This document shows positions 1 through 64,000 of a stretch of 64,000 nt of DNA, in pieces. The notes beneath the pieces are model-generated. The model was not told where the DNA came from, ran no database searches, and saw only the letters and a list, made by a program, of their open reading frames with translations. Origin of the DNA: Collinsella aerofaciens ATCC 25986 (GTDB lineage Bacteria; Actinomycetota; Coriobacteriia; Coriobacteriales; Coriobacteriaceae); assembly GCF_010509075.1 (NCBI RefSeq), contig NZ_CP048433.1, positions 1,302,001-1,366,000 of the forward strand. Reading direction: 5' to 3'. A program made the translations under genes and the position numbers. The stretch's first letter is position 1. Every line of letters begins with the position of its first letter.

Positions 1-325
1 CGGGCGCGGACCTGCTGTTCCAGCTGATATCGACGCGCTACGAGCAGCGCTCGACGATCATCACCACCAACGTGGGGATCAGCGGCTGGGGCAGGGTGTT
101 CGGGGACGACGTGGCGGCGAGCGCGATCGCGGACAGGGTGTGCCACCACTGCCACCTGGTCAAGATAACGGGCAGGTCCTACAGGCTGAAGGACCTGCCG
201 AGGGACGGTCCCGTCAAGCCGTGACCGGAATCGGTGAAAATACGTTAGCGCAACCGGTGAAACCGCCTTTGCGCGAACGGCACGCCTGTTTAGCGAAACT
301 GGTGAAAAATAGATTGACGCTAACA
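1..325. mobile_element. IS21-family element, right part (cut by window start)
   Basis: The end of an istB gene is followed by about 100 bases of non-coding terminus. The terminus ends in CTAACA at 325, matching the TG...CA ends of IS21-type elements. Read on the minus strand, it repeats a block of the form TTTCACC-GGTT-CGCTAA two to three times, the multiple internal terminal repeats typical of this family. The element lies inside an IS110-family transposase reading frame that resumes at 326. The other end, and so any target duplication, lies outside the window. Confidence 0.75.
3..224 (+). CDS. istB: IS21-type helper ATPase IstB, C-terminal part
   Basis: The frame is open from the first bases and ends at TGA 222-224, giving about 73 residues of the C-terminus. 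It contains the stretch LISTRYEQRSTIITTN, matching the R-Y-E-..-S-T-I-I-T-T-N region (sensor I of the AAA+ fold) of IstB/DnaC-like proteins, then a G-W-..-F-G-D-D segment and the cysteine/histidine-containing tail usual for IstB. IstB binds ATP and directs the IstA transposase to target DNA. The N-terminus with the Walker motifs lies before the window. Confidence 0.85.
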   Translation, partial: GADLLFQLISTRYEQRSTIITTNVGISGWGRVFGDDVAASAIADRVCHHCHLVKITGRSYRLKDLPRDGPVKP

Positions 326-1023
326 TCGATTCCCTTGATGCAGGAGAGCGCCTCGACGGCCGGGCGCCACCGGTCGGTCCGGGCGAGGGCGAGCACCTTC
401 TTCTCGAGCTGCCGGCGGTCCGACTCCGCGCACCTCGCGGCCGTGACGTAGTACTCGAGCACGTCGCGCTGGGGCCCCTCGAGCCTGATCCCGGATATCC
501 ACCTCCAGTGGGCGCGCGTCCAGGATCCCTTCCTCGTCCCGTCGGCGTTGCGCTCGTCCCAGACGTGGCCCAGCCTGATCAGGAACATGTTGAGGCGCTG
601 CCTGGCGCGGCGGTACTCCACCGTGGCGTCGTCGAGGGCGCGGTCGAGGTCCCGGGCGGCCTCGACGGCCGCATCGGGCAGCGGGACCTCCACGATGTTG
701 TGGGTGGCGAGCATGCGGGCGATGAACTCGGCGTCGCGCCGGTCGTTCTTGCGGCGCGCGTCCGCCGCCGGCCTCTGCATCTTGGAGACGGCGGCCACGG
801 CGCAGTCGAGGCCGAGCGCGCGCAGCTCGCGCGCCATGTGGAAGCCGGTGGGGCCGCTCTCGTAGCAGGCCCTGGGCTCCTCGAACCCGAGGGCCCACTC
901 CGCGATCTCGGCGGCGTCCGTCCCGAAGTCACGGTGCACCACCTCGCCGGTGAAGGGGTTGAACGCCGCGGCGGCGACCGATCGCGCGTGGACGTCCAGG
1001 CCGATGGAGGTAACATGGGGCAT
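326..1023 (-). pseudogene. IS110-family transposase, truncated by IS21 insertion
   Basis: The start ATG at 1023 opens a frame that keeps about 232 native residues. They carry the N-terminal DEDD (RuvC-like) domain: GLDVHARSV with the first Asp, then CYESGPTGF, the basic stretch RRKNDRRDA typical of IS110, and the helical segment after it. At 325 the frame runs into the inserted IS21 terminus, and the last ~35 encoded residues to position 214 are foreign. The C-terminal domain with the catalytic serine of IS110 recombinases is absent from the window. The protein is presumably inactive, although an excised form could be restored. Confidence 0.85.
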
Positions 1024-1147
1024 GGGAAGCCTCCTCCCCGCAGGTGCGGTAAGGGCTACCGCACGGGCCGATACTCAAAGCCCATTGTGGCATCCCGAGC
1101 CCGCGGAAAGAAGCTGCGCCGCGGGGGAGGCGACCCAAATGGCTTTC
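1024..1147 (-). ncRNA. candidate IS110 bridge RNA / left-end structured region
   Basis: IS110-family elements encode a structured bridge RNA in the non-coding end upstream of the transposase (established for IS621 and relatives). The non-coding region directly upstream of this transposase holds two perfect hairpins: GTGCGGTA/TACCGCAC (1044-1051 with 1057-1064) and CCCGCGG/CCGCGGG (1100-1106 with 1119-1125). The loops could display guide sequences, but target and donor loops cannot be assigned without the element boundary. The role is inferred; only the hairpins are seen. Confidence 0.35.
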
Positions 1148-1264
1148 TCATATCGTCTTACGTTGCTTCGAACGTTGCTTGAGTGCCTCGGAAAGCCCGA
1201 CGAGTGCCGTGGAGAACGAGACCAAAGCGGGCAGAAGTCTCACGAAATCAATCAGATCGGTCAT
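1148..1264 (-). CDS. small hydrophobic peptide, possible SOS-induced type I toxin
   Basis: This is a 38-residue open frame from ATG 1262-1264 to TGA 1148-1150. A very strong Shine-Dalgarno (GGGAGGTGAT) sits six bases before the start, which is why I accept so short a gene. The peptide has a short acidic start, one continuous hydrophobic stretch (FVRLLPALVSFSTALVGL) long enough for a membrane span, and a basic tail (KQRSKQRK). Size, single span and charged tail resemble TisB/Ldr/Fst-like type I toxins and holin-like toxins, but I see no certain family match. Its promoter carries a LexA-like box (see 1347-1376). An anti-SD segment (CCCTCC) lies just before the SD and could occlude it. Confidence 0.55.
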   Translation of the reverse strand: MTDLIDFVRLLPALVSFSTALVGLSEALKQRSKQRKTI

Positions 1265-1346
1265 GGGCATCACCTCCCATCAGATGGAGGGCGTTGCCCG
1301 GCACATGGAACTGCCGCCAACAGTATCAATTCTATCAAAGCGCAGT

Positions 1347-1376
1347 TAGATATGCGAATGTTTGTTCGTATTTCAA
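1347..1376 (-). promoter_or_regulatory. promoter with LexA-like box
   Basis: Read on the minus strand: -35 TTGAAA (1371-1376), an 18-base spacer and -10 TATCTA (1347-1352). The spacer holds CGAACAAACATTCG (1355-1368), which differs by one base from the Gram-positive/actinobacterial LexA consensus CGAAC-N4-GTTCG. A repressor bound there would block RNA polymerase. The predicted leader before the peptide gene at 1264 is about 75 bases. Confidence 0.5.
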
Positions 1377-1391
1377 GAGACCAGCGTCACC

Positions 1392-1420
1392 TGTGACAAA
1401 GGGGCTGTCCCTTTGTCACA
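1392..1420. repeat. REP-like palindrome
   Basis: A perfect 12-bp inverted repeat TGTGACAAAGGG / CCCTTTGTCACA with a 5-base loop starts immediately beyond the stop codon of the HAD gene (minus strand). It resembles the CTGTCCCTTT-containing palindromes found elsewhere in this window (20243, 21451, 29402, 61255) and could also act as a transcription terminator. Confidence 0.7.
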
Positions 1421-2278
1421 TTATTCGATGACGGTGCGAGAGTTTTGCTTGCGCATGGTGGCGAGCATGTGTTTGGGGACGGCGTGGACCATGCAACTGC
1501 CGATAGTTGCGCTCGCGGCGGCCTTGGCGGCATCGCTTGCGTTTTTGGTCGCGTAGCTGTGGCGGAAGCGTTTGAGCATGGCGATGTCGTTGCCGCCGTC
1601 TCCGTAAACCGCGACCTCATCCTCGGCAATGCCGTAGTAGCTCGCCAGCCAGGCCACGCTCTCGCCCTTGTTGCACGCCACGTCCGTGATCTCGAACATC
1701 ACCGGATCGAACGGCGCGTTGACCACGCGGTCCGATCGCTCGGCCAAATACGCCTTAAGGTCGCGCTCCAGCTCGGGCGAGGTCACGCGACAGTTAATCT
1801 TGCATACATCGTGACGCAGGATGTCGCCGATCGACTGATCGAAATACTGCTCCTCGTGATACCCGCCACGTGCACGCATACCGCGCATCACGATGCGCTT
1901 GATAGGACTGTCTTTTTTAAAGCCTGCCTGGTGCATCTCGAACGATCCACTCGAGAACATGCCATCGGGCGTGGAGCAGTCAAAACAGATATCCGGAAAC
2001 TCCTTGAGCAGCTCCTCGGTAATCTGCGAGTCGATGGTCCAGGTCCTGAGCACCTCGCCATGGCTGTCGCGCACGATGGACCCATTGGAGCAGCAGGCGT
2101 CGAGTGCCAGGCCCGTAAAGCCATGCTCGCCAATCGGCAGCGTCGAGCGCCCGGTCGCGGGAACCACATGCAGGCCAGCCTCGGTCAGCTCGCGAATGGC
2201 ACGGCGGATGGTCCCATCTGCCTCGTGCAGGGCGTTCAGCAGCGTTCCGTCTAAGTCACTCGCAAACATCTTGATCAT
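1421..2278 (-). CDS. Cof-type HAD-IIB family phosphatase
   Basis: A 285-residue hydrolase. The start ATG at 2278 is chosen because AAGGAG lies ten bases upstream and the protein then begins directly with the HAD motif I DLDGTLL; the longer open frame upstream has no ribosome site. Motif I aspartates form the phospho-aspartyl intermediate, motif II is near PATGRS, and motif IV is GDGGNDIAML near the C-terminus with the Mg-binding aspartates. The C2B-type cap between motifs II and III is typical of the Cof/YidA group, which dephosphorylates sugar phosphates or phospho-cofactors in the cytoplasm. The substrate cannot be told. A 15-bp inverted repeat overlaps the ribosome site (2285-2326). Confidence 0.85.
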   Translation of the reverse strand: MIKMFASDLDGTLLNALHEADGTIRRAIRELTEAGLHVVPATGRSTLPIGEHGFTGLALDACCSNGSIVRDSHGEVLRTWTIDSQITEELLKEFPDICFDCSTPDGMFSSGSFEMHQAGFKKDSPIKRIVMRGMRARGGYHEEQYFDQSIGDILRHDVCKINCRVTSPELERDLKAYLAERSDRVVNAPFDPVMFEITDVACNKGESVAWLASYYGIAEDEVAVYGDGGNDIAMLKRFRHSYATKNASDAAKAAASATIGSCMVHAVPKHMLATMRKQNSRTVIE

Positions 2279-2284
2279 GGATAC

Positions 2285-2326
2285 GCCTCTCCTTCGTCTG
2301 CACGATATTGTAGACGAAGGAGAGGC
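2285..2326 (-). repeat. 15-bp inverted repeat over the HAD gene ribosome site
   Basis: Perfect arms 2285-2299 and 2312-2326 (GCCTCTCCTTCGTCT and its complement) with a 12-base loop. In the minus-strand transcript the 3' arm contains the AAGGAG ribosome site of the HAD gene starting at 2278, so folding would hide it. It could also end transcription from the MFS gene upstream, though no U-run follows. Confidence 0.6.
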
Positions 2327-2393
2327 ATGCCTAAACAATGCCGTCCCGGCGCGGCGTGCCACTGTCTCCACAAATTCACGGTCCCCCAGCGCC

Positions 2394-3656
2394 TTAAGAC
2401 ATTCGCCATAAGCGACTTTTCAGCCGATTAAACAGCGCCGTCGTCGACGTCAGCACCGCCAACATGCCTGCGAATACAATCGCCGGAGCCCATCGATCAT
2501 ATGCAAGCCCGTAAACCAATTGGCCAATAGGCGTTGCACAGGAAAGTGTCATATAAACGAGTGCCAGCACTTTTCCGCAGAGTTCCTTTGGCGCTGACCG
2601 CTGAACAAATGAAACGATTCCGACCGATGCAATGCTTGCCCACGCCATGACCCATGCCGAGCCGGCCGCAAGCGCGGCAAACGCTAATTCATCAGGACCG
2701 CTCAGTAGCGTGACAATAATCGGTACGACTCCAAAACAAATCATCGCAACATATCGACATATGCCCTTGAAGGAAAAACGATGCGGCCAAATACCGACCA
2801 AACCACTGCCGACAAAACCACCTAAGCCCATAGCCACCTCAATAATCCCAACAAAGGATGACTGCATTCCGAGATGCTTTGCAACAATAACGGGAGCACC
2901 AATCGTTAACCCAACTAACGCAAGGTTCAAAATAGCCGCAAGCAAAAACACAACGAGCAATGATGCGTTTTGAAACAGGTACCGAATCGACTCCCGAAAA
3001 TCGCTTCGGCATGTTGAGCAAGTCGTACTGTCCCCTGTCATTCCAGATGAGGCATTTTGCTTGAGTGCGCCCCCGAACAGCAGGGCTGACATCGCAAACG
3101 TCAACGCCGCGGTTTCGCATAGAGCATCGATACCAAAGCACCCATAGACTGCCGTCCCGACTACAGGCCCCAAGATATTGCTCGCCATGGTTACCTGCGA
3201 GACCAACGCTGTGGCACGCTCAACCTTTTCTTGGCCCATCATGTGCACCGTCTCAATTTGAAGCATCGGTTTCAGCAGCGATTGGATGCCATATTGGACG
3301 CAAAGCATTGCTGCCACGACAACCGCAAGAGGCAGCGAACACTTCATGGGGATAAACAGCAGTGATGCAGCCATCAGAACAATGCCGAGCACCACAAGAA
3401 CCCCGCGATGTCTCCCGTGATCCGCCAAGATTCCGCCAGCCGGAGTCGCAAGCACGCCCGGCACGAACGCTATCGCCGCGACAGCACCATATAACGTTGA
3501 CGAGCCGCTGCAATCGAACAAGTAAAGCGGGCACGCAAAGCACAGTGCCGACAACATCGAATACGCGCACAGCTGTGCAACAAGAAGACCGAAAAGCCTG
3601 ATAGATCGCACTGTTTTTTGCGCCAACGAGACATTGCTCCTCCGCATTCCAGCCAT
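2394..3656 (-). CDS. MFS-type efflux transporter
   Basis: A 420-residue protein with about 12 hydrophobic spans. The start at 3656 follows a GGGGGCAGG ribosome site; the longer open frame would run through the operator at 3671-3689. The loop between spans 2 and 3 reads GGILADHGRHRG, the G-x-x-x-D-R/H-x-G-R-R motif A of the major facilitator superfamily. An LFQNASLL..FLLAAI segment begins the second half. The layout resembles macrolide/multidrug exporters of the MefA/EntS type. A TetR regulator lies directly upstream on the same strand, and two palindromic operators lie in the 100-base gap, so the exporter is probably induced by its own substrate. Confidence 0.8.
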   Translation of the reverse strand: MAGMRRSNVSLAQKTVRSIRLFGLLVAQLCAYSMLSALCFACPLYLFDCSGSSTLYGAVAAIAFVPGVLATPAGGILADHGRHRGVLVVLGIVLMAASLLFIPMKCSLPLAVVVAAMLCVQYGIQSLLKPMLQIETVHMMGQEKVERATALVSQVTMASNILGPVVGTAVYGCFGIDALCETAALTFAMSALLFGGALKQNASSGMTGDSTTCSTCRSDFRESIRYLFQNASLLVVFLLAAILNLALVGLTIGAPVIVAKHLGMQSSFVGIIEVAMGLGGFVGSGLVGIWPHRFSFKGICRYVAMICFGVVPIIVTLLSGPDELAFAALAAGSAWVMAWASIASVGIVSFVQRSAPKELCGKVLALVYMTLSCATPIGQLVYGLAYDRWAPAIVFAGMLAVLTSTTALFNRLKSRLWRMS

Positions 3657-3670
3657 AAGCCTGCCCCCTA

Positions 3671-3754
3671 TACATACCATTAGTATGTATTTAATGACTT
3701 GAAAAGGGCAGCCGTGGCTACCCTTACAAATCAATTACATACCGTCAGTATCTA
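3671..3754 (-). promoter_or_regulatory. tandem TetR-type operators
   Basis: There are two sites of identical design: TACATAC-CATTA-GTATGTA (3671-3689, perfect 7-bp arms, 5-base spacer) and TACATAC-CGTCA-GTATCTA (3736-3754, one mismatch). They flank the start region of the MFS transporter gene and the end of the tetR gene, the usual arrangement for repression of an exporter by a TetR protein. Confidence 0.7.
3700..3725 (-). terminator. terminator after tetR
   Basis: Arms AAGGGCAGCC (3704-3713) and GGCTACCCTT (3716-3725) form a hairpin with one mismatch, followed on the minus strand by TTTTC. It lies between the two operator sites, so the exporter needs its own promoter downstream of it. Confidence 0.5.
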
Positions 3755-3756
3755 TA

Positions 3757-4419
3757 TTACCACCCAGCACGGTTCCATACGTCCCAAATCTGAGCCGTTG
3801 TCTGGAGCACTTCATTACCCAAATCGAGCCCCACCGCGGCCGCCATCTGCGCCAAACATTGCGCGCGAGCGAGCATTCGATCCTTGGTCTCGAGCGGACG
3901 GAACAGCGGCAGCAGCCAAAGATTCGCCAACAACGATACGGCCTCAGCCGCTTCGCGCGGGCATTTGCACGCAATGGAGCCGTCGGCGATGCCCTCCTCG
4001 ATCACTGGCAAAAGACAGCCATCGGCCGACTCGTCGAACGAGCCCTGGTACTGCATCGCCAGTAGACGCGAGCTTTTTACCGGATCTGCCGCAGGATGCA
4101 TGCGTGCCCATAGCTCAATTTGCGGAACGACAGACTCGGGCGCGTACAGTCGCTTGAGCTTTTGGGCTCCCGTCATATTGCCAGCACCGAGTGTCGCGCG
4201 GCGGCGCTCAACAATCGGAGCCATTGCCCGATCAAATGCGGCGTTGAAAATCTCTTCTTTGCTCTTAAAGTGATGATAGACAGCACCCTTGGTCATGCCA
4301 TTGAGGCGGTCGACGATATCTTGAATGCTCGTCCCCTCATAACCCTGTGCGCAGAATAGCTCCAGCGCCGCGTCGAGAATCTTCGCGACTGTCTCCTCGG
4401 GATATTTATTACGCCCCAT
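3757..4419 (-). CDS. TetR-family transcriptional regulator
   Basis: A 220-residue protein. The N-terminal helix-turn-helix spans roughly residues 10-55: ILDAALELFCAQGYEGTSI, then the recognition part GAVYHHFKSKEEIF, which is classic TetR. The rest is a helical ligand-binding domain. ATG 4419 (product starts MGRNKYPEETV) fits the family length. An in-frame ATG at 4455 is possible, but neither start has a strong ribosome site. It most likely represses the MFS gene downstream through the sites at 3671-3754. Confidence 0.85.
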   Translation of the reverse strand: MGRNKYPEETVAKILDAALELFCAQGYEGTSIQDIVDRLNGMTKGAVYHHFKSKEEIFNAAFDRAMAPIVERRRATLGAGNMTGAQKLKRLYAPESVVPQIELWARMHPAADPVKSSRLLAMQYQGSFDESADGCLLPVIEEGIADGSIACKCPREAAEAVSLLANLWLLPLFRPLETKDRMLARAQCLAQMAAAVGLDLGNEVLQTTAQIWDVWNRAGW

Positions 4420-4493
4420 AATCTGTCCATCCGCAACGCAAGTCTTGTGCCTCATTGCAGTATTTTAACGTTGCGGATGGCAGGCGGTCGATT

Positions 4494-4832
4494 CTACACC
4501 GCGGCGGGGCCGTGTTCGCCGGTACGGATGCGGATGACTTCCTCGACCGGCTCGACCCAGATCTTGCCATCGCCGGCGGCTCCGGTGCGAGCGGCGTTGC
4601 AGATGATGTCGACAATGCCATCGACGTGCTCATCGGCGCAGATAAGGGTGAACTGCACCTTAGGGATCGTGTTGACAAGCAACTCGTTGCCGCGCACGTA
4701 TTCCTTCCAGCCATGCTGTGAGCCGCAGCCCTGCACCTGGTTGATAGTCATACCGCGAACATCGGCAGCAAACAGCGCGTCTTTAAGAACCTCAAGCTTC
4801 TCAGCACGAACGATCGCCGTAATTTTCTTCAT
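4494..4832 (-). CDS. glnB: P-II nitrogen regulatory protein
   Basis: A 112-residue P-II protein that would sense 2-oxoglutarate and ATP/ADP and block the ammonium channel encoded just upstream. Conserved features are the start MKKITAIVRAEKL, the RG-x-E T-loop region, and the C-terminal RTGAAGDGKIWV nucleotide-binding stretch. The T-loop tyrosine that is uridylylated in enterobacterial GlnB (position 51) is leucine here (RGNELLVN), so control by uridylylation at that site is impossible. It is probably co-transcribed with amt, with a structured 190-base gap between them. AGAGGA precedes the start. Confidence 0.9.
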   Translation of the reverse strand: MKKITAIVRAEKLEVLKDALFAADVRGMTINQVQGCGSQHGWKEYVRGNELLVNTIPKVQFTLICADEHVDGIVDIICNAARTGAAGDGKIWVEPVEEVIRIRTGEHGPAAV

Positions 4833-4863
4833 AGTAAATTCCTCTCTTTATCAAAGAAATGAA

Positions 4864-5000
4864 TTGCCATTCAATGACGCGGGTTTTCCAGGTGCCCGAG
4901 ATTGCCCCGAAAGAGGAGCGCCGCGTACTTCGGTACGCAAGCGACGGTTTGAGGGGCAAGGTCGGGTGCCTGGGAAAGCCGCGCGACGATTGAACGGCAA
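4864..5000. repeat. class B large hairpin element in the amt-glnB gap
   Basis: A nested imperfect inverted repeat. The innermost stem is GCGTAC-TTCG-GTACGC (4923-4938) with a UUCG tetraloop. Around it lie GAAAGAGGA on one side and CGACGGTTTGA on the other, then a ~28-bp imperfect stem (GGTTTTCC...TTGCCCC with GGGGCAAGG...GGGAAAGCC), then outer arms TTGCCATTCAATGACGCG and CGCGACGATTGAACGGCAA. The same design with other stem bases recurs at 62652-62749. Confidence 0.65.
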
Positions 5001-5022
5001 GGTGCGGAGCCTGGGGAAGCCG

Positions 5023-6300
5023 CTAGTCAAGTCCCGAGAACGAGGGATACGCGCTCTCGCCGTGTTGACTCGCGTCCAGGCCCAGCGCCTCGTCGGCCTC
5101 GTCCACGCGCAGGCTGCCGTGGAACAGCGCCTTGACCACCGCGGCGATCACCAAGTCGAGCACCAGTACAATAGCGACCGTCACCACAATGCCCAAAATC
5201 TGCGAGATGAGCAGCGAGACATCGCCCGTGTAGAACAGGCCGCCCTTACCGGTCCACGAGAGCTCCGGCACGCAGAACAGCCCCGTGAGCACGCCGCCCA
5301 GGATGCCACCGATGCCGTGGCAGCCAAACGCGTCGAGCGCATCGTCGTAGCCAAATTTGGTCTTAAGATGGCTGATGGCCAGGTAGCAGACGGGAGATAC
5401 GATCAGGCCCATGACCAGCGCCGCCCACGGCTCGACAAAGCCCGCGCCCGGCGTGACCACCACAAGGCCCGCAACCAGACCGGTGCTGGCGCCCACCAGC
5501 GTGGGTCGACCGGTGTGCACGCGCTCGACGGCAAGCCACGAGACCATGCCCGCCGCGCTGGCCGTCACGGTATTGAGGATGGCAAGTGCCGCCACGGCGT
5601 CGGCCTTGAACTCGCTGCCGCCGTTAAAGCCAAACCAGCCAAACCAAAGCAGGCCGGCTCCCAGCGCCACAAACGGCACGTTATGCGGACGGTAGCTCAC
5701 CATGCCAAAGCCGCGACGACGGCCGAGCATTAAGCAGAGAATCAGGCCCGTAAGACCAGACGAGATGTGCACCACGTCGCCGCCGGCAAAGTCGAGCGCG
5801 CCGATGATATCGCCGATAAAGGAGCCCTCGCCGCCCCAAACCATGTGAGCAAGCGGCGCATAGACCACGAGCAGCCAAATGCCCAGGAAGGCCGTCGTGG
5901 CACCGAACTTAACGCGGCCGGCCAGGCTGCCCGTGACGATAGCAGCCGTGATCATGGCAAATGCCATCTGGAAGGCGATGTTGATGATCTGAGGGTAGAC
6001 GACACCGTCCGCAGCATTGCCCTCGGCCGCCTGCAGCACCTGGTTGAGCACCGGCAGGCACAGCAGCTGGTCAAGGCCTCCAATAAACGGACTCGAACCG
6101 TCGCCGCCATAGGCCAGAGACCAGCCGGCAACAATCCACAGCACACCAACCAGACCAATGGCGCCAAAGCACATGAGCATGGTGTTGATGACATTTTTGC
6201 GCCTGGACAGGCCGCCATAGAAAAACGCCAGACCCGGTGTCATTAAAAACACGAGCATGGTGCAGATGAGCATAAACGTTGTCGATCCCGTATCGTACAT
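5023..6300 (-). CDS. amt: ammonium transporter Amt
   Basis: A 425-residue Amt/MEP/Rh channel with about 11 membrane spans. The start at 6300 (MYDTGSTTFML) follows AGGGAGAGCG; the longer open frame has no signal. Family hallmarks are TPGLAFFYGGLSRRKN near the N-terminus, FNGGSEFKADAVAA, and DDALDAFGCHGIGGILGG, which contains one of the pore histidines. It imports ammonium at low external concentration. The P-II gene follows on the same strand, the conserved amt-glnB/K pairing in which P-II plugs the channel when nitrogen is ample. Confidence 0.93.
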   Translation of the reverse strand: MYDTGSTTFMLICTMLVFLMTPGLAFFYGGLSRRKNVINTMLMCFGAIGLVGVLWIVAGWSLAYGGDGSSPFIGGLDQLLCLPVLNQVLQAAEGNAADGVVYPQIINIAFQMAFAMITAAIVTGSLAGRVKFGATTAFLGIWLLVVYAPLAHMVWGGEGSFIGDIIGALDFAGGDVVHISSGLTGLILCLMLGRRRGFGMVSYRPHNVPFVALGAGLLWFGWFGFNGGSEFKADAVAALAILNTVTASAAGMVSWLAVERVHTGRPTLVGASTGLVAGLVVVTPGAGFVEPWAALVMGLIVSPVCYLAISHLKTKFGYDDALDAFGCHGIGGILGGVLTGLFCVPELSWTGKGGLFYTGDVSLLISQILGIVVTVAIVLVLDLVIAAVVKALFHGSLRVDEADEALGLDASQHGESAYPSFSGLD

Positions 6301-6498
6301 TCGCTCTCCCTTGGTCGCATGAACGTTGTCGGCGCCCATAATGCGGCCGAGGGGCAACTGGTGTAGACCAGATACGGCGTTGTTAAACGCGGCGTTGTCG
6401 AATGGAAACGGCGCCGCAACCTTGGAAACGGCGCGGCAACGGACGCGAAACGAACGGGAAATACGCGAGCAAGGAAGCCGCGAGCGCGCCCGTCCCGG

Positions 6499-7518
6499 CT
6501 AGCGGCGGAACAGCTCGCGGGCTCGGTCACGGAGGTCGGTAGCTCGGATGACGCCCTCGTAGCGGTTGATGCGCAAGCGCGGGAAGGCATTGAAGAAGCG
6601 CAGGTCGCGTCGGCTGAGCGACACGCTTGGCACCGGACGGCTCATGCGCTTGCCGGCAAGGCGACGGCTGAGCGACGGACGCGGCATGTTCGGCGCGGCA
6701 TCGGCCACGCGGCGGGCGGCAAGCGCCAGGCCGCGAGCACCATCCGCGATAAACGTCGGCATCGAAGCCTTCTCGCGCAGGGCATCGAGCGCGGCGTCAC
6801 CCAGCTCGGCCAGCCACCCGTTAACGGCACGGCTACGGATGTGCGTCTGTGCCACCGAGTCAATCGTAGAATCGGGAATACGTTCGAGCATGGAGTCGGA
6901 CGCATCGGCGAGCGACTCATTGATGCGGTCGGCAAGGTCGGCCCGGACGCGCTCCAGCTGATTGGACAGACGCCGCCAGCTCGCCAACGAGCACACTGCG
7001 TCAACCATCATCGCGACCGCGACGATAAAGGCCGACAGCCGCACAATCAGCACCGGCAGATGGCCAAGCAGCCCCAGCAATGCCGGCTCCACTAAACGGC
7101 AAATGCACAACGCACCCAAGCCAAACGCGCATGCCCAGTACAGGCAGATACGTCCGTGCAGATTAAACGGCAGGTGCGAATAGTCCCAAAAGCGAGCGCC
7201 CGTTGTTTTTTCCAGCAGCACGCCTACGCTGTACTCAATCACGCTGCATACGAGCGCTGCAGCGACAAACTGGCTCGACGCATCCGGAATCCCGCGCAGC
7301 AAAAGCCAGCAGGCAATGCCGCCCACACCATAGATAGGACAACACGGCCCCAGCAAAAAGCCACTGTTGGCGAAGCGTCCGTGGTTGAGCATGGCGCATA
7401 CTGTCGACTCCCACGCCCAGCCGCAAAACCCGTAAAAGGCAAACGAGAGCACCAGTGCCGAGAGCGGGCAGGCGGCAAGCGTCGCGCCGCCAAACGCCAT
7501 ATCAATCGCGGTTTCCAC
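6499..7518 (-). CDS. CmpB-type putative ABC-transporter permease / membrane protein
   Basis: A 339-residue protein. The N-terminal ~170 residues hold five or six hydrophobic spans with FYGFCGWAWESTVCAMLNHGRFANSGFLLGPCCPIYGVG, the signature of the CmpB family of putative transporter permeases common in Firmicutes and Coriobacteriia. The C-terminal half is a soluble, basic, alpha-helical region (roughly 170-339). GTG at 7518 is taken as start because GGAGAGGG lies six bases upstream, only three bases past the stop of the HD-domain gene; ATG 7500 is an alternative. The function of the family is not known. Confidence 0.7.
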   Translation of the reverse strand: METAIDMAFGGATLAACPLSALVLSFAFYGFCGWAWESTVCAMLNHGRFANSGFLLGPCCPIYGVGGIACWLLLRGIPDASSQFVAAALVCSVIEYSVGVLLEKTTGARFWDYSHLPFNLHGRICLYWACAFGLGALCICRLVEPALLGLLGHLPVLIVRLSAFIVAVAMMVDAVCSLASWRRLSNQLERVRADLADRINESLADASDSMLERIPDSTIDSVAQTHIRSRAVNGWLAELGDAALDALREKASMPTFIADGARGLALAARRVADAAPNMPRPSLSRRLAGKRMSRPVPSVSLSRRDLRFFNAFPRLRINRYEGVIRATDLRDRARELFRR

Positions 7519-7521
7519 CGT

Positions 7522-8058
7522 CTACCCTCTCCTCTTTTCGCTCGATTCGCTGTTCACGCCATCGTCAGCCTCGTCCTTGCGCCGCAGACGGCCGGCGACT
7601 GTCTCGCGCAGAGCACACCATTTATCTGCCAGGCATACAATCCATGCCTCACGACACGTCGGCGGCACCGGCACCAGCGGAAACATATGCCGCACGATAA
7701 TGTTCCGCTCGCGCGACGTCAGCTCAAAATCTTCCTCCGCACGTGCTAGGGCAAAAAACGGGTGGCGAAAGCCATGCAGCCGATGGCTTGGGTCGGGATC
7801 GTGCCAGTCATAGAGAAAGTAATCGTGCAGCAGGGCCCCGCGCAGCAACGAGGCGCGGTCGACCGAGACACCGACGCGGCCCAGGCGCTCGGCAAAGGAC
7901 AGGCTCGCCCGCGCCACCGAGGTCACATGTGCATAGACCGTCACGTCGCCATGCTGGATAAACTCGCGCGTCAGGTCCAAGCGGCCCGCCTGGGCGAGCT
8001 GGCGGGCGGCATCGTCGACCTCGTGCGCGACTGTCTCGGCACGAACGGCATCGGACAT
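7522..8058 (-). CDS. HD-domain phosphohydrolase
   Basis: A 178-residue protein. The start ATG 8058 follows AAGGAGGCAGC. The central GALLHDYFLYDW supplies the HD dyad, with further histidines in HRLHGFRHPFFAL and VRHMFPL. These are the metal ligands expected of small HD proteins resembling the N-terminal domain of YedJ/RelA-like hydrolases. The substrate is unknown, but nucleotides are usual. It is translationally close-coupled to the CmpB-type membrane protein downstream. Confidence 0.75.
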   Translation of the reverse strand: MSDAVRAETVAHEVDDAARQLAQAGRLDLTREFIQHGDVTVYAHVTSVARASLSFAERLGRVGVSVDRASLLRGALLHDYFLYDWHDPDPSHRLHGFRHPFFALARAEEDFELTSRERNIIVRHMFPLVPVPPTCREAWIVCLADKWCALRETVAGRLRRKDEADDGVNSESSEKRRG

Positions 8059-8146
8059 GCTGCCTCCTTCCAGCGGCTCACGGCGGCAAGCCACGGCCTG
8101 CACGTATTGAAAAAATCATCATCGAATGTATCAGTATGGCATCGGA

Positions 8147-8158
8147 CAAAACGTTTTG
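8147..8158. promoter_or_regulatory. 12-bp palindrome in the HD-gene/dxs divergent region
   Basis: CAAAACGTTTTG is a perfect 12-bp palindrome in the 227-base gap between the divergent HD-domain gene and dxs. Its A/T arms around central CG resemble LacI-family operators. No bound protein can be named. Confidence 0.35.
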
Positions 8159-8285
8159 CCCCACCAGTTGTCGAATTACCGCGCCGCCGTCACATATCAA
8201 ACGCCAAAATGTGCGAGACTGTCTTGTGCAATTGTGTCGGCCGAGGGAGCGCCGGCGCTCGATTCGCATGGAGTAACCCACAACG

Positions 8286-10067
8286 ATGCTGCTTACGCAA
8301 ACGACAACGCCCGAGGACGTCAAGGCTCTCGACCGCGCCGAGCTTCCGCTGCTCTGCGGCGAGATTCGCCACGCCATCCTCGAAAGCTCCGCCGCTGTCG
8401 GCGGACACGTTGCCCCCAACCTAGGCGTCGTTGAGCTCACGGTCGCGCTCCATCGCGTGTTTAACTCCCCCATCGACAAGATTGTCTTTGACGTTTCGCA
8501 CCAGACCTACGCCCACAAGGCGCTGACCGGGCGCGCGTATACCTATATCGATCCGGAACGTTTTGGCGAGGCTTCTGGCTTTGCCAATCCCGACGAGTCC
8601 GAGCACGACCTGTTCGCCATGGGCCACACCTCCACATCGGTGAGCCTGGGCTGCGGCTTGGCACACGCCCGCGATCTGGCGGGCGACAGCTACAACGTCA
8701 TCACCATCATTGGCGACGGCTCGCTTTCGGGCGGCTTGGCGTTTGAGGGCTTCAACAATGCCGCCGAACTCGACAGCAACCTGATCATCATCGTCAACGA
8801 TAACGACCAGTCCATCGCCGAGAACCACGGTGGCCTCTATCGCAATCTGGCCGAGCTGCGCACCAGCAACGGCACCTGTGAGCGCAACGTTTTCCGCGCG
8901 ATGGGACTCGACTACCGTTATTTGGACGCCGGCAACGACGTGTTGGCCCTGGTCGACACGCTGCAGGAACTGCGCAATATCGATCATCCCATCGTGCTGC
9001 ACGTCTCCACCGCCAAGGGCAAGGGCTTTGAGCCGGCCCAGAGCGACCCCGAACGCTGGCACCACGTGGGTCCGTTTGACATGGCGACTGGGCGCAAGCT
9101 TTGCCCGGGCCATCCGAGCGAGCCTGCGCCGCGCACCTATGCCGACATTACGGGCGAGGCGCTCAGCGCCGCCATCGAGCGCGATCCGCAGGTCGTGGGC
9201 ATCACGGCCGCCACACCCTACATCATGGGCTTTACACCCGAGCTTCGCGCTGCCGCCGGCAAACAGTTCGTCGATGTGGGCATTGCCGAGGAGCACGCCG
9301 TGACCTTTGCCACCGCGCTTGCGCGCTCGGGCGCCAAGCCAGTCTTTGGTGTGTACGGCACGTTTTTGCAGCGCGCCTACGACGAGCTGTGGCACGATCT
9401 GTGCCTCAACGACGCCCCGGCAACCATTTTGGTGTTTGGTGCGTCGATCTTTGGCACCACGTCCGAGACGCACCTTTCGTTCTTTGATATTTCCATGCTG
9501 GGCGGTCTTCCCAACATGCACTACTTGGCGCCGGCCTGCATGGAGGAATATCTGTCCATGCTGAGCTGGTCGCTCGACCACCGCGAGCATCCCGTGGCGA
9601 TTCGTGTGCCTGGTATTGGCCTGGTGAGCCGTCCCGACCTTGCGCCTGCCGAAGACACCGACTACAGCACCGTTCGCTACAACGTGGTGCGCCAGGGTCG
9701 CGACGTAGCAGTGCTCGCGCTCGGCGATTTCTTTGAGCTGGGCGAGCGCGTGGCAAACCGTCTGACCGCCGAGTACGGCATCGAGGCCACGCTCGTCAAC
9801 CCGCGCTTTGCAACCGAGCTCAACCGCGAGTTCCTCGACAGCCTTGCCGCCGAGCATCGCGTTGTCGTCACCCTCGAGGACGGCATCTTGGACGGCGGCT
9901 GGGGCGAGCGCGTCGCGTGCTACTTGGCCTGCACGCCAGTGCGCACGCGCACCTTCGGCATCGCCAAGGGCTTCCCCGACCGCTACGACCCCAACGAGCT
10001 GCTCGCGCAGAACGGCATGACGGTCGAGAACATGGCCGCTGAAGCCGTAAGGCTACTCAACGAGTAA
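8286..10067 (+). CDS. dxs: 1-deoxy-D-xylulose-5-phosphate synthase
   Basis: A 593-residue thiamine-diphosphate enzyme that condenses pyruvate with glyceraldehyde 3-phosphate, the first step of the MEP isoprenoid pathway and a feeder for thiamine and pyridoxal. It shows GGHVAPNLGVVELT near residue 40, DVSHQTYAHKALTGR near 70, the ThDP/Mg motif GDGSLSGGLAFEGFNNA at about 143-159, and the transketolase pyrimidine-binding segment VGIAEEHAVTFA. It is somewhat short (about 620 is usual), and the usual DVGHQ and GHSSTSIS motifs appear as DVSHQ and GHTSTSVS, so it is a divergent member. It is monocistronic, with a strong terminator just after the stop. Confidence 0.85.
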   Translation: MLLTQTTTPEDVKALDRAELPLLCGEIRHAILESSAAVGGHVAPNLGVVELTVALHRVFNSPIDKIVFDVSHQTYAHKALTGRAYTYIDPERFGEASGFANPDESEHDLFAMGHTSTSVSLGCGLAHARDLAGDSYNVITIIGDGSLSGGLAFEGFNNAAELDSNLIIIVNDNDQSIAENHGGLYRNLAELRTSNGTCERNVFRAMGLDYRYLDAGNDVLALVDTLQELRNIDHPIVLHVSTAKGKGFEPAQSDPERWHHVGPFDMATGRKLCPGHPSEPAPRTYADITGEALSAAIERDPQVVGITAATPYIMGFTPELRAAAGKQFVDVGIAEEHAVTFATALARSGAKPVFGVYGTFLQRAYDELWHDLCLNDAPATILVFGASIFGTTSETHLSFFDISMLGGLPNMHYLAPACMEEYLSMLSWSLDHREHPVAIRVPGIGLVSRPDLAPAEDTDYSTVRYNVVRQGRDVAVLALGDFFELGERVANRLTAEYGIEATLVNPRFATELNREFLDSLAAEHRVVVTLEDGILDGGWGERVACYLACTPVRTRTFGIAKGFPDRYDPNELLAQNGMTVENMAAEAVRLLNE

Positions 10068-10068
10068 G

Positions 10069-10107
10069 AAAAACCTCCGCAAGGAAAGCACCCCTGCGGA
10101 GGTTTTT
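10069..10107 (+). terminator. rho-independent terminator of dxs
   Basis: A perfect 13-bp stem AAAAACCTCCGCA (10069-10081) / TGCGGAGGTTTTT (10095-10107) two bases past the dxs stop, ending in a T run. Confidence 0.92.
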
Positions 10108-10125
10108 GCTTTCGCGACGCGATTA

Positions 10126-10343
10126 TCTCGATCCGTAACATCTATGGCCCGAATTCTCGTCTAACTGTTACAGATCGAGACAAGACGTCTTAGTCCCCGA
10201 CCTTTGTCTCAATCTGTAACAGATAGAGACCTTTTGCCCGTCCAGATGTTACAGATCGAGACATTCAAATCCCCCTGAAGAGAAAATCTCAATCTGTAAC
10301 AGTTACTCGGCAAAAACGGCTGCAGATGTTACAGATTGAGACA
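10126..10343. repeat. six-copy alternating array of a 17-mer
   Basis: The unit is TGTTACAGATYGAGACA. Copies are at 10126-10141 (minus, degenerate), 10166-10182 (plus), 10205-10221 (minus), 10247-10263 (plus), 10287-10301 (minus) and 10327-10343 (plus). Orientation strictly alternates and centres are 39-42 bp apart, with unrelated 22-25-bp intervals between. Neighbouring copies could pair as hairpins. It fills the dxs-to-ABC-importer gap between the dxs terminator and the importer promoter. Confidence 0.85.
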
Positions 10344-10389
10344 AAGCAGCAAGGCATGCCACCGCATCGGCCAGAACCACCACAAAGGT

Positions 10390-10410
10390 GCCTGTCCCTT
10401 TTTGGTAGGT
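10390..10410. repeat. partial copy of the CCTGTCCCTTTTTGG repeat
   Basis: GCCTGTCCCTTTTTGGTAGG matches one half of the palindromic repeat seen at 20243, 21451, 29402 and 61255. The opposite arm is lost. Confidence 0.6.
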
Positions 10411-10452
10411 AGAATTACCCATAAGGTAAGTATGTTTCTGAGTTATTTCGTG

Positions 10453-10482
10453 TTGACCCATTTGAGCGCGATAGGGTATAAC
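10453..10482 (+). promoter_or_regulatory. sigma-70-type promoter of the amino-acid ABC operon
   Basis: -35 TTGACC (10453-10458), 18-base spacer, -10 TATAAC (10477-10482), about 40 bases before the start of the binding-protein gene. Confidence 0.65.
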
Positions 10483-10525
10483 TCTACTCAACCGCTAGGG
10501 ATTTTATTGAGAAAGGTGTTCTACC

Positions 10526-11521
10526 ATGAGCAAGAACCTCTCCCAGCAGGTCGTTCTCGACCGCCGCGGCTTTGTCGCCGCTACCTTCGCAACCGTCGCC
10601 GGCCTTGGTCTTGCCGGCTGCTCCGACACCAGCGCCGAGGCCGACAAGGGTTCCGCCGCCGGCTCCTCCAAGGGCTCCGAGGATACCGAGGTTTCCGCTA
10701 CGCTCGATGCCAAGGCATTCGACAAGCTCGTCGACGACGGCCCCAAGGCCGATGACGACGCCATCGCCGCCAGCACCTGGGCCACGGCCGTCAAGGACGC
10801 CGGCGTCTTTAAGATCGGTGGCGTTCAGACCTCCACGCTCTTCTCCCTCCTCAACGAGAAAGACGGTCAGACCCGCGGCTTCGATGCCGGTATCGCACAG
10901 CTCCTGTCCAACTACATTCTGGGCGAGAACAAGGTCGAGATCACCCAGGTGACCTCGGACACGCGCGAGTCCGTCCTGCAGAACGGCCAGGTCGACGCCG
11001 TCTTTGCCACCTACACCATCACCGACGAGCGCAAGAAGCTTGTCTCCTTTGCCGGTCCCTATTACTACACGCAGCAGGCCATCCTGGTGCTCGCCGATAA
11101 CGACGACATCAAGAGCGTCGACGACCTGGTCGACAAGAACGTCGCCGTCCAGTCCGGCTCCAACGGCCCTGCCATCCTGGAGGAGTTCGCCCCCAAGGCC
11201 AGCCAGCAGGAGTTCAAGACCGACGAGGAGGCCCGCCAGGCACTCCAGCAGGGCCGCGTTGACGCCTACGTCATCGATAACAACATGCAGCAGAGCGCCC
11301 TGGTCCGCGAGCCCGGTAAGTACAAGATCGCCGGCAAGCCCTTCGGCAGCAAGGAGCCCTATGGCATCGGCCTGCCGCTCGATTCCGACGGCGTCGCCTT
11401 TGTCAACGACTTCCTTAAGAAGATCGAGGACGACGGCACCTGGACTGAGCTGTGGCAGATCTGCATCGGCGACCGTACGGGCGACACCAATGTTCCCGAG
11501 CTGCCCGAGATCGGCGCCTAG
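10526..11521 (+). CDS. amino-acid ABC transporter, substrate-binding lipoprotein
   Basis: A 331-residue family 3 solute-binding protein. The N-terminus has a twin-arginine-like DRRGFVA and a lipobox LAGC with Cys32 as the lipidated residue, followed by a Ser/Ala/Gly-rich linker. The binding domain follows the GluB/GlnH pattern: GFDAGIAQLL, then ITDERKKLVSFAGPYYYTQQAILV, then a second lobe with a VDDLVDKNVAVQSGSNG-type segment. The likely ligands are glutamate or other polar amino acids. It is the first gene of a four-gene import operon, and a hairpin after it probably sets its higher expression. Confidence 0.9.
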   Translation: MSKNLSQQVVLDRRGFVAATFATVAGLGLAGCSDTSAEADKGSAAGSSKGSEDTEVSATLDAKAFDKLVDDGPKADDDAIAASTWATAVKDAGVFKIGGVQTSTLFSLLNEKDGQTRGFDAGIAQLLSNYILGENKVEITQVTSDTRESVLQNGQVDAVFATYTITDERKKLVSFAGPYYYTQQAILVLADNDDIKSVDDLVDKNVAVQSGSNGPAILEEFAPKASQQEFKTDEEARQALQQGRVDAYVIDNNMQQSALVREPGKYKIAGKPFGSKEPYGIGLPLDSDGVAFVNDFLKKIEDDGTWTELWQICIGDRTGDTNVPELPEIGA

Positions 11522-11609
11522 TCAGCGAGCCTGGTAACGGCCGCAACGAAACCATACGGAAACGCACGATGCGCTTTATTGCGGTAAACTGTTTCCTCAC
11601 TGAGTTGTC

Positions 11610-11638
11610 GGGGCTTCCGTACACACGGGAGCCCCTTT
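11610..11638 (+). terminator. partial terminator between binding protein and permease genes
   Basis: GGGGCTTCCGT / ACGGGAGCCCC around a 4-base loop, followed by TTTCC. Such internal hairpins let the binding protein be made in excess over the membrane subunits. Confidence 0.6.
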
Positions 11639-11659
11639 CCTTATCGGCGGGAGGTCCGC

Positions 11660-12319
11660 ATGAGTCTCTCCGAACTCTGGTCGCTCTATGGCCAGAACTA
11701 TATCGACGCGCTGCTAGCAACCTGGGGCATGACGCTTGAGTCGTTTGCCATCGCCATGGTACTGGCCGTCGCCGTCACCGTGATGCGCGTGTCGCCGCTC
11801 AAGCCACTGCGCGTCTTTGGCGACCTGTATGTCCAGGTCTTCCGTAACATCCCCGGCATCGCGCTGCTCATCATCGTCGTCTATGCGCTGCCGCCGCTCA
11901 AGGTCGTTCTGCCCTACCGCACCTGCGTTATCGTCGCCACGGTCCTTTTGGGCTCGGCCTTTGGCTCTGAGAACTTCATGAGTGGCATCAACACCGTCGG
12001 CGTCGGTCAGGTCGAAGCCGCCCGCTCGCTGGGCATGAGCTTTAATCGCATCCTCGCCAAGATCGTGATTCCGCAGGCACTGCGCTCGAGCGTATTGCCC
12101 ATGACCAACCTCTTTATCGCCGTCATGCTCACCACCGCGCTCGGCAGTCAGGTGCCGCTTAAACCGCAGGAGCTCACCGGCGTGGTGAGCTATATCAACA
12201 CGCGCTCACTTGGCGGCGTCGCCGCGTTCTTTATCTCGGCGCTCGGCTACCTGGGCACGGCCTTTGTGGTGAGCCACATCGGCAACTATATCGATAAGAA
12301 GGTGAGGATCCTCCGATGA
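11660..12319 (+). CDS. amino-acid ABC transporter permease (first subunit)
   Basis: A 219-residue permease of the His/Glu/Gln type with about five spans. The EAA loop that docks with the ATPase reads VEAARSLGMSFNRILAKIVIPQAL. The start follows GGGAGGTCCGC. Its stop overlaps the start of the next permease (ATGA). By order (binding protein, permease, permease, ATPase) it would be the GluC-like subunit. Confidence 0.9.
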   Translation: MSLSELWSLYGQNYIDALLATWGMTLESFAIAMVLAVAVTVMRVSPLKPLRVFGDLYVQVFRNIPGIALLIIVVYALPPLKVVLPYRTCVIVATVLLGSAFGSENFMSGINTVGVGQVEAARSLGMSFNRILAKIVIPQALRSSVLPMTNLFIAVMLTTALGSQVPLKPQELTGVVSYINTRSLGGVAAFFISALGYLGTAFVVSHIGNYIDKKVRILR

Positions 12320-13149
12320 GCAAGCATTCCTCCCCTGCGCTTACCATGCGCGATGCGCTCTACGAGGCTCCCGGCCCCAAGATGCGCGCCAAGATTCGCA
12401 TCGGCACCGCCATCTCGCTTGTTGCCGTGGCCGCACTCGCCGTCCTGGTACTGCAGCGCTTTTATGTGACCGGTCAGCTTTCGGTCCACTACTGGTATTT
12501 CTTTACGCACCTCACCACCTGGAAGTTCTTGCTTGCCGGCTTTGAGGGCACCGTTAAAGTCGCACTCACCGCTGGCGCCATCGCGCTGGTGCTGGGCTTA
12601 GCCCTTATGCTCGGCCGCACCAGCGACATTAAGCCACTGCAACTGGTCTGCCGTGTGCTCACCGATTTCTTCCGCGGCGTGCCGAGCCTGCTGTTCATCT
12701 ACTTCTTCTTTTTGGTGCTGCCCCAGTACAAGATCGCGCTGCCGTCGTTTTGGATGCTCACGCTCCCCGTCGCACTCGCTGCAGCCGGCGTACTCGCCGA
12801 GATCTTCCGCGCCGGCGTCAACGCCGTGCCGCGCGGGCAGGTCGAGGCGGCCCAGGCGCTCGGTCTCTCCAAGGCCAAAATCACCTTTAAAATCGTGTTG
12901 CCGCAGGCTATTCGGTTTATCATTCCGTCCTTGATTTCACAGCTTGTGGTCGTAGTCAAAGACACCACCGTCGCCTATGTGGTGAGCTATCCCGACCTGA
13001 TGCAAAATGCCCGCGTGCTCATTACCAACTACGACGCCCTCGTGTCGGTCTACCTGGTTATCGCGGTCATCTACATCCTCATCAACGTCGCGATCAACAA
13101 GGCCGCTGTCTACGTTTCGCACAAGACCGGCGCGACCATCATCCGCTAA
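12316..13149 (+). CDS. amino-acid ABC transporter permease (second subunit)
   Basis: A 277-residue permease, longer than its partner because of a cytoplasmic N-terminal extension of about 35 residues before the first span. The EAA loop is VEAAQALGLSKAKITFKIVLPQAI. It starts inside the stop of the preceding gene, indicating coupled translation and a heterodimeric channel, like GluD. Confidence 0.9.
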   Translation: MSKHSSPALTMRDALYEAPGPKMRAKIRIGTAISLVAVAALAVLVLQRFYVTGQLSVHYWYFFTHLTTWKFLLAGFEGTVKVALTAGAIALVLGLALMLGRTSDIKPLQLVCRVLTDFFRGVPSLLFIYFFFLVLPQYKIALPSFWMLTLPVALAAAGVLAEIFRAGVNAVPRGQVEAAQALGLSKAKITFKIVLPQAIRFIIPSLISQLVVVVKDTTVAYVVSYPDLMQNARVLITNYDALVSVYLVIAVIYILINVAINKAAVYVSHKTGATIIR

Positions 13150-13185
13150 CGCTTTACCATTTCGAGTCATAAGGAGCCGAGCACC

Positions 13186-13950
<765 letters not shown>

Positions 13951-14037
13951 CCCAATTGCCACGCGGGCAAATTCATCAGTAACGTTTGCTCCGCGCCACC
14001 CCTGTGCCATGTCCACCCGGATTCGAAAGCTACGCCC

Positions 14038-14847
14038 ATGATCGGAACCCGCACCTCATCGTCCTACACTCCGCACGTCGACGTCGATCCCGCCGACCGT
14101 CCGCTCATCCTGGTCGCACCACGCTGGGAAGAAGCGAAACCCTATTTGAGCGAGACGCTCTCCCCCAACGAGGAGATTGCGAGCGTCTTTGTCGATGCCA
14201 TCCTTGCCGCCGGCGGCCTGCCGCTGCAGATGTCCATCACCGAGGACATTGAGGTCATCCGTCATTACGTCGATATCGCCGACGGCATCGCCATTCCCGG
14301 CGGCCCCGATGTCAATCCCAAGCGCTGGGGCGATGATCGACCCTACGACCCCACCCTCTGCTGCGAGATCCGCGATAGCTTTGAGTTTAAGCTGGTCGGC
14401 GAGGTGCTCCGCGCCAAAAAGCCACTCTTTACCACCTGCCGCGGCACGCAGTTGCTCAATGTCGCCACTGGCGGCACCCTGTGCATGGACGTGCCGAGCC
14501 TGGGTGCGCGCGAGGGTCGCACGCAGTGGCGTCACACCCACGTGCTCAACGATCCCGTGCACCCCGTCGAGGTCGTGCCGGGCTCGCTGCTGGAACGCAC
14601 GGTTGGCGGGCACAGGCTAATCCAGACCAACTCCGCACACCACTGCTGCGTCGACCGTCTGGGTAAAAGCACGCGCTTGGTCGCCAAAGCAACCGACGGC
14701 GTTCCCGAGTGCATCGAAGTCGAAGGCCAGCCGTTCTGTCTGGGCGTGCAATGGCACCCTGAGTACACGTGGAAGACACTCGAGACCGACTTTAACCTGT
14801 GGAAGTCGTTTGTCGAGGCAGCGGCCAAGGTTAAGCAGGCTCGCTAG
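14038..14847 (+). CDS. gamma-glutamyl-gamma-aminobutyrate hydrolase-like peptidase C26
   Basis: A 269-residue class I glutamine amidotransferase fold. The nucleophile elbow is TTCRGTQLLNV with the catalytic Cys, and the His-Glu pair is in GVQWHPEYTW near the end. GGPDVNPKRWGDD is the usual strand of the PuuD/YvdE group that cleaves gamma-glutamyl bonds. Its place directly after a glutamate-type importer suggests work on imported gamma-glutamyl compounds. The start has no good ribosome site, but in-frame stops exclude a longer start nearby. Confidence 0.8.
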   Translation: MIGTRTSSSYTPHVDVDPADRPLILVAPRWEEAKPYLSETLSPNEEIASVFVDAILAAGGLPLQMSITEDIEVIRHYVDIADGIAIPGGPDVNPKRWGDDRPYDPTLCCEIRDSFEFKLVGEVLRAKKPLFTTCRGTQLLNVATGGTLCMDVPSLGAREGRTQWRHTHVLNDPVHPVEVVPGSLLERTVGGHRLIQTNSAHHCCVDRLGKSTRLVAKATDGVPECIEVEGQPFCLGVQWHPEYTWKTLETDFNLWKSFVEAAAKVKQAR

Positions 14848-14868
14848 TTCGCGAGCCACACAACAGAT

Positions 14869-14912
14869 AAGGGCGCCCCGCCGGCCACATGGTCCGACGG
14901 GGTGCCCTTTTG
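14869..14912 (+). terminator. terminator after the C26 peptidase gene
   Basis: AAGGGCGCCCCG pairs with CGGGGTGCCCTT, followed by TTTTGCC. Confidence 0.8.
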
Positions 14913-14952
14913 CCTATACGCGGCAGGCACACAGCCCAAGGCTCACAACCTC

Positions 14953-15309
14953 TTACTCGCCCGCCTCGCGCAGAGCCGACATCGTAGCCGCATATTGCTG
15001 CTGCAACGCATGCATTCCCTCGCGAGCGCCGTCAACGGCATCGGCGCCACGCAGCGCTTCGGTTACCACGACCGCAGGCTCGTACAGATTATCGAATCCC
15101 AGGTTCTGACTCACGCCCTTGAGCGTATGCGCTGCCATAAACGCACCTTCGGCGTCTCCCGCCGCCATGGCGGCCTCCAGCTTGTCCATACTCTCGTCAT
15201 CCAAAAACTTGAGGGCAAAGCGGGCAAGCATTTCCCCGCCCATCAGCCGAGCGCACGCGTCATCATAATTAGCGCCGATCTTCTCATACGCCTCACGCAT
15301 GGAAATCAT
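14953..15309 (-). CDS. Hpt-domain phosphotransfer protein
   Basis: A 118-residue, all-helical protein. HTLKGVSQNLGF carries the phospho-accepting histidine with the Lys-Gly that follows it in Hpt domains. AAGGAGT lies ten bases before ATG 15309. The gene directly follows, on the same strand, a multidomain protein with a receiver domain, its likely phosphorelay partner. No kinase gene is adjacent. Confidence 0.85.
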   Translation of the reverse strand: MISMREAYEKIGANYDDACARLMGGEMLARFALKFLDDESMDKLEAAMAAGDAEGAFMAAHTLKGVSQNLGFDNLYEPAVVVTEALRGADAVDGAREGMHALQQQYAATMSALREAGE

Positions 15310-15332
15310 GGATTAAAACTCCTTTGGTCAAA

Positions 15333-17213
15333 CTAAATCGTGGGAAACGCGACAACGTCGGCGGGGCGTGCCAACGTCTCGGCAATACGGTCTTGCACCT
15401 CGAGCAGACAGTCGAGCAACAGCGGGTTAAACTCACCGCACTTACCGTCCAAGATCATCTGGATAGCCTCCTTGTGCGGAATAGCGTCCTTGTACACACG
15501 CACGCTCGTCAGAGCATCGTACACGTCGGCCACCGAGACCACCTGCGCGGCAATGGGAATATCGTCGCCCTTAAGGCCATCGGGATAGCCCTTGCCGTCC
15601 CAGCGCTCATGGTGCCAACGCGCAATCTGGTACGCATATTCCATAAGCGCATTGCCGACGTGATGGCGACCCAGCTCAAGCAACATGTCGGCGCCGATCG
15701 TGGTATGCGTCTTCATAATCTCGAACTCCTCGGACGTAAGGCGTCCGGGTTTGTTGAGAATCGCATCGTCAATCGACATCTTGCCGATATCGTGCAGCGC
15801 CGAAGCCAGGGCAATCGTAGAGCGTTCCTCATTGTCAAGGGAGATCGTGTCGCTACGCTGGACCAGACAGTCAAGCAGCAGCTCGGTCAGCTTCTCGATG
15901 CTCGTAACGTGCCTGCCGCTCTCGCCGTTGCGAAGCTCCATGACGCCGGCCATGATGTCGATGAGCATGCGACTGTTCTTGACGCGCTCGTTGTACTGCT
16001 GGGACAGCAGGCTCGTCAGGCGGCGCTGTTTGGCGTATAGGCGGATGGTGTTGCTTACACGGCGGCGCACGACACGGGAGTCAAACGGGCGGTTGATATA
16101 GTCCGAGGCGCCCAGCTCGTACGCGCGCAGAACCATATCATCGGAATCTTCGCTCGAAATCATGATGAAAGGCAGATTGTCGATACCCGATCGGCGCGAC
16201 AGATCGGCCAGCACCTCAAAGCCGCTTATGCCCGGCATGACAATATCCAGCAGCACGAGCGACAACTCATCGCCATAGCGGTCGACCATGTCGAGCGCCG
16301 TACGACCGTTGTCGGCCTCGAGGATGCAATACTCGTCCTTGAGCATCTCGTTGAGAATGGCTCGGTTCATCTCGGAGTCATCGACAATAAGCACCAAAGG
16401 CTTTTCGCTTTGGAAGGCTTCGATGGAATCGGCATCGGTCACGACCGTACCGGCTTTTGCCTTAGCGCGGCTCAATAACTGGACAGCGCGGCCAACTCCT
16501 TCATCGACCGTCTCGCCATGAATGCGAACACCGCCAACACATGCCGTCAAGCTCACGTACTCATGGCCCGGAACAATCGTGGCATGAACGGCATCGGACA
16601 CCTGATGCAGGCGACGGGTGAAGTCATCGGAGGGAATATTGGGCATGACGACCACAAACTTGTCGCAGCCATAGCGTACAAGCTCGTCAGTCGAACGAAT
16701 TCCGCTGCGTATGGCTGTCGCCACAGCACCGAGCGCAAGGTCGCCGGCATGACGGCCACACGTATCGTTGAAGACCCTAAAATCATCAAGGTCGATCACC
16801 GCAACGCCGGCATTCATGCGGGCGCTACGGAGCTTTTCCTCGTAATATCGGCGATTGCGCACACTCGTCAGCACGTCGGTGTAGACGAGGTCCTCTTCTG
16901 CAGCCTCTTGCTCATCGATCGGACGCACCATCAGCAGGACGTGAGGCTCGCCCTCGACCTTCAGAGGGCGCAGGCGAGCGCGGTACTCGGTACCATCATT
17001 GAGCAGCTGCTCCGATACATCATCGGAACCTGCCAAGGCCTCAAGACTCGACTGACGCAGACAAGGGCAGCGATCGCCGGCGAGCAAGCAGTTAGGCTCG
17101 CTCTTAATCTGATCGGCCGACAACAAACGCACCACGGGGTAGGTCTTCGCGACGCGGGCGACCTCGGCGGCAGCCTCCTCGTCGGTTAGATTGACCTCGT
17201 GATTATTGAGCAT
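15333..17213 (-). CDS. GGDEF-REC-HD-GYP signalling protein
   Basis: A 626-residue protein. Residues ~1-105 are an unassigned sensory region with a CPCLRQ cysteine pair. A GGDEF domain spans ~110-255, but its active-site motif is GCDKF (182-186) rather than GGDEF, so cyclase activity is doubtful. A receiver domain spans ~273-390 with the VDD pair, phospho-acceptor Asp near 323 (VLLDIVMPG) and an Arg where the conserved switch Lys usually lies (NRPF). An HD-GYP phosphodiesterase domain spans ~410-610 with intact HDIGK (474-478) and HHERWDGKGYP (534-544). It probably hydrolyses cyclic-di-GMP under control of phosphorylation, with the Hpt protein downstream (23-base gap). Confidence 0.88.
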   Translation of the reverse strand: MLNNHEVNLTDEEAAAEVARVAKTYPVVRLLSADQIKSEPNCLLAGDRCPCLRQSSLEALAGSDDVSEQLLNDGTEYRARLRPLKVEGEPHVLLMVRPIDEQEAAEEDLVYTDVLTSVRNRRYYEEKLRSARMNAGVAVIDLDDFRVFNDTCGRHAGDLALGAVATAIRSGIRSTDELVRYGCDKFVVVMPNIPSDDFTRRLHQVSDAVHATIVPGHEYVSLTACVGGVRIHGETVDEGVGRAVQLLSRAKAKAGTVVTDADSIEAFQSEKPLVLIVDDSEMNRAILNEMLKDEYCILEADNGRTALDMVDRYGDELSLVLLDIVMPGISGFEVLADLSRRSGIDNLPFIMISSEDSDDMVLRAYELGASDYINRPFDSRVVRRRVSNTIRLYAKQRRLTSLLSQQYNERVKNSRMLIDIMAGVMELRNGESGRHVTSIEKLTELLLDCLVQRSDTISLDNEERSTIALASALHDIGKMSIDDAILNKPGRLTSEEFEIMKTHTTIGADMLLELGRHHVGNALMEYAYQIARWHHERWDGKGYPDGLKGDDIPIAAQVVSVADVYDALTSVRVYKDAIPHKEAIQMILDGKCGEFNPLLLDCLLEVQDRIAETLARPADVVAFPTI

Positions 17214-17424
17214 ATGGGGCCCTTCCTATCGTTACGCACGGCAACGGTGCATATCAATTGGTACAAGGGTAGCATCTAACAGCTGAAGGCAAACGCGCGA
17301 TTATCGTTACATTTTTATGACCTGGCAAACGGCGGTAATGGAGCCGCGGGCGCGCGGTTATGGGCGCATTCGTTAACAATGACGAAACGCTAACAGCCCC
17401 TCTCCCCGCAGGTCATCGAGCGTG

Positions 17425-18222
17425 CTAACGCTCCAAGACATCGCGAACGGCGTTTGCCGCCGTAACGGGGCGATCGCGCAGACCGTTATGCGCGCCCGGG
17501 ATCGTCACAAGGGGGCAATCGAGATATTCGGCAGCCGCTCGCGTGCCAGCCTCGCGGGGTGTATCGACCGAAAGCTCGCCCAAAAACACGGCCGACACCG
17601 CCTTTGACGCGCGGACGCGCTCCCAGTCGGGAGCATATGTCATATTTGTTCCGTATTCATTAGCCATAAAGCAACGACCATTGCGCAGGGCATGTTTGGC
17701 TTCCGCTTCGGTCATCCCGGGAGCTTCGGGGTCCAAGTCGCCGAGGGCTCCCAAGAAAAGCCGGAGCGCCCTTGAAACCTTTCCAGCCGCAATCATATCG
17801 AGCAAAACCGGAGCTGCGCCCATGCCGACGCCTTCGGCCGACACAGCCGGCTCATGCAGAATCGCACGGGCGACGAGATGGGGTTCGGCGCGAAGAAGCT
17901 CCAGCGCCACCAACGTACCGGCGCTATGCGCAAGCACATTTGCCGGAGCGCCAACGTGTTCGATCACGGCTTGCAGGTCGGCGGCCTGAGCGGCAAGATC
18001 ATAGCTGCCGTCTGCCGCATCGCTGCTGCCACCGCAGCCGCGGCGGTCGTAGGCAATTACGCGGTAGTTGCGGCTGAGCTCACAAGCGATACCGTCGAAA
18101 AATGTGCCGTCGACACAAGCGCCGTGCACGCACACCAAGGCAGGAGCATCAGGCGACACATCTGGGCCGGCATATTCGCGACAGGCAATCGTGGTGCCCG
18201 CATTCTCGACCGTAAAATTCAT
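17425..18222 (-). CDS. alpha/beta hydrolase
   Basis: A 265-residue alpha/beta hydrolase fold protein. The oxyanion stretch is VCVHGACVDGTFF, AYDRRGCGGS follows strand 4, and the nucleophile elbow is AHSAGTLVALELL with the catalytic Ser. PGAHNGLRDRP near the end provides the catalytic His. The substrate is unknown. GGGGGC lies before ATG 18222. It stands alone, with about 210 featureless bases upstream of the neighbouring signalling gene. Confidence 0.85.
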   Translation of the reverse strand: MNFTVENAGTTIACREYAGPDVSPDAPALVCVHGACVDGTFFDGIACELSRNYRVIAYDRRGCGGSSDAADGSYDLAAQAADLQAVIEHVGAPANVLAHSAGTLVALELLRAEPHLVARAILHEPAVSAEGVGMGAAPVLLDMIAAGKVSRALRLFLGALGDLDPEAPGMTEAEAKHALRNGRCFMANEYGTNMTYAPDWERVRASKAVSAVFLGELSVDTPREAGTRAAAEYLDCPLVTIPGAHNGLRDRPVTAANAVRDVLER

Positions 18223-18447
18223 GTTGTGCCCCCATCATCAATGCTCATCCAGTTGCACGTCAGCGCGGTTGGATGGACCCACATTGCCTTACACCTTGTT
18301 AACAGATTAACTTTACCCGACCCGAGGCTTTTCATGGCGCGGCATAATGGGCGACGTGAAAAAACGAAACTTGTAAAGCAAGAGCCCATACCTTGCTTTG
18401 GAGCCGATGCTATGCTTAGGCACAATTGTCTTGAGGAGCATAAGCCT

Positions 18448-19224
18448 ATGTCTACGTTTTTGAATGCCAGCCCCATCTTTGGGCCCGTTCGCAGCCGTCG
18501 CCTTGGTCTCTCGCTCGGCGTCAACATGATGCCGGCCAGCGGTAAAATCTGCACGTTCGACTGCATTTACTGCGAAAACGGCCTCAACGCCGAGCGCCCC
18601 TGCCATGAGCCGTACAACACGGCCGCCGTGGTACTCGACGCGCTCGAGGCAAAGCTGCGCGAGATGGCAGCCGAGGGCGAGCTCCCCGATGTGATCACCT
18701 TCGCAGGCAACGGCGAGCCCACCGCCGCACCGGAGTTTCCGCAGGCCATTGCCGGCGCCGTCGCGCTGCGCGACGAGCTTGCCCCAAACTCCAAAATCGC
18801 CGTGCTCTCCAACGGCACGCGCGCCGACCGCCCCGAGGTGCACGACGCGCTCATGATGGTCGACGACAACATCCTCAAGCTCGATACGGTCGATCCGGCG
18901 TTTATCCAGCTGCTCGACCAGCCCGTTGGCCCCTATGACGTCGAGCACCAGATCGAGACGTTCGCAAGCTTTGACGGTCACGTTATTATCCAGACAATCT
19001 TTTTGACCGGCGAGTATCAGGGCAAGCTCATCGACAACACCGGCGAGGAGTACGTCGCCCCCTGGCTCGCGGCGCTTGAGCGCATTCGCCCACAAGAAGC
19101 GACCATCTACACGGTGGCGCGCGAGACACCGGTCGCAGGCCTTGCCAAAGCAGCACCCGAGGTGCTTGACGCCATTGCCGCGCGCGTCCAAGCCCTCGGC
19201 ATTCCCTGCCAGGTGAGCTACTAG
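18448..19224 (+). CDS. radical SAM protein
   Basis: A 258-residue protein beginning MSTFLNASPIFGPVRSRRLG. The cluster motif is CTFDCIYC (C-x3-C-x2-C), which binds the 4Fe-4S used to cleave S-adenosylmethionine, and FAGNGEPT follows as the SAM-binding GGE-like strand. The architecture matches the small uncharacterised COG0731-type radical SAM proteins found in many anaerobes. GAGGAG lies upstream of ATG 18448, and the longer open frame before it has no start signal. The substrate is unknown. Confidence 0.85.
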   Translation: MSTFLNASPIFGPVRSRRLGLSLGVNMMPASGKICTFDCIYCENGLNAERPCHEPYNTAAVVLDALEAKLREMAAEGELPDVITFAGNGEPTAAPEFPQAIAGAVALRDELAPNSKIAVLSNGTRADRPEVHDALMMVDDNILKLDTVDPAFIQLLDQPVGPYDVEHQIETFASFDGHVIIQTIFLTGEYQGKLIDNTGEEYVAPWLAALERIRPQEATIYTVARETPVAGLAKAAPEVLDAIAARVQALGIPCQVSY

Positions 19225-19279
19225 CGCGCAGCTGCCCTGTGAGTGGGCTATACTAGCTGCGGATGAAAGGAAGTTAGCC

Positions 19280-20167
19280 ATGTATGACAAAGGACCCGTA
19301 CCCGGCCGCAACGACGCTTGCTGGTGCGGCAGCGGCAAAAAATATAAGAAATGCCACAGCGCCTTCGACGAGCGCCTTGAGCGCCTGTGGGAAGAGGGCT
19401 GGGAGGTCCTGCCCCGCACGCTCTACAAGACGCCCACCGATATCGAGGGCATCAAGCGCTCGGCCGCTATCAACGTGGGCGTGCTCGATTACGTAGGCGA
19501 ACACATCGCCGCGGGCATGACCACCAACCAGATTGACCAGATGATCTACGACTACACCGTCGAGCACGGTGGCACGCCGGCCGACCTCAACTACGAGGGC
19601 TATCCCAAGAGCGTGTGCACCTCGATCAACGACGTGGTCTGCCACGGTATCCCCTGCGATACGGACGTGTTGCACGAGGGCGACATCATCAACGTGGACT
19701 GCTCCACGATCCTGGACGGTTACTTTAGTGATTCGAGCCGCATGTTCTGTATCGGCGAGGTCTCGGCCGAGCGCCAGCGCCTGGTCGAGGTCACCCGTGC
19801 CAGCGTGGAGGCGGGTCTGGCCGCCGTCAAGCCGTGGCTGCCGCTGTCCGTTATGGCCGAAGCCGTGCAAAAGACGGTCGAGGACGCTGGCTTTAGCGTG
19901 GTGCGCGAGTACGGCGGACACGGCATCGGTAAGGAGTTCCACGAGGACCCGTTTGTGGGCTTTACCACCGAGGCGCCCGATGTGGACACCATCATGGCTC
20001 CGGGCATGGTCTTTACCATCGAGCCCATGGTCAATGCCGGAGCGCCCGACATCAAGATCAGCAAGGGTGACGGTTGGTGCGTGCGCACCAAGGACGGCAG
20101 CGATTCGGCTCAGTGCGAGGTACAGCTCGTAGTGACCGAGGATGGCTACGAGCTGCTGAGCTGGTAA
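19280..20167 (+). CDS. map: methionine aminopeptidase with N-terminal SEC-C motif
   Basis: A 295-residue protein that removes the initiator methionine from new proteins. The first ~28 residues are a SEC-C zinc motif (NDACWCGSGKKYKKCH), as in SecA tails. The type I MetAP domain follows, with metal ligands in NVDCS, YFSDSSR, GGHGIG, FTIEPM and AQCEVQ. The SEC-C extension is found in some actinobacterial and clostridial MetAPs and probably helps ribosome binding. A TATACT -10-like element lies about 30 bases upstream. Confidence 0.93.
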   Translation: MYDKGPVPGRNDACWCGSGKKYKKCHSAFDERLERLWEEGWEVLPRTLYKTPTDIEGIKRSAAINVGVLDYVGEHIAAGMTTNQIDQMIYDYTVEHGGTPADLNYEGYPKSVCTSINDVVCHGIPCDTDVLHEGDIINVDCSTILDGYFSDSSRMFCIGEVSAERQRLVEVTRASVEAGLAAVKPWLPLSVMAEAVQKTVEDAGFSVVREYGGHGIGKEFHEDPFVGFTTEAPDVDTIMAPGMVFTIEPMVNAGAPDIKISKGDGWCVRTKDGSDSAQCEVQLVVTEDGYELLSW

Positions 20168-20175
20168 CCGTGCGG

Positions 20176-20220
20176 ACGCCGGATGCTAACGGGCACGCCC
20201 GTCTTGCATCCGGCGTTTTA
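20176..20220 (+). terminator. terminator of map
   Basis: An 11-bp stem ACGCCGGATGC (20176-20186) / GCATCCGGCGT (20206-20216) with an inner GGGC/GCCC pairing, followed by TTTTAT. Confidence 0.85.
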
Positions 20221-20242
20221 TTTGAACGTTTTGCCTGATAAA

Positions 20243-20277
20243 ACCTGCCAAAATAAACCTGTCCCTTTTTGGCAGGT
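20243..20277. repeat. CCTGCC palindromic repeat (copy 1)
   Basis: 11-bp arms ACCTGCCAAAA (20243-20253) and TTTTGGCAGGT (20267-20277) around TAAACCTGTCCCT. It is the same dispersed REP-like unit as at 21451, 29402 and 61255. It lies between the map terminator and the dehydrogenase ribosome site. Confidence 0.8.
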
Positions 20278-20296
20278 CGAGCGGAGAGGACTGCTA

Positions 20297-21232
20297 GTGA
20301 ACATCCTGGTTTTGCTGCCCGTCAATGACCGCCATCGCGCAATTCTTGAGTCGAGTGCTCCGGGCGAGGACTTTATCTACACGAGCGCCGACGCCGCCAC
20401 ACGTGAACAGGTCGCCGATGCCGACGTGATCTTGGGCAGCATCGACCCTGACATGCTCACGGCATGCGAGCATCTCCAGCTGTTGCAATTGCAGACCGCC
20501 GGCTATGACGACTACCTTGCCGCCGGCACCGTGCCGGCCAACGCCAAACTGTCTTGCTCGGTGGGCGCCTACGGCCAGGCCGTGAGCGAGCACATGTTTG
20601 CCATGGTGTTGTCTATGATGAAGCGCCTGCCCGGCTACCAGGATCTGCAGCGCGAACATCGCTGGGAGGACTTGGGCCCGGTCACCTCGCTCAGAAACGC
20701 CAACGTGCTGGTGCTGGGCGCAGGCGATATCGGCGGCCACTTTGCCACGCTCTGCCGCAGCATGGGCGCGCACGTCCGCGGCATCAAGCGCCATCCGCTC
20801 GTCTACCCCATTGTATTTGAGGACATGGACGGCATGGATGCCCTGTCCGAGCGCCTGGCCGAGGCCGATATCGTCGCATCCTTTATGCCGAGCACGCCCG
20901 AGACCCGTGGCTTGGCGAATGCCGAGTTCTTTGCCGCGATGAAGCCGGGCGCCTTCTTTGCCAACGGCGGCCGCGGCGATCTTGTGGTCGCCGACGACCT
21001 GGTTGCCGCCCTGGAGTCGGGGCATCTCGCCGGCGCCGCGGTCGACGTCACCGACCCCGAGCCGCTGCCCGAGACAAGCCCCCTGTGGGATGCGCCCAAC
21101 ATGCTCATCTCGCCGCACGTCTCCGGCTGGTTCCACCTGGCCGCCACGCTCAATAACGTGGTCGACATCGCCGCGGAGAACCTGCGTCACCTGCAGGCCG
21201 GCGAGACGCTTCGCTGCTGGATCGAACATTAG
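20297..21232 (+). CDS. D-2-hydroxyacid dehydrogenase
   Basis: A 311-residue NAD-dependent oxidoreductase. GTG 20297 is the start because GGAGAGGA lies just upstream; the open frame before it runs through the terminator and repeat. The Rossmann motif is VLGAGDIGGHFA. Catalytic residues appear as Arg in NGGRGDLV, Glu in DPEPLPE and His in ISPHVSGW. It would interconvert a 2-oxoacid and its D-hydroxyacid. The exact substrate is unknown. Confidence 0.85.
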   Translation: MNILVLLPVNDRHRAILESSAPGEDFIYTSADAATREQVADADVILGSIDPDMLTACEHLQLLQLQTAGYDDYLAAGTVPANAKLSCSVGAYGQAVSEHMFAMVLSMMKRLPGYQDLQREHRWEDLGPVTSLRNANVLVLGAGDIGGHFATLCRSMGAHVRGIKRHPLVYPIVFEDMDGMDALSERLAEADIVASFMPSTPETRGLANAEFFAAMKPGAFFANGGRGDLVVADDLVAALESGHLAGAAVDVTDPEPLPETSPLWDAPNMLISPHVSGWFHLAATLNNVVDIAAENLRHLQAGETLRCWIEH

Positions 21233-21235
21233 GGT

Positions 21236-21259
21236 TCCGCCGTTCTAACGAACGGCGGA
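21236..21259 (+). terminator. hairpin after the dehydrogenase gene
   Basis: TCCGCCGTTC (21236-21245) / GAACGGCGGA (21250-21259), four bases past the stop. It has no T run, so it may be an RNA-stability hairpin rather than a terminator. Confidence 0.45.
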
Positions 21260-21280
21260 CCGGTCGACGCTACGCGCCGC

Positions 21281-21366
21281 CCAGAGCGACAATTTGTCAT
21301 TCAAAAGGCAAGGCATGACCAGAAGGTCTATGCCTTGCCTTTTTCATGCCAACTTGTTCGCTCTGG
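21281..21366. repeat. class C hairpin element (copy 1)
   Basis: Outer arms CCAGAGCG (21281-21288) and CGCTCTGG (21359-21366) enclose a strong inner stem AAAAGGCAAGGCATGACC / GGTCTATGCCTTGCCTTTT with an AGAA loop. The T and A runs on both sides make it a bidirectional terminator for the convergent dehydrogenase and M18 genes. Flanking bases (CAATTTG, CTTGTTCG, CGCTGACGCTT) recur at 62462-62580. Confidence 0.65.
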
Positions 21367-21450
21367 ACATCGCTCGCTGACGCTTGCTCAACCTGCGGTG
21401 TCATAACAATTCTGTCCAGCTGTTGGCTTTGCGGCATTTGCCCAGATAAA

Positions 21451-21485
21451 ACCTGCCAAAGTAAACCTGTCCCTTTTTGGCAGGT
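21451..21485. repeat. CCTGCC palindromic repeat (copy 2)
   Basis: ACCTGCCAAA (21451-21460) / TTTGGCAGGT (21476-21485), separated by GTAAACCTGTCCCTT, touching the stop codon of the M18 gene. Confidence 0.8.
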
Positions 21486-21486
21486 A

Positions 21487-22872
21487 TTAGAGCTCCACGC
21501 TTTCGGCGCCGTTGATGGTTAGGTTGCGCTCGTAGAAGGCGGTGAGGGCGCGGATGGCGTACATCACGTCGCGCACGCCGCCGGTCTCGTAGCTCGAGTG
21601 CATGGCAAGCTGCGGCAGGCCCACGTCTACGGCGTGCATGCTCGCCTGCATGTTAGACAGGTTGCCCAGGGTGGAGCCGCCGGCCATATCACTCTTGTTG
21701 GCGAAGGCCTGCGTGGGCACGTCGGCGTCATCGCAAATAGCCTGGAACACCGCGCGGCTAAAGGCATCGGTGCAGTAGTGCTGGTTGGCGGCTTCCTTGA
21801 TAACGATGCCGCCGTTGAGCACGACCTGGTTGCGGGCATCGCACTTCTCGGCGTGGTTGGGATGCACGGCATGCGCATTATCGCAGCTCACGAGCATCGA
21901 GGCGGCAAGTGCGCGATGGTACGACTCGTCATCGAAGCCCAGCGATCCGCTAATGCGGCGCAGCGCATCAGCCAAGAACGTCGACATGGCTCCCTGCTTG
22001 GTCTCGGAGCCAACCTCCTCGTTATCAAAGCAGCAGAAGACCGAGATATCGCGCGCGTTCTCAGCACCCAAAAATGCCTGCAGCGAGGTATAGGCGCAGG
22101 CCAGGTCGTCGAGCTTGGGCGTCGAGATAAACTCGTCGGCCCAGCCCCAAATGCGCGCATCCTGACGATTGACCAGGAACAGATCGCGGCCCAAAATTTG
22201 CTCGGGCTCAACGTCCAGCTCATCGGCAATCAGAGCGTCAAAATCTCCCTGCTTGAGTTCACCGGCGCTGATGAGCGGGCACAGGTCAACGGCTCGGTTG
22301 GGAGCAAAGCTCTCGTTAACGCCACGGTTCATATGGATGGCAAGGCTCGGAATAATGGCAACCTCGCGCTCGGTGGTAAGCAGGCGGCTCTCAATACGGT
22401 CGCCCTCGCGCACCAGTACGCGGCCCGCGAGCGCCAGCGGACGATCGAACCAGGTGTAGTCGATCATGCCGCCGTAGGCCTCGGTGTTCAGACGCAGCGT
22501 CTCGCCTGCGCCGTCGAGCTCGGGGACGGCCTTAACCTTAAACGTAGGCGAGTCGCTGTGCGACGCCGTCAGCTGAAAATGGTAGTCGCCGGCAACGCCG
22601 TCCTCGCCCCACGTCGCGGCCAGGTCCTCGCCCACCTTAAAGGCAACAACGCTCGAGGTGTTGCGCTGCGTGTAATAACGCCCGCCCGGCTCGATGTCCC
22701 ACGCCGCATTCTCGGGCAGGTAGGTAAAGCCCGCCTCGTCGAGCTCGGCCATAATGGTCGCTGCCGTATGGAACATGCTGGGGCATGCCTCGATAAAGTC
22801 GATAAGGTCGTTGGCAGCCTCGATATCGTCGGCCGTCACGTGCGCGCGCTCGGGCGTTTCCTGATCCGTCAT
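21487..22872 (-). CDS. M18-family aspartyl aminopeptidase
   Basis: A 461-residue zinc peptidase that releases N-terminal acidic or neutral residues. ATG 22872 (MTDQETPERAH) follows GGGGAGAGC. Signature segments are TASHSDSPTFKVK (first metal His-x-Asp), FCCFDNEEVGSETKQGA (catalytic and metal acidic residues), CDNAHAVHPN and SDMAGGSTLGN near the end, all characteristic of M18. It is cytosolic, and the family forms large tetrahedral complexes. Confidence 0.92.
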   Translation of the reverse strand: MTDQETPERAHVTADDIEAANDLIDFIEACPSMFHTAATIMAELDEAGFTYLPENAAWDIEPGGRYYTQRNTSSVVAFKVGEDLAATWGEDGVAGDYHFQLTASHSDSPTFKVKAVPELDGAGETLRLNTEAYGGMIDYTWFDRPLALAGRVLVREGDRIESRLLTTEREVAIIPSLAIHMNRGVNESFAPNRAVDLCPLISAGELKQGDFDALIADELDVEPEQILGRDLFLVNRQDARIWGWADEFISTPKLDDLACAYTSLQAFLGAENARDISVFCCFDNEEVGSETKQGAMSTFLADALRRISGSLGFDDESYHRALAASMLVSCDNAHAVHPNHAEKCDARNQVVLNGGIVIKEAANQHYCTDAFSRAVFQAICDDADVPTQAFANKSDMAGGSTLGNLSNMQASMHAVDVGLPQLAMHSSYETGGVRDVMYAIRALTAFYERNLTINGAESVEL

Positions 22873-23033
22873 GCTCTCCCCTTTCGCTGGGTTGATGGTC
22901 CCCTCCAGCATACCCCGCCACGCCAGCGCTGCACTCTTCATTCCGTGTTTAATCCCGCACCGCTCACCAAGTTGAGCCATCATGCCCGTGCACCTTTTGC
23001 GACAATTACGCTAACAGGACGAGAGGAGCCGCC

Positions 23034-24119
23034 ATGAAGCCACGTAACATTGCCATCGCCTGCGGTGTCGCGGGAGTCGCCGTCAGCCTTGCCGCTGCCA
23101 CCGGTATCGTTTATCACAAGCAAATCAAGTCCGCCGCGTCGCTCAAACGCTTGACCGGCTACGCGGATGGCTATGACCTGTACGCAATCGACATCGCCTA
23201 CGACTACGATCTTAATCGCATCATCGCCGCTGGCGTGCGCGACGACCAGGCCTACATCGATGCCGTGGTGGCGCAGGTGCTGCCCGGTGTGCCGGTACAT
23301 GTCCAGGCGCCCCAGTTTGCCTGCAGCGCTTTTGTCGCCGTAGATGCCGAAGGCCGCGTGCGCACCGGTCGCAATTACGACTTTAAGGACGACACCTCGG
23401 CGCTGCTGGTGCGCAATCACCCACGCGGCGGCTATGCCTCCATCGGGTTTGCCGCCCTTAACAACCTGGGCGATAACACTCCGCTTGACTCCGTCGCCGG
23501 ACGGGCCGCCGCACTCATGGGCCCGTTTGGCCAGCTCGACGGTGTTAACGAATGCGGCGTGTCCATTGCCGTACTCACCCTGGATTCCAAGCCCTGTGAC
23601 CAGGACGCGCAACGCCCCGTCATCAATACCTCGCTCGCCATCCGTCTGGTGCTCGACCGTGCCGCCACCACGCAAGAAGCTGTCGACCTGCTTTCCGCCT
23701 ACGACATGCACGCCATGGCAGGACGCGATTACCACTTCTTTATCAACGACGCCGCCGGTGACGCGCGCGTAGTAGAGTGGGATCCGCGCGATCCGGACCG
23801 TGCTTTCAAAGCGACTCCTGTACGCCAGGTTACGAACTTCTACGCCTGCTATGGCGACGAAGTGCTGCCCAACCAAAAGAATGGCGAGCTGGGCCATGGT
23901 AAAGAGCGCGCCATCGCAATCGCCGATGTCCTTGACGCCCATGTCGGTGCCCAGGACGAGGCAGTCGCTTGGAAGGCCCTACGCGCTGCAGCGCAAGAAC
24001 CCAATCCGAAAGACATCACCAGCAATACGCAATGGTCGGTCGTCTTTGACAATACCGAACCCGCCGCCGCCATTACGCTGCGCCGCCACTGGGGCGACGT
24101 CGACGCCTTCGCACTGTAA
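23034..24119 (+). CDS. linear-amide C-N hydrolase (choloylglycine/acyl-transferase-like Ntn hydrolase)
   Basis: A 361-residue protein. An N-terminal signal anchor (about residues 5-25) is followed by a ~75-residue pro-region. FACSAFVAVDAEGRVRTGRNYDF then gives the Cys nucleophile and the downstream Arg-Asn-x-Asp pattern of the choloylglycine hydrolase / C45 group. VNECGVSIAVLT and HFFINDAAGDARVVEWD are further conserved strands. Members cleave bile-salt, penicillin or acyl-amide bonds. The nucleophile lies far from the start codon, so either internal cleavage or a C45-like pro-peptide mechanism is expected. Whether bile salts are substrates cannot be told. Confidence 0.75.
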   Translation: MKPRNIAIACGVAGVAVSLAAATGIVYHKQIKSAASLKRLTGYADGYDLYAIDIAYDYDLNRIIAAGVRDDQAYIDAVVAQVLPGVPVHVQAPQFACSAFVAVDAEGRVRTGRNYDFKDDTSALLVRNHPRGGYASIGFAALNNLGDNTPLDSVAGRAAALMGPFGQLDGVNECGVSIAVLTLDSKPCDQDAQRPVINTSLAIRLVLDRAATTQEAVDLLSAYDMHAMAGRDYHFFINDAAGDARVVEWDPRDPDRAFKATPVRQVTNFYACYGDEVLPNQKNGELGHGKERAIAIADVLDAHVGAQDEAVAWKALRAAAQEPNPKDITSNTQWSVVFDNTEPAAAITLRRHWGDVDAFAL

Positions 24120-24259
24120 GGACCCAGGCTCGTCGACCTTACGCTCGCCTGACGTTGTTTACATTTCTATACGCTTGAGCTAACACGTTTTACCCCCGTA
24201 TCAACAGTGTGCGGGGGTAAACTTATGCGCATGTTATAACTTGCCCGGAAGGATTCATC

Positions 24260-25339
24260 ATGCTTAGGATCGGTCTTCTTACCAGTGGCGGCGACTGCCA
24301 GGCGCTCAACGCCACCATGCGCGGCATTGTCAAAACGCTTATGACCAATAGCGAAGAGCCTATTGAGATCTATGGTTTTGAGGACGGCTACCAGGGCCTT
24401 ATCTACAGCCGGTTCCGCGTCATGACGCCCGCCGATTTTAGCGGCATCCTTACCCGTGGCGGCACCATCCTGGGCACGAGCCGTACGCCGTTCAAGCGCC
24501 TGGATATTCCCGAGGCCGACGGCGTCGAGAAGGTGCCGGCAATGGTCCACACCTATCATAAGCTGCAGCTCGACTGCCTGTTTATGCTGGGCGGCAACGG
24601 CTCCACCAAGACCGCCAACCGTCTGCGCGAAGAGGGCCTCAACGTTATCGCCCTGCCTAAGACCATCGATAACGACACCTGGGGCACCGAGCTGACGTTT
24701 GGCTTTACGAGCGCCATCGACGTCGCCACCAAGTGCATCGACGACATTCACACCACCGCTTCGAGCCACGGCCGCGTGTTCGTTATCGAGATCATGGGCC
24801 ACAAGGTTGGCTGGATCCCGCTATACGCCGGCGTCGCGGGCGGCGCGGATGTCATCTTGATTCCCGAGATCCCCTACGACATGGATAACGTCATCAAGAC
24901 CATCGAGCATCGCATGGAGACCGGCAGCCGCTTTACCATCGTGGCCGTCGCCGAGGGCGCTATTTCCAAGGAGGACGCGGCGCTGTCCAAGAAGGAGTAC
25001 AAGAAGAAGCTCGCCGAGCGCACGAGCCCGTCAATCGTGTACGACATCGCCAAGGAGATCGAGGCCAAGACCGGTCGCGAGACCCGCGTCGCCATCCCCG
25101 GTCACACGCAGCGCGGCGGCCAGCCCGACGCTCAGGACCGCATCTTTGCGACCCAGTGCGGCGTCGAGGCCGCGCTTGGCTGCCTGCGCGGCGAGTTTGG
25201 CTACATGATCGCCCTGCGCGACGGCAAGATGTGCCACATGCCGCTCGAAGATGTCGCCGGCAAGCTGAAGTTTGTCGACCCCCAGAGCGACCTGGTGCGC
25301 GAGGCCAAGGCGTTGGGCATCAGCTTCGGCGACGAATAG
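24260..25339 (+). CDS. pfkA: 6-phosphofructokinase
   Basis: A 359-residue glycolytic enzyme phosphorylating fructose 6-phosphate. The start region LTSGGDCQALNATMRG, the phosphoryl-donor loop MLGGNGSTKTA, the catalytic loop LPKTIDNDTWGTE and the allosteric-type HTQRGGQPDAQD are all present. At the two donor-specifying positions (E. coli numbering 104 and 124) it has Gly and Lys, the pattern of ATP-using actinobacterial group III enzymes; PPi-dependent ones have Asp and Lys. The final codons and stop form one arm of a large hairpin (25331-25515). Confidence 0.92.
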   Translation: MLRIGLLTSGGDCQALNATMRGIVKTLMTNSEEPIEIYGFEDGYQGLIYSRFRVMTPADFSGILTRGGTILGTSRTPFKRLDIPEADGVEKVPAMVHTYHKLQLDCLFMLGGNGSTKTANRLREEGLNVIALPKTIDNDTWGTELTFGFTSAIDVATKCIDDIHTTASSHGRVFVIEIMGHKVGWIPLYAGVAGGADVILIPEIPYDMDNVIKTIEHRMETGSRFTIVAVAEGAISKEDAALSKKEYKKKLAERTSPSIVYDIAKEIEAKTGRETRVAIPGHTQRGGQPDAQDRIFATQCGVEAALGCLRGEFGYMIALRDGKMCHMPLEDVAGKLKFVDPQSDLVREAKALGISFGDE

Positions 25340-25515
25340 CCTCGGCCGAAACTGCTCTCATCGGAGACCCCAGGGCTTACCTCCCAAATCGTCCTCGGAC
25401 ATGTCAGGATCCCGCCGTGCGCTTCGCGCGGCGGGATCCTTCCGTCCTGCGGAAAGATTTGGGAGGTAAGCCCTGGGGCCTCCTACGGTGACTGGGGAGG
25501 CCGAGGCTATTCGTC
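25331..25515. repeat. class A giant hairpin (copy at pfkA end)
   Basis: Outermost arms 25331-25347 and 25499-25515 are a perfect 17-bp inverted repeat that includes the last two codons and the TAG of pfkA. A second perfect 22-bp stem is 25368-25389 / 25457-25478. Then comes an internal loop CGTCCTC (25390-25396) opposite TGCGGAAAG (25448-25456), and an inner stem GGATCCCGCCG / CGGCGGGATCC capped by a UUCG-containing loop. Confidence 0.85.
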
Positions 25516-25539
25516 TTCTTACTGCGGGTGCGTGGGGTA

Positions 25540-25758
25540 GGATGCGGCGTGCATTTTTGGGAGTATTCAGCAGCCGAGGGTGCCTGCATACTGGATTTTG
25601 GGCGAGAGACAGGCGCCGCGGGCCGCATTCTGCAAAAAAAATGAGCGGTCCTCGAGGCGCCGGAGCTCAAAGTCAGGCTTTCAATGCGCTTTTGTGCGCC
25701 CGCTCCCACACTCGCGGACTCCGGGATGCTGAATTCTCCGGAATTTGCACGCCGCCCC
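25540..25758. repeat. ~215-bp element with imperfect terminal inverted repeats
   Basis: Left arm 25544-25572 and right arm 25727-25755 match at 24 of 29 positions as inverted repeats (shared GCGGCGTGCA and ATTCAGCA). No credible gene lies between them. It could be a small non-autonomous element. The rest of the 25340-25877 gap holds only the pfkA hairpin and the terminator at 25784. Confidence 0.5.
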
Positions 25759-25783
25759 CTGGGGTACCCGCGGGCAAAAAGCA

Positions 25784-25818
25784 ACCGCCCCGCCGAAATA
25801 TGCAATCGGCGGGGCGGT
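25784..25818 (-). terminator. terminator of the FtsX-type ABC operon
   Basis: A perfect 13-bp stem ACCGCCCCGCCGA (25784-25796) / TCGGCGGGGCGGT (25806-25818). On the minus strand it is followed by TGCTTTTT. Confidence 0.9.
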
Positions 25819-25877
25819 TTATGCAAAAATGCGGTTGTGGTACATTACAGCTCGCTACAGCTTGAATCCCAGGCAGG

Positions 25878-28643
25878 TTACTCGGCGCTCTTGAGGGCGC
25901 CGACCATGTCGATCTTGTTGAGCGTTCGGTTGGTGGCGAGGTTGACGATAAACGTAAAGCCAAAGGAAAGCACCACGGCGAGCACGTAGCTTAGCGGCTC
26001 GACTTCGACGTCAAAGTACAGCGACGGCATCTGCAAAATGTACGTAAAACTCTCGGCCAGCAAGCCGCCCAGTGGCACGCCCAGCGCGGCGCCAATTGCC
26101 GTGAGGATCAACGTCTCCTTGTTGACGTAATGGTGCACCTCGCCACGGCGGAAGCCCAGCACCTTGATGGTCGCCAGCTCGCGTTCGCGCTCGGAGATAT
26201 TCGTGTTGGACAGCGTAAACACCACCACAAACGATAGGCACGCCGCCATAAAGGTCACGAGCACCACGACGGAATTGATAATCGTAAAGTTCGCCTCGTA
26301 GTTCTCCCAATGCTCGGCCGTACTCGAAATCGTAAGCCAACCGTCGCTCTTAAGATTCTTGCTAAACGCAATCTGGTCGGCCGACGAGCCCTTAAGCAGC
26401 ACAAAGACACCGTTAAGGCGCACGCTTCGACCGAACGCGCGCTCATAGGTGCCCTGCGTCATATAAAGCGTATTGCCCAGATAGTTGAGCGAAATGTCGC
26501 TGACTTTGACCTTGGCTACGTTGAGCGACGAATCCTGGACGTGCGCCGTATCGCCCGGTTGAATCCCCAGCACCAGCTGTGAACTCTTACTCAGATACAC
26601 GTCTCCGTCACGCAAAGACAGTGGCTCTTTGGACTCATCCTCAAGGCGAACATAGTCGTCCAGATCGTTCGTGCGGTCATCGGGCACCACGATCAGCTGC
26701 ACGGTCTCGCTCTTTCCGCCGAATGTAAAGGTGACGTTGTCGGTCATAATCGGCAGCGTCGAAGTCACGGTCACGTCGGAATCCTTGGCTGCGCTTCGCT
26801 CATCCAATGCCGCGCACGTCTGCGAAAAATCGTCGGGATTGGCAACCGCCAGCAGGTCATAGCGCGTGATATGCCCGTACTGCTTGGGCGAAAGCGCCAC
26901 CGACGTATCGCGGATGCCCATGCCGCAAATCACAAGCGCCGTACAGCCCGCGATGCCAAAGATGGTCATAAAGGCGCGCTTTTTGTAACGGAATAGGTTG
27001 CGTGCAGCGACCTTGTTCAAAAAGCCCATGCGGCGCCAGATAAAGCCGATGCGCTCGAGCAAGATGCGCGAGCCAGCGCGCGGGGCCTTGGGACGCATAA
27101 GCGAGGCCGGGGTCTCGGCCATCTCGTGGCGGCAGGCGATAATCGTGGCGCCCACCACGCCCACGGCAAACAGCGCCACCGAGACGATCGAGGACACGAT
27201 GTCGTACGAAAGCAGCATCTGGGGCAGCGAGTACATGTCGTCGAACACCGTAAACAGGAACAGCGGCAGGCCCACAAATCCGATGATGTTGCCGAGCACG
27301 CCGCCGATCAGACAAGCCCACAGCGCATAGTCCACGTATTTGGACAGGATGCGTCCGCGCGAATAGCCGAGCGCCTTATACAGGCCGATGAGCGTGCGCT
27401 CCTCCTCGACCATACGCGTGGCGGTGGTAAGGCTGATGAGCACGGCGACGATAAAGAAGATGAACGGGAACACCGTGGCGATGGCTTCAATTGACGAGCT
27501 ATCGCTCTCCACGCTCGAGTAGCTTGCGATATTGCCGCGGTCCTGGATGTACCAGGTGCATTCGCCCAGGTCGGAAAGCTCGGCGCGGGCGTCGGCAAAC
27601 TGTTGGTCGGCGGCGGCACGGCGCTGGTCCAGGTCGGCTTGCGCCTGCGCACGCTCGTCGCTGCCCTCGGCCATGCGATTGATGTTGTCCTGCTCGATCC
27701 CAAAGAGCATGGCGGCCTGACGCTCGGCCGCATCCAAGCTTGTCGGCGTGTCGACCGTCAGCTCCTGAGCGCGCGCCTTCTCACGCTCCTCGCGGATCTT
27801 CTCTATATTGCCCTTGACCTCATTGATCTTTGCCGCGTAGGCATCCGAATATGAGTTGAGATCCTTGGCTCCCTCGACGACCACGTGGACCGCGGAGTAG
27901 GAAGAAGATGTCGCGGCGTCCTCGCTCACATAGAACTTATAGTCCGCCGCCGAGGCGGCACGGAAGGCGTTGACCGTCGAGTCGGAGCTCACATCAGTGG
28001 GATCGAGAACCTCGGCCGTGATGGTGTAATCGCCATCGGCAAACTGATCCTTGGCGCTTTGGTTCGACGAGCTCGCATCGTTGGCAGCAAAGCTCACCGT
28101 ATCGCCGAGCTTTTTGCCCGAAGCCTTCAGGAACTTCGAAGTCACCGCGACCTCATCGGCGCTCTCGGGCAAATCGCCGTTCACGAGCACTGGCTGATCG
28201 ATATTCTCCTTGGAGAGACTTTGCACGACCACGCGCTCGCGCGTTGTGCCCACGGCGGTGTAGGCGGTCTCGGTGTAGATGCCCTCGGCCGTTTCGACGC
28301 CATCGACCTCTTGGATGGCGTCGAGATCATCGTCAGTCAGGCCATAGGTCGACTGCACGTTAATGTCATAGACATTTTGCTGGTCGAAGTAGGCGTCAAC
28401 CGAATCGCACAGGTCCTCGCAACCCGCCTTAAGGCCGCACATCACGCTCACGCCGAGCGCGGTGATCACGACGATTGACAAGAAGCGCTTAAGACTGCCT
28501 CGGATTGTGCGGTAGATGCCACGGCGAAACACCGTCGGCACCATGTCGTTTGAGCTTTGGGCAGTGCGGTAGGTCGTAAAATCCTGCTCGCGCTCCGTAT
28601 TCTGCGCGTCGTGGCGTAGGCTGTTTTGGCGGTCCTGGTCCAT
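25878..28643 (-). CDS. FtsX-family ABC transporter permease
   Basis: A 921-residue membrane protein. The first span is near residues 55-75 (FLSIVVITALGVSVMCGL). A large extracytoplasmic MacB-like region follows, with an Ala/Glu/Arg/Gln-rich coiled coil around residues 285-360, then a first FtsX domain with TMs (FPFIFFIVAVLISLTTATRMVEEERTLIGLYKALGYSRG). A second extracytoplasmic region and a second FtsX domain (ERERELATIKVLGFRRGEVHHYV) close the protein. Such two-FtsX-domain permeases serve mechanotransmission-type exporters of peptides or lipoproteins. ATG 28643 lies six bases past the ATPase stop; GTG 28655, overlapping that stop, is an alternative. Confidence 0.85.
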   Translation of the reverse strand: MDQDRQNSLRHDAQNTEREQDFTTYRTAQSSNDMVPTVFRRGIYRTIRGSLKRFLSIVVITALGVSVMCGLKAGCEDLCDSVDAYFDQQNVYDINVQSTYGLTDDDLDAIQEVDGVETAEGIYTETAYTAVGTTRERVVVQSLSKENIDQPVLVNGDLPESADEVAVTSKFLKASGKKLGDTVSFAANDASSSNQSAKDQFADGDYTITAEVLDPTDVSSDSTVNAFRAASAADYKFYVSEDAATSSSYSAVHVVVEGAKDLNSYSDAYAAKINEVKGNIEKIREEREKARAQELTVDTPTSLDAAERQAAMLFGIEQDNINRMAEGSDERAQAQADLDQRRAAADQQFADARAELSDLGECTWYIQDRGNIASYSSVESDSSSIEAIATVFPFIFFIVAVLISLTTATRMVEEERTLIGLYKALGYSRGRILSKYVDYALWACLIGGVLGNIIGFVGLPLFLFTVFDDMYSLPQMLLSYDIVSSIVSVALFAVGVVGATIIACRHEMAETPASLMRPKAPRAGSRILLERIGFIWRRMGFLNKVAARNLFRYKKRAFMTIFGIAGCTALVICGMGIRDTSVALSPKQYGHITRYDLLAVANPDDFSQTCAALDERSAAKDSDVTVTSTLPIMTDNVTFTFGGKSETVQLIVVPDDRTNDLDDYVRLEDESKEPLSLRDGDVYLSKSSQLVLGIQPGDTAHVQDSSLNVAKVKVSDISLNYLGNTLYMTQGTYERAFGRSVRLNGVFVLLKGSSADQIAFSKNLKSDGWLTISSTAEHWENYEANFTIINSVVVLVTFMAACLSFVVVFTLSNTNISERERELATIKVLGFRRGEVHHYVNKETLILTAIGAALGVPLGGLLAESFTYILQMPSLYFDVEVEPLSYVLAVVLSFGFTFIVNLATNRTLNKIDMVGALKSAE

Positions 28644-28648
28644 GGGCG

Positions 28649-29350
<702 letters not shown>

Positions 29351-29401
29351 CGATCGGTTCCCATCTGGTCGGATAACTCTTTAGTATTACCCATTTCGCA
29401 C

Positions 29402-29434
29402 CCACCAAAAAGGGACAGGTTTATTTTGGCAGGT
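29402..29434. repeat. CCTGCC palindromic repeat (copy 3, inverted)
   Basis: CCACCAAAAAGGGACAGG followed by TTTATTTTGGCAGG is the reverse complement of the unit at 20243, with slight decay in the left arm. Confidence 0.75.
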
Positions 29435-29551
29435 TTTATATGGGGAAATGGCAGCTATAAATGAGGCGCCGGGGAGGCAGAGAAATCATCGACGGAGTCA
29501 GGCCGACCGCCAAACACAACGCACGCATCTCAATCTGTCAGCCAAATCATT

Positions 29552-29580
29552 CGAACAGCTGTTCGTTTCTATGATATGAT
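29552..29580 (+). promoter_or_regulatory. SOS promoter with a perfect LexA box
   Basis: CGAACAGCTGTTCG (29552-29565) is a full 14-bp palindrome that fits the Gram-positive/actinobacterial LexA box CGAAC-N4-GTTCG exactly. It overlaps the -35 region, and the -10 TATGAT is at 29575-29580, 42 bases before the gyrI-like gene. Confidence 0.8.
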
Positions 29581-29621
29581 TCCGTTATCTAAGCAGGCCA
29601 ATACGCAGAAAGGCGGCCAAC

Positions 29622-30260
29622 ATGGCGTTCGACTTTAAGAAGGAATGCAAGGAGCTCTACAGACCTGCGAGCAAGCCGAGTATCGTAACTGTCCCGCCTA
29701 TGAGCTACGTTGCCGTTCGCGGAAAGGGCGACCCAAATACTGAAGGTGGCGAGTATCAAAACGCCCTGCCGCTGCTTTACGGCATCGCCTATACCGTCAA
29801 GATGTCGAAGAAAGGCTCAAGGAGTATCGAGGGCTATTTCGACTTTGTGGTACCTCCGCTCGAGGGTTTCTGGTGGCAAGACTCCCCGAGCGGCGACATC
29901 GATTATGTACGCAAGGACGATTTCAACTTTATCTCGTGCATCCGCCTGCCCGATTTCGTCAGCCGAGATGATTTTGACTGGGCAGTCGCGGAGGCCACGG
30001 CCAAAAAGAAACTGGACTTTTCTGCCGTCGAGCTGCTTAAAGTTGACGAGGGTCTCTGCGTTCAATGCATGCACACCGGGCCCTATGACGACGAACCGGC
30101 GACCGTAAACGCTATGCATGAATACACGACCGAGCAGGGCTATGTCCCCGACTTCTCAGGCACCCGTTTACATCACGAAATCTATCTCTCCGATCCACGC
30201 AAATGTGCACCGGAGAAACTAAAGACCGTGGTTCGTCATCCTATCAAGCGCGCTGAATAG
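29622..30260 (+). CDS. GyrI-like small-molecule-binding domain protein
   Basis: A 212-residue GyrI-like (SOUL/Rob C-terminal-like) protein. Conserved features are PPMSYVAVRGKGDPNT, LLYGIAYTVKM, the tryptophan-rich LEGFWWQ, MHTGPYDDEPATVNAM and the ending SGTRLHHEIYLSDPRK. The subgroup includes cytosolic proteins that bind or hydrolyse toxic compounds, while E. coli SbmC/GyrI protects gyrase and is SOS-induced. Here a perfect LexA box precedes the gene, so SOS control is seen in sequence. The molecular target is not known. AGAAAGGCGG is the ribosome site. Confidence 0.85.
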   Translation: MAFDFKKECKELYRPASKPSIVTVPPMSYVAVRGKGDPNTEGGEYQNALPLLYGIAYTVKMSKKGSRSIEGYFDFVVPPLEGFWWQDSPSGDIDYVRKDDFNFISCIRLPDFVSRDDFDWAVAEATAKKKLDFSAVELLKVDEGLCVQCMHTGPYDDEPATVNAMHEYTTEQGYVPDFSGTRLHHEIYLSDPRKCAPEKLKTVVRHPIKRAE

Positions 30261-30430
30261 CGCGGAGCGCCGTCCCGCGCATCAGGTTTTAGGCCAGGCA
30301 ATCAGCCGCTCCAAGATCATCTGGCAGCTTCCTTGACGCAGGTCATCGTATCTTATAATTTTATGTCTCTAAAGCTGGAAAGCCTCTCAACGATGCGCAA
30401 CTCCAGCTCTTTTTATATCAAGAGGCTTAA

Positions 30431-30556
30431 ATGAAATACCAGAAGTCGTGGATATCCATCAACGAACAGATAGCACTATTGACAGAAAACAAGGGTCTTA
30501 AGTGCTCTAATCAAAGCGAACTCGAGCGAGCTTTGGTCGAAGTCGGCTACTACAGG
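30431..30556 (+). pseudogene. remnant of an Abi_2/AbiD-type abortive-infection gene
   Basis: MKYQKSWISINEQIALLTEN begins this ~42-residue fragment, which ends at VEVGYYR. The start (K-S-W-I-S-I-x-E-Q-I-x-L-L) and GYYR, where family members continue RLSGY, match the N-terminus of Abi_2 proteins. After YYR the family sequence stops and the frame runs antisense through ogt, so only the 5' tenth of the gene remains. A TATAAT-like element near 30352 could be its old promoter. Confidence 0.6.
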
Positions 30557-30571
30557 CAAAGTACTCGAGCG

Positions 30572-31150
30572 TTACTCCTCGTACGCGCCCTCAAGCCGAA
30601 GCAGCCACTCCTTGCGATCAAGCCCGCCGGCATATCCGTTAAGCGAGCCGTCGGCCGCCACTACGCGATGGCATGGCACAATAATCGAAACAGGGTTGCG
30701 AGCGACCGCGGCCCCCACGGCACGGGGAGACACAACGGGTGTCTCATTTCCCGGCACACGATGTCGAGCCGCAACACGCTGGGCGATCTCGCCATACGTA
30801 GCGACCTCGCCACGCGGAATAGAAAGCAGCTCGTACCAAACTTCACGCTGAAACGCCGTGCCAATCAAATGCAACGGCGGCGTAAACCGAGGTTCCTGTC
30901 CTGCAAAATAAGCATTCAGCCAAGCCCAAGAACGCTCAAGCACCGAAGACGCTGCACCATTTGCCGGACTCACCGACGACATGCCGCCAGCACCAGAAAC
31001 TGCATCGGCGCCTTCAACATGTTCGGGATCTTCTTTGAGAAGCGTGGAGCCAAAGTGCTCCTGCCCCTCAAACCAAAGCCCCGTCAAACCGCGGCCATCA
31101 GCGGCAAGCAAGATTTCGCCCAAAGGCGAAGCAAACGTCGTCGTGACCAC
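30572..31150 (-). CDS. ogt: methylated-DNA--protein-cysteine methyltransferase
   Basis: A 192-residue suicide repair protein moving methyl groups from O6-methylguanine to its own Cys. The active site is IIVPCHRVV, preceded by the helix-turn-helix GEVATYGEIAQRVA with the arginine-finger region, and followed by NGYAGGLDRKEWLL. GTG 31150 starts six bases after AAAGGAG. The acceptor PCHR is intact. The N-terminal domain is of the usual Ogt length, with a Gly/Ser-rich insert around residues 45-65. Confidence 0.9.
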   Translation of the reverse strand: MVTTTFASPLGEILLAADGRGLTGLWFEGQEHFGSTLLKEDPEHVEGADAVSGAGGMSSVSPANGAASSVLERSWAWLNAYFAGQEPRFTPPLHLIGTAFQREVWYELLSIPRGEVATYGEIAQRVAARHRVPGNETPVVSPRAVGAAVARNPVSIIVPCHRVVAADGSLNGYAGGLDRKEWLLRLEGAYEE

Positions 31151-31225
31151 CAGCGGCTCCTTTCAAAACTCCGCAACATAATACCGCGAATTGTGCAGAC
31201 AACCCCAATCGACCCCAAAGTCACC

Positions 31226-31303
31226 CAAGGCAGCAGGCGCGCAGCGCCGCAGCTGCCGGCCGCGCCCCACAGTCCCCCAAGGCGGCAGGCGCAAAGCGCC
31301 GAG
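31226..31303. repeat. direct repeat pair, ~30 bp
   Basis: The stretch CCCAAGGCAGCAGGCGCGCA, continuing AGCGCCG-, recurs 48 bases later as CCCAAGGCGGCAGGCGCAAA. It lies in the GC-rich, gene-free stretch upstream of ogt (31151-31410), in which I see nothing else. Confidence 0.55.
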
Positions 31304-31410
31304 GCCACCGCCGGGACCAGGGCCCGCAGCGGCCACGTGCCCTCACATCAGCCCAGCGGCCCCAACCAACAACGGCCCCATCGCTGGCCGCTCGCAGCCG
31401 AGTCACCGCA

Positions 31411-31540
31411 GGCGGGGGCCGGGCTTAGTTTTCAGAACACTCCGCAGACCAGTGTGGCGCCTTGTCCGCGGCTCCGAAGGAGCAGGACAAGGCGCCACAC
31501 ATGGTCGAGGACGTTCTGAAAACTAAGCCCGGCCCCCGCC
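31411..31540. repeat. class A giant hairpin (asd/ogt gap)
   Basis: Perfect 28-bp outer stem 31411-31438 / 31513-31540. Internal loop, read on the minus strand: GTCCTC (31507-31512) opposite TGCGGAGT (31439-31446). Perfect 16-bp inner stem 31452-31467 / 31485-31500, capped by GCTCC-GAA-GGAGC. It ends 12 bases past the asd stop, and CGAGT at that stop can pair with ACTCG beyond the other arm. Confidence 0.85.
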
Positions 31541-31552
31541 GGACAGGCCACA

Positions 31553-32578
31553 CTACTCGCAGAGCAGCTTAGCGATCTGGACGGCGTTGGTTGCCGCGCC
31601 CTTACGGATTTGGTCGCCGCAGCACCAGAAGGTGATACCGCGCGCGGCCTCGGGGTTCGAGATGTCGCGGCGCACGCGGCCGACCCAGATCAGGTCCTGG
31701 TCGGACGTATCCATCGGCATGGGGAAGCGCTCGTGCGCATCCTCGGCGCTCATGTCGTCAACCAGCTTCACGCCCGGAGCGGCAGCCAGCGCAACACGGG
31801 CCTCCTCGGCCGTAATATCACGCTCAAACTCAAGCGTAATGCTCTCGGAATGAGAGCGCAGCACGGGCACGCGCACACAGGTGCAGTTCACGCGCAGCTC
31901 GGGCAGATGCATGATCTTGCGGCCCTCGTTTTGCAACTTCATCTCCTCGGAGGTAAAGCCCTCCTCCTTGACGCCGCCAATCTGCGGAATCAGGTTGCTC
32001 GCCAGCTGGGCGGCAAACGCGCGCGGCTCGGGAATCTCCTCGCCACGGCCCAGGGCGGCCAGCTGAGCCTCGAGCTCGGCCATACCGGGGGCGCCAGCAC
32101 CCGAAGCCGCCTGGTACGTCGAGACGATCATGCGTTTCACGCCAGCGAGCTGATGCAGCGGCCACGTGGGAACCAGGCCGATAATGGTCGCGCAGTTGGG
32201 GTTGGCGATAAGGCCGTGATGCCACTTGATGTCGTCGGCATTGATCTCGGGCACAACCAGCGGCACCTCGGGATCCATGCGGAAGGCATGGCTGTTGTCG
32301 ACCACGACGGCGCCGCGCTTGACGGCCTCGGGCAGTAGCTCCTTCGCGATGTCGTCGCCGGCAGCTCCAAGCACAATGTCACAGCCCTCAAAGGCCTCGG
32401 GACAAGCCTCTTCGATCACGATCTGCTCGCCGCGGAACTCGACGGTCTTGCCCGCAGAACGCGCGCTCGCCAGCAGCTTGAGCTTGCCAACCGGGAACTC
32501 CTGCTCGTTGAGGCACTCGAGCATCTGGGTGCCCACGGCTCCCGTCGCGCCCAAAATAGCAACCGTGTACTGTTTCAT
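31553..32578 (-). CDS. asd: aspartate-semialdehyde dehydrogenase
   Basis: A 341-residue enzyme reducing aspartyl phosphate to the semialdehyde for lysine, diaminopimelate, threonine and methionine. ATG 32578 (MKQYTVAILGATGAVGTQML) follows GGGGGAAGC. The NADP site is GATGAVG and the catalytic Cys is in IANPNCATI. STYQAASGAG binds the product loop, and the late HSESITLEF region carries the acid/base His. It lies downstream of lysC on the same strand, separated by a 170-base gap with two hairpins. Confidence 0.94.
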   Translation of the reverse strand: MKQYTVAILGATGAVGTQMLECLNEQEFPVGKLKLLASARSAGKTVEFRGEQIVIEEACPEAFEGCDIVLGAAGDDIAKELLPEAVKRGAVVVDNSHAFRMDPEVPLVVPEINADDIKWHHGLIANPNCATIIGLVPTWPLHQLAGVKRMIVSTYQAASGAGAPGMAELEAQLAALGRGEEIPEPRAFAAQLASNLIPQIGGVKEEGFTSEEMKLQNEGRKIMHLPELRVNCTCVRVPVLRSHSESITLEFERDITAEEARVALAAAPGVKLVDDMSAEDAHERFPMPMDTSDQDLIWVGRVRRDISNPEAARGITFWCCGDQIRKGAATNAVQIAKLLCE

Positions 32579-32652
32579 GCTTCCCCCTTTAAAGGTTGTG
32601 GCTTTTGCCCGCACGCCAAGCAGGCCGATTATTGTTGCCAGTGTATACAAGA

Positions 32653-32679
32653 ACGGGGCGGGCACGAAACCCGCCCCGT
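32653..32679 (-). terminator. GC hairpin upstream of asd
   Basis: ACGGGGCGGG (32653-32662) / CCCGCCCCGT (32670-32679), a perfect 10-bp stem between lysC and asd with a weak T tract on the minus strand. It may be partial attenuation. Confidence 0.5.
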
Positions 32680-32710
32680 CGAAACGAAACCGAAACGAAA
32701 CGCCCCGCCA

Positions 32711-32739
32711 TAGATTTTTGAGGCAAGTCCAAAAATCTA
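32711..32739. repeat. TAGATTTTTG palindromic repeat (copy 1)
   Basis: TAGATTTTTG / CAAAAATCTA, perfect 10-bp arms with a 9-base loop containing AGGCAAGTC. A similar unit is at 54528-54556, which suggests another dispersed small palindrome. Confidence 0.6.
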
Positions 32740-32751
32740 CTGGGATAGCAG

Positions 32752-34140
32752 CTACTTGTGGAGCGTGGCCAGGGCGGGATCGACCGGCGCGGGGACCTCC
32801 AGATCGGAGACCTTCACAATGCCGTTCTCGTCGGAGAAGGCACGGTAGATGGTCTGAATCGCTAGGTCGAAGTCCTTCTCCTCGACACCGATAATGATGT
32901 TGATCTCGTCACAGCTCTGCGAAATCATACGCACGCTCACGCCGGCCTGGCCAAGCATGCCAAACAGGTGACCCGAGATACCTGCGCGCCCGCGCAGGTT
33001 ACGGCCGACGGTCGCGATAAGCGCCAGGCCCTCGACAACCTCGATCTCGAGCGGCTCGACCTCCTGCTGAATGTCGCCCACGAGCGAGTACAGCGAGTCG
33101 TGCACATCCTGCTCCTGCACCACGGCGCCAAAGCGGTCGACACCGGTGGGCATGTGCTCGACGGAGACGTCATAGCGTTCGAACACCGAAAGCGCACGGC
33201 GCATAAAGCCAACACGGGGCTTGGTGCGGTCGCGGGCGACGTTGATGGCGACAAAGCCGCGCTTGCCGGTCACGCCGGTAATGATGGGCTCCGCCTCGCC
33301 CTCATCAGCCGTCTCGCTAATGATGGTGCCGGGGTCCTGCGGTGCATTGGTGTTCTTGATGACCAGCGGAATACCCGCCTCACGCACAGGGAACACGGCC
33401 TCCTCGTGCAGGACGCTTGCGCCCATGTACGAAAGCTCGCGCAGCTCCTCGTAGGTAACGCGCGCAATGGGCTGAGCCTCGGGCACAATGCGAGGATCGG
33501 CAGAATAGAAGCCCGAAACGTCGGTCCAGTTCTCGTACAGGTCGGCGCCTAGGCACTTGGCCAGGATCGAGCCGGAAATGTCGCCGCCGCCACGGTCGAG
33601 CAGCTTGATCTGGCCCTCGCGCGTCGCGCCGTAGAAGCCAGGCATAACAAAGCCGCCCTGCTGACCGTACTCTTGCACCAGCTCGGAGGTGCGGTTCATG
33701 CTGAGCGTACCGTCGTGATGGAACGCCACAACCGTCGCGGCGTCCAGGAACGGCAGGTCCAGGTACTCGGCCATCAGGCGAGCGGTGAAGTACTCGCCGC
33801 GGCTCACGAGCTCCTCGGTAGAGTAGCCGCCCGAGCGGGCGCGCTCGGCAAAGGCCGCAAACTCCTCGCGGATGGGATAGGTGAGTCCTAGCTCGTCAGC
33901 AATATCAAAGTAGCGCTGGCCAATGTCCTCGAGCAGCTCCTCACACGACACGTGATACTTAACGTGCGCGTTAACCAGGTAGAGCAGGTCGGTCACCTTG
34001 GTGTCGCCCTTAAAGCGGCGACCACAGGCGGAAACCACCACAAAACGGCGAGCCGGGTCGGCATCGACGATGGCCTTGATCTTCTTAAAGTGTTCGGCGT
34101 CGGCGACCGACGAGCCGCCAAACTTGGCAATCTTAATCAT
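32752..34140 (-). CDS. lysC: aspartate kinase
   Basis: A 462-residue enzyme phosphorylating aspartate. The start is MIKIAKFGGSSVADAEHFKK, with the K-F-G-G-S-S nucleotide motif. RGGGDISGSILAK and VLHEEAVFPVREAGIPL follow in the kinase domain. Two ACT domains at ~310-450 (VEHMPTGVDRFGAVV... and GRAGISGHLFGMLGQAGVSVRMISQS) give feedback control, probably by lysine and/or threonine. It diverges from thrC, with a ~100-base shared promoter region. Confidence 0.94.
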   Translation of the reverse strand: MIKIAKFGGSSVADAEHFKKIKAIVDADPARRFVVVSACGRRFKGDTKVTDLLYLVNAHVKYHVSCEELLEDIGQRYFDIADELGLTYPIREEFAAFAERARSGGYSTEELVSRGEYFTARLMAEYLDLPFLDAATVVAFHHDGTLSMNRTSELVQEYGQQGGFVMPGFYGATREGQIKLLDRGGGDISGSILAKCLGADLYENWTDVSGFYSADPRIVPEAQPIARVTYEELRELSYMGASVLHEEAVFPVREAGIPLVIKNTNAPQDPGTIISETADEGEAEPIITGVTGKRGFVAINVARDRTKPRVGFMRRALSVFERYDVSVEHMPTGVDRFGAVVQEQDVHDSLYSLVGDIQQEVEPLEIEVVEGLALIATVGRNLRGRAGISGHLFGMLGQAGVSVRMISQSCDEINIIIGVEEKDFDLAIQTIYRAFSDENGIVKVSDLEVPAPVDPALATLHK

Positions 34141-34244
34141 GGGCTGGAGGTTACCTTTCTAAAAAGCCTCTGCAAACCTACTTTGCGCGCTCTGATACCA
34201 TGGTTTCACCGATTGGGACCAAGGCATCCGAGGAGCAGTGTTAT

Positions 34245-35762
34245 ATGGGAACTTATCATAGTACACGAGGACGCACTTTATCGTGCTCAAGTAAGGTGGC
34301 AATCCGCACCGGCATCGCTCCCGACGGGGGTTTGTTTGTCTCGGACGAGCTTGGCACCCAGCAGGTCGATATCAGCTCGCTTGCAGATAAATCGTACTTT
34401 GAAATCGCTCAAGATGTGTTGGGAATGTTACTGAATGATTACACGGCCGAAGAAATTTCGGCGTGTGTCGACGAGGCATACCGCGGCACGTTCGCGAGTG
34501 AAGAGGTTACGCCGCTCGTCAAACTCGACGCAGCGCCGGGCGCTGACGCCCCTCAGACCTATGTGATGGAGCTCTTTGGCGGCCCCACAAGCGCCTTCAA
34601 GGACGTCGCCCTACAGATGCTCCCCCGCCTCATGGCCCGCACTTCCGCCAAGGACGGCGGCGCCGAACGCATCATGATCGTCACCGCCACGTCAGGCGAC
34701 ACCGGCAAGGCCGCACTCGCCGGCTTTGCCGACGCCCCGGGCACGGGCATCACCGTCTTTTATCCCGAGGGCAAGGTCAGCCGCGTCCAGAACCTGCAGA
34801 TGTCCACGCAGGAGGGCGATAACGTCGCCGTCTGCGGCATCCGCGGCAACTTCGACGATGCCCAGAGTGCCGTCAAGCGTATCTTTGCCGATAAGGAGCT
34901 TGCCGAGCGTCTTGAGGCCGCCGGCACGGTGCTTTCGAGTGCCAACTCCATCAACGTCGGCCGCCTGGTGCCACAGGTCGTCTACTACTTTGCCGCCTAT
35001 GCGCAGCTGCTGCGCGCCGGCGCTATCGAGGCCGGCGACGCCGTGGAGTTCTGCGTACCGACCGGCAACTTTGGCGATATCCTGGCCGGCTACTATGCCA
35101 AGCGTATGGGTCTGCCCGTCGCCAAGCTCATCGTCGCGAGCGACAAGAACAACGTGCTCGCTGACTTCCTGACCACCGGCGTCTACGACCGCAACCGTCC
35201 GTTCTTCACGACCATTTCGCCGTCGATGGACATCCTTATTAGCTCTAATCTGGAGCGCATGCTCTACTTCCTGTCCGACGGCGACTGCGAGCTCGTTGCC
35301 GGCCTTATGGAGCAGCTTGCCCAGACCGGTCGCTACGAGGTGCCTGCCGAGCTGCTGGCCAAGATCCAGAGCGTATTTGGCTGCGGCTGGGCCAGCGAGG
35401 ACGAGGTTCGCGCCGCCATCAAGAGCTGCTGGGATGCCAACGGCTACGTGATCGACCCGCACACCGCTTGCGGCTATCACGTCTTTGAGCAGGTCGCCCC
35501 CACCGAGGGCGCCAAGGCCCGCGTGCTGCTTTCGACCGCCAGCCCCTACAAGTTCCCGCGCGCCTGCTGCGATGCCCTGGGCCTCGACGTTCCCGAGGAC
35601 GACTTTGAGGCCATGCGCGTGCTCGAGCAGGCAACCAACACGGTCGCCCCAGCCCAGCTCGCCGAACTCGAGTCCAAGCCCGTCCGCTTCGAAGACGTCT
35701 GCGACGTCGATGAGATGGCCAGCTACGTAGAGCAGGCTGCAAAAAAGATAGCAACCAACTAA
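34245..35762 (+). CDS. thrC: threonine synthase
   Basis: A 505-residue PLP enzyme converting O-phosphohomoserine to threonine. ATG 34245 (MGTYHSTRG) follows GAGGAGCAG. The PLP lysine lies in FGGPTSAFKDVALQ, the phosphate-binding region is TATSGDTGKAAL, and GNFGDILAGYYAKRMGLPV is conserved in the long (fold II, bacterial/fungal-type) synthases. It is followed by a terminator and then thrB. Confidence 0.94.
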   Translation: MGTYHSTRGRTLSCSSKVAIRTGIAPDGGLFVSDELGTQQVDISSLADKSYFEIAQDVLGMLLNDYTAEEISACVDEAYRGTFASEEVTPLVKLDAAPGADAPQTYVMELFGGPTSAFKDVALQMLPRLMARTSAKDGGAERIMIVTATSGDTGKAALAGFADAPGTGITVFYPEGKVSRVQNLQMSTQEGDNVAVCGIRGNFDDAQSAVKRIFADKELAERLEAAGTVLSSANSINVGRLVPQVVYYFAAYAQLLRAGAIEAGDAVEFCVPTGNFGDILAGYYAKRMGLPVAKLIVASDKNNVLADFLTTGVYDRNRPFFTTISPSMDILISSNLERMLYFLSDGDCELVAGLMEQLAQTGRYEVPAELLAKIQSVFGCGWASEDEVRAAIKSCWDANGYVIDPHTACGYHVFEQVAPTEGAKARVLLSTASPYKFPRACCDALGLDVPEDDFEAMRVLEQATNTVAPAQLAELESKPVRFEDVCDVDEMASYVEQAAKKIATN

Positions 35763-35773
35763 ACCCCTTATAA

Positions 35774-35804
35774 GGCGCCGGCGAAAGCCGGCGCACCTTC
35801 TTTT
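35774..35804 (+). terminator. terminator of thrC
   Basis: GGCGCCGGC-GAAA-GCCGGCGC with AAGG/CCTT extension, followed by CTTTTA. Confidence 0.85.
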
Positions 35805-35840
35805 ATCAGATACCTACCGGGATGATGACGAACGTGCATA

Positions 35841-35952
35841 GCGTGCCTGGCTGTTTAGTTCGTCGCGAGTTCCGCACGCAAAGGAAAGCACTTAATGTGC
35901 TTTCCGTCTTGCGCAGGACTGCCCGAGCAGCGAACTAAACAGCCAGGCACGC
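35841..35952. repeat. class A-like giant hairpin before thrB
   Basis: Perfect 22-bp outer stem 35841-35862 / 35931-35952 and inner stem GGAAAGCAC (35883-35891) / GTGCTTTCC (35897-35905). The minus-strand loop holds TGCGGAAC and GTCCTGCG, a divergent version of the class A loop. Its 3' edge abuts the AGGAGGA ribosome site of thrB. Confidence 0.7.
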
Positions 35953-35965
35953 CAGGAGGACTCAC

Positions 35966-36847
35966 ATGATCAAGATCACCGTCCCAGCAACAAGCGCCAA
36001 CTTGGGCATTGGCTACGATACCCTCGGCATGGCCGTCAGCCTCTACTCGCACTTCACCTTCGAGCGCGCCGACAAACTCACCATCACGGGCTGCCCCGAG
36101 GAATTCCAAAACGAGAACAACCTGGTCTACGTGAGCTTTGTCGATGCACTGGCTGCATGGGGCGAGCCGGCTTTTCCCGTTGCCATCGACATCCAGACCG
36201 ACGTGCCCGTCGCCCGCGGCCTGGGCTCCAGCTCCACCTGCGTCGTCGCCGGCATTATGGCCGCCGCCGCACTGACAGGCCACACCGTCGACCGCGCCGA
36301 GCTGGTTCGCATTGCCACCGAAGTCGAGGGCCATCCCGATAACGTCGCCCCCGCTATCCTGGGCGGCGCCGTCTGTTCCTTTACGCCGACCGATTCGCTC
36401 CCCCAGTGCCTGCGCTACGAGGTGAGCGATCGCCTGCGTTTTATTACCGTGATTCCGCCCTACGAGGTGCATACGAGCGAGGCGCGCAAGGTTGTGCCGC
36501 AGGAGATTCCACTCTCCACCGCCGTGTGGCAGATGGGCCGCATCGCCGGCATGACGCGCGGCTTGGAGACTGGTGACCTCGACCTGATTGCCGCCGCCAA
36601 TGACGACCGCATCCAGGAACCCTATCGTCGCCGTCTGATTCCCGACTACAACGCCGTGCGCGACACCTGCCTTAACGGCGGCGCCAAGACCATCTGGATC
36701 AGCGGCTCGGGCTCGACTCTCATGGCCGTGACTGACGACACCATCGTGGCAAAGTTCCTGCAGGTCAAGCTGCGCGAGCAGTTCCCTAAGTGTGATACGC
36801 ATATTCTGACGTGCGACACGGAAGGCGCCCAGATCGAATACCTGTAG
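35966..36847 (+). CDS. thrB: homoserine kinase
   Basis: A 293-residue GHMP-family kinase making O-phosphohomoserine, the substrate of the thrC product. Motif 1 is TVPATSANLGIGYDTLGMA, motif 2 (phosphate loop) is ARGLGSSSTCVVAG and motif 3 is WISGSGSTLMAVT. The start is set by AGGAGGACTCAC. It is separated from thrC by a terminator and a giant hairpin, so it probably has its own promoter or readthrough control. Its stop codon lies in the arm of another giant hairpin. Confidence 0.94.
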   Translation: MIKITVPATSANLGIGYDTLGMAVSLYSHFTFERADKLTITGCPEEFQNENNLVYVSFVDALAAWGEPAFPVAIDIQTDVPVARGLGSSSTCVVAGIMAAAALTGHTVDRAELVRIATEVEGHPDNVAPAILGGAVCSFTPTDSLPQCLRYEVSDRLRFITVIPPYEVHTSEARKVVPQEIPLSTAVWQMGRIAGMTRGLETGDLDLIAAANDDRIQEPYRRRLIPDYNAVRDTCLNGGAKTIWISGSGSTLMAVTDDTIVAKFLQVKLREQFPKCDTHILTCDTEGAQIEYL

Positions 36848-37024
36848 TCGCCGTCCCGTATACTCGCCGGGGAGGCCAGGGGGCTTTGCCCCCAAATCGT
36901 CCTCGGACATGGCAGGACCCCCGCTGCGCACTTCGTGCGGCGGGGGTCCTGCCGTCCTGCGGAAAGATTTGGGGGCAAAGCCCCCTGGCCTCCCCTATGT
37001 TAACTTCGCCGGCGGCGGCTACAG
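36842..37024. repeat. class A giant hairpin (copy at thrB end)
   Basis: Outermost arms CTGTAGTCGCCG (36842-36853, containing the thrB stop) and CGGCGGCTACAG (37013-37024) pair except for one G-T. A perfect 29-bp stem is 36869-36897 / 36967-36995. Internal loop CGTCCTC (36898-36904) opposite TGCGGAAAG (36958-36966) is identical to the pfkA copy. Inner stem is 36911-36924 / 36940-36953. The ~110 bases after it, to 37133, show nothing recognisable. Confidence 0.88.
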
Positions 37025-37133
37025 GGACCTACGCTCTGGAAAGTCGCCGGGCTGATAGTTTGGCTTTTTATTGGTAGGGGCTCTTGCTAGGCTGGAGCAC
37101 TTCCTAGAGGCGGGCATCGGCTGCGTGCCTGGT

Positions 37134-37832
37134 TTAGGCGGCGCTGGTTTCTTTGTATTCGAAGACTGGCTCTAGGAGGTCTTCGATGTTGCAGTGTAGG
37201 GCTTTTGCTATATCCCTTACGGTTGTTACCGAGGCTTCGTTGATGTTTCTCTGGCGTTGTTCGTACATTTGGATTGAGCGGAGGGACACGCCCGATTCGT
37301 ATGCCAGGTCTTGTTGGGTTTTCTTAAGCTTCTTTCTTGCTAACGCAAGTTTGGTTTGCCTGGACGCTTTTTTCGCCATATCGCAGACGAGGCGAGCCAC
37401 GCGTTCCTCCGAGGCTTCATGCCAGGGATAGTACAGACTGCGCAGTGCGTCAAACGGAACGACATGCAGCAGGTCTTCGAAAGACTCCCCTAAACGCCAC
37501 TGCAGATATGCCAGTATCCAGCCTGTCCAATACTCTGGCGTCTTCTCAAAACGATAGGTGCGATCCGGTATAGACCCGCTCTGATAGCCGGACCTTTCAG
37601 CGATAAGCGCGAACAGCTCAACGCCCGATTTTCCCGATACGACCCATGCGTTGCCGCGTTCGAACTCGCGAGCTACGCCGCTCAGGCAAAAGAGTTCAGC
37701 AACTTCCGATCCTTCTGCTCCATAATCGTTAACGGCATAGTCAAAGCAGTCGCCGAGGTTGTTCATTGCATCCTCGAGGTAGTAGACGGGGTATGTCCTA
37801 CTCGGCCCACAATCCGTTAACTCTTGGATCAT
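37134..37832 (-). CDS. XRE-type antitoxin with large N-terminal domain
   Basis: A 232-residue protein. Residues ~1-160 form an unassigned domain (tryptophan/tyrosine-rich, YWTGWILAYLQWRLGESF), and ~165-225 form an XRE helix-turn-helix (KKLKKTQQDLAYESGVSLRSIQMYEQRQRNINEAS). The start lies inside the last 35 bases of the upstream toxin gene in another frame, so translation is coupled. The XRE half probably binds the operators at 38500-38546, and the N-terminal part would neutralise the toxin. Confidence 0.75.
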   Translation of the reverse strand: MIQELTDCGPSRTYPVYYLEDAMNNLGDCFDYAVNDYGAEGSEVAELFCLSGVAREFERGNAWVVSGKSGVELFALIAERSGYQSGSIPDRTYRFEKTPEYWTGWILAYLQWRLGESFEDLLHVVPFDALRSLYYPWHEASEERVARLVCDMAKKASRQTKLALARKKLKKTQQDLAYESGVSLRSIQMYEQRQRNINEASVTTVRDIAKALHCNIEDLLEPVFEYKETSAA

Positions 37833-38481
37833 TTAAATCAACCCTCCCTGCCATTAAATCCCTAATGTCGATACCTTCGGAATCGAACCCGTTAACCGTA
37901 TCCAAGTATTTGCGTCGAGCATTCTGCTCTCGCTCAAAACGCTTGGGATAAAACTCAGACCCCAAAGCCTGCTTCCAATCGCAGAATCTAATCGCCGAAA
38001 ATGCGCACTCGCTCATAAGAGCATATTGGATACCCAAATCACCCAAGCGCATGATACGTTGCAGCTGCCTGAGCGAGATCATGCCGCTGACAAACTGTCT
38101 TGCAAACGAAAAATAGGAGTCGTCGGCGCGATAACCTCGAATTACGTCATAGGGAGAAATATCAATCAGGCAGTTATCCAGCAGATAGCGAAGTCCTTCG
38201 CGCGCCAGCGGTGTCGAAACATTGAACTCCCTATTGTTAGCCAAAATCGCAAGCCAATTGAGAATTGAAAACTCCCCGGACTCCAAATCCAAGACTGCGA
38301 GACCATCCATATCGAGCTCATATCGATTTGCAATGCCATCAGACTCAGTCCGACATGCCCACTCCATTGCCATTTCCTCATGTGGCGTGCAATAAAACCC
38401 ACACCCATAGTCATTGAATTGTCTGCATTTATCCAACGACGGATGCTCGACAACAACCTCCGACCCGTGCCAAAGCTCCAT
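37798..38481 (-). CDS. DUF3990-family toxin (ADP-ribosyltransferase-like)
   Basis: A 227-residue protein. LWHGSEVVVEHPSLDKCRQF near the start, then YGCGFYCTPHEEMAMEWA, is the DUF3990 pattern. It resembles the His...Tyr NAD-binding core of small ADP-ribosyltransferase toxins. ATG 38481 is chosen since TTGGAGGTCGAT precedes it. The overlapping downstream XRE gene and the palindromic operator in front form a compact toxin-antitoxin operon. Toxicity itself is inferred from family and layout. Confidence 0.75.
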   Translation of the reverse strand: MELWHGSEVVVEHPSLDKCRQFNDYGCGFYCTPHEEMAMEWACRTESDGIANRYELDMDGLAVLDLESGEFSILNWLAILANNREFNVSTPLAREGLRYLLDNCLIDISPYDVIRGYRADDSYFSFARQFVSGMISLRQLQRIMRLGDLGIQYALMSECAFSAIRFCDWKQALGSEFYPKRFEREQNARRKYLDTVNGFDSEGIDIRDLMAGRVDLNDPRVNGLWAE

Positions 38482-38499
38482 ATCGACCTCCAAACAAAA

Positions 38500-38546
38500 A
38501 TATCACCCCAGTGATAGTGTACCAATAACTATCACTGGGGTGATAT
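38500..38546. promoter_or_regulatory. double palindromic operator of the toxin-antitoxin operon
   Basis: A perfect 19-bp inverted repeat, 38500-38518 with 38528-38546. Each arm is itself a near-palindrome: TATCACCCCAGTGATA (38501-38516) and TATCACTGGGGTGATA (38530-38545). Two TATCAC-N4-GTGATA sites 29 bp apart are suited to cooperative binding of the XRE antitoxin. Confidence 0.85.
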
Positions 38547-38582
38547 AGATAGATGCAAACTATTGCCTGCCAAGAACCCTTA

Positions 38583-39173
38583 CTAGAGGCAAGCCTCGGC
38601 GATGCGCTTTTTGAGTTCGTCGATGCCGGTGCCGGTCTGGGAGCTTGTGATGATTACGTTCTCGGCCGGAACGTTGAGCTGCTTTTTGATGGCTGCTGCC
38701 TGGCGGGCCTGCTGGGTGCGACTGAGCTTGTCGGCCTTGGTGAGGCAGACGATAAAGTTGAACTCATTGCCCTGCAGGTAGTCGATCATGTCATGATCGA
38801 GCTTGCTGGGATCGTGACGAATGTCCACCAGCGAGACGACCAAGTTAAAGCTGCGCTCGGAGTCGAAAAAGTCGCCGATAAGCTCGGCCCAGCGGTCGCG
38901 CTCGGCCTTGGAGCGACGGGCGAAACCGTAACCCGGCAGGTCCACGAAATGCACGTCGTCGGCCTCAAAGAAGTTGATGTTGCTCGTCTTGCCCGGCGTA
39001 CTGGAAACCTTGACTAGGTTCTTGCGGCCAAATAGCTTGTTCATAATCGACGACTTGCCCACGTTGGAGCGGCCGACAAAGCTCACCTCGGGGCAGGTGG
39101 ACTCGGGAATCTGCGAAACCTTGCCATAGCTGGCGACGAACTTGGCAAGCTGGTAGTTAATGGAATCGGCCAT
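38583..39173 (-). CDS. engB: ribosome biogenesis GTPase EngB (YihA/YsxC)
   Basis: A 196-residue essential GTPase of large-subunit assembly. G1 is GRSNVGKSSIMN, G2 is STPGKTSNINFF, G3 is DLPGYGFARRS, G4 is TKADKLSR and G5 is ITSSQTGTG. The start ATG 39173 follows AAGGAGTGTCC. The gene follows mtnN by 38 bases on the same strand. Confidence 0.95.
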   Translation of the reverse strand: MADSINYQLAKFVASYGKVSQIPESTCPEVSFVGRSNVGKSSIMNKLFGRKNLVKVSSTPGKTSNINFFEADDVHFVDLPGYGFARRSKAERDRWAELIGDFFDSERSFNLVVSLVDIRHDPSKLDHDMIDYLQGNEFNFIVCLTKADKLSRTQQARQAAAIKKQLNVPAENVIITSSQTGTGIDELKKRIAEACL

Positions 39174-39211
39174 GGACACTCCTTGGTCGTAGGTTCTTAC
39201 AAATAGACGCG

Positions 39212-39952
39212 CTATTGCGCAGCGGCAATGCGGCGGACGATATCGAGCGTGATGTCACTTGCGACACGCGCGTACTCGAACAGATCGAACTCGCGCTCGC
39301 AAATTGCATCGTACGCCTCGTCACAATTATCGCTGATAGCGCGCAACACCAGGCAATCGACACCATTTTTGGTTGCGACATGGGCAATTGCCGCGCCCTC
39401 CATGCCGACACAATCGGCATGCGTCGCCTCGATAGCGTCATTGCGCATGGTGGCGCCCGTCACAAAGCGGTTACCCGTGGCAATCGTGCCGACCAGGAAC
39501 TGCTTGGTGCCCTCGTTCGAAGCGACTGCATTTTTCGAAGCGTCAACAAACCCACGCTCAGCAAGCACGTCGGCGGCAATATCGACCAGCGCGGGCGTCG
39601 AGCCAAACTCCTCGAGCCCCGGTGCGGACTCGGCGATAAGCGCGGTATCGGTATCCAGATAGCGTAGGCGTTTGCCAATGACCACGTCGTCGATATGGAG
39701 CTTGGGGTTCAAACCGCCCGCAATGCCCGAAAACACAACAGCCTGCGGAGCATACTTGCTAATGAGGTGCTGTGTTGCAGCGGCGGCGTTCACCGTGCCC
39801 ATGCCCGCCGTTGTGGCGACAACTGTCAGGCCGTCGAGCTCACCGCTCACAACGGTCAAGCCTGCCTCCCGTGCCTCGCAAACGTCGCTCAGCTCTTCCT
39901 TAATCTGCATGATCTCTTTTTCGAGCGCACCGATAATCGCGATGGTAGCCAT
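39212..39952 (-). CDS. mtnN: 5'-methylthioadenosine/S-adenosylhomocysteine nucleosidase
   Basis: A 246-residue enzyme cleaving MTA and SAH to adenine and thio-ribose, in methyl recycling and AI-2 precursor supply. It has IIGALEKEIMQIKEEL at the N-terminus, VFSGIAGGLNP, GNRFVTG, the substrate-binding VGMEGAAIAHVA (with the conserved M-E) and the catalytic Asp in RAISDNCDE. The start ATG 39952 follows GGGGAATGGT. Confidence 0.93.
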   Translation of the reverse strand: MATIAIIGALEKEIMQIKEELSDVCEAREAGLTVVSGELDGLTVVATTAGMGTVNAAAATQHLISKYAPQAVVFSGIAGGLNPKLHIDDVVIGKRLRYLDTDTALIAESAPGLEEFGSTPALVDIAADVLAERGFVDASKNAVASNEGTKQFLVGTIATGNRFVTGATMRNDAIEATHADCVGMEGAAIAHVATKNGVDCLVLRAISDNCDEAYDAICEREFDLFEYARVASDITLDIVRRIAAAQ

Positions 39953-40030
39953 ACCATTCCCCAAACCTATACGAAATTCTCAACCAAGGTATGGTACCAG
40001 CATTTTGTTTGACCTCGCCAAACGAACACG

Positions 40031-41149
40031 CTAAGCCAGTGCAGCTCGCGTATCAAACAGAGCCTTTGCAATCGCAGCCGTAACCTCGCTCGAACGGTCG
40101 CTCGATGGCATCGATGTCATGACGCTCATGACATAGGTACGGCCATCGATGTCGATGAGGCCTGCATCGCATGTCGAATAGTAGCCGTCCTCGCTGATCC
40201 AACCCGCTTTGTTGCGCACCAAGACCTGATCGTCCGCAATGCCATCGCGAATAAACGAGCGCGATGTTGATGCCAAAAGGCCTGACAACCACTGTGAAGT
40301 CTCGGTATCCATGCTCAGATACTCGCTCATCTCGCGCCATAACCTCGCAGAAGTGCGCGGGCAGTAGGTCGGAAAATCACTCATCGGATTCAGTGCCGTT
40401 TCGTCATCAACACCCAGATTGGCAATCCAATCCTCATAGCCATCATGGTCAAACGCCGCGCGTAACGCGATAAACGAATCGTTGTCTGAGTTGGCGACGG
40501 CATTCTCGATAAGGTCGCGCACCGTCTGCCAGCCCATGCTGCAACCACCATACGTGGCTAAAGGCCCATCGAGCGACACCCGCCCCGATTCGACCAACGT
40601 CTCGCAAATATAGAGCGCATACAGCGCTTTGTAGCTGCTCGCTCCATACACCTCGACATCGGCGTTATACGTCACGCCCCTACCGCTCGATAGGTCGTAG
40701 AACACTACACCCACGTCGCCCAGCTCCTGCGCCCGACACAGGGCATCCTGGAGCGAGGCAAGGCTCTCATCCTCCAAGGCAGGAGTCTTGTTATCCACCA
40801 ACGAGAAGGTCCGAACGGTATCACCCGAAGGGATATCGTTGAAGTCCGCCTTCGAAAGTCTCGTCTTGAGATCTGCTGTCGACAGAGCTTGATCTGCCGA
40901 CGCTTTGGACTTTGAAACCTTCTCGTTTTGCAGCTGTACCGTTGACGCATCTGGGCGCACCGTTCGCTCCGAGGCGTAGGTTTTAACGGTAATTCCGAGG
41001 ATAATAACCGCCGACGTTAGCATCCCAATGGCGGCAATCTTCCTCACGCGGATGCGAGCGCCGGCAAGGCCACGCGAAGACGTGCCCTTCGTCTTATATC
41101 TGCTGCCATGCTGCGGCACATACTCGTCCCGCGATGCGATGTTTCGCAC
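40031..41149 (-). CDS. membrane-anchored serine hydrolase, class A beta-lactamase-like
   Basis: A 372-residue protein. A basic N-terminal ~38 residues precede one span (AAIGMLTSAVIILGITV), then a ~100-residue linker. The beta-lactamase-type domain starts about residue 130. Active-site motifs are visible: SSYK (S-x-x-K), NSDNDSF (S-D-N) and RNKAGW (K-x-G). That set fits a class A fold acting outside the membrane as a beta-lactamase or a peptidoglycan/DD-peptidase-like enzyme. Resistance cannot be asserted, because the omega-loop glutamate cannot be placed confidently. Confidence 0.78.
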   Translation of the reverse strand: MRNIASRDEYVPQHGSRYKTKGTSSRGLAGARIRVRKIAAIGMLTSAVIILGITVKTYASERTVRPDASTVQLQNEKVSKSKASADQALSTADLKTRLSKADFNDIPSGDTVRTFSLVDNKTPALEDESLASLQDALCRAQELGDVGVVFYDLSSGRGVTYNADVEVYGASSYKALYALYICETLVESGRVSLDGPLATYGGCSMGWQTVRDLIENAVANSDNDSFIALRAAFDHDGYEDWIANLGVDDETALNPMSDFPTYCPRTSARLWREMSEYLSMDTETSQWLSGLLASTSRSFIRDGIADDQVLVRNKAGWISEDGYYSTCDAGLIDIDGRTYVMSVMTSMPSSDRSSEVTAAIAKALFDTRAALA

Positions 41150-41360
41150 GTGGTCTCCTGACTGCCACCGTTTATATACGAGCAGTATGATACCGAGCAG
41201 GCATTTCTTTCCAAAGATATTCAGCGGCGTTTAAGGTGTCTTTAAAGAAACCACAAGCGTATTTATCCAAATGGCACGATTCTGTTGCGCATCTCACCGC
41301 AACCCAGAGAGCAGTCTTTTAAGGACGGGGCTCTTTGGCAATCAACTTGGTGCCCAGGGG

Positions 41361-41389
41361 CACTCATTTAAGTCTGTCCCCAATGAGTG
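41361..41389. repeat. REP-like palindrome CACTCATT/AATGAGTG
   Basis: CACTCATT (41361-41368) and AATGAGTG (41382-41389) around TAAGTCTGTCCCC. The TCTGTCCCC core recalls the CTGTCCCTT of the other repeats. The remaining gap 41150-41433 holds nothing else I can support. Confidence 0.6.
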
Positions 41390-41433
41390 AAGCCAGTGCA
41401 GCTCGGATATCATAAAGGGGCAAAAATGGCACG

Positions 41434-42252
41434 CTAGCCGATGGCGTTTTTGAGTTCGGCGCGGCGCTTTTTCATGCCCGTCATGACGGCATTGCGCAAC
41501 TCGGGCATGCGCGCGGTATCCATCTGGGGCACGCCCTCAAGCTTATAGGGAATGCCCAGTTGCTCGTACTTGACGACACCCATCGTGTGATACGGCAGCA
41601 TCTCCAAACCCACCACGTTGTGCCATGGAGCGATCAGGCAACCAAGCTTCTCGCATTCCTCCACCGTGTCGGTAATGCCCGGCACCACCACGTGGCGGAT
41701 AACGACCTTAATCTTGCGACGTGCAAGCTCATCGCCAAACGCCAGGATGCGTGCGGGATCACAACCGGTCAGCTTTTTATGCTCGACGGGATCGGCGTGC
41801 TTAATGTCGAGCAGCACCATATCGGTCTCGTTGAGTACGGCATCGAACTTCTCGGGATGCGCGGGATCGAACGCATAGCCACAGCTATCCAAGCAGGTAT
41901 GCACGCGACCATCGGGGTTGTTGTGCATGGCACAGAACAGGTCGGCCAAAAACTCAGGCTGTAGGAGCGGCTCGCCGCCGGACACCGTAATGCCACCGCT
42001 GCGATAGAACTCGTGGTTACTCTGGAACTCATCCATCAGGTGTTCGACGGTCACCATGGTGCCGCCGTTAACAGACCAGGTATCGGGATTGTGACAATAC
42101 GCGCAGCGCATGGGACAGCCCTGGACAAACACCACAAAGCGAATGCCGGGTCCGTCGACCGTTCCCATCGTCTCGATTGAATGCACGCGGCCAAGGGCAA
42201 ACGCAGAGTCCTCGGGACGAGCGTCCACACCCTCAAGCGTCATTTCTGCCAT
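41434..42252 (-). CDS. pflA: pyruvate formate-lyase activating enzyme
   Basis: A 272-residue radical SAM activase that puts the glycyl radical on pyruvate formate-lyase. The cluster motif is CPMRCAYC, with TVDGPGIRFVVFVQG before it and SGGEPLLQPEF, DIKHADP and RHVVVPGITD after, all diagnostic of PflA. ATG 42252 is taken as start (AAGG eight bases upstream), with ATG 42243 possible. It lies about 7.3 kb from its substrate genes at 49587-51975, with DegV and the sucrose operon in between. Confidence 0.93.
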   Translation of the reverse strand: MAEMTLEGVDARPEDSAFALGRVHSIETMGTVDGPGIRFVVFVQGCPMRCAYCHNPDTWSVNGGTMVTVEHLMDEFQSNHEFYRSGGITVSGGEPLLQPEFLADLFCAMHNNPDGRVHTCLDSCGYAFDPAHPEKFDAVLNETDMVLLDIKHADPVEHKKLTGCDPARILAFGDELARRKIKVVIRHVVVPGITDTVEECEKLGCLIAPWHNVVGLEMLPYHTMGVVKYEQLGIPYKLEGVPQMDTARMPELRNAVMTGMKKRRAELKNAIG

Positions 42253-42287
42253 TCGCGCTACCTTGCCTCTCCTTGGATGCAACCAAT

Positions 42288-42357
42288 TAAAATGCCAGAG
42301 CCATTCTAGCCTATGCGTTTGCGTTTAAACGTCTCGGGCTAGAATGGCACGTTTTAA
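42288..42357 (-). terminator. hairpin between degV and pflA
   Basis: A perfect 12-bp stem GCCATTCTAGCC (42300-42311) / GGCTAGAATGGC (42337-42348), flanked by ATTAAAA and TTTTAAT. It can work in both directions and probably ends the degV transcript. Confidence 0.65.
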
Positions 42358-42426
42358 TCTATCCCCCATCACCATGGCTGGGGTCTACTTCGAGATGTCA
42401 GACTGAAGAACGCTCGTCTGAGGCCT

Positions 42427-43281
42427 TTACGCCTTAAGCGTGAGCACCGCGCCGAAAGCAGTCGGGCCGCAGTGGCTCGAAATGACGCCGCCGACCTGAG
42501 TCCAGGTAACGTCCTTAAAGCCAAGATCGTGTGCATAGACTTCCATGTCGTCGCGCAACTCCTCGGAAAGACCCACCGAATACGCCAGGCCAATATGCGA
42601 GTAGTCGATCTCGCCCTTCTCTACCATGTGATCAATAAAGGCACGGGCGCACTTAAGCATAGAACCGCGGAACTTCTTGGTCGCCACGAACTTGCCGCCC
42701 GTCACCTCAATGCAGGGCTTAATCTTGAGCAGATGGGCGCCTAGGAACGCGACGTTGGACAAGCGGCCACCTGCCTTAAGGAAGGCAAGGTCGGTAGGAA
42801 CAAAGCCCAACAGTACGCGGTCCATGACGGAGTTCGTAAATGCAAAGATCTCGTCGACGGTGACATCGGGGTGAGCCTCGATGTATTTGGCGGTCTCGAC
42901 GACAACGAGCGACTGGCCCACCGAGACAAAGCGTGTGTCCATGGAGAACACGTAGTCGCGCCCCTGGGCCGCAATCTTAGAGGACTGATGCGAACAGGTC
43001 GTGGCCTCGGAATATGCAAGATGCAAAATAGTCGCGTCGGGTTGCTCGGCATGGATGCGGTCGTACACATGCGCAAAATCCGCTGGCGAACAGCCACTGG
43101 TCTTGGGCATCACACCAAACTCGTTGCAGCGCGAATAAATCTCGAGCGGATCGATCGAGCCGTCCTCGACGGTCTCGTCACCAATCGTGACATGCATGGG
43201 CACGCGCACGATGCCGTAGCGCTCGCAGAGCTCCGGCGTTACATCCGACCCAGACTCAACCACGATTACATACTTGCCCAT
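42427..43281 (-). CDS. DegV-family fatty-acid-binding protein
   Basis: A 284-residue protein of the DegV/FakB fold. It begins MGKYVIVVESGSDVTPELC (the S-x-x-D motif), with KTSGCSPADFAHVYDRI and DTRFVSVGQSLVV matching the lipid-head binding segments, and GRLSNVAFLGAHLLKIKPCIEV. FakB proteins present bound fatty acids to the FakA kinase for phosphorylation; no fakA is seen here. The start is uncertain since no strong ribosome site precedes ATG 43281. Confidence 0.85.
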   Translation of the reverse strand: MGKYVIVVESGSDVTPELCERYGIVRVPMHVTIGDETVEDGSIDPLEIYSRCNEFGVMPKTSGCSPADFAHVYDRIHAEQPDATILHLAYSEATTCSHQSSKIAAQGRDYVFSMDTRFVSVGQSLVVVETAKYIEAHPDVTVDEIFAFTNSVMDRVLLGFVPTDLAFLKAGGRLSNVAFLGAHLLKIKPCIEVTGGKFVATKKFRGSMLKCARAFIDHMVEKGEIDYSHIGLAYSVGLSEELRDDMEVYAHDLGFKDVTWTQVGGVISSHCGPTAFGAVLTLKA

Positions 43282-43365
43282 TCTTATCACGACCCATCTC
43301 GACATTGGCTTTTCAATACATGACACGCGCGTCGCGCTGTTGCACAACGGCATCTAAGCGCCAAA

Positions 43366-43404
43366 GAGACGCCGCCCTTTGCACATAACAAAGGACAGCG
43401 TCTC
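43366..43404 (-). terminator. terminator of the sucrose operon
   Basis: Arms GAGACGCCGCCCTTTG (43366-43381) and CAAAGGACAGCGTCTC (43389-43404) pair with a 3-base mismatch in the middle, followed on the minus strand by TTTGG. It lies between scrB and degV. The remainder of 43282-43556 is featureless. Confidence 0.6.
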
Positions 43405-43556
43405 CCTGGAAAACTCCGTGCTTAACTGAGATTTTACACGGTTTATTAAGGAGTGTTACTTATTCCGCAAACGGTCGCTATACGCGATAAACGGTAGTTG
43501 GCCGCGGCAACTGCGACACATTCCGCCCAACAAGTCCAATCGTGCTCCATGCACGG

Positions 43557-44999
43557 TTAATGAGCGAGGCGGTAGAAATCCATCGACGCCGCGCCCTCGG
43601 CGTGCAGCGCCATCGCCGGAACCGCCGACGAATAGGTACGGCTCGTAAGTGCCGCCTCACCGCCGTTGGCAAAAATCTCGACCATCGTAGTGTCCGAAAG
43701 CACGCGCAGGTCGCGAAGCTCGCCGAGCTCAATCGACCTCTGGTCGCGCCCATAGCCTTCGTCACCCATGTCGAGGGTAAGCATCCCGTCCGCATAGCGC
43801 ACAAAGACACCCTTGCGAATCTCGAGCTCAACCATCTTGGCGCCCTCACAGGAAACCACGAGATCAAACAGGCGGCCCGGCTCCTCAACGGTTTCACCGC
43901 CTGTCGTGCGAACGCAGTCGCCGCGCATCCTCTCAATCTCGTGCGCCGGCTGCTGGCAGAGCTTACCATCGCGCATGCTCAGCTCTCGCGGCACCGTCAA
44001 CGCGCACTGCCACCCGCGCGCCACCGTCGGGTTTTCCGCCGTCGCATCGGGGCAACCCGACCATCCGATCATCAATCGCCGGCCTGCAGCATCCTCAAAG
44101 GACTGCGGAGCATAGAAATCAAAACCGGCATCGACCATCGGGGGCATGCCCTTCCCGACGATTTTAAAGCTCGGCGCCTCCCAATCGGCCTCGATGGGGA
44201 ACCACACGCACTGATGCGGATTGCGGTAACGCCAACCATCGGCAGGCACACCCTGCGGACAGCAAACGAGAATAAGCTCGCCATCAAGCTCAAACAGATC
44301 AGGGCACTCCCACATAAAGCCAAACTTCTCGCCCAGCTCAATGCGCGTCGCATAGCTCCAGACCCCTAAATCACGCGAAGTATAGACAAGCACGCAGCCA
44401 CGGTCGTCTTTCGTACGAGCGCCCAGAACCATGTAGTAGATACCATCGTGCTCAAGGATCTTGGGGTCGCGCACGTGCGTACCGATATCGTCGGGGTAAT
44501 CGACTGGTCCAACAGCCATGCGCTTCTCGCCCAATTCGTCGGGATTCTCGGCAACCATATGAATCTGGTTTTGCTCACGGCCCGTCAACACGTAGTCGTA
44601 ATCATCGCGGTCAAAATGCTTGACGTTGCCGGTATAGAAGTAGTGAATCTTGCCATCACGTACAAAGGCAGAACCAGAATACGCTCCGCTCGAATCCAAA
44701 TCGGAATCGGGGAACAGCACGGGGCCGTGATTCTCGTACGTCACAAAATCCTTTGTCGTCAGATGGTTCCAAAGCACTGGACCGCCATGCGCAGCATCGA
44801 ACGGATCGTATTGATGATAGATGTGATACGTATCACCAATCTGAACCAAACCATTGGGGTCGTTGAGCCAGCCAAGCTCAGGCTCCACATGGAACAAAAG
44901 CCTATCGGGGTCGGATGCGATGCGAGCCACCGTCTCATCCTGTCCGGCACGCCACTGCTCATAGTCCGCGCATGTCACCTTATTTTTTTGATTAAACAT
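43557..44999 (-). CDS. scrB: sucrose-6-phosphate hydrolase (GH32)
   Basis: A 480-residue invertase-type enzyme splitting the sucrose 6-phosphate made by the PTS. The five-bladed propeller motifs are present: WLNDPNG with the nucleophile Asp near residue 45, YHQYDPF, SGSAF, the transition-state stabiliser HVRDPK and the acid/base Glu in MWECPDLF. A C-terminal beta-sandwich follows (about residues 350-480). It is the last gene of the operon, about 100 bases after the PTS gene, with an imperfect hairpin in that gap. Confidence 0.93.
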   Translation of the reverse strand: MFNQKNKVTCADYEQWRAGQDETVARIASDPDRLLFHVEPELGWLNDPNGLVQIGDTYHIYHQYDPFDAAHGGPVLWNHLTTKDFVTYENHGPVLFPDSDLDSSGAYSGSAFVRDGKIHYFYTGNVKHFDRDDYDYVLTGREQNQIHMVAENPDELGEKRMAVGPVDYPDDIGTHVRDPKILEHDGIYYMVLGARTKDDRGCVLVYTSRDLGVWSYATRIELGEKFGFMWECPDLFELDGELILVCCPQGVPADGWRYRNPHQCVWFPIEADWEAPSFKIVGKGMPPMVDAGFDFYAPQSFEDAAGRRLMIGWSGCPDATAENPTVARGWQCALTVPRELSMRDGKLCQQPAHEIERMRGDCVRTTGGETVEEPGRLFDLVVSCEGAKMVELEIRKGVFVRYADGMLTLDMGDEGYGRDQRSIELGELRDLRVLSDTTMVEIFANGGEAALTSRTYSSAVPAMALHAEGAASMDFYRLAH

Positions 45000-45100
45000 C
45001 GCCGTTGACTTTCTCGTCTATGGGAAAGGACGCTCGACTCACACGAGCCGAACGCCCTTCCCCAAATGGACTTATCCGCACATTACGCTGAACGGCTCAA

Positions 45101-46552
45101 CTAGAAGCTAACGTCGAAGCCAGCGCCAGCGCCCTCTTCATCGGTGGTCGGCACGCCCTTTGCCTTGTTGTAGGCAAAGATCAAGACGATCGGCACGATG
45201 AAGGCGATGAGATTGCCAGCCACATACCACACGAGCGTCTCGGGCGTAACGATGAGCAGGCCAAGCACGCCGGTCAGACCCTGACCGATGGCGCGCACCT
45301 CAAAGAGCTTCACGAAGGCACCGCCGCAGCCTGCACCGATGCAAGCGCAGATGAACGGGATGATCGAGTAGCGCATGTTTGCAGCAAAGATTGCGGGCTC
45401 GGAGATACCGACCAGCGTCGGGATAAAGGACGACATGCAGATGTTGCGCTCTTTGGAATGCTTCTTGTGAATGAGGTACATGCCGATGGCGCCGCCGCCC
45501 TGGGCGATGATGGAAACCGACCAGATTGCCTGGATGTAGTTGAAGCCAGTCGTGGCAACGAGGTTTGCCTCGATACCCTGGATGAACTGATGCGTACCGG
45601 TAACGACGAGCGGCTGCAGGAATGCGGCAAAGACAAAGGCACCGAAGACGCCCATCCTGTTGTACAGGATATCGATTACGCCGGCGAGGACGTCGCCGAT
45701 CAGGTTGCCGAGCGGGCCGAACACGGTGAACAGGGCGACGTTAGCAAGAATCAGGGTAACGGTCGGGACAAAGACGAACGAAACGACCTCGGGGATGTAC
45801 TTCTGGGCAATCTTCTCGACCTTGGCCATAAACCAGGCAGTCAGGATTGCAGGGAACACGCCGCCCTGGAAAGCAACCATGGGAATGGAGAGCGGACCGA
45901 AGTTCCAGTACTCAGCACCCGTCGGGTCCATAACGAACGTGTTACGGTTCATAAGGCTCGGGTGAACCATGACGATACCGACGAGGATGCCCAGGATCGG
46001 GTTACCGCCAAAACGCTTGACCGCGCTGTACATAACCAGGACAGGTAGGTAGTCGAAGGTGGTGGCGATAATGGCAAAGAAGCTTGCGAGGTTCTTGAGG
46101 AACTCGCTGTGATCGGCGAGGCTGCCCTCCATGCCAAAGAGGCCGTTGGCAACAATCAGCGACTTAAGGCCGATGATGATAGCAGCGCCGACGAAAGCGG
46201 GAATGATGGGGATAAAGATGTCCGAGAATACCTTGAGGACCGAGAAGAACTTGCCCTTCTTGTCCGCCTCGGCGCCCTTGACCTCGGAAGCGCTAATCTC
46301 CTTAACGCCCGTCAGAGCCATAAACTCATCGTAAACCTTGTTGACGGTACCGGTACCGAAGATGATCATGAGCTGGCCGCTGTTGTACAGCACGCCCTTG
46401 ACGCCATCGATGTTCTCGAGCTCGGCCTTGTTGTACTTGCTCGTATCCTTGAGCACCAGACGCAGACGCGTAACGCAATGCGTGGCGCCCTCGATGTTCT
46501 CCAGACCGCCGACGTTATCGACGACTTGCTGAGACACTACTTTGTAGTCCAT
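45101..46552 (-). CDS. scrA: sucrose/beta-fructoside PTS transporter subunit IIBC
   Basis: A 483-residue membrane enzyme II. The IIB domain (residues ~1-90) has GATHCVTRLRLVLKD with the phosphorylated Cys, and the IIC domain (~105-460) has about ten spans with GGNPILGILVGIVMVHPSL and SEPAIFAANMRYS, typical of the glucose-sucrose superfamily. No IIA domain is fused, so phosphate must come from a separate glucose-type IIA outside this window. ATG 46552 follows GGAGAGGAAC. Confidence 0.9.
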   Translation of the reverse strand: MDYKVVSQQVVDNVGGLENIEGATHCVTRLRLVLKDTSKYNKAELENIDGVKGVLYNSGQLMIIFGTGTVNKVYDEFMALTGVKEISASEVKGAEADKKGKFFSVLKVFSDIFIPIIPAFVGAAIIIGLKSLIVANGLFGMEGSLADHSEFLKNLASFFAIIATTFDYLPVLVMYSAVKRFGGNPILGILVGIVMVHPSLMNRNTFVMDPTGAEYWNFGPLSIPMVAFQGGVFPAILTAWFMAKVEKIAQKYIPEVVSFVFVPTVTLILANVALFTVFGPLGNLIGDVLAGVIDILYNRMGVFGAFVFAAFLQPLVVTGTHQFIQGIEANLVATTGFNYIQAIWSVSIIAQGGGAIGMYLIHKKHSKERNICMSSFIPTLVGISEPAIFAANMRYSIIPFICACIGAGCGGAFVKLFEVRAIGQGLTGVLGLLIVTPETLVWYVAGNLIAFIVPIVLIFAYNKAKGVPTTDEEGAGAGFDVSF

Positions 46553-46597
46553 GTTCCTCTCCATTCCTTTACGAAATCATAAGACGTTTTGATGCCA

Positions 46598-47980
46598 TTA
46601 CAGAGACGCGATCGTTGCATTTGCGCACTTAAGCGTACCGTCGGTGACCGTCAGCGCCACACCCTGGCCCTGCTTATTGCAGAATCGAGCGTTAAGCGCA
46701 ACATCATCGACAAAGATGGTCGCGATATCGTCGTCAACGACCAGGCGCACATGATGAGTGCCCTCGCCCTTAAAGAACAACGGACGCTCGAGGCCCATGT
46801 TGTTGACCTGGAACCACGGGTACTGGGGAGCCGGCGTGAACTCGAGCTTGCCCTCGCGCAGGTTGGCGCGGAACTCATAGGCAAGACCGGTCTCGGCGTC
46901 CTCGGCGAACTTGACCGAGAAGCCGGCAGCGTCACCGGCGAGCTCGATGTCGGCATCGAGCATATAGGTGGAACCGGCATCCGCGGCGAGCACCTGCTCG
47001 ACCTTGCCCGACTCGCAGGAAAGCTCAAAGGCCTCGACTGCCTTAGCCTCGCCAAAGGCGCCAAGCATGCTGTCAGGGAGCTTGGTGCCGAGCGTTCCGT
47101 CGGCACGCTGAACGATCTCGAGAGGCATAAAGGTGCCACCCCACAGGTAAGAGCTGGGATCGCCACCCTCGTCACGCGTAGGAACCCAACCAAAGAGAAC
47201 GCGGCGCTCGCCATCAAATGCGGTACGCGCGGCATAGTACGCGCGGCCATCGAATGAATCGTCAGCAGGAGTGATCCAAGGACCGTTGATGGAGCGAGAC
47301 ATGCGGTAACGGGTCTTGTTGCCATCACTGTACTCGGAGAACACCAGATACCACCAGTCGCCCATCTTAAAGAGATCAGGCATCTCGAACATGGTGTAAA
47401 GGCCCGGATTCCACCAGTCGCCCTGGAACTCCCAGGTATCCAGGTCCTTGGAGGTGAACTTGACCAGACGCCCGGTCATCAGACGCTTGTCCTCGCCCAC
47501 GCGCGTGCCGAGGATGAGCATGTACTCTTCGTTCTCCTCATCCCAAAGCACAAAGGGATCGCGCCAGTTGCGGTCATCGTAACCTTCCTGGGGCGGAAGC
47601 AGCGTCTCGGCGATGTTCTTCTCCCACTTGACGGCGTCGTCACTCGTTGCGTGAAGAAGAACCTGCTTCATCAAGCGTGCGCGGACCTTATCGCGATTGC
47701 AACCAGTGTAGAGCGCATGGTACTTGTCGCCCACCTTAAACACCGTGCCGGCATAAACATACTGGTCGACTTCCTCGTCGCCGCCACGCTCAAGGCTCTC
47801 GCCAAAGTCCTTGTAGTTGACGAAATCCTTGGTCGTCGCGAGTGCCCAACCAAACGGCTCTCCGAAAGGACCGGGGTTTCGCGTGTCACGCTGGTGATAG
47901 AGATAGAACGTGCCGTCCTCGCCGTACGGCATGATGTCGCCTACCCAAATTCCCTCAGGCTGGTAATACACCTTGTGCAT
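46598..47980 (-). CDS. GH32-like glycosidase, atypical
   Basis: A 460-residue protein with a five-bladed-propeller pattern (YLYHQRD, VYAGTVFKVGDKYHALYTG, NWRDPFVLWDEENEEYML, MFEMPDLFKMGDWWYLVF) and a C-terminal beta-sandwich. The RDP and E-M-P-D motifs keep the stabiliser and acid/base positions of GH32. The nucleophile motif WLNDPNG is replaced by WVGDIMPYG, which keeps an Asp but not the usual context. It is the first gene of the operon, so it probably handles a fructoside other than sucrose 6-phosphate. ATG 47980 follows GAAAGGAAG. Confidence 0.78.
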   Translation of the reverse strand: MHKVYYQPEGIWVGDIMPYGEDGTFYLYHQRDTRNPGPFGEPFGWALATTKDFVNYKDFGESLERGGDEEVDQYVYAGTVFKVGDKYHALYTGCNRDKVRARLMKQVLLHATSDDAVKWEKNIAETLLPPQEGYDDRNWRDPFVLWDEENEEYMLILGTRVGEDKRLMTGRLVKFTSKDLDTWEFQGDWWNPGLYTMFEMPDLFKMGDWWYLVFSEYSDGNKTRYRMSRSINGPWITPADDSFDGRAYYAARTAFDGERRVLFGWVPTRDEGGDPSSYLWGGTFMPLEIVQRADGTLGTKLPDSMLGAFGEAKAVEAFELSCESGKVEQVLAADAGSTYMLDADIELAGDAAGFSVKFAEDAETGLAYEFRANLREGKLEFTPAPQYPWFQVNNMGLERPLFFKGEGTHHVRLVVDDDIATIFVDDVALNARFCNKQGQGVALTVTDGTLKCANATIASL

Positions 47981-48029
47981 CCGAGACTTCCTTTCCCACA
48001 AGATACTAACTCGGTACAACTGCAAGATA

Positions 48030-48061
48030 TGTCAATCGTTTTCATATGTCAAACGTTTTCA
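48030..48061 (-). promoter_or_regulatory. sucrose operon promoter with two LacI-type operators
   Basis: TGTCAATCGTTTTCA (48030-48044) and TGTCAAACGTTTTCA (48047-48061) are near-identical sites 17 bp apart. On the minus strand they contain TTGACA, 17 bases, TATCTT, which is a good promoter. A third related site, GGCAAACGGTTGACA, is near 48093-48108. Confidence 0.7.
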
Positions 48062-48164
48062 CACTAATACGTCTTTTCGCAGTTCCAGTCGTCGGCAAAC
48101 GGTTGACATATGGCGGCGAACGGTCATCAGAGGCGTTTGAGGAATTCTTTTGGCACGGGATGAA

Positions 48165-49175
48165 CTACGCGGTTTTGCCCTCAATGAGTTCAACGGGGAG
48201 CTTGGTATTCGATTCGGGCTTTTCACCGTTAACAAGAGCGATGATGGATTGCGCCGCGAGCTCTCCGATGCGATCGATATCTTGACGAACGGTTGTTAAG
48301 TCAGGCATAAACGTCATAGTGCGGCGGGCGCCATCCGCGCCCACGACCTTAATATCGTCCGGAGCGCTCAAGCCGCGCCGCTTCATCACGTTGAGGCAGA
48401 TGGCCGCCATCGTGTCGTCTCCCGCAAAGATGCCGTCAATATCGGGGTTCTCATCGAGGATCTTCGCAACGACCGCACTCTTTTCGTCATCGGACTTAAC
48501 GAACTCGACCTCACGGACAAGCGCGGGCAAACCGGCCTGCTCCACAACATCGTGGTAGGCATCGGTACGCTTATTGGCAGGCATGCGCATGCGGCTATTG
48601 TTGCGCAGGCACAAGATGCGCGAACACCCGTCATCAATCAGGCGACGCGTGGCAAGTTCGCCGATGCCATAGCTGTCGCTCGCAATCTGAACAGAGGTCT
48701 CGCCAAGGTCGCAGTCGATACCAACCAGACTCAAGCCCATCTCGGCATACGCCTCGGCACCGATATTAAGCGAGTTGACGATGACGCCATCAACCATATT
48801 GCGCCGAAGCATATCGATATAAGAACGCTCAAGATCAGGTCGATTGGCGCTATTGCACAGCAACATCTTAAAACCGTTTTCGGCCAGGGTACGCTCAACG
48901 GCTTGGACCGCTTGGGCATGAAACGGGCTGCTGACATAGGGGACTATCATACCTATTAGATTCAGGCGACCGTTGAGCATGGCACGGGCGATATCGTTGG
49001 GCGTATAGTTGATGCGCTTCATCGCGGCATGGACCTTATCGCGGGTCTCTTGGCTAATATAGCCGCGATTATTAAGCACGCGAGATACCGTAGTAGGCGA
49101 AACCCCCGCCACCGCTGCAACTTCCTTGATGCCAGGCTTAGCCGAATCCTTAGAACGAGCGCCCTCGCGAGCCAT
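48165..49175 (-). CDS. scrR: LacI-family repressor of the sucrose operon
   Basis: A 336-residue regulator. The N-terminal helix-turn-helix and hinge are IKEVAAVAGVSPTTVSRVLNNRGYIS and NYTPNDIARAML. The periplasmic-binding-protein-like ligand domain follows (LIGMIVPYVSSPFHAQAVQ, VVGADGARR). ATG 49175 follows GGAGGGTGCT. Sites upstream of the operon and one in its own promoter (49196-49210) suggest autoregulation with sucrose or fructose derivatives as inducer. Confidence 0.85.
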   Translation of the reverse strand: MAREGARSKDSAKPGIKEVAAVAGVSPTTVSRVLNNRGYISQETRDKVHAAMKRINYTPNDIARAMLNGRLNLIGMIVPYVSSPFHAQAVQAVERTLAENGFKMLLCNSANRPDLERSYIDMLRRNMVDGVIVNSLNIGAEAYAEMGLSLVGIDCDLGETSVQIASDSYGIGELATRRLIDDGCSRILCLRNNSRMRMPANKRTDAYHDVVEQAGLPALVREVEFVKSDDEKSAVVAKILDENPDIDGIFAGDDTMAAICLNVMKRRGLSAPDDIKVVGADGARRTMTFMPDLTTVRQDIDRIGELAAQSIIALVNGEKPESNTKLPVELIEGKTA

Positions 49176-49195
49176 AGCACCCTCCCCCATCAACA

Positions 49196-49210
49196 TGTCA
49201 TACGTTTACA
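49196..49210. promoter_or_regulatory. LacI-type operator before the repressor gene
   Basis: TGTCATACGTTTACA matches the sucrose operon operators at 12 of 15 bases and lies 21 bases before the repressor start. Confidence 0.6.
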
Positions 49211-49354
49211 TACGAACAAAGCATACCCCAACAAGAGCGGGAAGACGGTAACAGTACAAGTAAGTAAACGACTCATCCAAATAATTAGGAGAGTTCCGCC
49301 TAAAGGGTGACTACACAGGACCCCAGCCGGGGCTGTTTGGGCTACCTCCCAAAA

Positions 49355-49424
49355 CATTCCGCAGGACGCAAAGAGGCTCGCCGCACGAAGTGCGCAGCGA
49401 GCCTCTTTGCATGTCCGAGGACAT
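49355..49424. repeat. class A element, degenerate copy
   Basis: Minus-strand loop GTCCTC (49417-49422) opposite TGCGGAATG (49355-49363) around a perfect 13-bp inner stem, 49369-49381 / 49397-49409. The long outer stem is lost. The left flank (TTCCGCCTAAAGGGTGAC) resembles the flank of the next copy, so the two may be a tandem duplication. The remainder of 49211-49586 holds no gene. Confidence 0.7.
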
Positions 49425-49464
49425 CAATTTAATTTAGCGTGGTTCCCTAAAGGACGACAACGCA

Positions 49465-49568
49465 GGAGACCCGGCAAGGCCGGGAGCACTTTGTCTCGCA
49501 AACATTCCGCAGCCGCGAAGCGGCGAGGACGTTTGAGAGGCAAAGTGCGTAGGCCTTACCGGGTCTCC
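49465..49568. repeat. class A giant hairpin (grcA side)
   Basis: The outer stem starts GGAGACCCGG (49465-49474) / CCGGGTCTCC (49559-49568) and continues with small bulges. Loop GTCCTC (49525-49530) opposite TGCGGAATG (49503-49511), with a short GCCGC/GCGGC inner stem. Outside it, bases around the stop codon of the glycyl-radical gene (TAAAGGGAC) can pair with GTCCTTTAG on the far side. Confidence 0.8.
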
Positions 49569-49586
49569 GGTGGGAGTTGAGTCCCT

Positions 49587-49838
49587 TTAGAACTTGTCGT
49601 GGAAGGTACGCGCAATGACCTCGTCCTGCTGCTCCTTGGTGAGCGTGTGGAAGTTCACGGCGTAGCCGGAAACGCGGATGGTCAGCTGCGGATACTTCTC
49701 GGGGTGAGCCTGAGCGTCGAGCAGCGTCTCACGGTTGAAGACGTTGATGTTCAGGTGGTGGCCACCCTTCTCGGCGTAAGCGTCGAGCATGTGGACCAGG
49801 TTATCGGCCTGAGTCTCGGAAACTTCAGAAACCTTCAT
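49587..49838 (-). CDS. grcA: glycyl-radical subunit of split pyruvate formate-lyase
   Basis: An 83-residue protein that is wholly the C-terminal glycyl-radical domain of [37 protein letters not shown] with the radical Gly, and a family-typical ending RTFHDKF. ATG 49838 has a textbook AAGGAG. Unlike E. coli YfiD/GrcA, which rescues oxygen-cleaved full-length PFL, here it appears to supply the only copy of this domain next to pflB, because that gene stops before it. The separately encoded PflA would install the radical. The 85-base gap from pflB holds two hairpins. Confidence 0.9.
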
Positions 49839-49861
49839 AATGTGTCTCCTTCGATTAATAG

Positions 49862-49881
49862 GCGCCGGCCGAAACCGGCGC
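49862..49881 (-). terminator. GC hairpin before grcA
   Basis: GCGCCGG (49862-49868) / CCGGCGC (49875-49881), followed on the minus strand by CTATTAAT and then the grcA ribosome site. It is likely a partial terminator or a protective stem within the pflB-grcA transcript. Confidence 0.55.
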
Positions 49882-49897
49882 ACTAATCAGTAATCGT

Positions 49898-49922
49898 TAT
49901 TGTTAGTATAGCACTAACAATA
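49898..49922 (-). repeat. AT-rich hairpin at the pflB stop
   Basis: A perfect 10-bp stem TATTGTTAGT (49898-49907) / ACTAACAATA (49913-49922) starts one base past the pflB stop codon. Confidence 0.7.
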
Positions 49923-49923
49923 G

Positions 49924-51975
49924 TTACTCGCCCAGCTGATCAAGGTCGATATCGCCAAAGAACACCTGGTCCTCCTTGCCGAGCGCACTCGGGATGATGG
50001 AGAAGGTGTTGGAGATGCCGTCCTGAGCATCGCGGAACGGGAGCTTGGAAACCGAAGACAGCGAAGCGATGGCGCCGTGGCTATCGCGCTTGTGCATGGG
50101 GTTAGCACCCGGGGCGAACGGCTGGCCAGCCTTGCGGCCGTCGGGCGTGGAGCCGGTCTTCTTACCGTACACGACGTTGGAGGTAATGGTCAGAACCGAG
50201 GTCGTAGGCACGGAGTTGCGGTAGGTATCGTTCATGCGGATGTACTCCATGAACTGGTGCACAACGTCGTGAGCGATCTGGTCGACGCGGTCGTCGTCGT
50301 TACCGTACTTGGGGAACTCGCCCTCGGTCTCGAAGTCGACGATGATGCCGTTCTCATCACGGACGGGGTGGACCTTGGCGTACTTGATGGCGGACAGGGA
50401 GTCAGCCACGACGGAAAGGCCAGCGATGCCCGTAGCGAACCAGCGGTGCACGTGCTTGTCGTGCAGAGCCATCTGGATGCGCTCGTAGCAATATTTGTCG
50501 TGCATGTAGTGAATGATGTTCAGCGAGTTGACGTACACGCCAGCGAGCCACTTCATCATGTCGTTGTACTTGGCCACAACGTCGTCGTAATCGAGCGTAT
50601 CGCCCTCGACGGCGCGATACTTGGGGCCGACCTGCTTCTTGGAGACCTCGTCAACACCGCCGTTGAGTGCGTACAGCAGGCACTTGGCCAGGTTGGCGCG
50701 AGCGCCGAAGAACTGCATCTCCTTGCCGATGCGCATGGAGGACACGCAGCAGGCGATGCCGTAGTCGTCGCCATGATAGACGCGCATGAGGTCGTCGTTC
50801 TCGTACTGGATCGAGGAGCTAGCGACAGAAGTCTTGGCGCAGAACTTCTTGAAGTTCTCGGGCAGACGGGTCGACCACAGAACGGTCATGTTGGGCTCGG
50901 GGCTGGTGCCCATGTTCTCGAGCGTGTGCAGGTAGCGGTAGCTCATCTTGGTAACGAGCGTACGGCCGTCGACACCCATGCCGCCGATGGACTCGGTGAC
51001 CCACTGCGGGTCGCCGGTGAACAGGGCCTGGTACTCGGGGGTACGGGCAAACTTGACCATGCGAAGCTTCATGATGAAGTGATCCACGAACTCCTGGATC
51101 TGCTCCTCGGTGAAGGTACCGTTGGCAAGGTCGCGCTCAGCGTAGATGTCGATGAACGTGGAGGTACGGCCGATGGACATAGCGGCGCCGTTCTGCTCCT
51201 TGACGGCAGCGAGGTAGGCGAAGTACATCCACTGGATGGCCTCCTGCGTGTTGGTAGCAGGGTTGGAAATATCGAAACCATAGGTCTCGGCCATCATCTT
51301 AAGCTCGCCGAGGGCGCGGATCTGCTCCTGCAGCTCCTCACGATCGCGGATGTTGTCGGCGGTCATGACCGTCGGGGTGGAAGCCTTCTGGGCCTCCTTG
51401 TCCTTGATCAGGTAGTCGACACCGTACAGGGCGACACGACGGTAGTCGCCGATGATGCGGCCGCGGCCATAGCCATCGGGCAGACCGGTGATGATGTGGG
51501 CCGAGCGGCAAGCACGCATCTCGGGGGTGTAAACATCGAAGACGCCGGCGTTGTGGGTCTTGCGCTCGAAGGTGTAGCGCTCGACAACGTTCTCGTCGAC
51601 CTTGTAGCCGTGCTGGCTGGCAGCCTGGCAAGCGATGCGGATACCACCGTTGACGTGCAGCGCGCGCTTGAGCGGCTTGTCGGTCTGGAGGCCGACGATA
51701 GTCTCCTTCTCGCGGTGGGCGTTATCGATGTAGCCAGCGGGGTGGCTCACGATACCCGTGACGATCTTGGTGTCCATATCGAGGACACCGCCCTGTTCGC
51801 GCTCCTTAAGCAGCAGGTCGAGAACCTCGCCCCACAGCTCCTTGGTACGCTCGGTCGGACCGACGAGGAACGACTCGTCGCCCTCGTAGGGGGTGTAGTT
51901 CTTCTGGATGAAGTCTCGGACGTCAACTTCTCCCGTCCAGATGCCTTCCTTGAAGCCTTCCCATGCCTCCTGCAT
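49924..51975 (-). CDS. pflB: pyruvate formate-lyase catalytic subunit, lacking the radical domain
   Basis: A 683-residue protein converting pyruvate and CoA to acetyl-CoA and formate. The ten-stranded barrel is complete: the paired active-site cysteines are in [10 protein letters not shown], with [16 protein letters not shown] and [18 protein letters not shown] also present. It ends at [12 protein letters not shown] with TAA, where single-chain PFLs (about 760-790 residues) continue through a linker to the glycyl-radical domain. That domain is the next gene, 49587-49838. The start at 51975 has GGAG 12 bases upstream. No frameshift is needed to explain the split, since the downstream gene has its own start signals. 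Confidence 0.92.
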
Positions 51976-52440
51976 TGTGTAACCACGCTCCTAGTTACGT
52001 GTAATGCGGCGCTCTCTCACACCGCTGCTTATTGAATTCTTGAATGTTCGGCTTGCACTACCGGCTTCTTCCGTTCTTCACCACACGCTGGTGCAGAGAA
52101 AACGTTTGTCCACCTTGGAACTACAACCCAAAACCCAAGATTTCACCCGTCTGAGAAGGATAACATAGCGACCCTCTCCATCTGGGCTGTTATATGTTTC
52201 TTTTTTTATATCATAAGGGCGTTTTTTACAAACCCGCAGGAAATGCGAGCGCGAACAACTACCGTTCACCGATTTGTATGTTATTTTCCTTGCCTTTGTA
52301 CGACGTTCGCTCTAGCTGTTATGCCAGCTTTAGCAGGGTAAAGTGTCTCAGAGACCCTACAGAAACTGCAGGGCGGCCACGGGATCCCCCGTGGCCGCCC
52401 TGTGGCGTAGCTAGTTTTTAGCTTTGATTGCCGCTTGGCA
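51976..52440. other. pflB upstream region and kdgT trailer
   Basis: No gene is supported in these 465 bases. The stretch 52100-52320 is AT-richer than its surroundings and should hold the pflB promoter; candidate -10 TAACAT is near 52160, but I cannot place a -35 with confidence. A perfect 14-bp GC hairpin, 52370-52383 / 52388-52401 (AGGGCGGCCACGGG), is the likely terminator of the KdgT-like gene, although no U run follows on the minus strand. Confidence 0.5.
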
Positions 52441-53460
52441 TTAGGCGGCTGCGGCGGCCTTGTCGGTCGTTGCCTTGCTATTGCCGTTGCCCTGGCCCTC
52501 AAAATGCTTGTAGCACCAGCTGGTGACCAGCGGGGTCAAAATAGCCGTCACGATTGCGCAGGCGGCAACCTGTGCCGTAGCCGTCGCGAGCACGGCGCCG
52601 CCGTACATGGCCCCGTTGACGCTTGCCATGGCAGCAGGCGTGGCCACATTGGCTCCGGCGCAGCTCGAAATGGCCGCACCTGCGACACCCGTACCACCCG
52701 TGAGCTTATCGACCGCGATGACGGGAATTGCAAAGACCACCGAGCAGATCACACCGAGCAGAATACCGGGGAGACCGCCATTAATGAGCTGGCCAAAGGT
52801 CATGGTCGAGCCCATGGCAAAGAAGACGAGCACGATGATGGCGGAAAGTGCCGGTGCCATCATCTTCTTAAAGCTGGGGAACAGGTTACCCAGAATAATG
52901 CCGATGACGATCGGCAGAATGGCACCCACGAGCGACCAGCCGATCGGAGCCTGACCGGCAGCGCCGAGCACGATCATCGTGACCGGAGGGCCGACAACGA
53001 GCGTGGTGATGGCGACAGCGCCACGCTCGGCCTCATTGCCCATGGTGCCCATCAGACCAGCGTACATAGCGTTGTTGGCGCCGGTGCAAGCCGCCAGCAT
53101 CACCATGGCAGAGATGCCAAACAGGTTGTCGTTGAACACATAAAGGATGAGCAGCGACACGGCAACGACCACGATCTGCTTGACGGCGATGATGATGGCG
53201 CCGCGTGCAGCGGCGGCAGGAGCACTCTTAAACGAAATCGTCGTACCGACGATGAGCAAAAAAGCGCCCACGAGCGGGCCTGCGCCCTGCTGGGTCATAC
53301 CAAGCGTAAAGCTGCCGAGCGTTTTGAACAGGTCGGGGAATAGCGTGTTGAGCAGGCAGCCCAGCAAAAGCGGCACCAAAATATTGGCACCCGGGATGGA
53401 GGACATCTTAAAGAACGGCTCCTTTGCCGCCGGCGCCTCCACCGCAGTCGATTCACTCAT
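52441..53460 (-). CDS. kdgT: 2-keto-3-deoxygluconate permease-like transporter
   Basis: A 339-residue protein with about ten spans. GANILVPLLLGCLLNTLFP, ACTGANNAMYAGLMG and SCAGANVATPAAMASVN are the conserved loops of the KdgT family of proton symporters, which take up 2-keto-3-deoxygluconate from pectin or glucuronate breakdown. ATG 53460 follows AAGGAGATATAT. A SDR gene that could be KduD-like lies upstream on the same strand, supporting a uronate-related role. Confidence 0.82.
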   Translation of the reverse strand: MSESTAVEAPAAKEPFFKMSSIPGANILVPLLLGCLLNTLFPDLFKTLGSFTLGMTQQGAGPLVGAFLLIVGTTISFKSAPAAAARGAIIIAVKQIVVVAVSLLILYVFNDNLFGISAMVMLAACTGANNAMYAGLMGTMGNEAERGAVAITTLVVGPPVTMIVLGAAGQAPIGWSLVGAILPIVIGIILGNLFPSFKKMMAPALSAIIVLVFFAMGSTMTFGQLINGGLPGILLGVICSVVFAIPVIAVDKLTGGTGVAGAAISSCAGANVATPAAMASVNGAMYGGAVLATATAQVAACAIVTAILTPLVTSWCYKHFEGQGNGNSKATTDKAAAAA

Positions 53461-53517
53461 ATATATCTCCTTTGGATGCATGCGAATCGTAGCCGCACGC
53501 GCCTATGTCAGAAAGAA

Positions 53518-53549
53518 GGCGACGGTCCCGAGTCGCAGGAGCCGTCGCC
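53518..53549 (-). terminator. terminator between the SDR and kdgT genes
   Basis: GGCGACGG and CCGTCGCC form an 8-bp stem with further partial pairing, followed on the minus strand by TTCTTTC. It lies 20 bases past the SDR stop. Confidence 0.6.
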
Positions 53550-53568
53550 GAATAATCATCGCGGGGTA

Positions 53569-54318
53569 TTACCCGTCCAGGACGATGCCGCCGTCGCAGT
53601 CACCGATCTCGCCGTTCACGAAGCTGGCGAGGTCGGAAGCGAAGAACAGCACCATCTGCGCAGGCTCGCTGGCCTGGGCAGCGCGGCCCAGAGGAATACC
53701 GTTGATGATGCGCTGAGAGTTCTCGTCAGAGAGAATCGAGGTCATATCGGTCAACGTGAGCGACGGGCACACGGCGTTGCAGCGAACGCCAAACTTGCCG
53801 CCCTCCTTGGCGACCGCCTTGGTAAGGCCGTTGACACCGGCCTTGGAGCTCGCGTAGGCAGCGGTGCCAAGCAGGCCGCCGCCGATCTTGCCAGCAACGG
53901 AGCTCACGTTGACGATAGTGCCGGCATGCGCCGCCTTAAAGTGCGGGTACACGGCGTTCATCATAGTGAAGGTACCGTTGAGGTTGATATCGATAGTGCG
54001 GCGCCACTCGGTGTCATCGATCTCGTCGAACTTCTTGGTGCTGATGACGCCAGCGCAGTTAATCAAGATGTTGGTTTGCGGCAGGTCCGTAAAAATCTGC
54101 TCGACGGTCTCGCGCGCCTTGGGCGCATCGGCGACATCGAGCTGATAGAACTTGTTGCCCTCGCCAAGCTCGGCCACTGCGGCCTCGCCCTTAGCAGCGT
54201 TCCTTGCGATGAGCGCGACATGTCCGCCGCCCGCGACGATGCCCTTGGCGATCTCGAGGCCAATGCCCTGAGTGCCGCCCGTGACAATCGCGGTCTTGCC
54301 CGTGAAGTCAAATGCCAT
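53569..54318 (-). CDS. short-chain dehydrogenase/reductase
   Basis: A 249-residue SDR. The NAD(P) site is TGGTQGIGLEIA, INCAGV follows strand 4, the catalytic Ser is in NVSSVAGKIGGG, and Tyr-Lys is in AAYASSKAGV. GGIVLDG closes the family C-terminus. ATG 54318 follows AAAGGGGGATGG. It resembles both FabG and 2-dehydro-3-deoxygluconate 5-dehydrogenase (KduD). The KdgT-like gene next door favours a sugar-acid substrate, but this is inference. Confidence 0.85.
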   Translation of the reverse strand: MAFDFTGKTAIVTGGTQGIGLEIAKGIVAGGGHVALIARNAAKGEAAVAELGEGNKFYQLDVADAPKARETVEQIFTDLPQTNILINCAGVISTKKFDEIDDTEWRRTIDINLNGTFTMMNAVYPHFKAAHAGTIVNVSSVAGKIGGGLLGTAAYASSKAGVNGLTKAVAKEGGKFGVRCNAVCPSLTLTDMTSILSDENSQRIINGIPLGRAAQASEPAQMVLFFASDLASFVNGEIGDCDGGIVLDG

Positions 54319-54399
54319 GACTCCATCCCCCTTTATGTAAGGTGTCTCCTTGCGGGAAGTTGGAGCATCGCACGTGGCGATTATATGAGTCCCAGTCGT

Positions 54400-54431
54400 C
54401 ATGGTGGTGACAACCCATGGTGGTGACAACC
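54400..54431. repeat. tandem 16-bp repeat in the SDR promoter region
   Basis: CATGGTGGTGACAACC occurs twice head to tail (54400-54415, 54416-54431). On the minus strand a TATAAT is near 54381-54386, so the repeats sit at and upstream of the -35 region and may be activator or repressor sites. Confidence 0.65.
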
Positions 54432-54527
54432 CCTCGCCTAACCGCGTGCATAATAGTTCTTTGAAACGCTTCAGCAATTGAATGATTTTAAGTCTTAATG
54501 CACTCTTAATATTGCCTAGCGGCCAAG

Positions 54528-54556
54528 TAGATTTTTGGGACATGCCTAGAAATCCA
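54528..54556. repeat. TAGATTTTTG palindromic repeat (copy 2)
   Basis: TAGATTTTTGGGACATGCCT, then AGAAATCCA: the same design as 32711-32739 with a decayed right arm. Confidence 0.55.
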
Positions 54557-54584
54557 CCGAATGGGATGGTTGAGCGGGGGTATC

Positions 54585-54633
54585 ATCTTCCACCGAAAAT
54601 AGTTTCTAGTGTTAGGGGTTTTCGGTGGAAGAT
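54585..54633 (+). promoter_or_regulatory. MarR operator overlapping the start codon
   Basis: A perfect 15-bp inverted repeat, ATCTTCCACCGAAAA (54585-54599) and TTTTCGGTGGAAGAT (54619-54633). The right arm contains the GTG start of the marR gene, so the bound repressor would block both transcription and the start region of its own gene. Confidence 0.75.
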
Positions 54634-55074
54634 ACCGATTTCCATGAGCTTGGGCGTCAGCTCTTTACCGAGTTTGGCAGCATGCACCAGCGCGTTTCGC
54701 GCTTTGCCGACCAGGCTCTGGGTGGCGAGATGGCCGTCATGCGCGCCCTCATGCGCGCCGGCGGCTCGCTCACGCCGAGCGAACTCGCTGATCGCGCCTG
54801 GGTCTCGAGCGCCCGCATCGCCAATATCCTGCGTGCCCTCGAGGCCAAGGGCTGGGTCGAGCGCGAGCACTCAAAGACCGACCGTCGTCGCGTACACGTC
54901 ACGGTGACCGACAAAGGATTCCAGGTTATCGAAATCAAACGTCGGGAATTCGAGGACCGCACCGCGGCCTTCCTCGAGCAGCTTGGCGAAACAGATACCC
55001 AAGAGATGGTGCGCCTTCTTAGACGTGCCAACGAAATTATCGACCGCAATCAAGAAAGGAGAGATGCCGAGTGA
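54625..55074 (+). CDS. MarR-family regulator of the ABC exporter
   Basis: A 149-residue winged-helix regulator: SLTPSELADRAWVSSARIANILRALEAKGWVEREHSKTDRRRVHVTVTDKG is split over the recognition helix and the D-R-R wing typical of MarR. GTG 54625 is the start consistent with family length. Its stop overlaps the start of the first ABC gene by four bases (GTGA), so the regulator and exporter form one operon, repressed through the palindrome at 54585-54633. Confidence 0.88.
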   Translation: MEDTDFHELGRQLFTEFGSMHQRVSRFADQALGGEMAVMRALMRAGGSLTPSELADRAWVSSARIANILRALEAKGWVEREHSKTDRRRVHVTVTDKGFQVIEIKRREFEDRTAAFLEQLGETDTQEMVRLLRRANEIIDRNQERRDAE

Positions 55075-57437
55075 GGATTCTCAAGCTCTTTAAAAAACAT
55101 ATCCTGGCACTGTTCGCAGCTATCGTACTTATCGTAATCAGCTGCAACGCCGATCTGGCGCTGCCTACCTATATGAGCGACATCGTCGACGTGGGTGTGC
55201 AGCAAGGCGGCATCGCGTCGCCCGTACCCGACACCATCCGCGCCGAATCGCTCGACGACCTCGAACTCTTTATGAGCGCCAAGGACGCCAAGGCTGTGGA
55301 GGCCGTGTTTAGCAAGGCTGACAAAAACGACATTCGAACGTACGAGGGCACCGAGGAAGAGCGTGCCGATGGAGGCAAGATTGCTGACATTATGAGCCTG
55401 CCCGAGACTGTTGTCCTTTCGCTCAACCAGGGCATCGACGCCAACTCCATGGGCGACATGATGGGCTCGTCCAGCGAGAAAGACGACAACGCTGCCCAGG
55501 CCATGCCCACCCCCGAGCAAATGGCAGCGATGACGCCCGAGCAGCTCGCCGAGATGCAGCAGAAGGCCGCGGCGGCGCAGAACATGCAAAAGCAGATTGA
55601 TGCCGACGGCGGTAAGATCACCATGAAGAGCCTGCGCCTGGGCGTTGAAGGCGACCTAATCGACCAGGGTAAGCTCATCGAGGGCGCCAACCAAATGGCG
55701 GACAAAATGGGCTCCATGTCGGGCTCCATCGTCACCCAGCGCGCCGTGAGCTATGTGCAGGACGAGTACAAGGCACAGGGCATCGACCCCGCCGACGTGC
55801 AGAACGCTTACCTGAGCCGCATGGCGACCACGATGTTTGGCCTGTGCCTGGTGTCGCTCGTCGCCACCATCCTGACCGGCGCCGTGGCTTCGCGCACCGC
55901 CTGCTCCATCGCCCGCGACCTGCGCCGCGAGACCTTCAACAAGGTTATGCACTTCTCGCCGGCCGAGGTGGGCAAATTTAGCCAGGCCTCGCTCATTACC
56001 CGCTGCACCAACGACATTCAGCAAATCCAGATGGCCGCAACTCTGTTTATCCGCATGTGTCTGATGGCCCCCGTCATGGGCATCGTCGCCGTCATGCGCG
56101 TCCTAGCCAACCACACCGGCCTGGAGTGGACCATCGCTGTGGCCATCATCGCGGTTTCGGCCGTCGTCGGCGTGCTCATGGGCCTCACCATGCCCAAGTT
56201 CAAAAAGATGCAGAGCTTTGTGGACCGCGTGAACCTTACCGCCCGCGAGCTGCTCGACGGCCTTATGCCCATCCGCTCGTTCAACCGCGAGGAGCATGAG
56301 CTCGAACGTTTTGACAAGGCGTCGCTCGACCTGATGACTACGCAGCTCTACACCAACCGCGCCATGAGCTTTATGATGCCGCTCATGATGCTCGTCATGA
56401 ACTGCATCACCGTGCTTATCGTCTGGTTTGGCGCGCAGGGCGTGTCCGACGGCGTGATGCAGGTCGGCAACATGATGGCGTTTATCTCCTATACCATGCA
56501 GATCGTCATGGCGTTTATGATCCTCACCATGGTTTCGGTCATCCTGCCCCGTGCCGAGGTCGCAGCCGAGCGCGTAGAAGAGGTCATCACTTGCCCCACG
56601 AGCATCAACGACCCTGCCTCGCCCAAACTGCCCGCAGCCAGCGCGCCGCGCGGTGAGCTCACCTTCCGCGACGTGAGCTTCCAGTACCCCGATGCCCGCG
56701 CCGATGTCATCAGCGGCGTAAACTTCACCACGCACGCCGGCCAGATGCTTGGCATTATTGGCTCCACGGGCTCGGGCAAGTCCACGCTCGTGCAGCTGAT
56801 TCCGCGCCTGTACGACGTCACGGGCGGCAGCATTTCGCTCGACGGCATCGACGTGCGCGACATGACCCTTTCCGAGCTGCGCCACCGCATTGGTTACATT
56901 CCGCAGCAGGGTCGCCTGTTCTCGGGCACCGTTGAGAGCAACCTCAAGTTTGCCGGCGACATGGTGAGTGACGAGGATATGCGCCAGGCAGCACGTGTCG
57001 CCCAGGCGGAGGACTTTATTGCCGAGCGCGAGGGCGGCTACGACTCCCCCATCAGCCAGGGCGGCTCCAATGTTTCGGGCGGTCAGCGCCAGCGCCTGGC
57101 CATCGCCCGTGCGTTGGCCAAAAAGCCCGAGATCGTGGTATTCGATGACTCGTTTAGTGCCCTCGACTACAAGACCGACGCGCGCCTGCGCGAGGAGCTG
57201 GCCAAAAACGTTACCGACGCCGCACTCGTGGTCGTGGCCCAGCGCATCGCGACCATCATTCACGCCGACCAGATCATCGTGCTCGATGACGGCCACGTGG
57301 TGGGCACCGGCACGCACGAGGAGCTGCTGCGCAGCTGCCCGGCGTACCTGGAGATCGCACAGTCGCAGCTTTCTGCCGAGGAGCTGGGGCTTACCCAAGA
57401 AGAAATTGCAGCCGTCACGGAAGGAGGCGAGCGCTAA
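55071..57437 (+). CDS. ABC exporter half-transporter A
   Basis: A 788-residue fused membrane/ATPase protein. Span 1 is near residues 12-35. A ~200-residue insert lies outside the membrane between spans 1 and 2, with a Met/Gln/Ala-rich helical part (PTPEQMAAMTPEQLAEMQQK). The exporter core and ATPase follow: Walker A GSTGSGKSTLVQ, signature NVSGGQRQRLAIARALA, Walker B EIVVFDDSFSALD. Walker B ends in Asp-Asp rather than Asp-Glu, so this half has a non-canonical catalytic site, usual in heterodimeric exporters such as BmrCD or TM287/288. Confidence 0.9.
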   Translation: MRILKLFKKHILALFAAIVLIVISCNADLALPTYMSDIVDVGVQQGGIASPVPDTIRAESLDDLELFMSAKDAKAVEAVFSKADKNDIRTYEGTEEERADGGKIADIMSLPETVVLSLNQGIDANSMGDMMGSSSEKDDNAAQAMPTPEQMAAMTPEQLAEMQQKAAAAQNMQKQIDADGGKITMKSLRLGVEGDLIDQGKLIEGANQMADKMGSMSGSIVTQRAVSYVQDEYKAQGIDPADVQNAYLSRMATTMFGLCLVSLVATILTGAVASRTACSIARDLRRETFNKVMHFSPAEVGKFSQASLITRCTNDIQQIQMAATLFIRMCLMAPVMGIVAVMRVLANHTGLEWTIAVAIIAVSAVVGVLMGLTMPKFKKMQSFVDRVNLTARELLDGLMPIRSFNREEHELERFDKASLDLMTTQLYTNRAMSFMMPLMMLVMNCITVLIVWFGAQGVSDGVMQVGNMMAFISYTMQIVMAFMILTMVSVILPRAEVAAERVEEVITCPTSINDPASPKLPAASAPRGELTFRDVSFQYPDARADVISGVNFTTHAGQMLGIIGSTGSGKSTLVQLIPRLYDVTGGSISLDGIDVRDMTLSELRHRIGYIPQQGRLFSGTVESNLKFAGDMVSDEDMRQAARVAQAEDFIAEREGGYDSPISQGGSNVSGGQRQRLAIARALAKKPEIVVFDDSFSALDYKTDARLREELAKNVTDAALVVVAQRIATIIHADQIIVLDDGHVVGTGTHEELLRSCPAYLEIAQSQLSAEELGLTQEEIAAVTEGGER

Positions 57438-59293
57438 TGGCAGACGAGACCAAGACTCAGATTCCCAAGCCCACCCGCCAGCGTGGTCCCATGGGCCGCA
57501 TGGGCGGCATGCGTCGCGGCGAAAAGGCCAAGGACTTTAAGGGCACCATGAGGCAGCTGCTCGGCTATATCGGCCAGCACAAGATTGCCGTGTTTGCCGC
57601 CGTCGCCTTTGCCGTGTGCTCGGTCATCTTTAACATTGTGGGACCCAAGGTGCTCGGCCAGGTTACCACCAAACTGTTCGAGGGCTTGGTTGCCAAGGTC
57701 AACGGCACCGGCGATGTCGACTTTGTCTGGATCGCCAAGACGCTCGGCTTTTTGCTCTGTCTGTATCTGGCGAGCTCTGTCTGCAGCCTGATCCAAGGCT
57801 GGCTCATGACCGGCGTCACGCAAAAGATTTGTTATCGCATGCGCAAGGAGATCGCCGCCAAGATCGCTGTCGTTCCGATGAGCTACTTCAACGGTCACAG
57901 CAAGGGCGATGTGCTCAGCCGCATCACCAACGACGTCGATACGCTGGGTCAGTCGCTCAACCAGAGTGTGACCCAGCTCATCACGTCGGTGACGCAGATT
58001 ATCGGCGTGCTCGTCATGATGCTGTCGATCAGCCTGCCGCTCACCGGCGTCACCGTGCTCACGCTGCCGGCCGCTGCGATTATCCTGACCGTGATGATTC
58101 ACTTCTCGCAGCCGTACTTCCGCGAGCAGCAGCAGGTTCTGGGCGCCGTCAACGGCATTATCGAGGAGGATTTTGCCGGCCAGAACGTCATTCAGGTGTT
58201 CGACCGCGCCGAGGCCTCGATCGAGGAATTCGACCGCCAAAACGACCGCCTCTTTATTAGTGGCTGGCGCTCGCAGTTCCTGTCGGGCCTGATGATGCCG
58301 CTCATGAGTTTGGTGGGCAACATGGGCTACGTGGGCGTCGTCGTGGTGGGCGCACAGCTCGCGCTGACCGGCAATGCCACGCCCGGCGACATCCAGAGCT
58401 TTATCCAGTACGTTCGCAACTTTACGCAACCCGTGCAGCAGCTGGGCAACGTGAGCAACACGATGCAGTCGATGGCCGCCGCCACCGAGCGCGTCTTTGA
58501 GTTCCTGGCCGCGCCCGAGGAGGAGCAGAAAGCCGACGCGCAGATTCCCGAAAAGCGCCCCGGCCATGTGGAGTTTGATCACGTCAAGTTTGGCTATACG
58601 CCCGACAAGACCATCATCCACGACTTTAGCTGCGAGGCGCAACCCGGCCAGACCATCGCCATCGTCGGCCCCACCGGCGCCGGCAAGACCACGCTCATCA
58701 AGCTGCTGCAGCGCTTCTACGATGTGGACGGCGGTTCGCTGCGCGTCGAGGGTGTCGACGTGCGCGACTGGGACCGCGCGGCGCTGCGCGGCGAGTTTGC
58801 CATGGTGCTGCAGGATACCTGGCTGTTTAACGGCACCATCCGCGAGAACATCCGCTACGGACGCCCCGACGCGAGCGACGCCGAGGTCGAGGCCGCCGCG
58901 CGCGCCGCACGTTGCGACCACTTTATCCATACGCTTGCCGGCGGTTATGACTTTATGATTAACGAGGAGGGCACTAACCTGTCGCAGGGTCAGCGCCAGC
59001 TCGTGACCATCGCCCGTGCCATTTTGGCCGACCGCCCGGCGCTGATTCTGGACGAGGCGACTTCCAACGTCGATACCCGTACCGAGGAACTCATTCAGCG
59101 CGCCATGGATGCACTGATGCAGGGCCGTACCAGCTTTGTCATCGCACACCGCCTGTCCACGATCCGCAACGCCGACGTGATCTTGGTGATTCGCGACGGC
59201 GACATCGTCGAGAAGGGCACGCACGACGAGCTGCTCGCCCAGGGCGGCTTCTACGCCGACCTGTACAACTCGCAGTTCGACGAAGCGGCGTAA
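57437..59293 (+). CDS. ABC exporter half-transporter B
   Basis: A 618-residue half-transporter overlapping the previous stop by one base (TAATG). It has a six-span exporter domain at ~40-340 after a basic Met/Gly/Arg-rich N-terminus. Its ATPase has Walker A GPTGAGKTTLIK, signature NLSQGQRQLVTIARAIL, Walker B ALILDEATSNVD and H-loop IAHRLST, so its catalytic Glu is intact. Together with half A it forms a heterodimer with one active ATP site. The substrate is unknown, but drugs or lipids are typical. Confidence 0.92.
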   Translation: MADETKTQIPKPTRQRGPMGRMGGMRRGEKAKDFKGTMRQLLGYIGQHKIAVFAAVAFAVCSVIFNIVGPKVLGQVTTKLFEGLVAKVNGTGDVDFVWIAKTLGFLLCLYLASSVCSLIQGWLMTGVTQKICYRMRKEIAAKIAVVPMSYFNGHSKGDVLSRITNDVDTLGQSLNQSVTQLITSVTQIIGVLVMMLSISLPLTGVTVLTLPAAAIILTVMIHFSQPYFREQQQVLGAVNGIIEEDFAGQNVIQVFDRAEASIEEFDRQNDRLFISGWRSQFLSGLMMPLMSLVGNMGYVGVVVVGAQLALTGNATPGDIQSFIQYVRNFTQPVQQLGNVSNTMQSMAAATERVFEFLAAPEEEQKADAQIPEKRPGHVEFDHVKFGYTPDKTIIHDFSCEAQPGQTIAIVGPTGAGKTTLIKLLQRFYDVDGGSLRVEGVDVRDWDRAALRGEFAMVLQDTWLFNGTIRENIRYGRPDASDAEVEAAARAARCDHFIHTLAGGYDFMINEEGTNLSQGQRQLVTIARAILADRPALILDEATSNVDTRTEELIQRAMDALMQGRTSFVIAHRLSTIRNADVILVIRDGDIVEKGTHDELLAQGGFYADLYNSQFDEAA

Positions 59294-59362
59294 AAACCGG
59301 CGGCAAACAACCGCAATGCCAAGAAAACGGGGGCGCAGGACAACCTGTGCGGTAGCGCACAG

Positions 59363-60844
59363 AGATGTGGTGTAAGAGGCGGGGCATGCCCCGCCTCCGC
59401 CCTTTCTTGAAAGGGAGGGGACACCGCCTAGAATTCGTCGTTGGAGTAATGAAGGTGACGAATGGAAGGAAAGGCGATGCCCCAAGAAGAGAGTGTACTG
59501 CGCCTCGGCCGCGACGAGGCCCTCGAGGCGGCGAGGCTTTGGCAGGAGTGCGGCGACGCGCGCGAGTTCGCGTGCAGGGTGCTGGGCGGCGTGATGAACG
59601 CGCTGATGGACTCCGAGGCCCAGCAGATGTGCGGCGCGAGCCGCAACGAGCGCAGCGACGGCAGGGAGAACAGCCGCAACGGCTACCGCCCCAGGTCGCT
59701 CAAGACCGCCGTTGGCGACGTGGAGCTCGAGATACCCAAGCTCAGGCACGGCACCTACTACCCCGAGGGCATGCTCGCGCGATGGTCGCGCGTCGACACC
59801 TCGGTGGCCGCCATCGTGCAGGAGATGTACGTGTGCGGCGTATCCACCCGCAAGGTCGAGCGCGTGGCGTCCAGGCTGGGCATATCCTCGCTGTCGAGCT
59901 CGGAGGTCTCGAGCCTCTGCTCCGACCTCGACGCCGAGGTGGCGGAGTTCCGCCGCCGCGACCTGTCGGGCACGCCGTGCTGCTACCTGTGGCTCGACGC
60001 CACCTACATGAGCTGCAGGGTCGGCTCGTCGGTCGTCTCGCAGGGCGTCGTGACCGCGATCGGGCTGGGCGCCGACGGGCGCAAGCACTTCCTGGGCTGC
60101 GACGTGGTCGACACCGAGAGCGAGGACTCCTGGGCGGCATTCCTCGGCGGGCTGCGCGAGCGCGGGCTGGCCGGCGTTCGCCTCGTGGTCTCCGACAGCC
60201 ACGCCGGGCTCGTGGCCGCCGTCTCGCGCCTGTTCCAGGGCTGCGCCTGGCAGCGCTGCGTGACGCACCTGCAGCGCAACCTCCAGAGCGCCTGCTCGGG
60301 CAGGCCCGAGGACTCCAAGGCGGCCGTCAGGGACCTCGTGCATGCCGCGGTCTACCAGGACGACCCCGACCTCGCGCGCTGCGTGTGGGCCGAGGCGGCG
60401 CCCTGGGTGGCGTCGGTGTCCGCCAGGGCCGGCGAGGTCTTCGAGCAGGCCGAGGACTCCGCGCTGGCGTTCACGGCCTTCCCCAGGGCGCACTGGGCCA
60501 AGCTCCGCACCAACAACGTCCAGGAGCGCGCCAACCGCGAGATCAAGCGCCGCTACAGGGTCGTGCAGTCCTTCCCCTCGAGGGAGTCGATGCTGCGCCT
60601 GACGTGCGCGAGCCTCATGGAGACCGAGGGACAGTGGTCCCAGCAGCGCGTGTTCTCCGAGGCCTCGGCCGCCGAGGGCTTCGCCGAGCCCGCGGGCAGG
60701 CCGGCCCCGACGGAGGGGAGGCGCCGCGCGCTCGGGCGGCGCGCCAGGGAGATAGTGGACGAGATAGTCGAGAGGCGCGGTCTCAAGAAGGAGTAATATC
60801 GGGACTTGCAGCGACGGACCTCAGGACGCTCTTACACCACGTCT
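59363..60844. mobile_element. IS256-family insertion sequence
   Basis: Terminal inverted repeats AGATGTGGTGTAAGAG (59363-59378) and its partner at 60829-60844 (AGACGTGGTGTAAGAG in complement) differ by one base and bracket one transposase gene. A clean 8-bp target duplication is not visible. Just inside the left end is a perfect 22-bp palindrome, 59376-59397 (GAGGCGGGGCA and its complement). Confidence 0.85.
59462..60796 (+). CDS. IS256-family (Mutator-type) transposase
   Basis: A 444-residue, apparently intact DDE transposase. NSRNGYRPRSLKTAVGDVELEIPKLR leads into the core. Catalytic residues lie in YLWLDATYM (first Asp), LVVSDSHAGL (second Asp) and NNVQERANREIKRRYR (Glu). CAWQRCVTHLQRN is the conserved C/H-containing stretch of the family. 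ATG 59462 has AAGGTGA upstream, with ATG 59477 also possible. Codon usage is GC-richer than that of the neighbouring genes. Confidence 0.95.
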   Translation: MEGKAMPQEESVLRLGRDEALEAARLWQECGDAREFACRVLGGVMNALMDSEAQQMCGASRNERSDGRENSRNGYRPRSLKTAVGDVELEIPKLRHGTYYPEGMLARWSRVDTSVAAIVQEMYVCGVSTRKVERVASRLGISSLSSSEVSSLCSDLDAEVAEFRRRDLSGTPCCYLWLDATYMSCRVGSSVVSQGVVTAIGLGADGRKHFLGCDVVDTESEDSWAAFLGGLRERGLAGVRLVVSDSHAGLVAAVSRLFQGCAWQRCVTHLQRNLQSACSGRPEDSKAAVRDLVHAAVYQDDPDLARCVWAEAAPWVASVSARAGEVFEQAEDSALAFTAFPRAHWAKLRTNNVQERANREIKRRYRVVQSFPSRESMLRLTCASLMETEGQWSQQRVFSEASAAEGFAEPAGRPAPTEGRRRALGRRAREIVDEIVERRGLKKE

Positions 60845-60931
60845 GCGCGCGCCACCACCTGTGCCCCCGTTTTTTTGTTCTGCGACCTTCAAACCGCCTC
60901 CCCTGGGACCTGATTGACAGCCCCTTCGAGG

Positions 60932-61170
60932 CCCCGTGGGCAAAAAATGGCAAATATGAGTACTGTTACTTTTTTAGTAACAGCCAAAACAGTCCCAAAT
61001 GCCGTTTTCACGGCTTACACGCGTCCCTAAATTGATCAAACAGCCCTATAGCGAACTTATATGTGTTTACGTTAATGAACATATTTTGCTGTTATGTCTA
61101 TTATTTTGCGAAGGCAATATGCTACTAAGATAGCAACCGTACTCATATTTGGCATTTTTTGCCCACAGGG
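60932..61170. mobile_element. MITE-like element with ~27-50-bp terminal inverted repeats
   Basis: Ends 60937-60963 and 61139-61165 are inverted repeats identical at 26 of 27 positions (core TGGGCAAAAAATG, AAATATGAGTAC), with weaker similarity further in. The ~240-bp body is AT-rich against a GC-rich background and codes for nothing. An internal hairpin CTGTTAC/GTAACAG follows the left end. It lies 90 bases from the IS256 element. The rest of the 60797-61389 gap holds a CCTGCC repeat and the aroG-type promoter. Confidence 0.75.
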
Positions 61171-61254
61171 TATTTCCTAGGGAACCGACAACAGCCTTAG
61201 GGTCCCGCGCGGCGCCGCTCCCTCCCGGCATCCGCCGACGTTTCCCCAGATAAA

Positions 61255-61289
61255 ACCTGCCAAAATAAACCTGTCTCTTTTTGGTAGGT
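61255..61289. repeat. CCTGCC palindromic repeat (copy 4)
   Basis: ACCTGCCAAAA (61255-61265) / TTTTGGTAGGT (61279-61289) around TAAACCTGTCTCT, with one arm change relative to the copy at 20243. Confidence 0.78.
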
Positions 61290-61306
61290 TTCGGGGTGAC
61301 AAGGGC

Positions 61307-61335
61307 TTGCACTTTAGCGTGCGACAGCGGATAAT
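61307..61335 (+). promoter_or_regulatory. promoter of the DAHP synthase gene
   Basis: -35 TTGCAC (61307-61312), 17-base spacer, -10 GATAAT (61330-61335). Confidence 0.6.
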
Positions 61336-61389
61336 GCCGAGCATTCGACAATACGCTTATTGCTCTTTCTATAGATTGAGGAGGCCCCT

Positions 61390-62421
61390 ATGGCCATGGA
61401 ATTCAAACGCAGGCTGCCGATACCCATGGAGATCCGCGAGGAAATGCCACTTTCTGCCGAGCTTACCGCCAAAAAGCAGGCATTTGACGCCGAGGTCGCC
61501 AAAGTCTTTACCGGCGAGGACGCACGTAAGGTGCTCATCATCGGCCCGTGCTCTGCCGACCGCGAGGATTCGGTACTTGAGTACATGAACCGACTGGCCA
61601 AGACCGCTGAGGAGGTCAAGGACAAGCTCATCATCATTCCGCGCGTCTACACCAATAAGCCGCGCACCAAGGGCACCGGCTACAAGGGTCTTCTGCACAA
61701 CCCCAACCCCGAGGCTCCCGACGACCTGCTCGAGGGCGTCAAGGCCATCCGCCACATGCACCTGCGCGTCATCGAGGAGACCGGCTTCTTTACCGCCGAT
61801 GAGATGCTCTACCCGTCCAACTACCAATACCTCGTTGACCTGCTGAGCTATGTTGCCGTGGGCGCACGCTCGGTCGAGAACCAAGAGCATCGCCTGGTGT
61901 CGAGCGGCATTTCGGTACCCGTCGGCATGAAGAATCCCACTGCCGGCTCTACCACCGTTATGCTCAACTCCATTTACGCCGCCCAGGCGCACCAGAGCTT
62001 CATCTTCCGCAACTGGGAGGTCGAGTGCGACGGCAATCCGCTCGCACACGCCGTTATGCGTGGCTACATCGGTCTCGATGGGCGCACCTACCCCAACTAC
62101 CACTACGAACACCTGGAACGCTTGGCCGAACGCTATACCGAGCATGCCGGCTATGCCAATCCGGCAGCGGTCATCGACTGCAACCATGACAACTCGGGCA
62201 AGCGTCCGCTGGAGCAGTATCGCATTTGCAAGGAGGTGCTCGACAGCTGCCGCCGCAACGAATCCATCTCCAAGCTGGTCAAGGGCTTTATGATCGAGTC
62301 CTACCTGGAGGACGGCAACCAGCCGGTCGACGGCGGCGTCTTTGGCAAGTCGATCACCGACCCGTGCCTGGGCTGGGAAAAGACCGACTACCTCATCCAC
62401 GAGATCGCGGAACGTATTTAG
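61390..62421 (+). CDS. aroG: 3-deoxy-7-phosphoheptulonate synthase
   Basis: A 343-residue type I (AroFGH-like) DAHP synthase that condenses phosphoenolpyruvate with erythrose 4-phosphate, first step of the shikimate pathway. VLIIGPCSADRE carries the metal Cys, PRVYTNKPRTKGTGYKGL the substrate-binding Arg/Lys, and GARSVENQEHR, PVGMKNPTAGS, IDCNHDNSGK and GFMIESYLEDGNQ are diagnostic. The start follows GAGGAGGCCCC. No aromatic operon partner lies nearby. Confidence 0.94.
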   Translation: MAMEFKRRLPIPMEIREEMPLSAELTAKKQAFDAEVAKVFTGEDARKVLIIGPCSADREDSVLEYMNRLAKTAEEVKDKLIIIPRVYTNKPRTKGTGYKGLLHNPNPEAPDDLLEGVKAIRHMHLRVIEETGFFTADEMLYPSNYQYLVDLLSYVAVGARSVENQEHRLVSSGISVPVGMKNPTAGSTTVMLNSIYAAQAHQSFIFRNWEVECDGNPLAHAVMRGYIGLDGRTYPNYHYEHLERLAERYTEHAGYANPAAVIDCNHDNSGKRPLEQYRICKEVLDSCRRNESISKLVKGFMIESYLEDGNQPVDGGVFGKSITDPCLGWEKTDYLIHEIAERI

Positions 62422-62461
62422 CTACGCGGTTTTACCAAACCGCGTAACGGCTCGACGCTGC

Positions 62462-62560
62462 AAACCCGCCAGAACGGCAATCTGCCTTTCAACTTCGGCG
62501 GCATGATCAAAAGATCAATGCCGCCTCGTTTCAAGGCACCTTGCTCGCTCTGGCGGGTTT
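62462..62560. repeat. class C hairpin element (copy 2)
   Basis: Perfect 12-bp outer arms AAACCCGCCAGA (62462-62473) / TCTGGCGGGTTT (62549-62560) enclose GGCGGCATGATC-AAAA-GATCAATGCCGCC and TTTCAAGGCACCTTGCTCG. Compared with 21281-21366, the loops and flanks (CAATCTG, TTCAA, CTTGCTCGCTCTGG, CGCTGACG) are conserved while the stems differ. It can terminate the aroG transcript. Confidence 0.65.
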
Positions 62561-62651
62561 TCGCTGACGTTTTTTCGACCTGCATTGTTGCCAAGGTTGG
62601 CACCAATGAGTAATGCGGTAACTAGCTACGTCGGTCCGCTTGACCGGCTGG

Positions 62652-62749
62652 GTTTCCGAGGTGCAGCAGATTGCCCTGAAAGAGGAGGGCATAGACCTTA
62701 AGGGTCATGCCCGACGATTGAAGGGCAAGGTGCCGTGCCTCGGGAAGAC
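62652..62749. repeat. class B hairpin element (copy 2)
   Basis: Imperfect outer stem GTTTCCGAGG...TTGCCCT with AGGGCAAGG...CTCGGGAAGAC. Conserved internal loop CTGAAAGAGGA opposite CGACGATTGAAG. Inner stem GGGCATAGACC / GGGTCATGCCC. It ends six bases before the agmatine deiminase stop. The 62561-62651 stretch is otherwise featureless. Confidence 0.65.
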
Positions 62750-62755
62750 AGACAG

Positions 62756-63961
62756 TTACGCCGAGGGCTCCTGCTGCGTAATGCAGTGGATATTTCCGCC
62801 GCCGAAAACGACCTGCTCGGACTGAACGCCGACGCACTTGTAGACGCCCTCGCCCCAGACCTCGTCGTAGATCTTCTGGAGCGTGTCAACGGCAAGCTGA
62901 TCGTTCTCGTCGCCGTACTGCGGGACGATAACGCCGTGGTTGGTGACCAGGTAGTTCATGTAGGAGGCGATCAGCGGCTCGTTGACAACGCGCGGCTCGG
63001 CGTTCTCGTCGGCGTCGATGGTGTCGCAGGAAGCCTGGTCCATGAACAGCGGGTTCACAGGCATACAGAGCTTGTAGACCTTCATCTTGCGGCCCTTGGC
63101 GTCAACGGCGTTGGAGAGGGTCTCGTAGACAGCGTGGCACTGCTCGTAGAACGGATACTCGGGATCGTCGGTCCAGATGCAAGCCATGACGCCCGGAGCG
63201 ATGAACGTAGCGACGTCATCGATGTGGCCGTTGGTCTCCTCGGGGTCGATGCCCTCCTTGACCCAGATGACCTTCTCGACACCCAGGTAATCCTTGAGGT
63301 GCTCGTCCATATAGGCGCGAAGTTCCTCGCTCCAGGGCTCAAACTTCCTCTTAAACTTGGGCCAGATGGACTCGGGATCCTCTTCCTCCTCCAGAACCGC
63401 AGAGCAGGTGCGGCCTGGGGAAAGCAGGCACTGGTCGGTCACGACCACAGTGCCTTCGCCGTCGACGGTAATGGAACCGCCCTCGAGGATCATGTCATCG
63501 GGACGATAGCGACGGCAGCCGGAAAGCTCAGCCATCTTAAGGGCAATCTGTTCGTCCTTGTCCCACGGGAAATAGAGGCCGTCGACGAGGCCGCCGTAGG
63601 CGTTGAAGTGCCAGTGGTTGGCGCGCTTATCGCCCTTGCCGTTGATAACAAAAGTGGCAGCGGTGTCGCGGAACCAAGCGTCGTCGGTGGTCATCTCGAT
63701 AACGGTGACGTTCTCGTCTTCCTCAAAGACGGCCTTGCAGTTGGCGTAGTCGGCCTGGTTGGCGCACATGGTGACCGGGGTGAACTCGGCGATGGCGCGA
63801 GCGATGGCGGCATACTGCTTCTGAGCCGGCTTGGCACCATGGGCCCAGGTATCGGTGCGATGGGGCCAGCCCATCCACACGCGATCCTGTGGGGCGAACT
63901 CAGCAGGCATAAAGAAGCCATCGGCCTTAGGGGTGGACTCGGACTCGGTGATCGTACGCAT
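62756..63961 (-). CDS. aguA: agmatine deiminase
   Basis: A 401-residue guanidino-group-modifying enzyme hydrolysing agmatine to N-carbamoylputrescine and ammonia. MGWPHRTDTW binds substrate, TDDAWFRDTA, LEGGSITVDGEG and GHIDDVATFIAPG supply the catalytic acidic residues and His, and GGGNIHCIT near the end carries the nucleophile Cys. GGAGGAAATC precedes ATG 63961. No putrescine carbamoyltransferase is in the window, so the rest of the pathway is not seen. Confidence 0.94.
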   Translation of the reverse strand: MRTITESESTPKADGFFMPAEFAPQDRVWMGWPHRTDTWAHGAKPAQKQYAAIARAIAEFTPVTMCANQADYANCKAVFEEDENVTVIEMTTDDAWFRDTAATFVINGKGDKRANHWHFNAYGGLVDGLYFPWDKDEQIALKMAELSGCRRYRPDDMILEGGSITVDGEGTVVVTDQCLLSPGRTCSAVLEEEEDPESIWPKFKRKFEPWSEELRAYMDEHLKDYLGVEKVIWVKEGIDPEETNGHIDDVATFIAPGVMACIWTDDPEYPFYEQCHAVYETLSNAVDAKGRKMKVYKLCMPVNPLFMDQASCDTIDADENAEPRVVNEPLIASYMNYLVTNHGVIVPQYGDENDQLAVDTLQKIYDEVWGEGVYKCVGVQSEQVVFGGGNIHCITQQEPSA

Positions 63962-64000
63962 AAGATTTCCTCCAAATCGAACGATCGCTTGCTGCGGGCG

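Follow-up and report, generated by a model that had tools for sequence, protein, structure and literature searches.

Pyruvate formate-lyase (PFL) of Escherichia coli (PflB; PDB 1H16 and 2PFL) is a single chain of 759 residues. Glycyl radical enzymes of several subunits also exist, among them 4-hydroxyphenylacetate decarboxylase and benzylsuccinate synthase, and in both the large subunit itself bears the radical domain. The small subunit of the decarboxylase has two Fe4S4 clusters, according to PMC11194802. Free-standing radical domains that complete a PFL barrel are represented by E. coli YfiD, also called GrcA (6OWR, TIGR04365), and by T4 Y06I. Both PMC8683613 and PMC11194802 treat such domains as repair parts; YfiD, which is 127 residues long and disordered in its N-terminal half, repairs oxygen-cleaved full-length PFL (PMC8683613).

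The same E. coli study (PMC8683613) describes an artificial two-chain enzyme. PFL residues 1-695 combined with truncated YfiD (61-127) are active, with an apparent kcat of 204 per second versus 105 for PFL when expressed per radical, but little radical is installed in it (2.7 versus 17.2 uM for PFL). Both residues 696-733 of cleaved PFL and the N-terminal 60 residues of YfiD are important for binding. A dissociation constant of 14 uM was measured for E. coli cPFL:YfiD, and ITC revealed no binding between the 1-695 barrel and YfiD or between the 1-733 barrel and truncated YfiD. The artificial pair is at least as active per radical as the wild type and yet poorly activated, which shows that catalysis can proceed on two chains and that the difficulty lies in their affinity. 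Any natural pair would need to have overcome this difficulty.

The window analyzed here, 64,000 nucleotides of the Collinsella aerofaciens ATCC 25986 genome (contig NZ_CP048433.1, positions 1,302,001 to 1,366,000), contains what its sequence very probably identifies as such a natural pair: a two-subunit PFL in which the small protein, GrcA3, serves as an obligate radical subunit and not as a repair spare. Activity, docking, radical installation and subunit exchange are properties that we infer for it. The features concerned are as follows, in window coordinates.

49924-51975, minus strand: large (barrel) subunit of the split PFL, 683 aa, ATG start
49587-49838, minus strand: GrcA3 glycyl radical subunit, 83 aa, ATG start
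49839-49923, minus strand: intergenic gap of 85 bases with two predicted hairpins and a ribosome-binding site
49850-49846, minus strand: ribosome-binding site AGGAG of the small gene, seven bases ahead of its ATG
50746-50751, minus strand: active-site pair Cys409-Cys410 of the large subunit, from the ORF translation
49665-49667, minus strand: radical Gly58 of GrcA3 within RVSGYAV, from the ORF translation
49927-49977, minus strand: C-terminal tail of the large subunit, 17 residues past the PSALG point, with no Cys
about 49922-49898, minus strand: predicted hairpin 1 in the pflB-grcA3 gap (fold prediction)
about 49888-49853, minus strand: predicted hairpin 2 in the pflB-grcA3 gap (fold prediction)
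41434-42282, minus strand: pflA, the radical SAM activase of PFL, 7.3 kb downstream of the PFL pair and on its strand

The first-pass annotation had described a pflB of 683 residues with both active-site cysteines and no radical domain, followed 85 bases on by an 83-residue RVSGYAV protein with its own ATG and ribosome-binding site; the coordinates, lengths and gap proved correct, and the ribosome-binding site is seen as AGGAG. The two predicted hairpins occupy most of the 49839-49923 gap. Folding of 49836-49940 gave -32.7 kcal/mol (z -2.95; 2 of 200 shuffles folded as well), and a scan of the 85-base gap found neither a sigma-70 promoter-like nor a terminator-like match. As a guess, the hairpins could set the product ratio of the two genes via mRNA stability. 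Sucrose-use genes in the same orientation (43557-49196, minus) separate the PFL pair from pflA; by profile match they include two hydrolases of GH32-like type, a sucrose-type PTS IIBC and a LacI-type regulator.

The locus shares with E. coli PFL its sequence family, the Cys pair, the radical motif and a PflA-type activase. The large protein matches TIGR01255 with 1082.7 bits (cut-off 994.2) over profile positions 1-665 of 744, and the small protein takes up the same profile at positions 663-743. Unlike the single E. coli chain, however, the C. aerofaciens large chain ends its homology near E. coli residue 680, and everything from 679 onward is encoded separately: large residues 3-671 align with E. 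coli PFL 9-680, and small residues 8-80 with 679-756. Together the two chains tile E. coli PFL 9-756, bearing out the initial proposal that the two products cover a nearly complete PFL. By alignment, Cys410 of the large subunit corresponds to E. coli Cys419, and C409 and C410 are invariant across 35 aligned sequences. The glycyl radical motif is absent from the large chain and sits in the separate 83-aa protein.

Comparison with YfiD brought out a difference. The small protein passes the GrcA3 model NF038360 (164.6 bits versus a cut-off of 158) and fails the GrcA model TIGR04365 (96.8 bits versus 170). It aligns with YfiD residues 66-125 at 84.2 bits, YfiD residue 66 pairing with GrcA3 residue 22, such that only 21 residues stand ahead of this point versus 65 in YfiD. 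C. aerofaciens GrcA3 is therefore without a YfiD-like N-terminal half, and its genome is without the full-length PFL that YfiD repairs.

This last point emerged from a profile search of the whole genome (2.46 Mb in 3 contigs, 99.93% complete), which found no second full-length PFL; PF02901 matched only the split locus. PF01228 matched the PFL pair and one 752-aa frame only, and from its translation that frame reads as NrdD, the class III ribonucleotide reductase. The view that the small gene is the only radical domain copy available to PFL thus held for the entire genome. A single PflA stands out as the sole one of three TIGR02493 matches above the cut-off (280.8 bits versus 231.75), and one match to the formate transporter family PF01226 exceeds its cut-off. 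Pyruvate:ferredoxin oxidoreductase is represented by one match, PF01558 in a 1201-aa frame; because this frame is present, and because a genome of the same genus (G021) has no PFL over the cut-off, PFL is not indispensable. No measured formate yield for C. aerofaciens was found in the literature searched.

To place the locus among its relatives, we kept the best 80 of at least 587 matching stretches, chosen by similarity to the split query. The split pair was present in 77 of these best 80; one locus (L076) was fused, and two (L012 and L084) were cut by contig ends lying just after or inside the large gene. In another, L020, the small gene is likewise cut by a contig end. Apart from the contig-end cases L012 and L084, no split relative lacked the small gene, and none of the near relatives had the two frames fused; either finding would have counted against the first-pass annotation. 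Because the best 80 had been selected by likeness to a split query, genomes were also sampled by taxonomy, comprising 148 Coriobacteriia and 243 Clostridia.

Among the Coriobacteriia, a PFL exceeded the cut-off in 61 of 148 genomes, being split in 50 and intact in 12, with both forms in one (G144). Conservation of the split in this class, which the annotation had left to be checked, is therefore the rule among PFL-bearing genomes. GrcA3 exceeded its cut-off in 50 of the 148, and these were identical to the 50 genomes with split PFL; it did so in none of the 11 Coriobacteriia genomes that have intact PFL only. The 28 genomes listed for the genus itself comprised 26 with a split PFL, one with an intact PFL (G135), and G021. 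Among the 243 Clostridia, at least 129 genomes have a PFL, split in 14 and intact in 116, with both forms in G378; these figures cover the matches listed down to 1064 bits, and copies between there and the cut-off may be missing. A free-standing small gene at E <= 1e-38 occurred among the 243 in all 14 split genomes and in G333, whose contig starts within the large gene. GrcA3 was over the cut-off in 13 of the 14 split Clostridia genomes (154.5 versus 158 in the remaining one, G324), and it was not found over the cut-off in any of the 243 that has only intact PFL. The matching sets of genomes thus show that the small gene accompanies the split large gene, not intact PFL. Split forms also occur in Erysipelotrichaceae and Spirochaetota. 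This genome is not exceptional in having the split, which is the common form in Coriobacteriia and the less frequent one in Clostridia. In one genome with intact PFL (G131), a 144-aa frame near a contig start gave a weak radical-domain match of 65.7 bits.

In all, 125 split loci were collected, 122 of them with a small gene; L012, its second copy L124, and L084 stop at contig ends. Duplicate copies, the cut L084 and the broken-frame L169 accounted for 15 loci that were dropped, leaving 110 in which some near-identical strains remain. The small gene lies downstream of the large one in 109 of the 110 and is preceded by a Shine-Dalgarno-like site in 107; ATG starts were assigned to the small genes by a rule that prefers ATG. 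The gap between the genes ranges from -17 to 982 bases across the 109 pairs. Terminators were considered as a reason for the long gaps and rejected: with a custom scan, terminator-like sites appeared in 1 of 50 gaps of at least 200 bases and in 1 of 59 shorter ones, compared with 1.3 and 0.3 for shuffles. Of 77 pairs examined, 57 have pflA downstream on the same strand, and in 43 of these it is no more than 300 bases from grcA3; for the others, the contig was too short in 5 and no pflA lay in the flank in 15, including C. aerofaciens L008.

Both genes appear to be under constraint: in a comparison with seven relatives, differences at third codon positions were 2.1 to 5.1 times as frequent as the average for the other two positions. 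Pairwise protein distances of the large and small subunits correlate (Mantel r 0.74, n 108, with 0 of 999 permutations as high), which shows joint inheritance of the two genes and is not evidence of contact between their products. Olsenella phocaeensis (L032 and L162) has a second GrcA3-like frame in the same orientation as its split pflB and roughly 3 kb upstream of it, where the surrounding frames are tangled.

To trace the history of the split, we built a tree of the shared core from 73 rows thinned by similarity, the bootstrap of which had not fully settled. The 40 split rows together with the fused L076 form one group (support 100/99). The nearest intact PFLs are those of Claveliimonas (L119), of G269 (L184), of G135 from the genus itself (L092) and of G101 from family f2 (L090). 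One further split form, L176, with a tail of 3 residues and a gap of 22 bases, was placed with those intact forms at weak support (90/61). Uniting all split forms including L176 in one group, with L076 inside, was not rejected (p 0.518), whereas a split group leaving L076 out, run without L176, was rejected (p 0.0047); both groupings were defined after the trees had been inspected. On the simplest reading, the split arose once, perhaps twice, and was undone once. L176 is a possible second independent split, and L076 (4001-6223, from a Lachnospiraceae MAG) a natural re-fusion, in which a single protein of 741 aa has a short linker and lacks the tail.

These data allow the competing explanations to be weighed. 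GrcA3 might be a YfiD-like repair spare beside a decayed or damaged PFL, with the real enzyme encoded elsewhere, as its homology to YfiD, the NCBIfam name "autonomous glycyl radical cofactor GrcA3", and the coexistence of split and intact PFL in G144 and G378 would suggest. We consider this very unlikely, since a full-length PFL is missing not only from C. aerofaciens but from 49 of the 50 split Coriobacteriia genomes and, among the matches listed (at least 1064 bits), an intact PFL is missing from 13 of the 14 split Clostridia genomes. Furthermore, GrcA3 over the cut-off was not found where PFL is intact only, and the protein lacks the N-terminal part of YfiD and falls short of the GrcA cut-off. 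An origin of the locus in an assembly error, or in a recent break through a nonsense or frameshift mutation, has a practically negligible probability. Broken frames do exist, for example in L169 (G334), which has a stop inside the large gene; however, the layout seen here recurs in other Collinsella records (L008 and L009), in most PFL-bearing Coriobacteriia genomes and in several phyla, the small gene has its own ATG, ribosome-binding site and sequence constraint, and the split forms make up one well supported group. The artefact at the gap that the first-pass annotation had raised is for the same reason unlikely.

It is also conceivable that the chains are joined during or after translation, by frameshifting, read-through or splicing, and that the working enzyme is one chain; the natural fusion L076 indeed shows that a single chain is tolerated. 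This we regard as extremely improbable in view of gaps spanning -17 to 982 bases, of small genes that are in the frame of the large gene at some loci and out of frame at others, and of a stop after the large-gene tail in 18 of 18 split Coriobacteriia loci read. An obligate radical subunit remains the best reading of GrcA3 because of the pairing of the genes across genomes and the grouping of the split forms. A PFL naturally split into barrel and radical subunits, as originally proposed, is thus supported by the lone PFL of the genome, co-occurrence in two classes, adjacency of the genes, selection on both, and the split grouping.

We envisage that the large subunit would provide the barrel minus its last strand, together with the Cys-Cys pair, and that GrcA3 would dock into this barrel and contribute the missing strand plus the loop bearing the glycyl radical. 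By homology, these are the elements that YfiD brings to the repaired E. coli enzyme. The single PflA may then install the radical on bound GrcA3, from which it would be passed to Cys410, and the two subunits together would make acetyl-CoA and formate from pyruvate and CoA. With the radical domain on a protein of its own, only 83 residues long, a copy cleaved by oxygen could conceivably be exchanged while the barrel is kept. A benefit from swapping the oxygen-damaged radical subunit is plausible.

How the natural subunits might hold together is suggested by the tail of the large one. Past the xALG point, where intact PFLs have the linker to the radical domain, split large subunits carry tails of 3 to 53 residues. 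At least two cysteines occur in the tail at 53 of the 110 loci, for example as DCGCC ends in Olsenella relatives and as CSNGACxSPTLFEGLD-like stretches in Bacillota (e.g. L013, L016, L110 and L115). The 53 loci with Cys-rich tails have a median gap of 57 bases, every gap being at most 210, whereas the 57 loci with fewer than two cysteines have a median of 290, with gaps above 200 bases in 49 of the 56 whose gap is known. The association of Cys tail and short gap yielded only 4 independent pairs on supported branches, which are too few for a test (median p 0.5). As GrcA3 and the natural large subunit are without either of the E. coli binding segments, the tail is a candidate replacement for them, and we infer that it may stand in for what was lost. 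At the window locus this hypothesis is not directly supported because the tail there has no cysteine. A broader scheme, which we put forward tentatively as somewhat short of probable, is that a large group of anaerobes uses a cartridge enzyme, with a durable barrel, a disposable radical cartridge encoded by a separate cistron so that an oxygen hit costs the cartridge alone, and a tail, Cys-rich in about half of the loci, as a new docking or redox-sensing element that would solve the weak binding known from the artificial E. coli pair; YfiD might represent a parallel use of this cartridge in bacteria that retained the fused enzyme.

Parts of the split PFL have been noticed by others, as the NCBIfam GrcA3 model and two PDB entries exist. 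Judged by its name and score, the model NF038360 presents an autonomous cofactor, whereas co-occurrence points to an obligate subunit. PDB 38lb ("Formate acetyltransferase") is a large subunit of the split type; it has a Cys-rich tail and aligns to its last residue with L112. PDB 38la, which bears the same name, ends at the split point, groups near split forms, and is probably also a split-type large subunit. A sequence search of PDB chains found no small-subunit chain for either entry, and no account of a naturally split PFL was found by title or abstract among openly licensed papers. The GrcA3 family and the PDB large subunits were already known; the present analysis contributes the genome-wide pairing of the two genes, the grouping of split forms with its single re-fusion, and the description of the tail.

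The PFL route to formate is widespread in gut bacteria, being present in 71.4% of the genomes in PMC9403272. If GrcA3 is obligate, many genomes contain members of a family whose name, that of an autonomous cofactor, misreads their role, and such a PFL expressed without its small gene would be a dead enzyme. The pair would also offer a natural system for radical installation, subunit exchange and oxygen damage on separate chains, to be set beside the artificial E. coli truncations of PMC8683613.

Another glycyl radical enzyme that looks split, its best score being to CutC, was observed in G085, a genome of the same genus (L160, 3775-7533, minus strand), where a 772-aa barrel without a radical domain is followed after 24 bases by a 98-aa protein with RVAGY and then by an activase. 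A free-standing close relative of this kind occurs in 1 of the 148 Coriobacteriia genomes, and L160 is therefore possibly a recent natural split or else a break. An apparent split glycyl radical enzyme in G154 (L161) was set aside, as it lies on a scaffold with N and tangled frames. Finally, the genomes that hold split and intact PFL side by side, G144 (L163 and L164) and G378 (L177), are usable for comparing the two forms within one cell.
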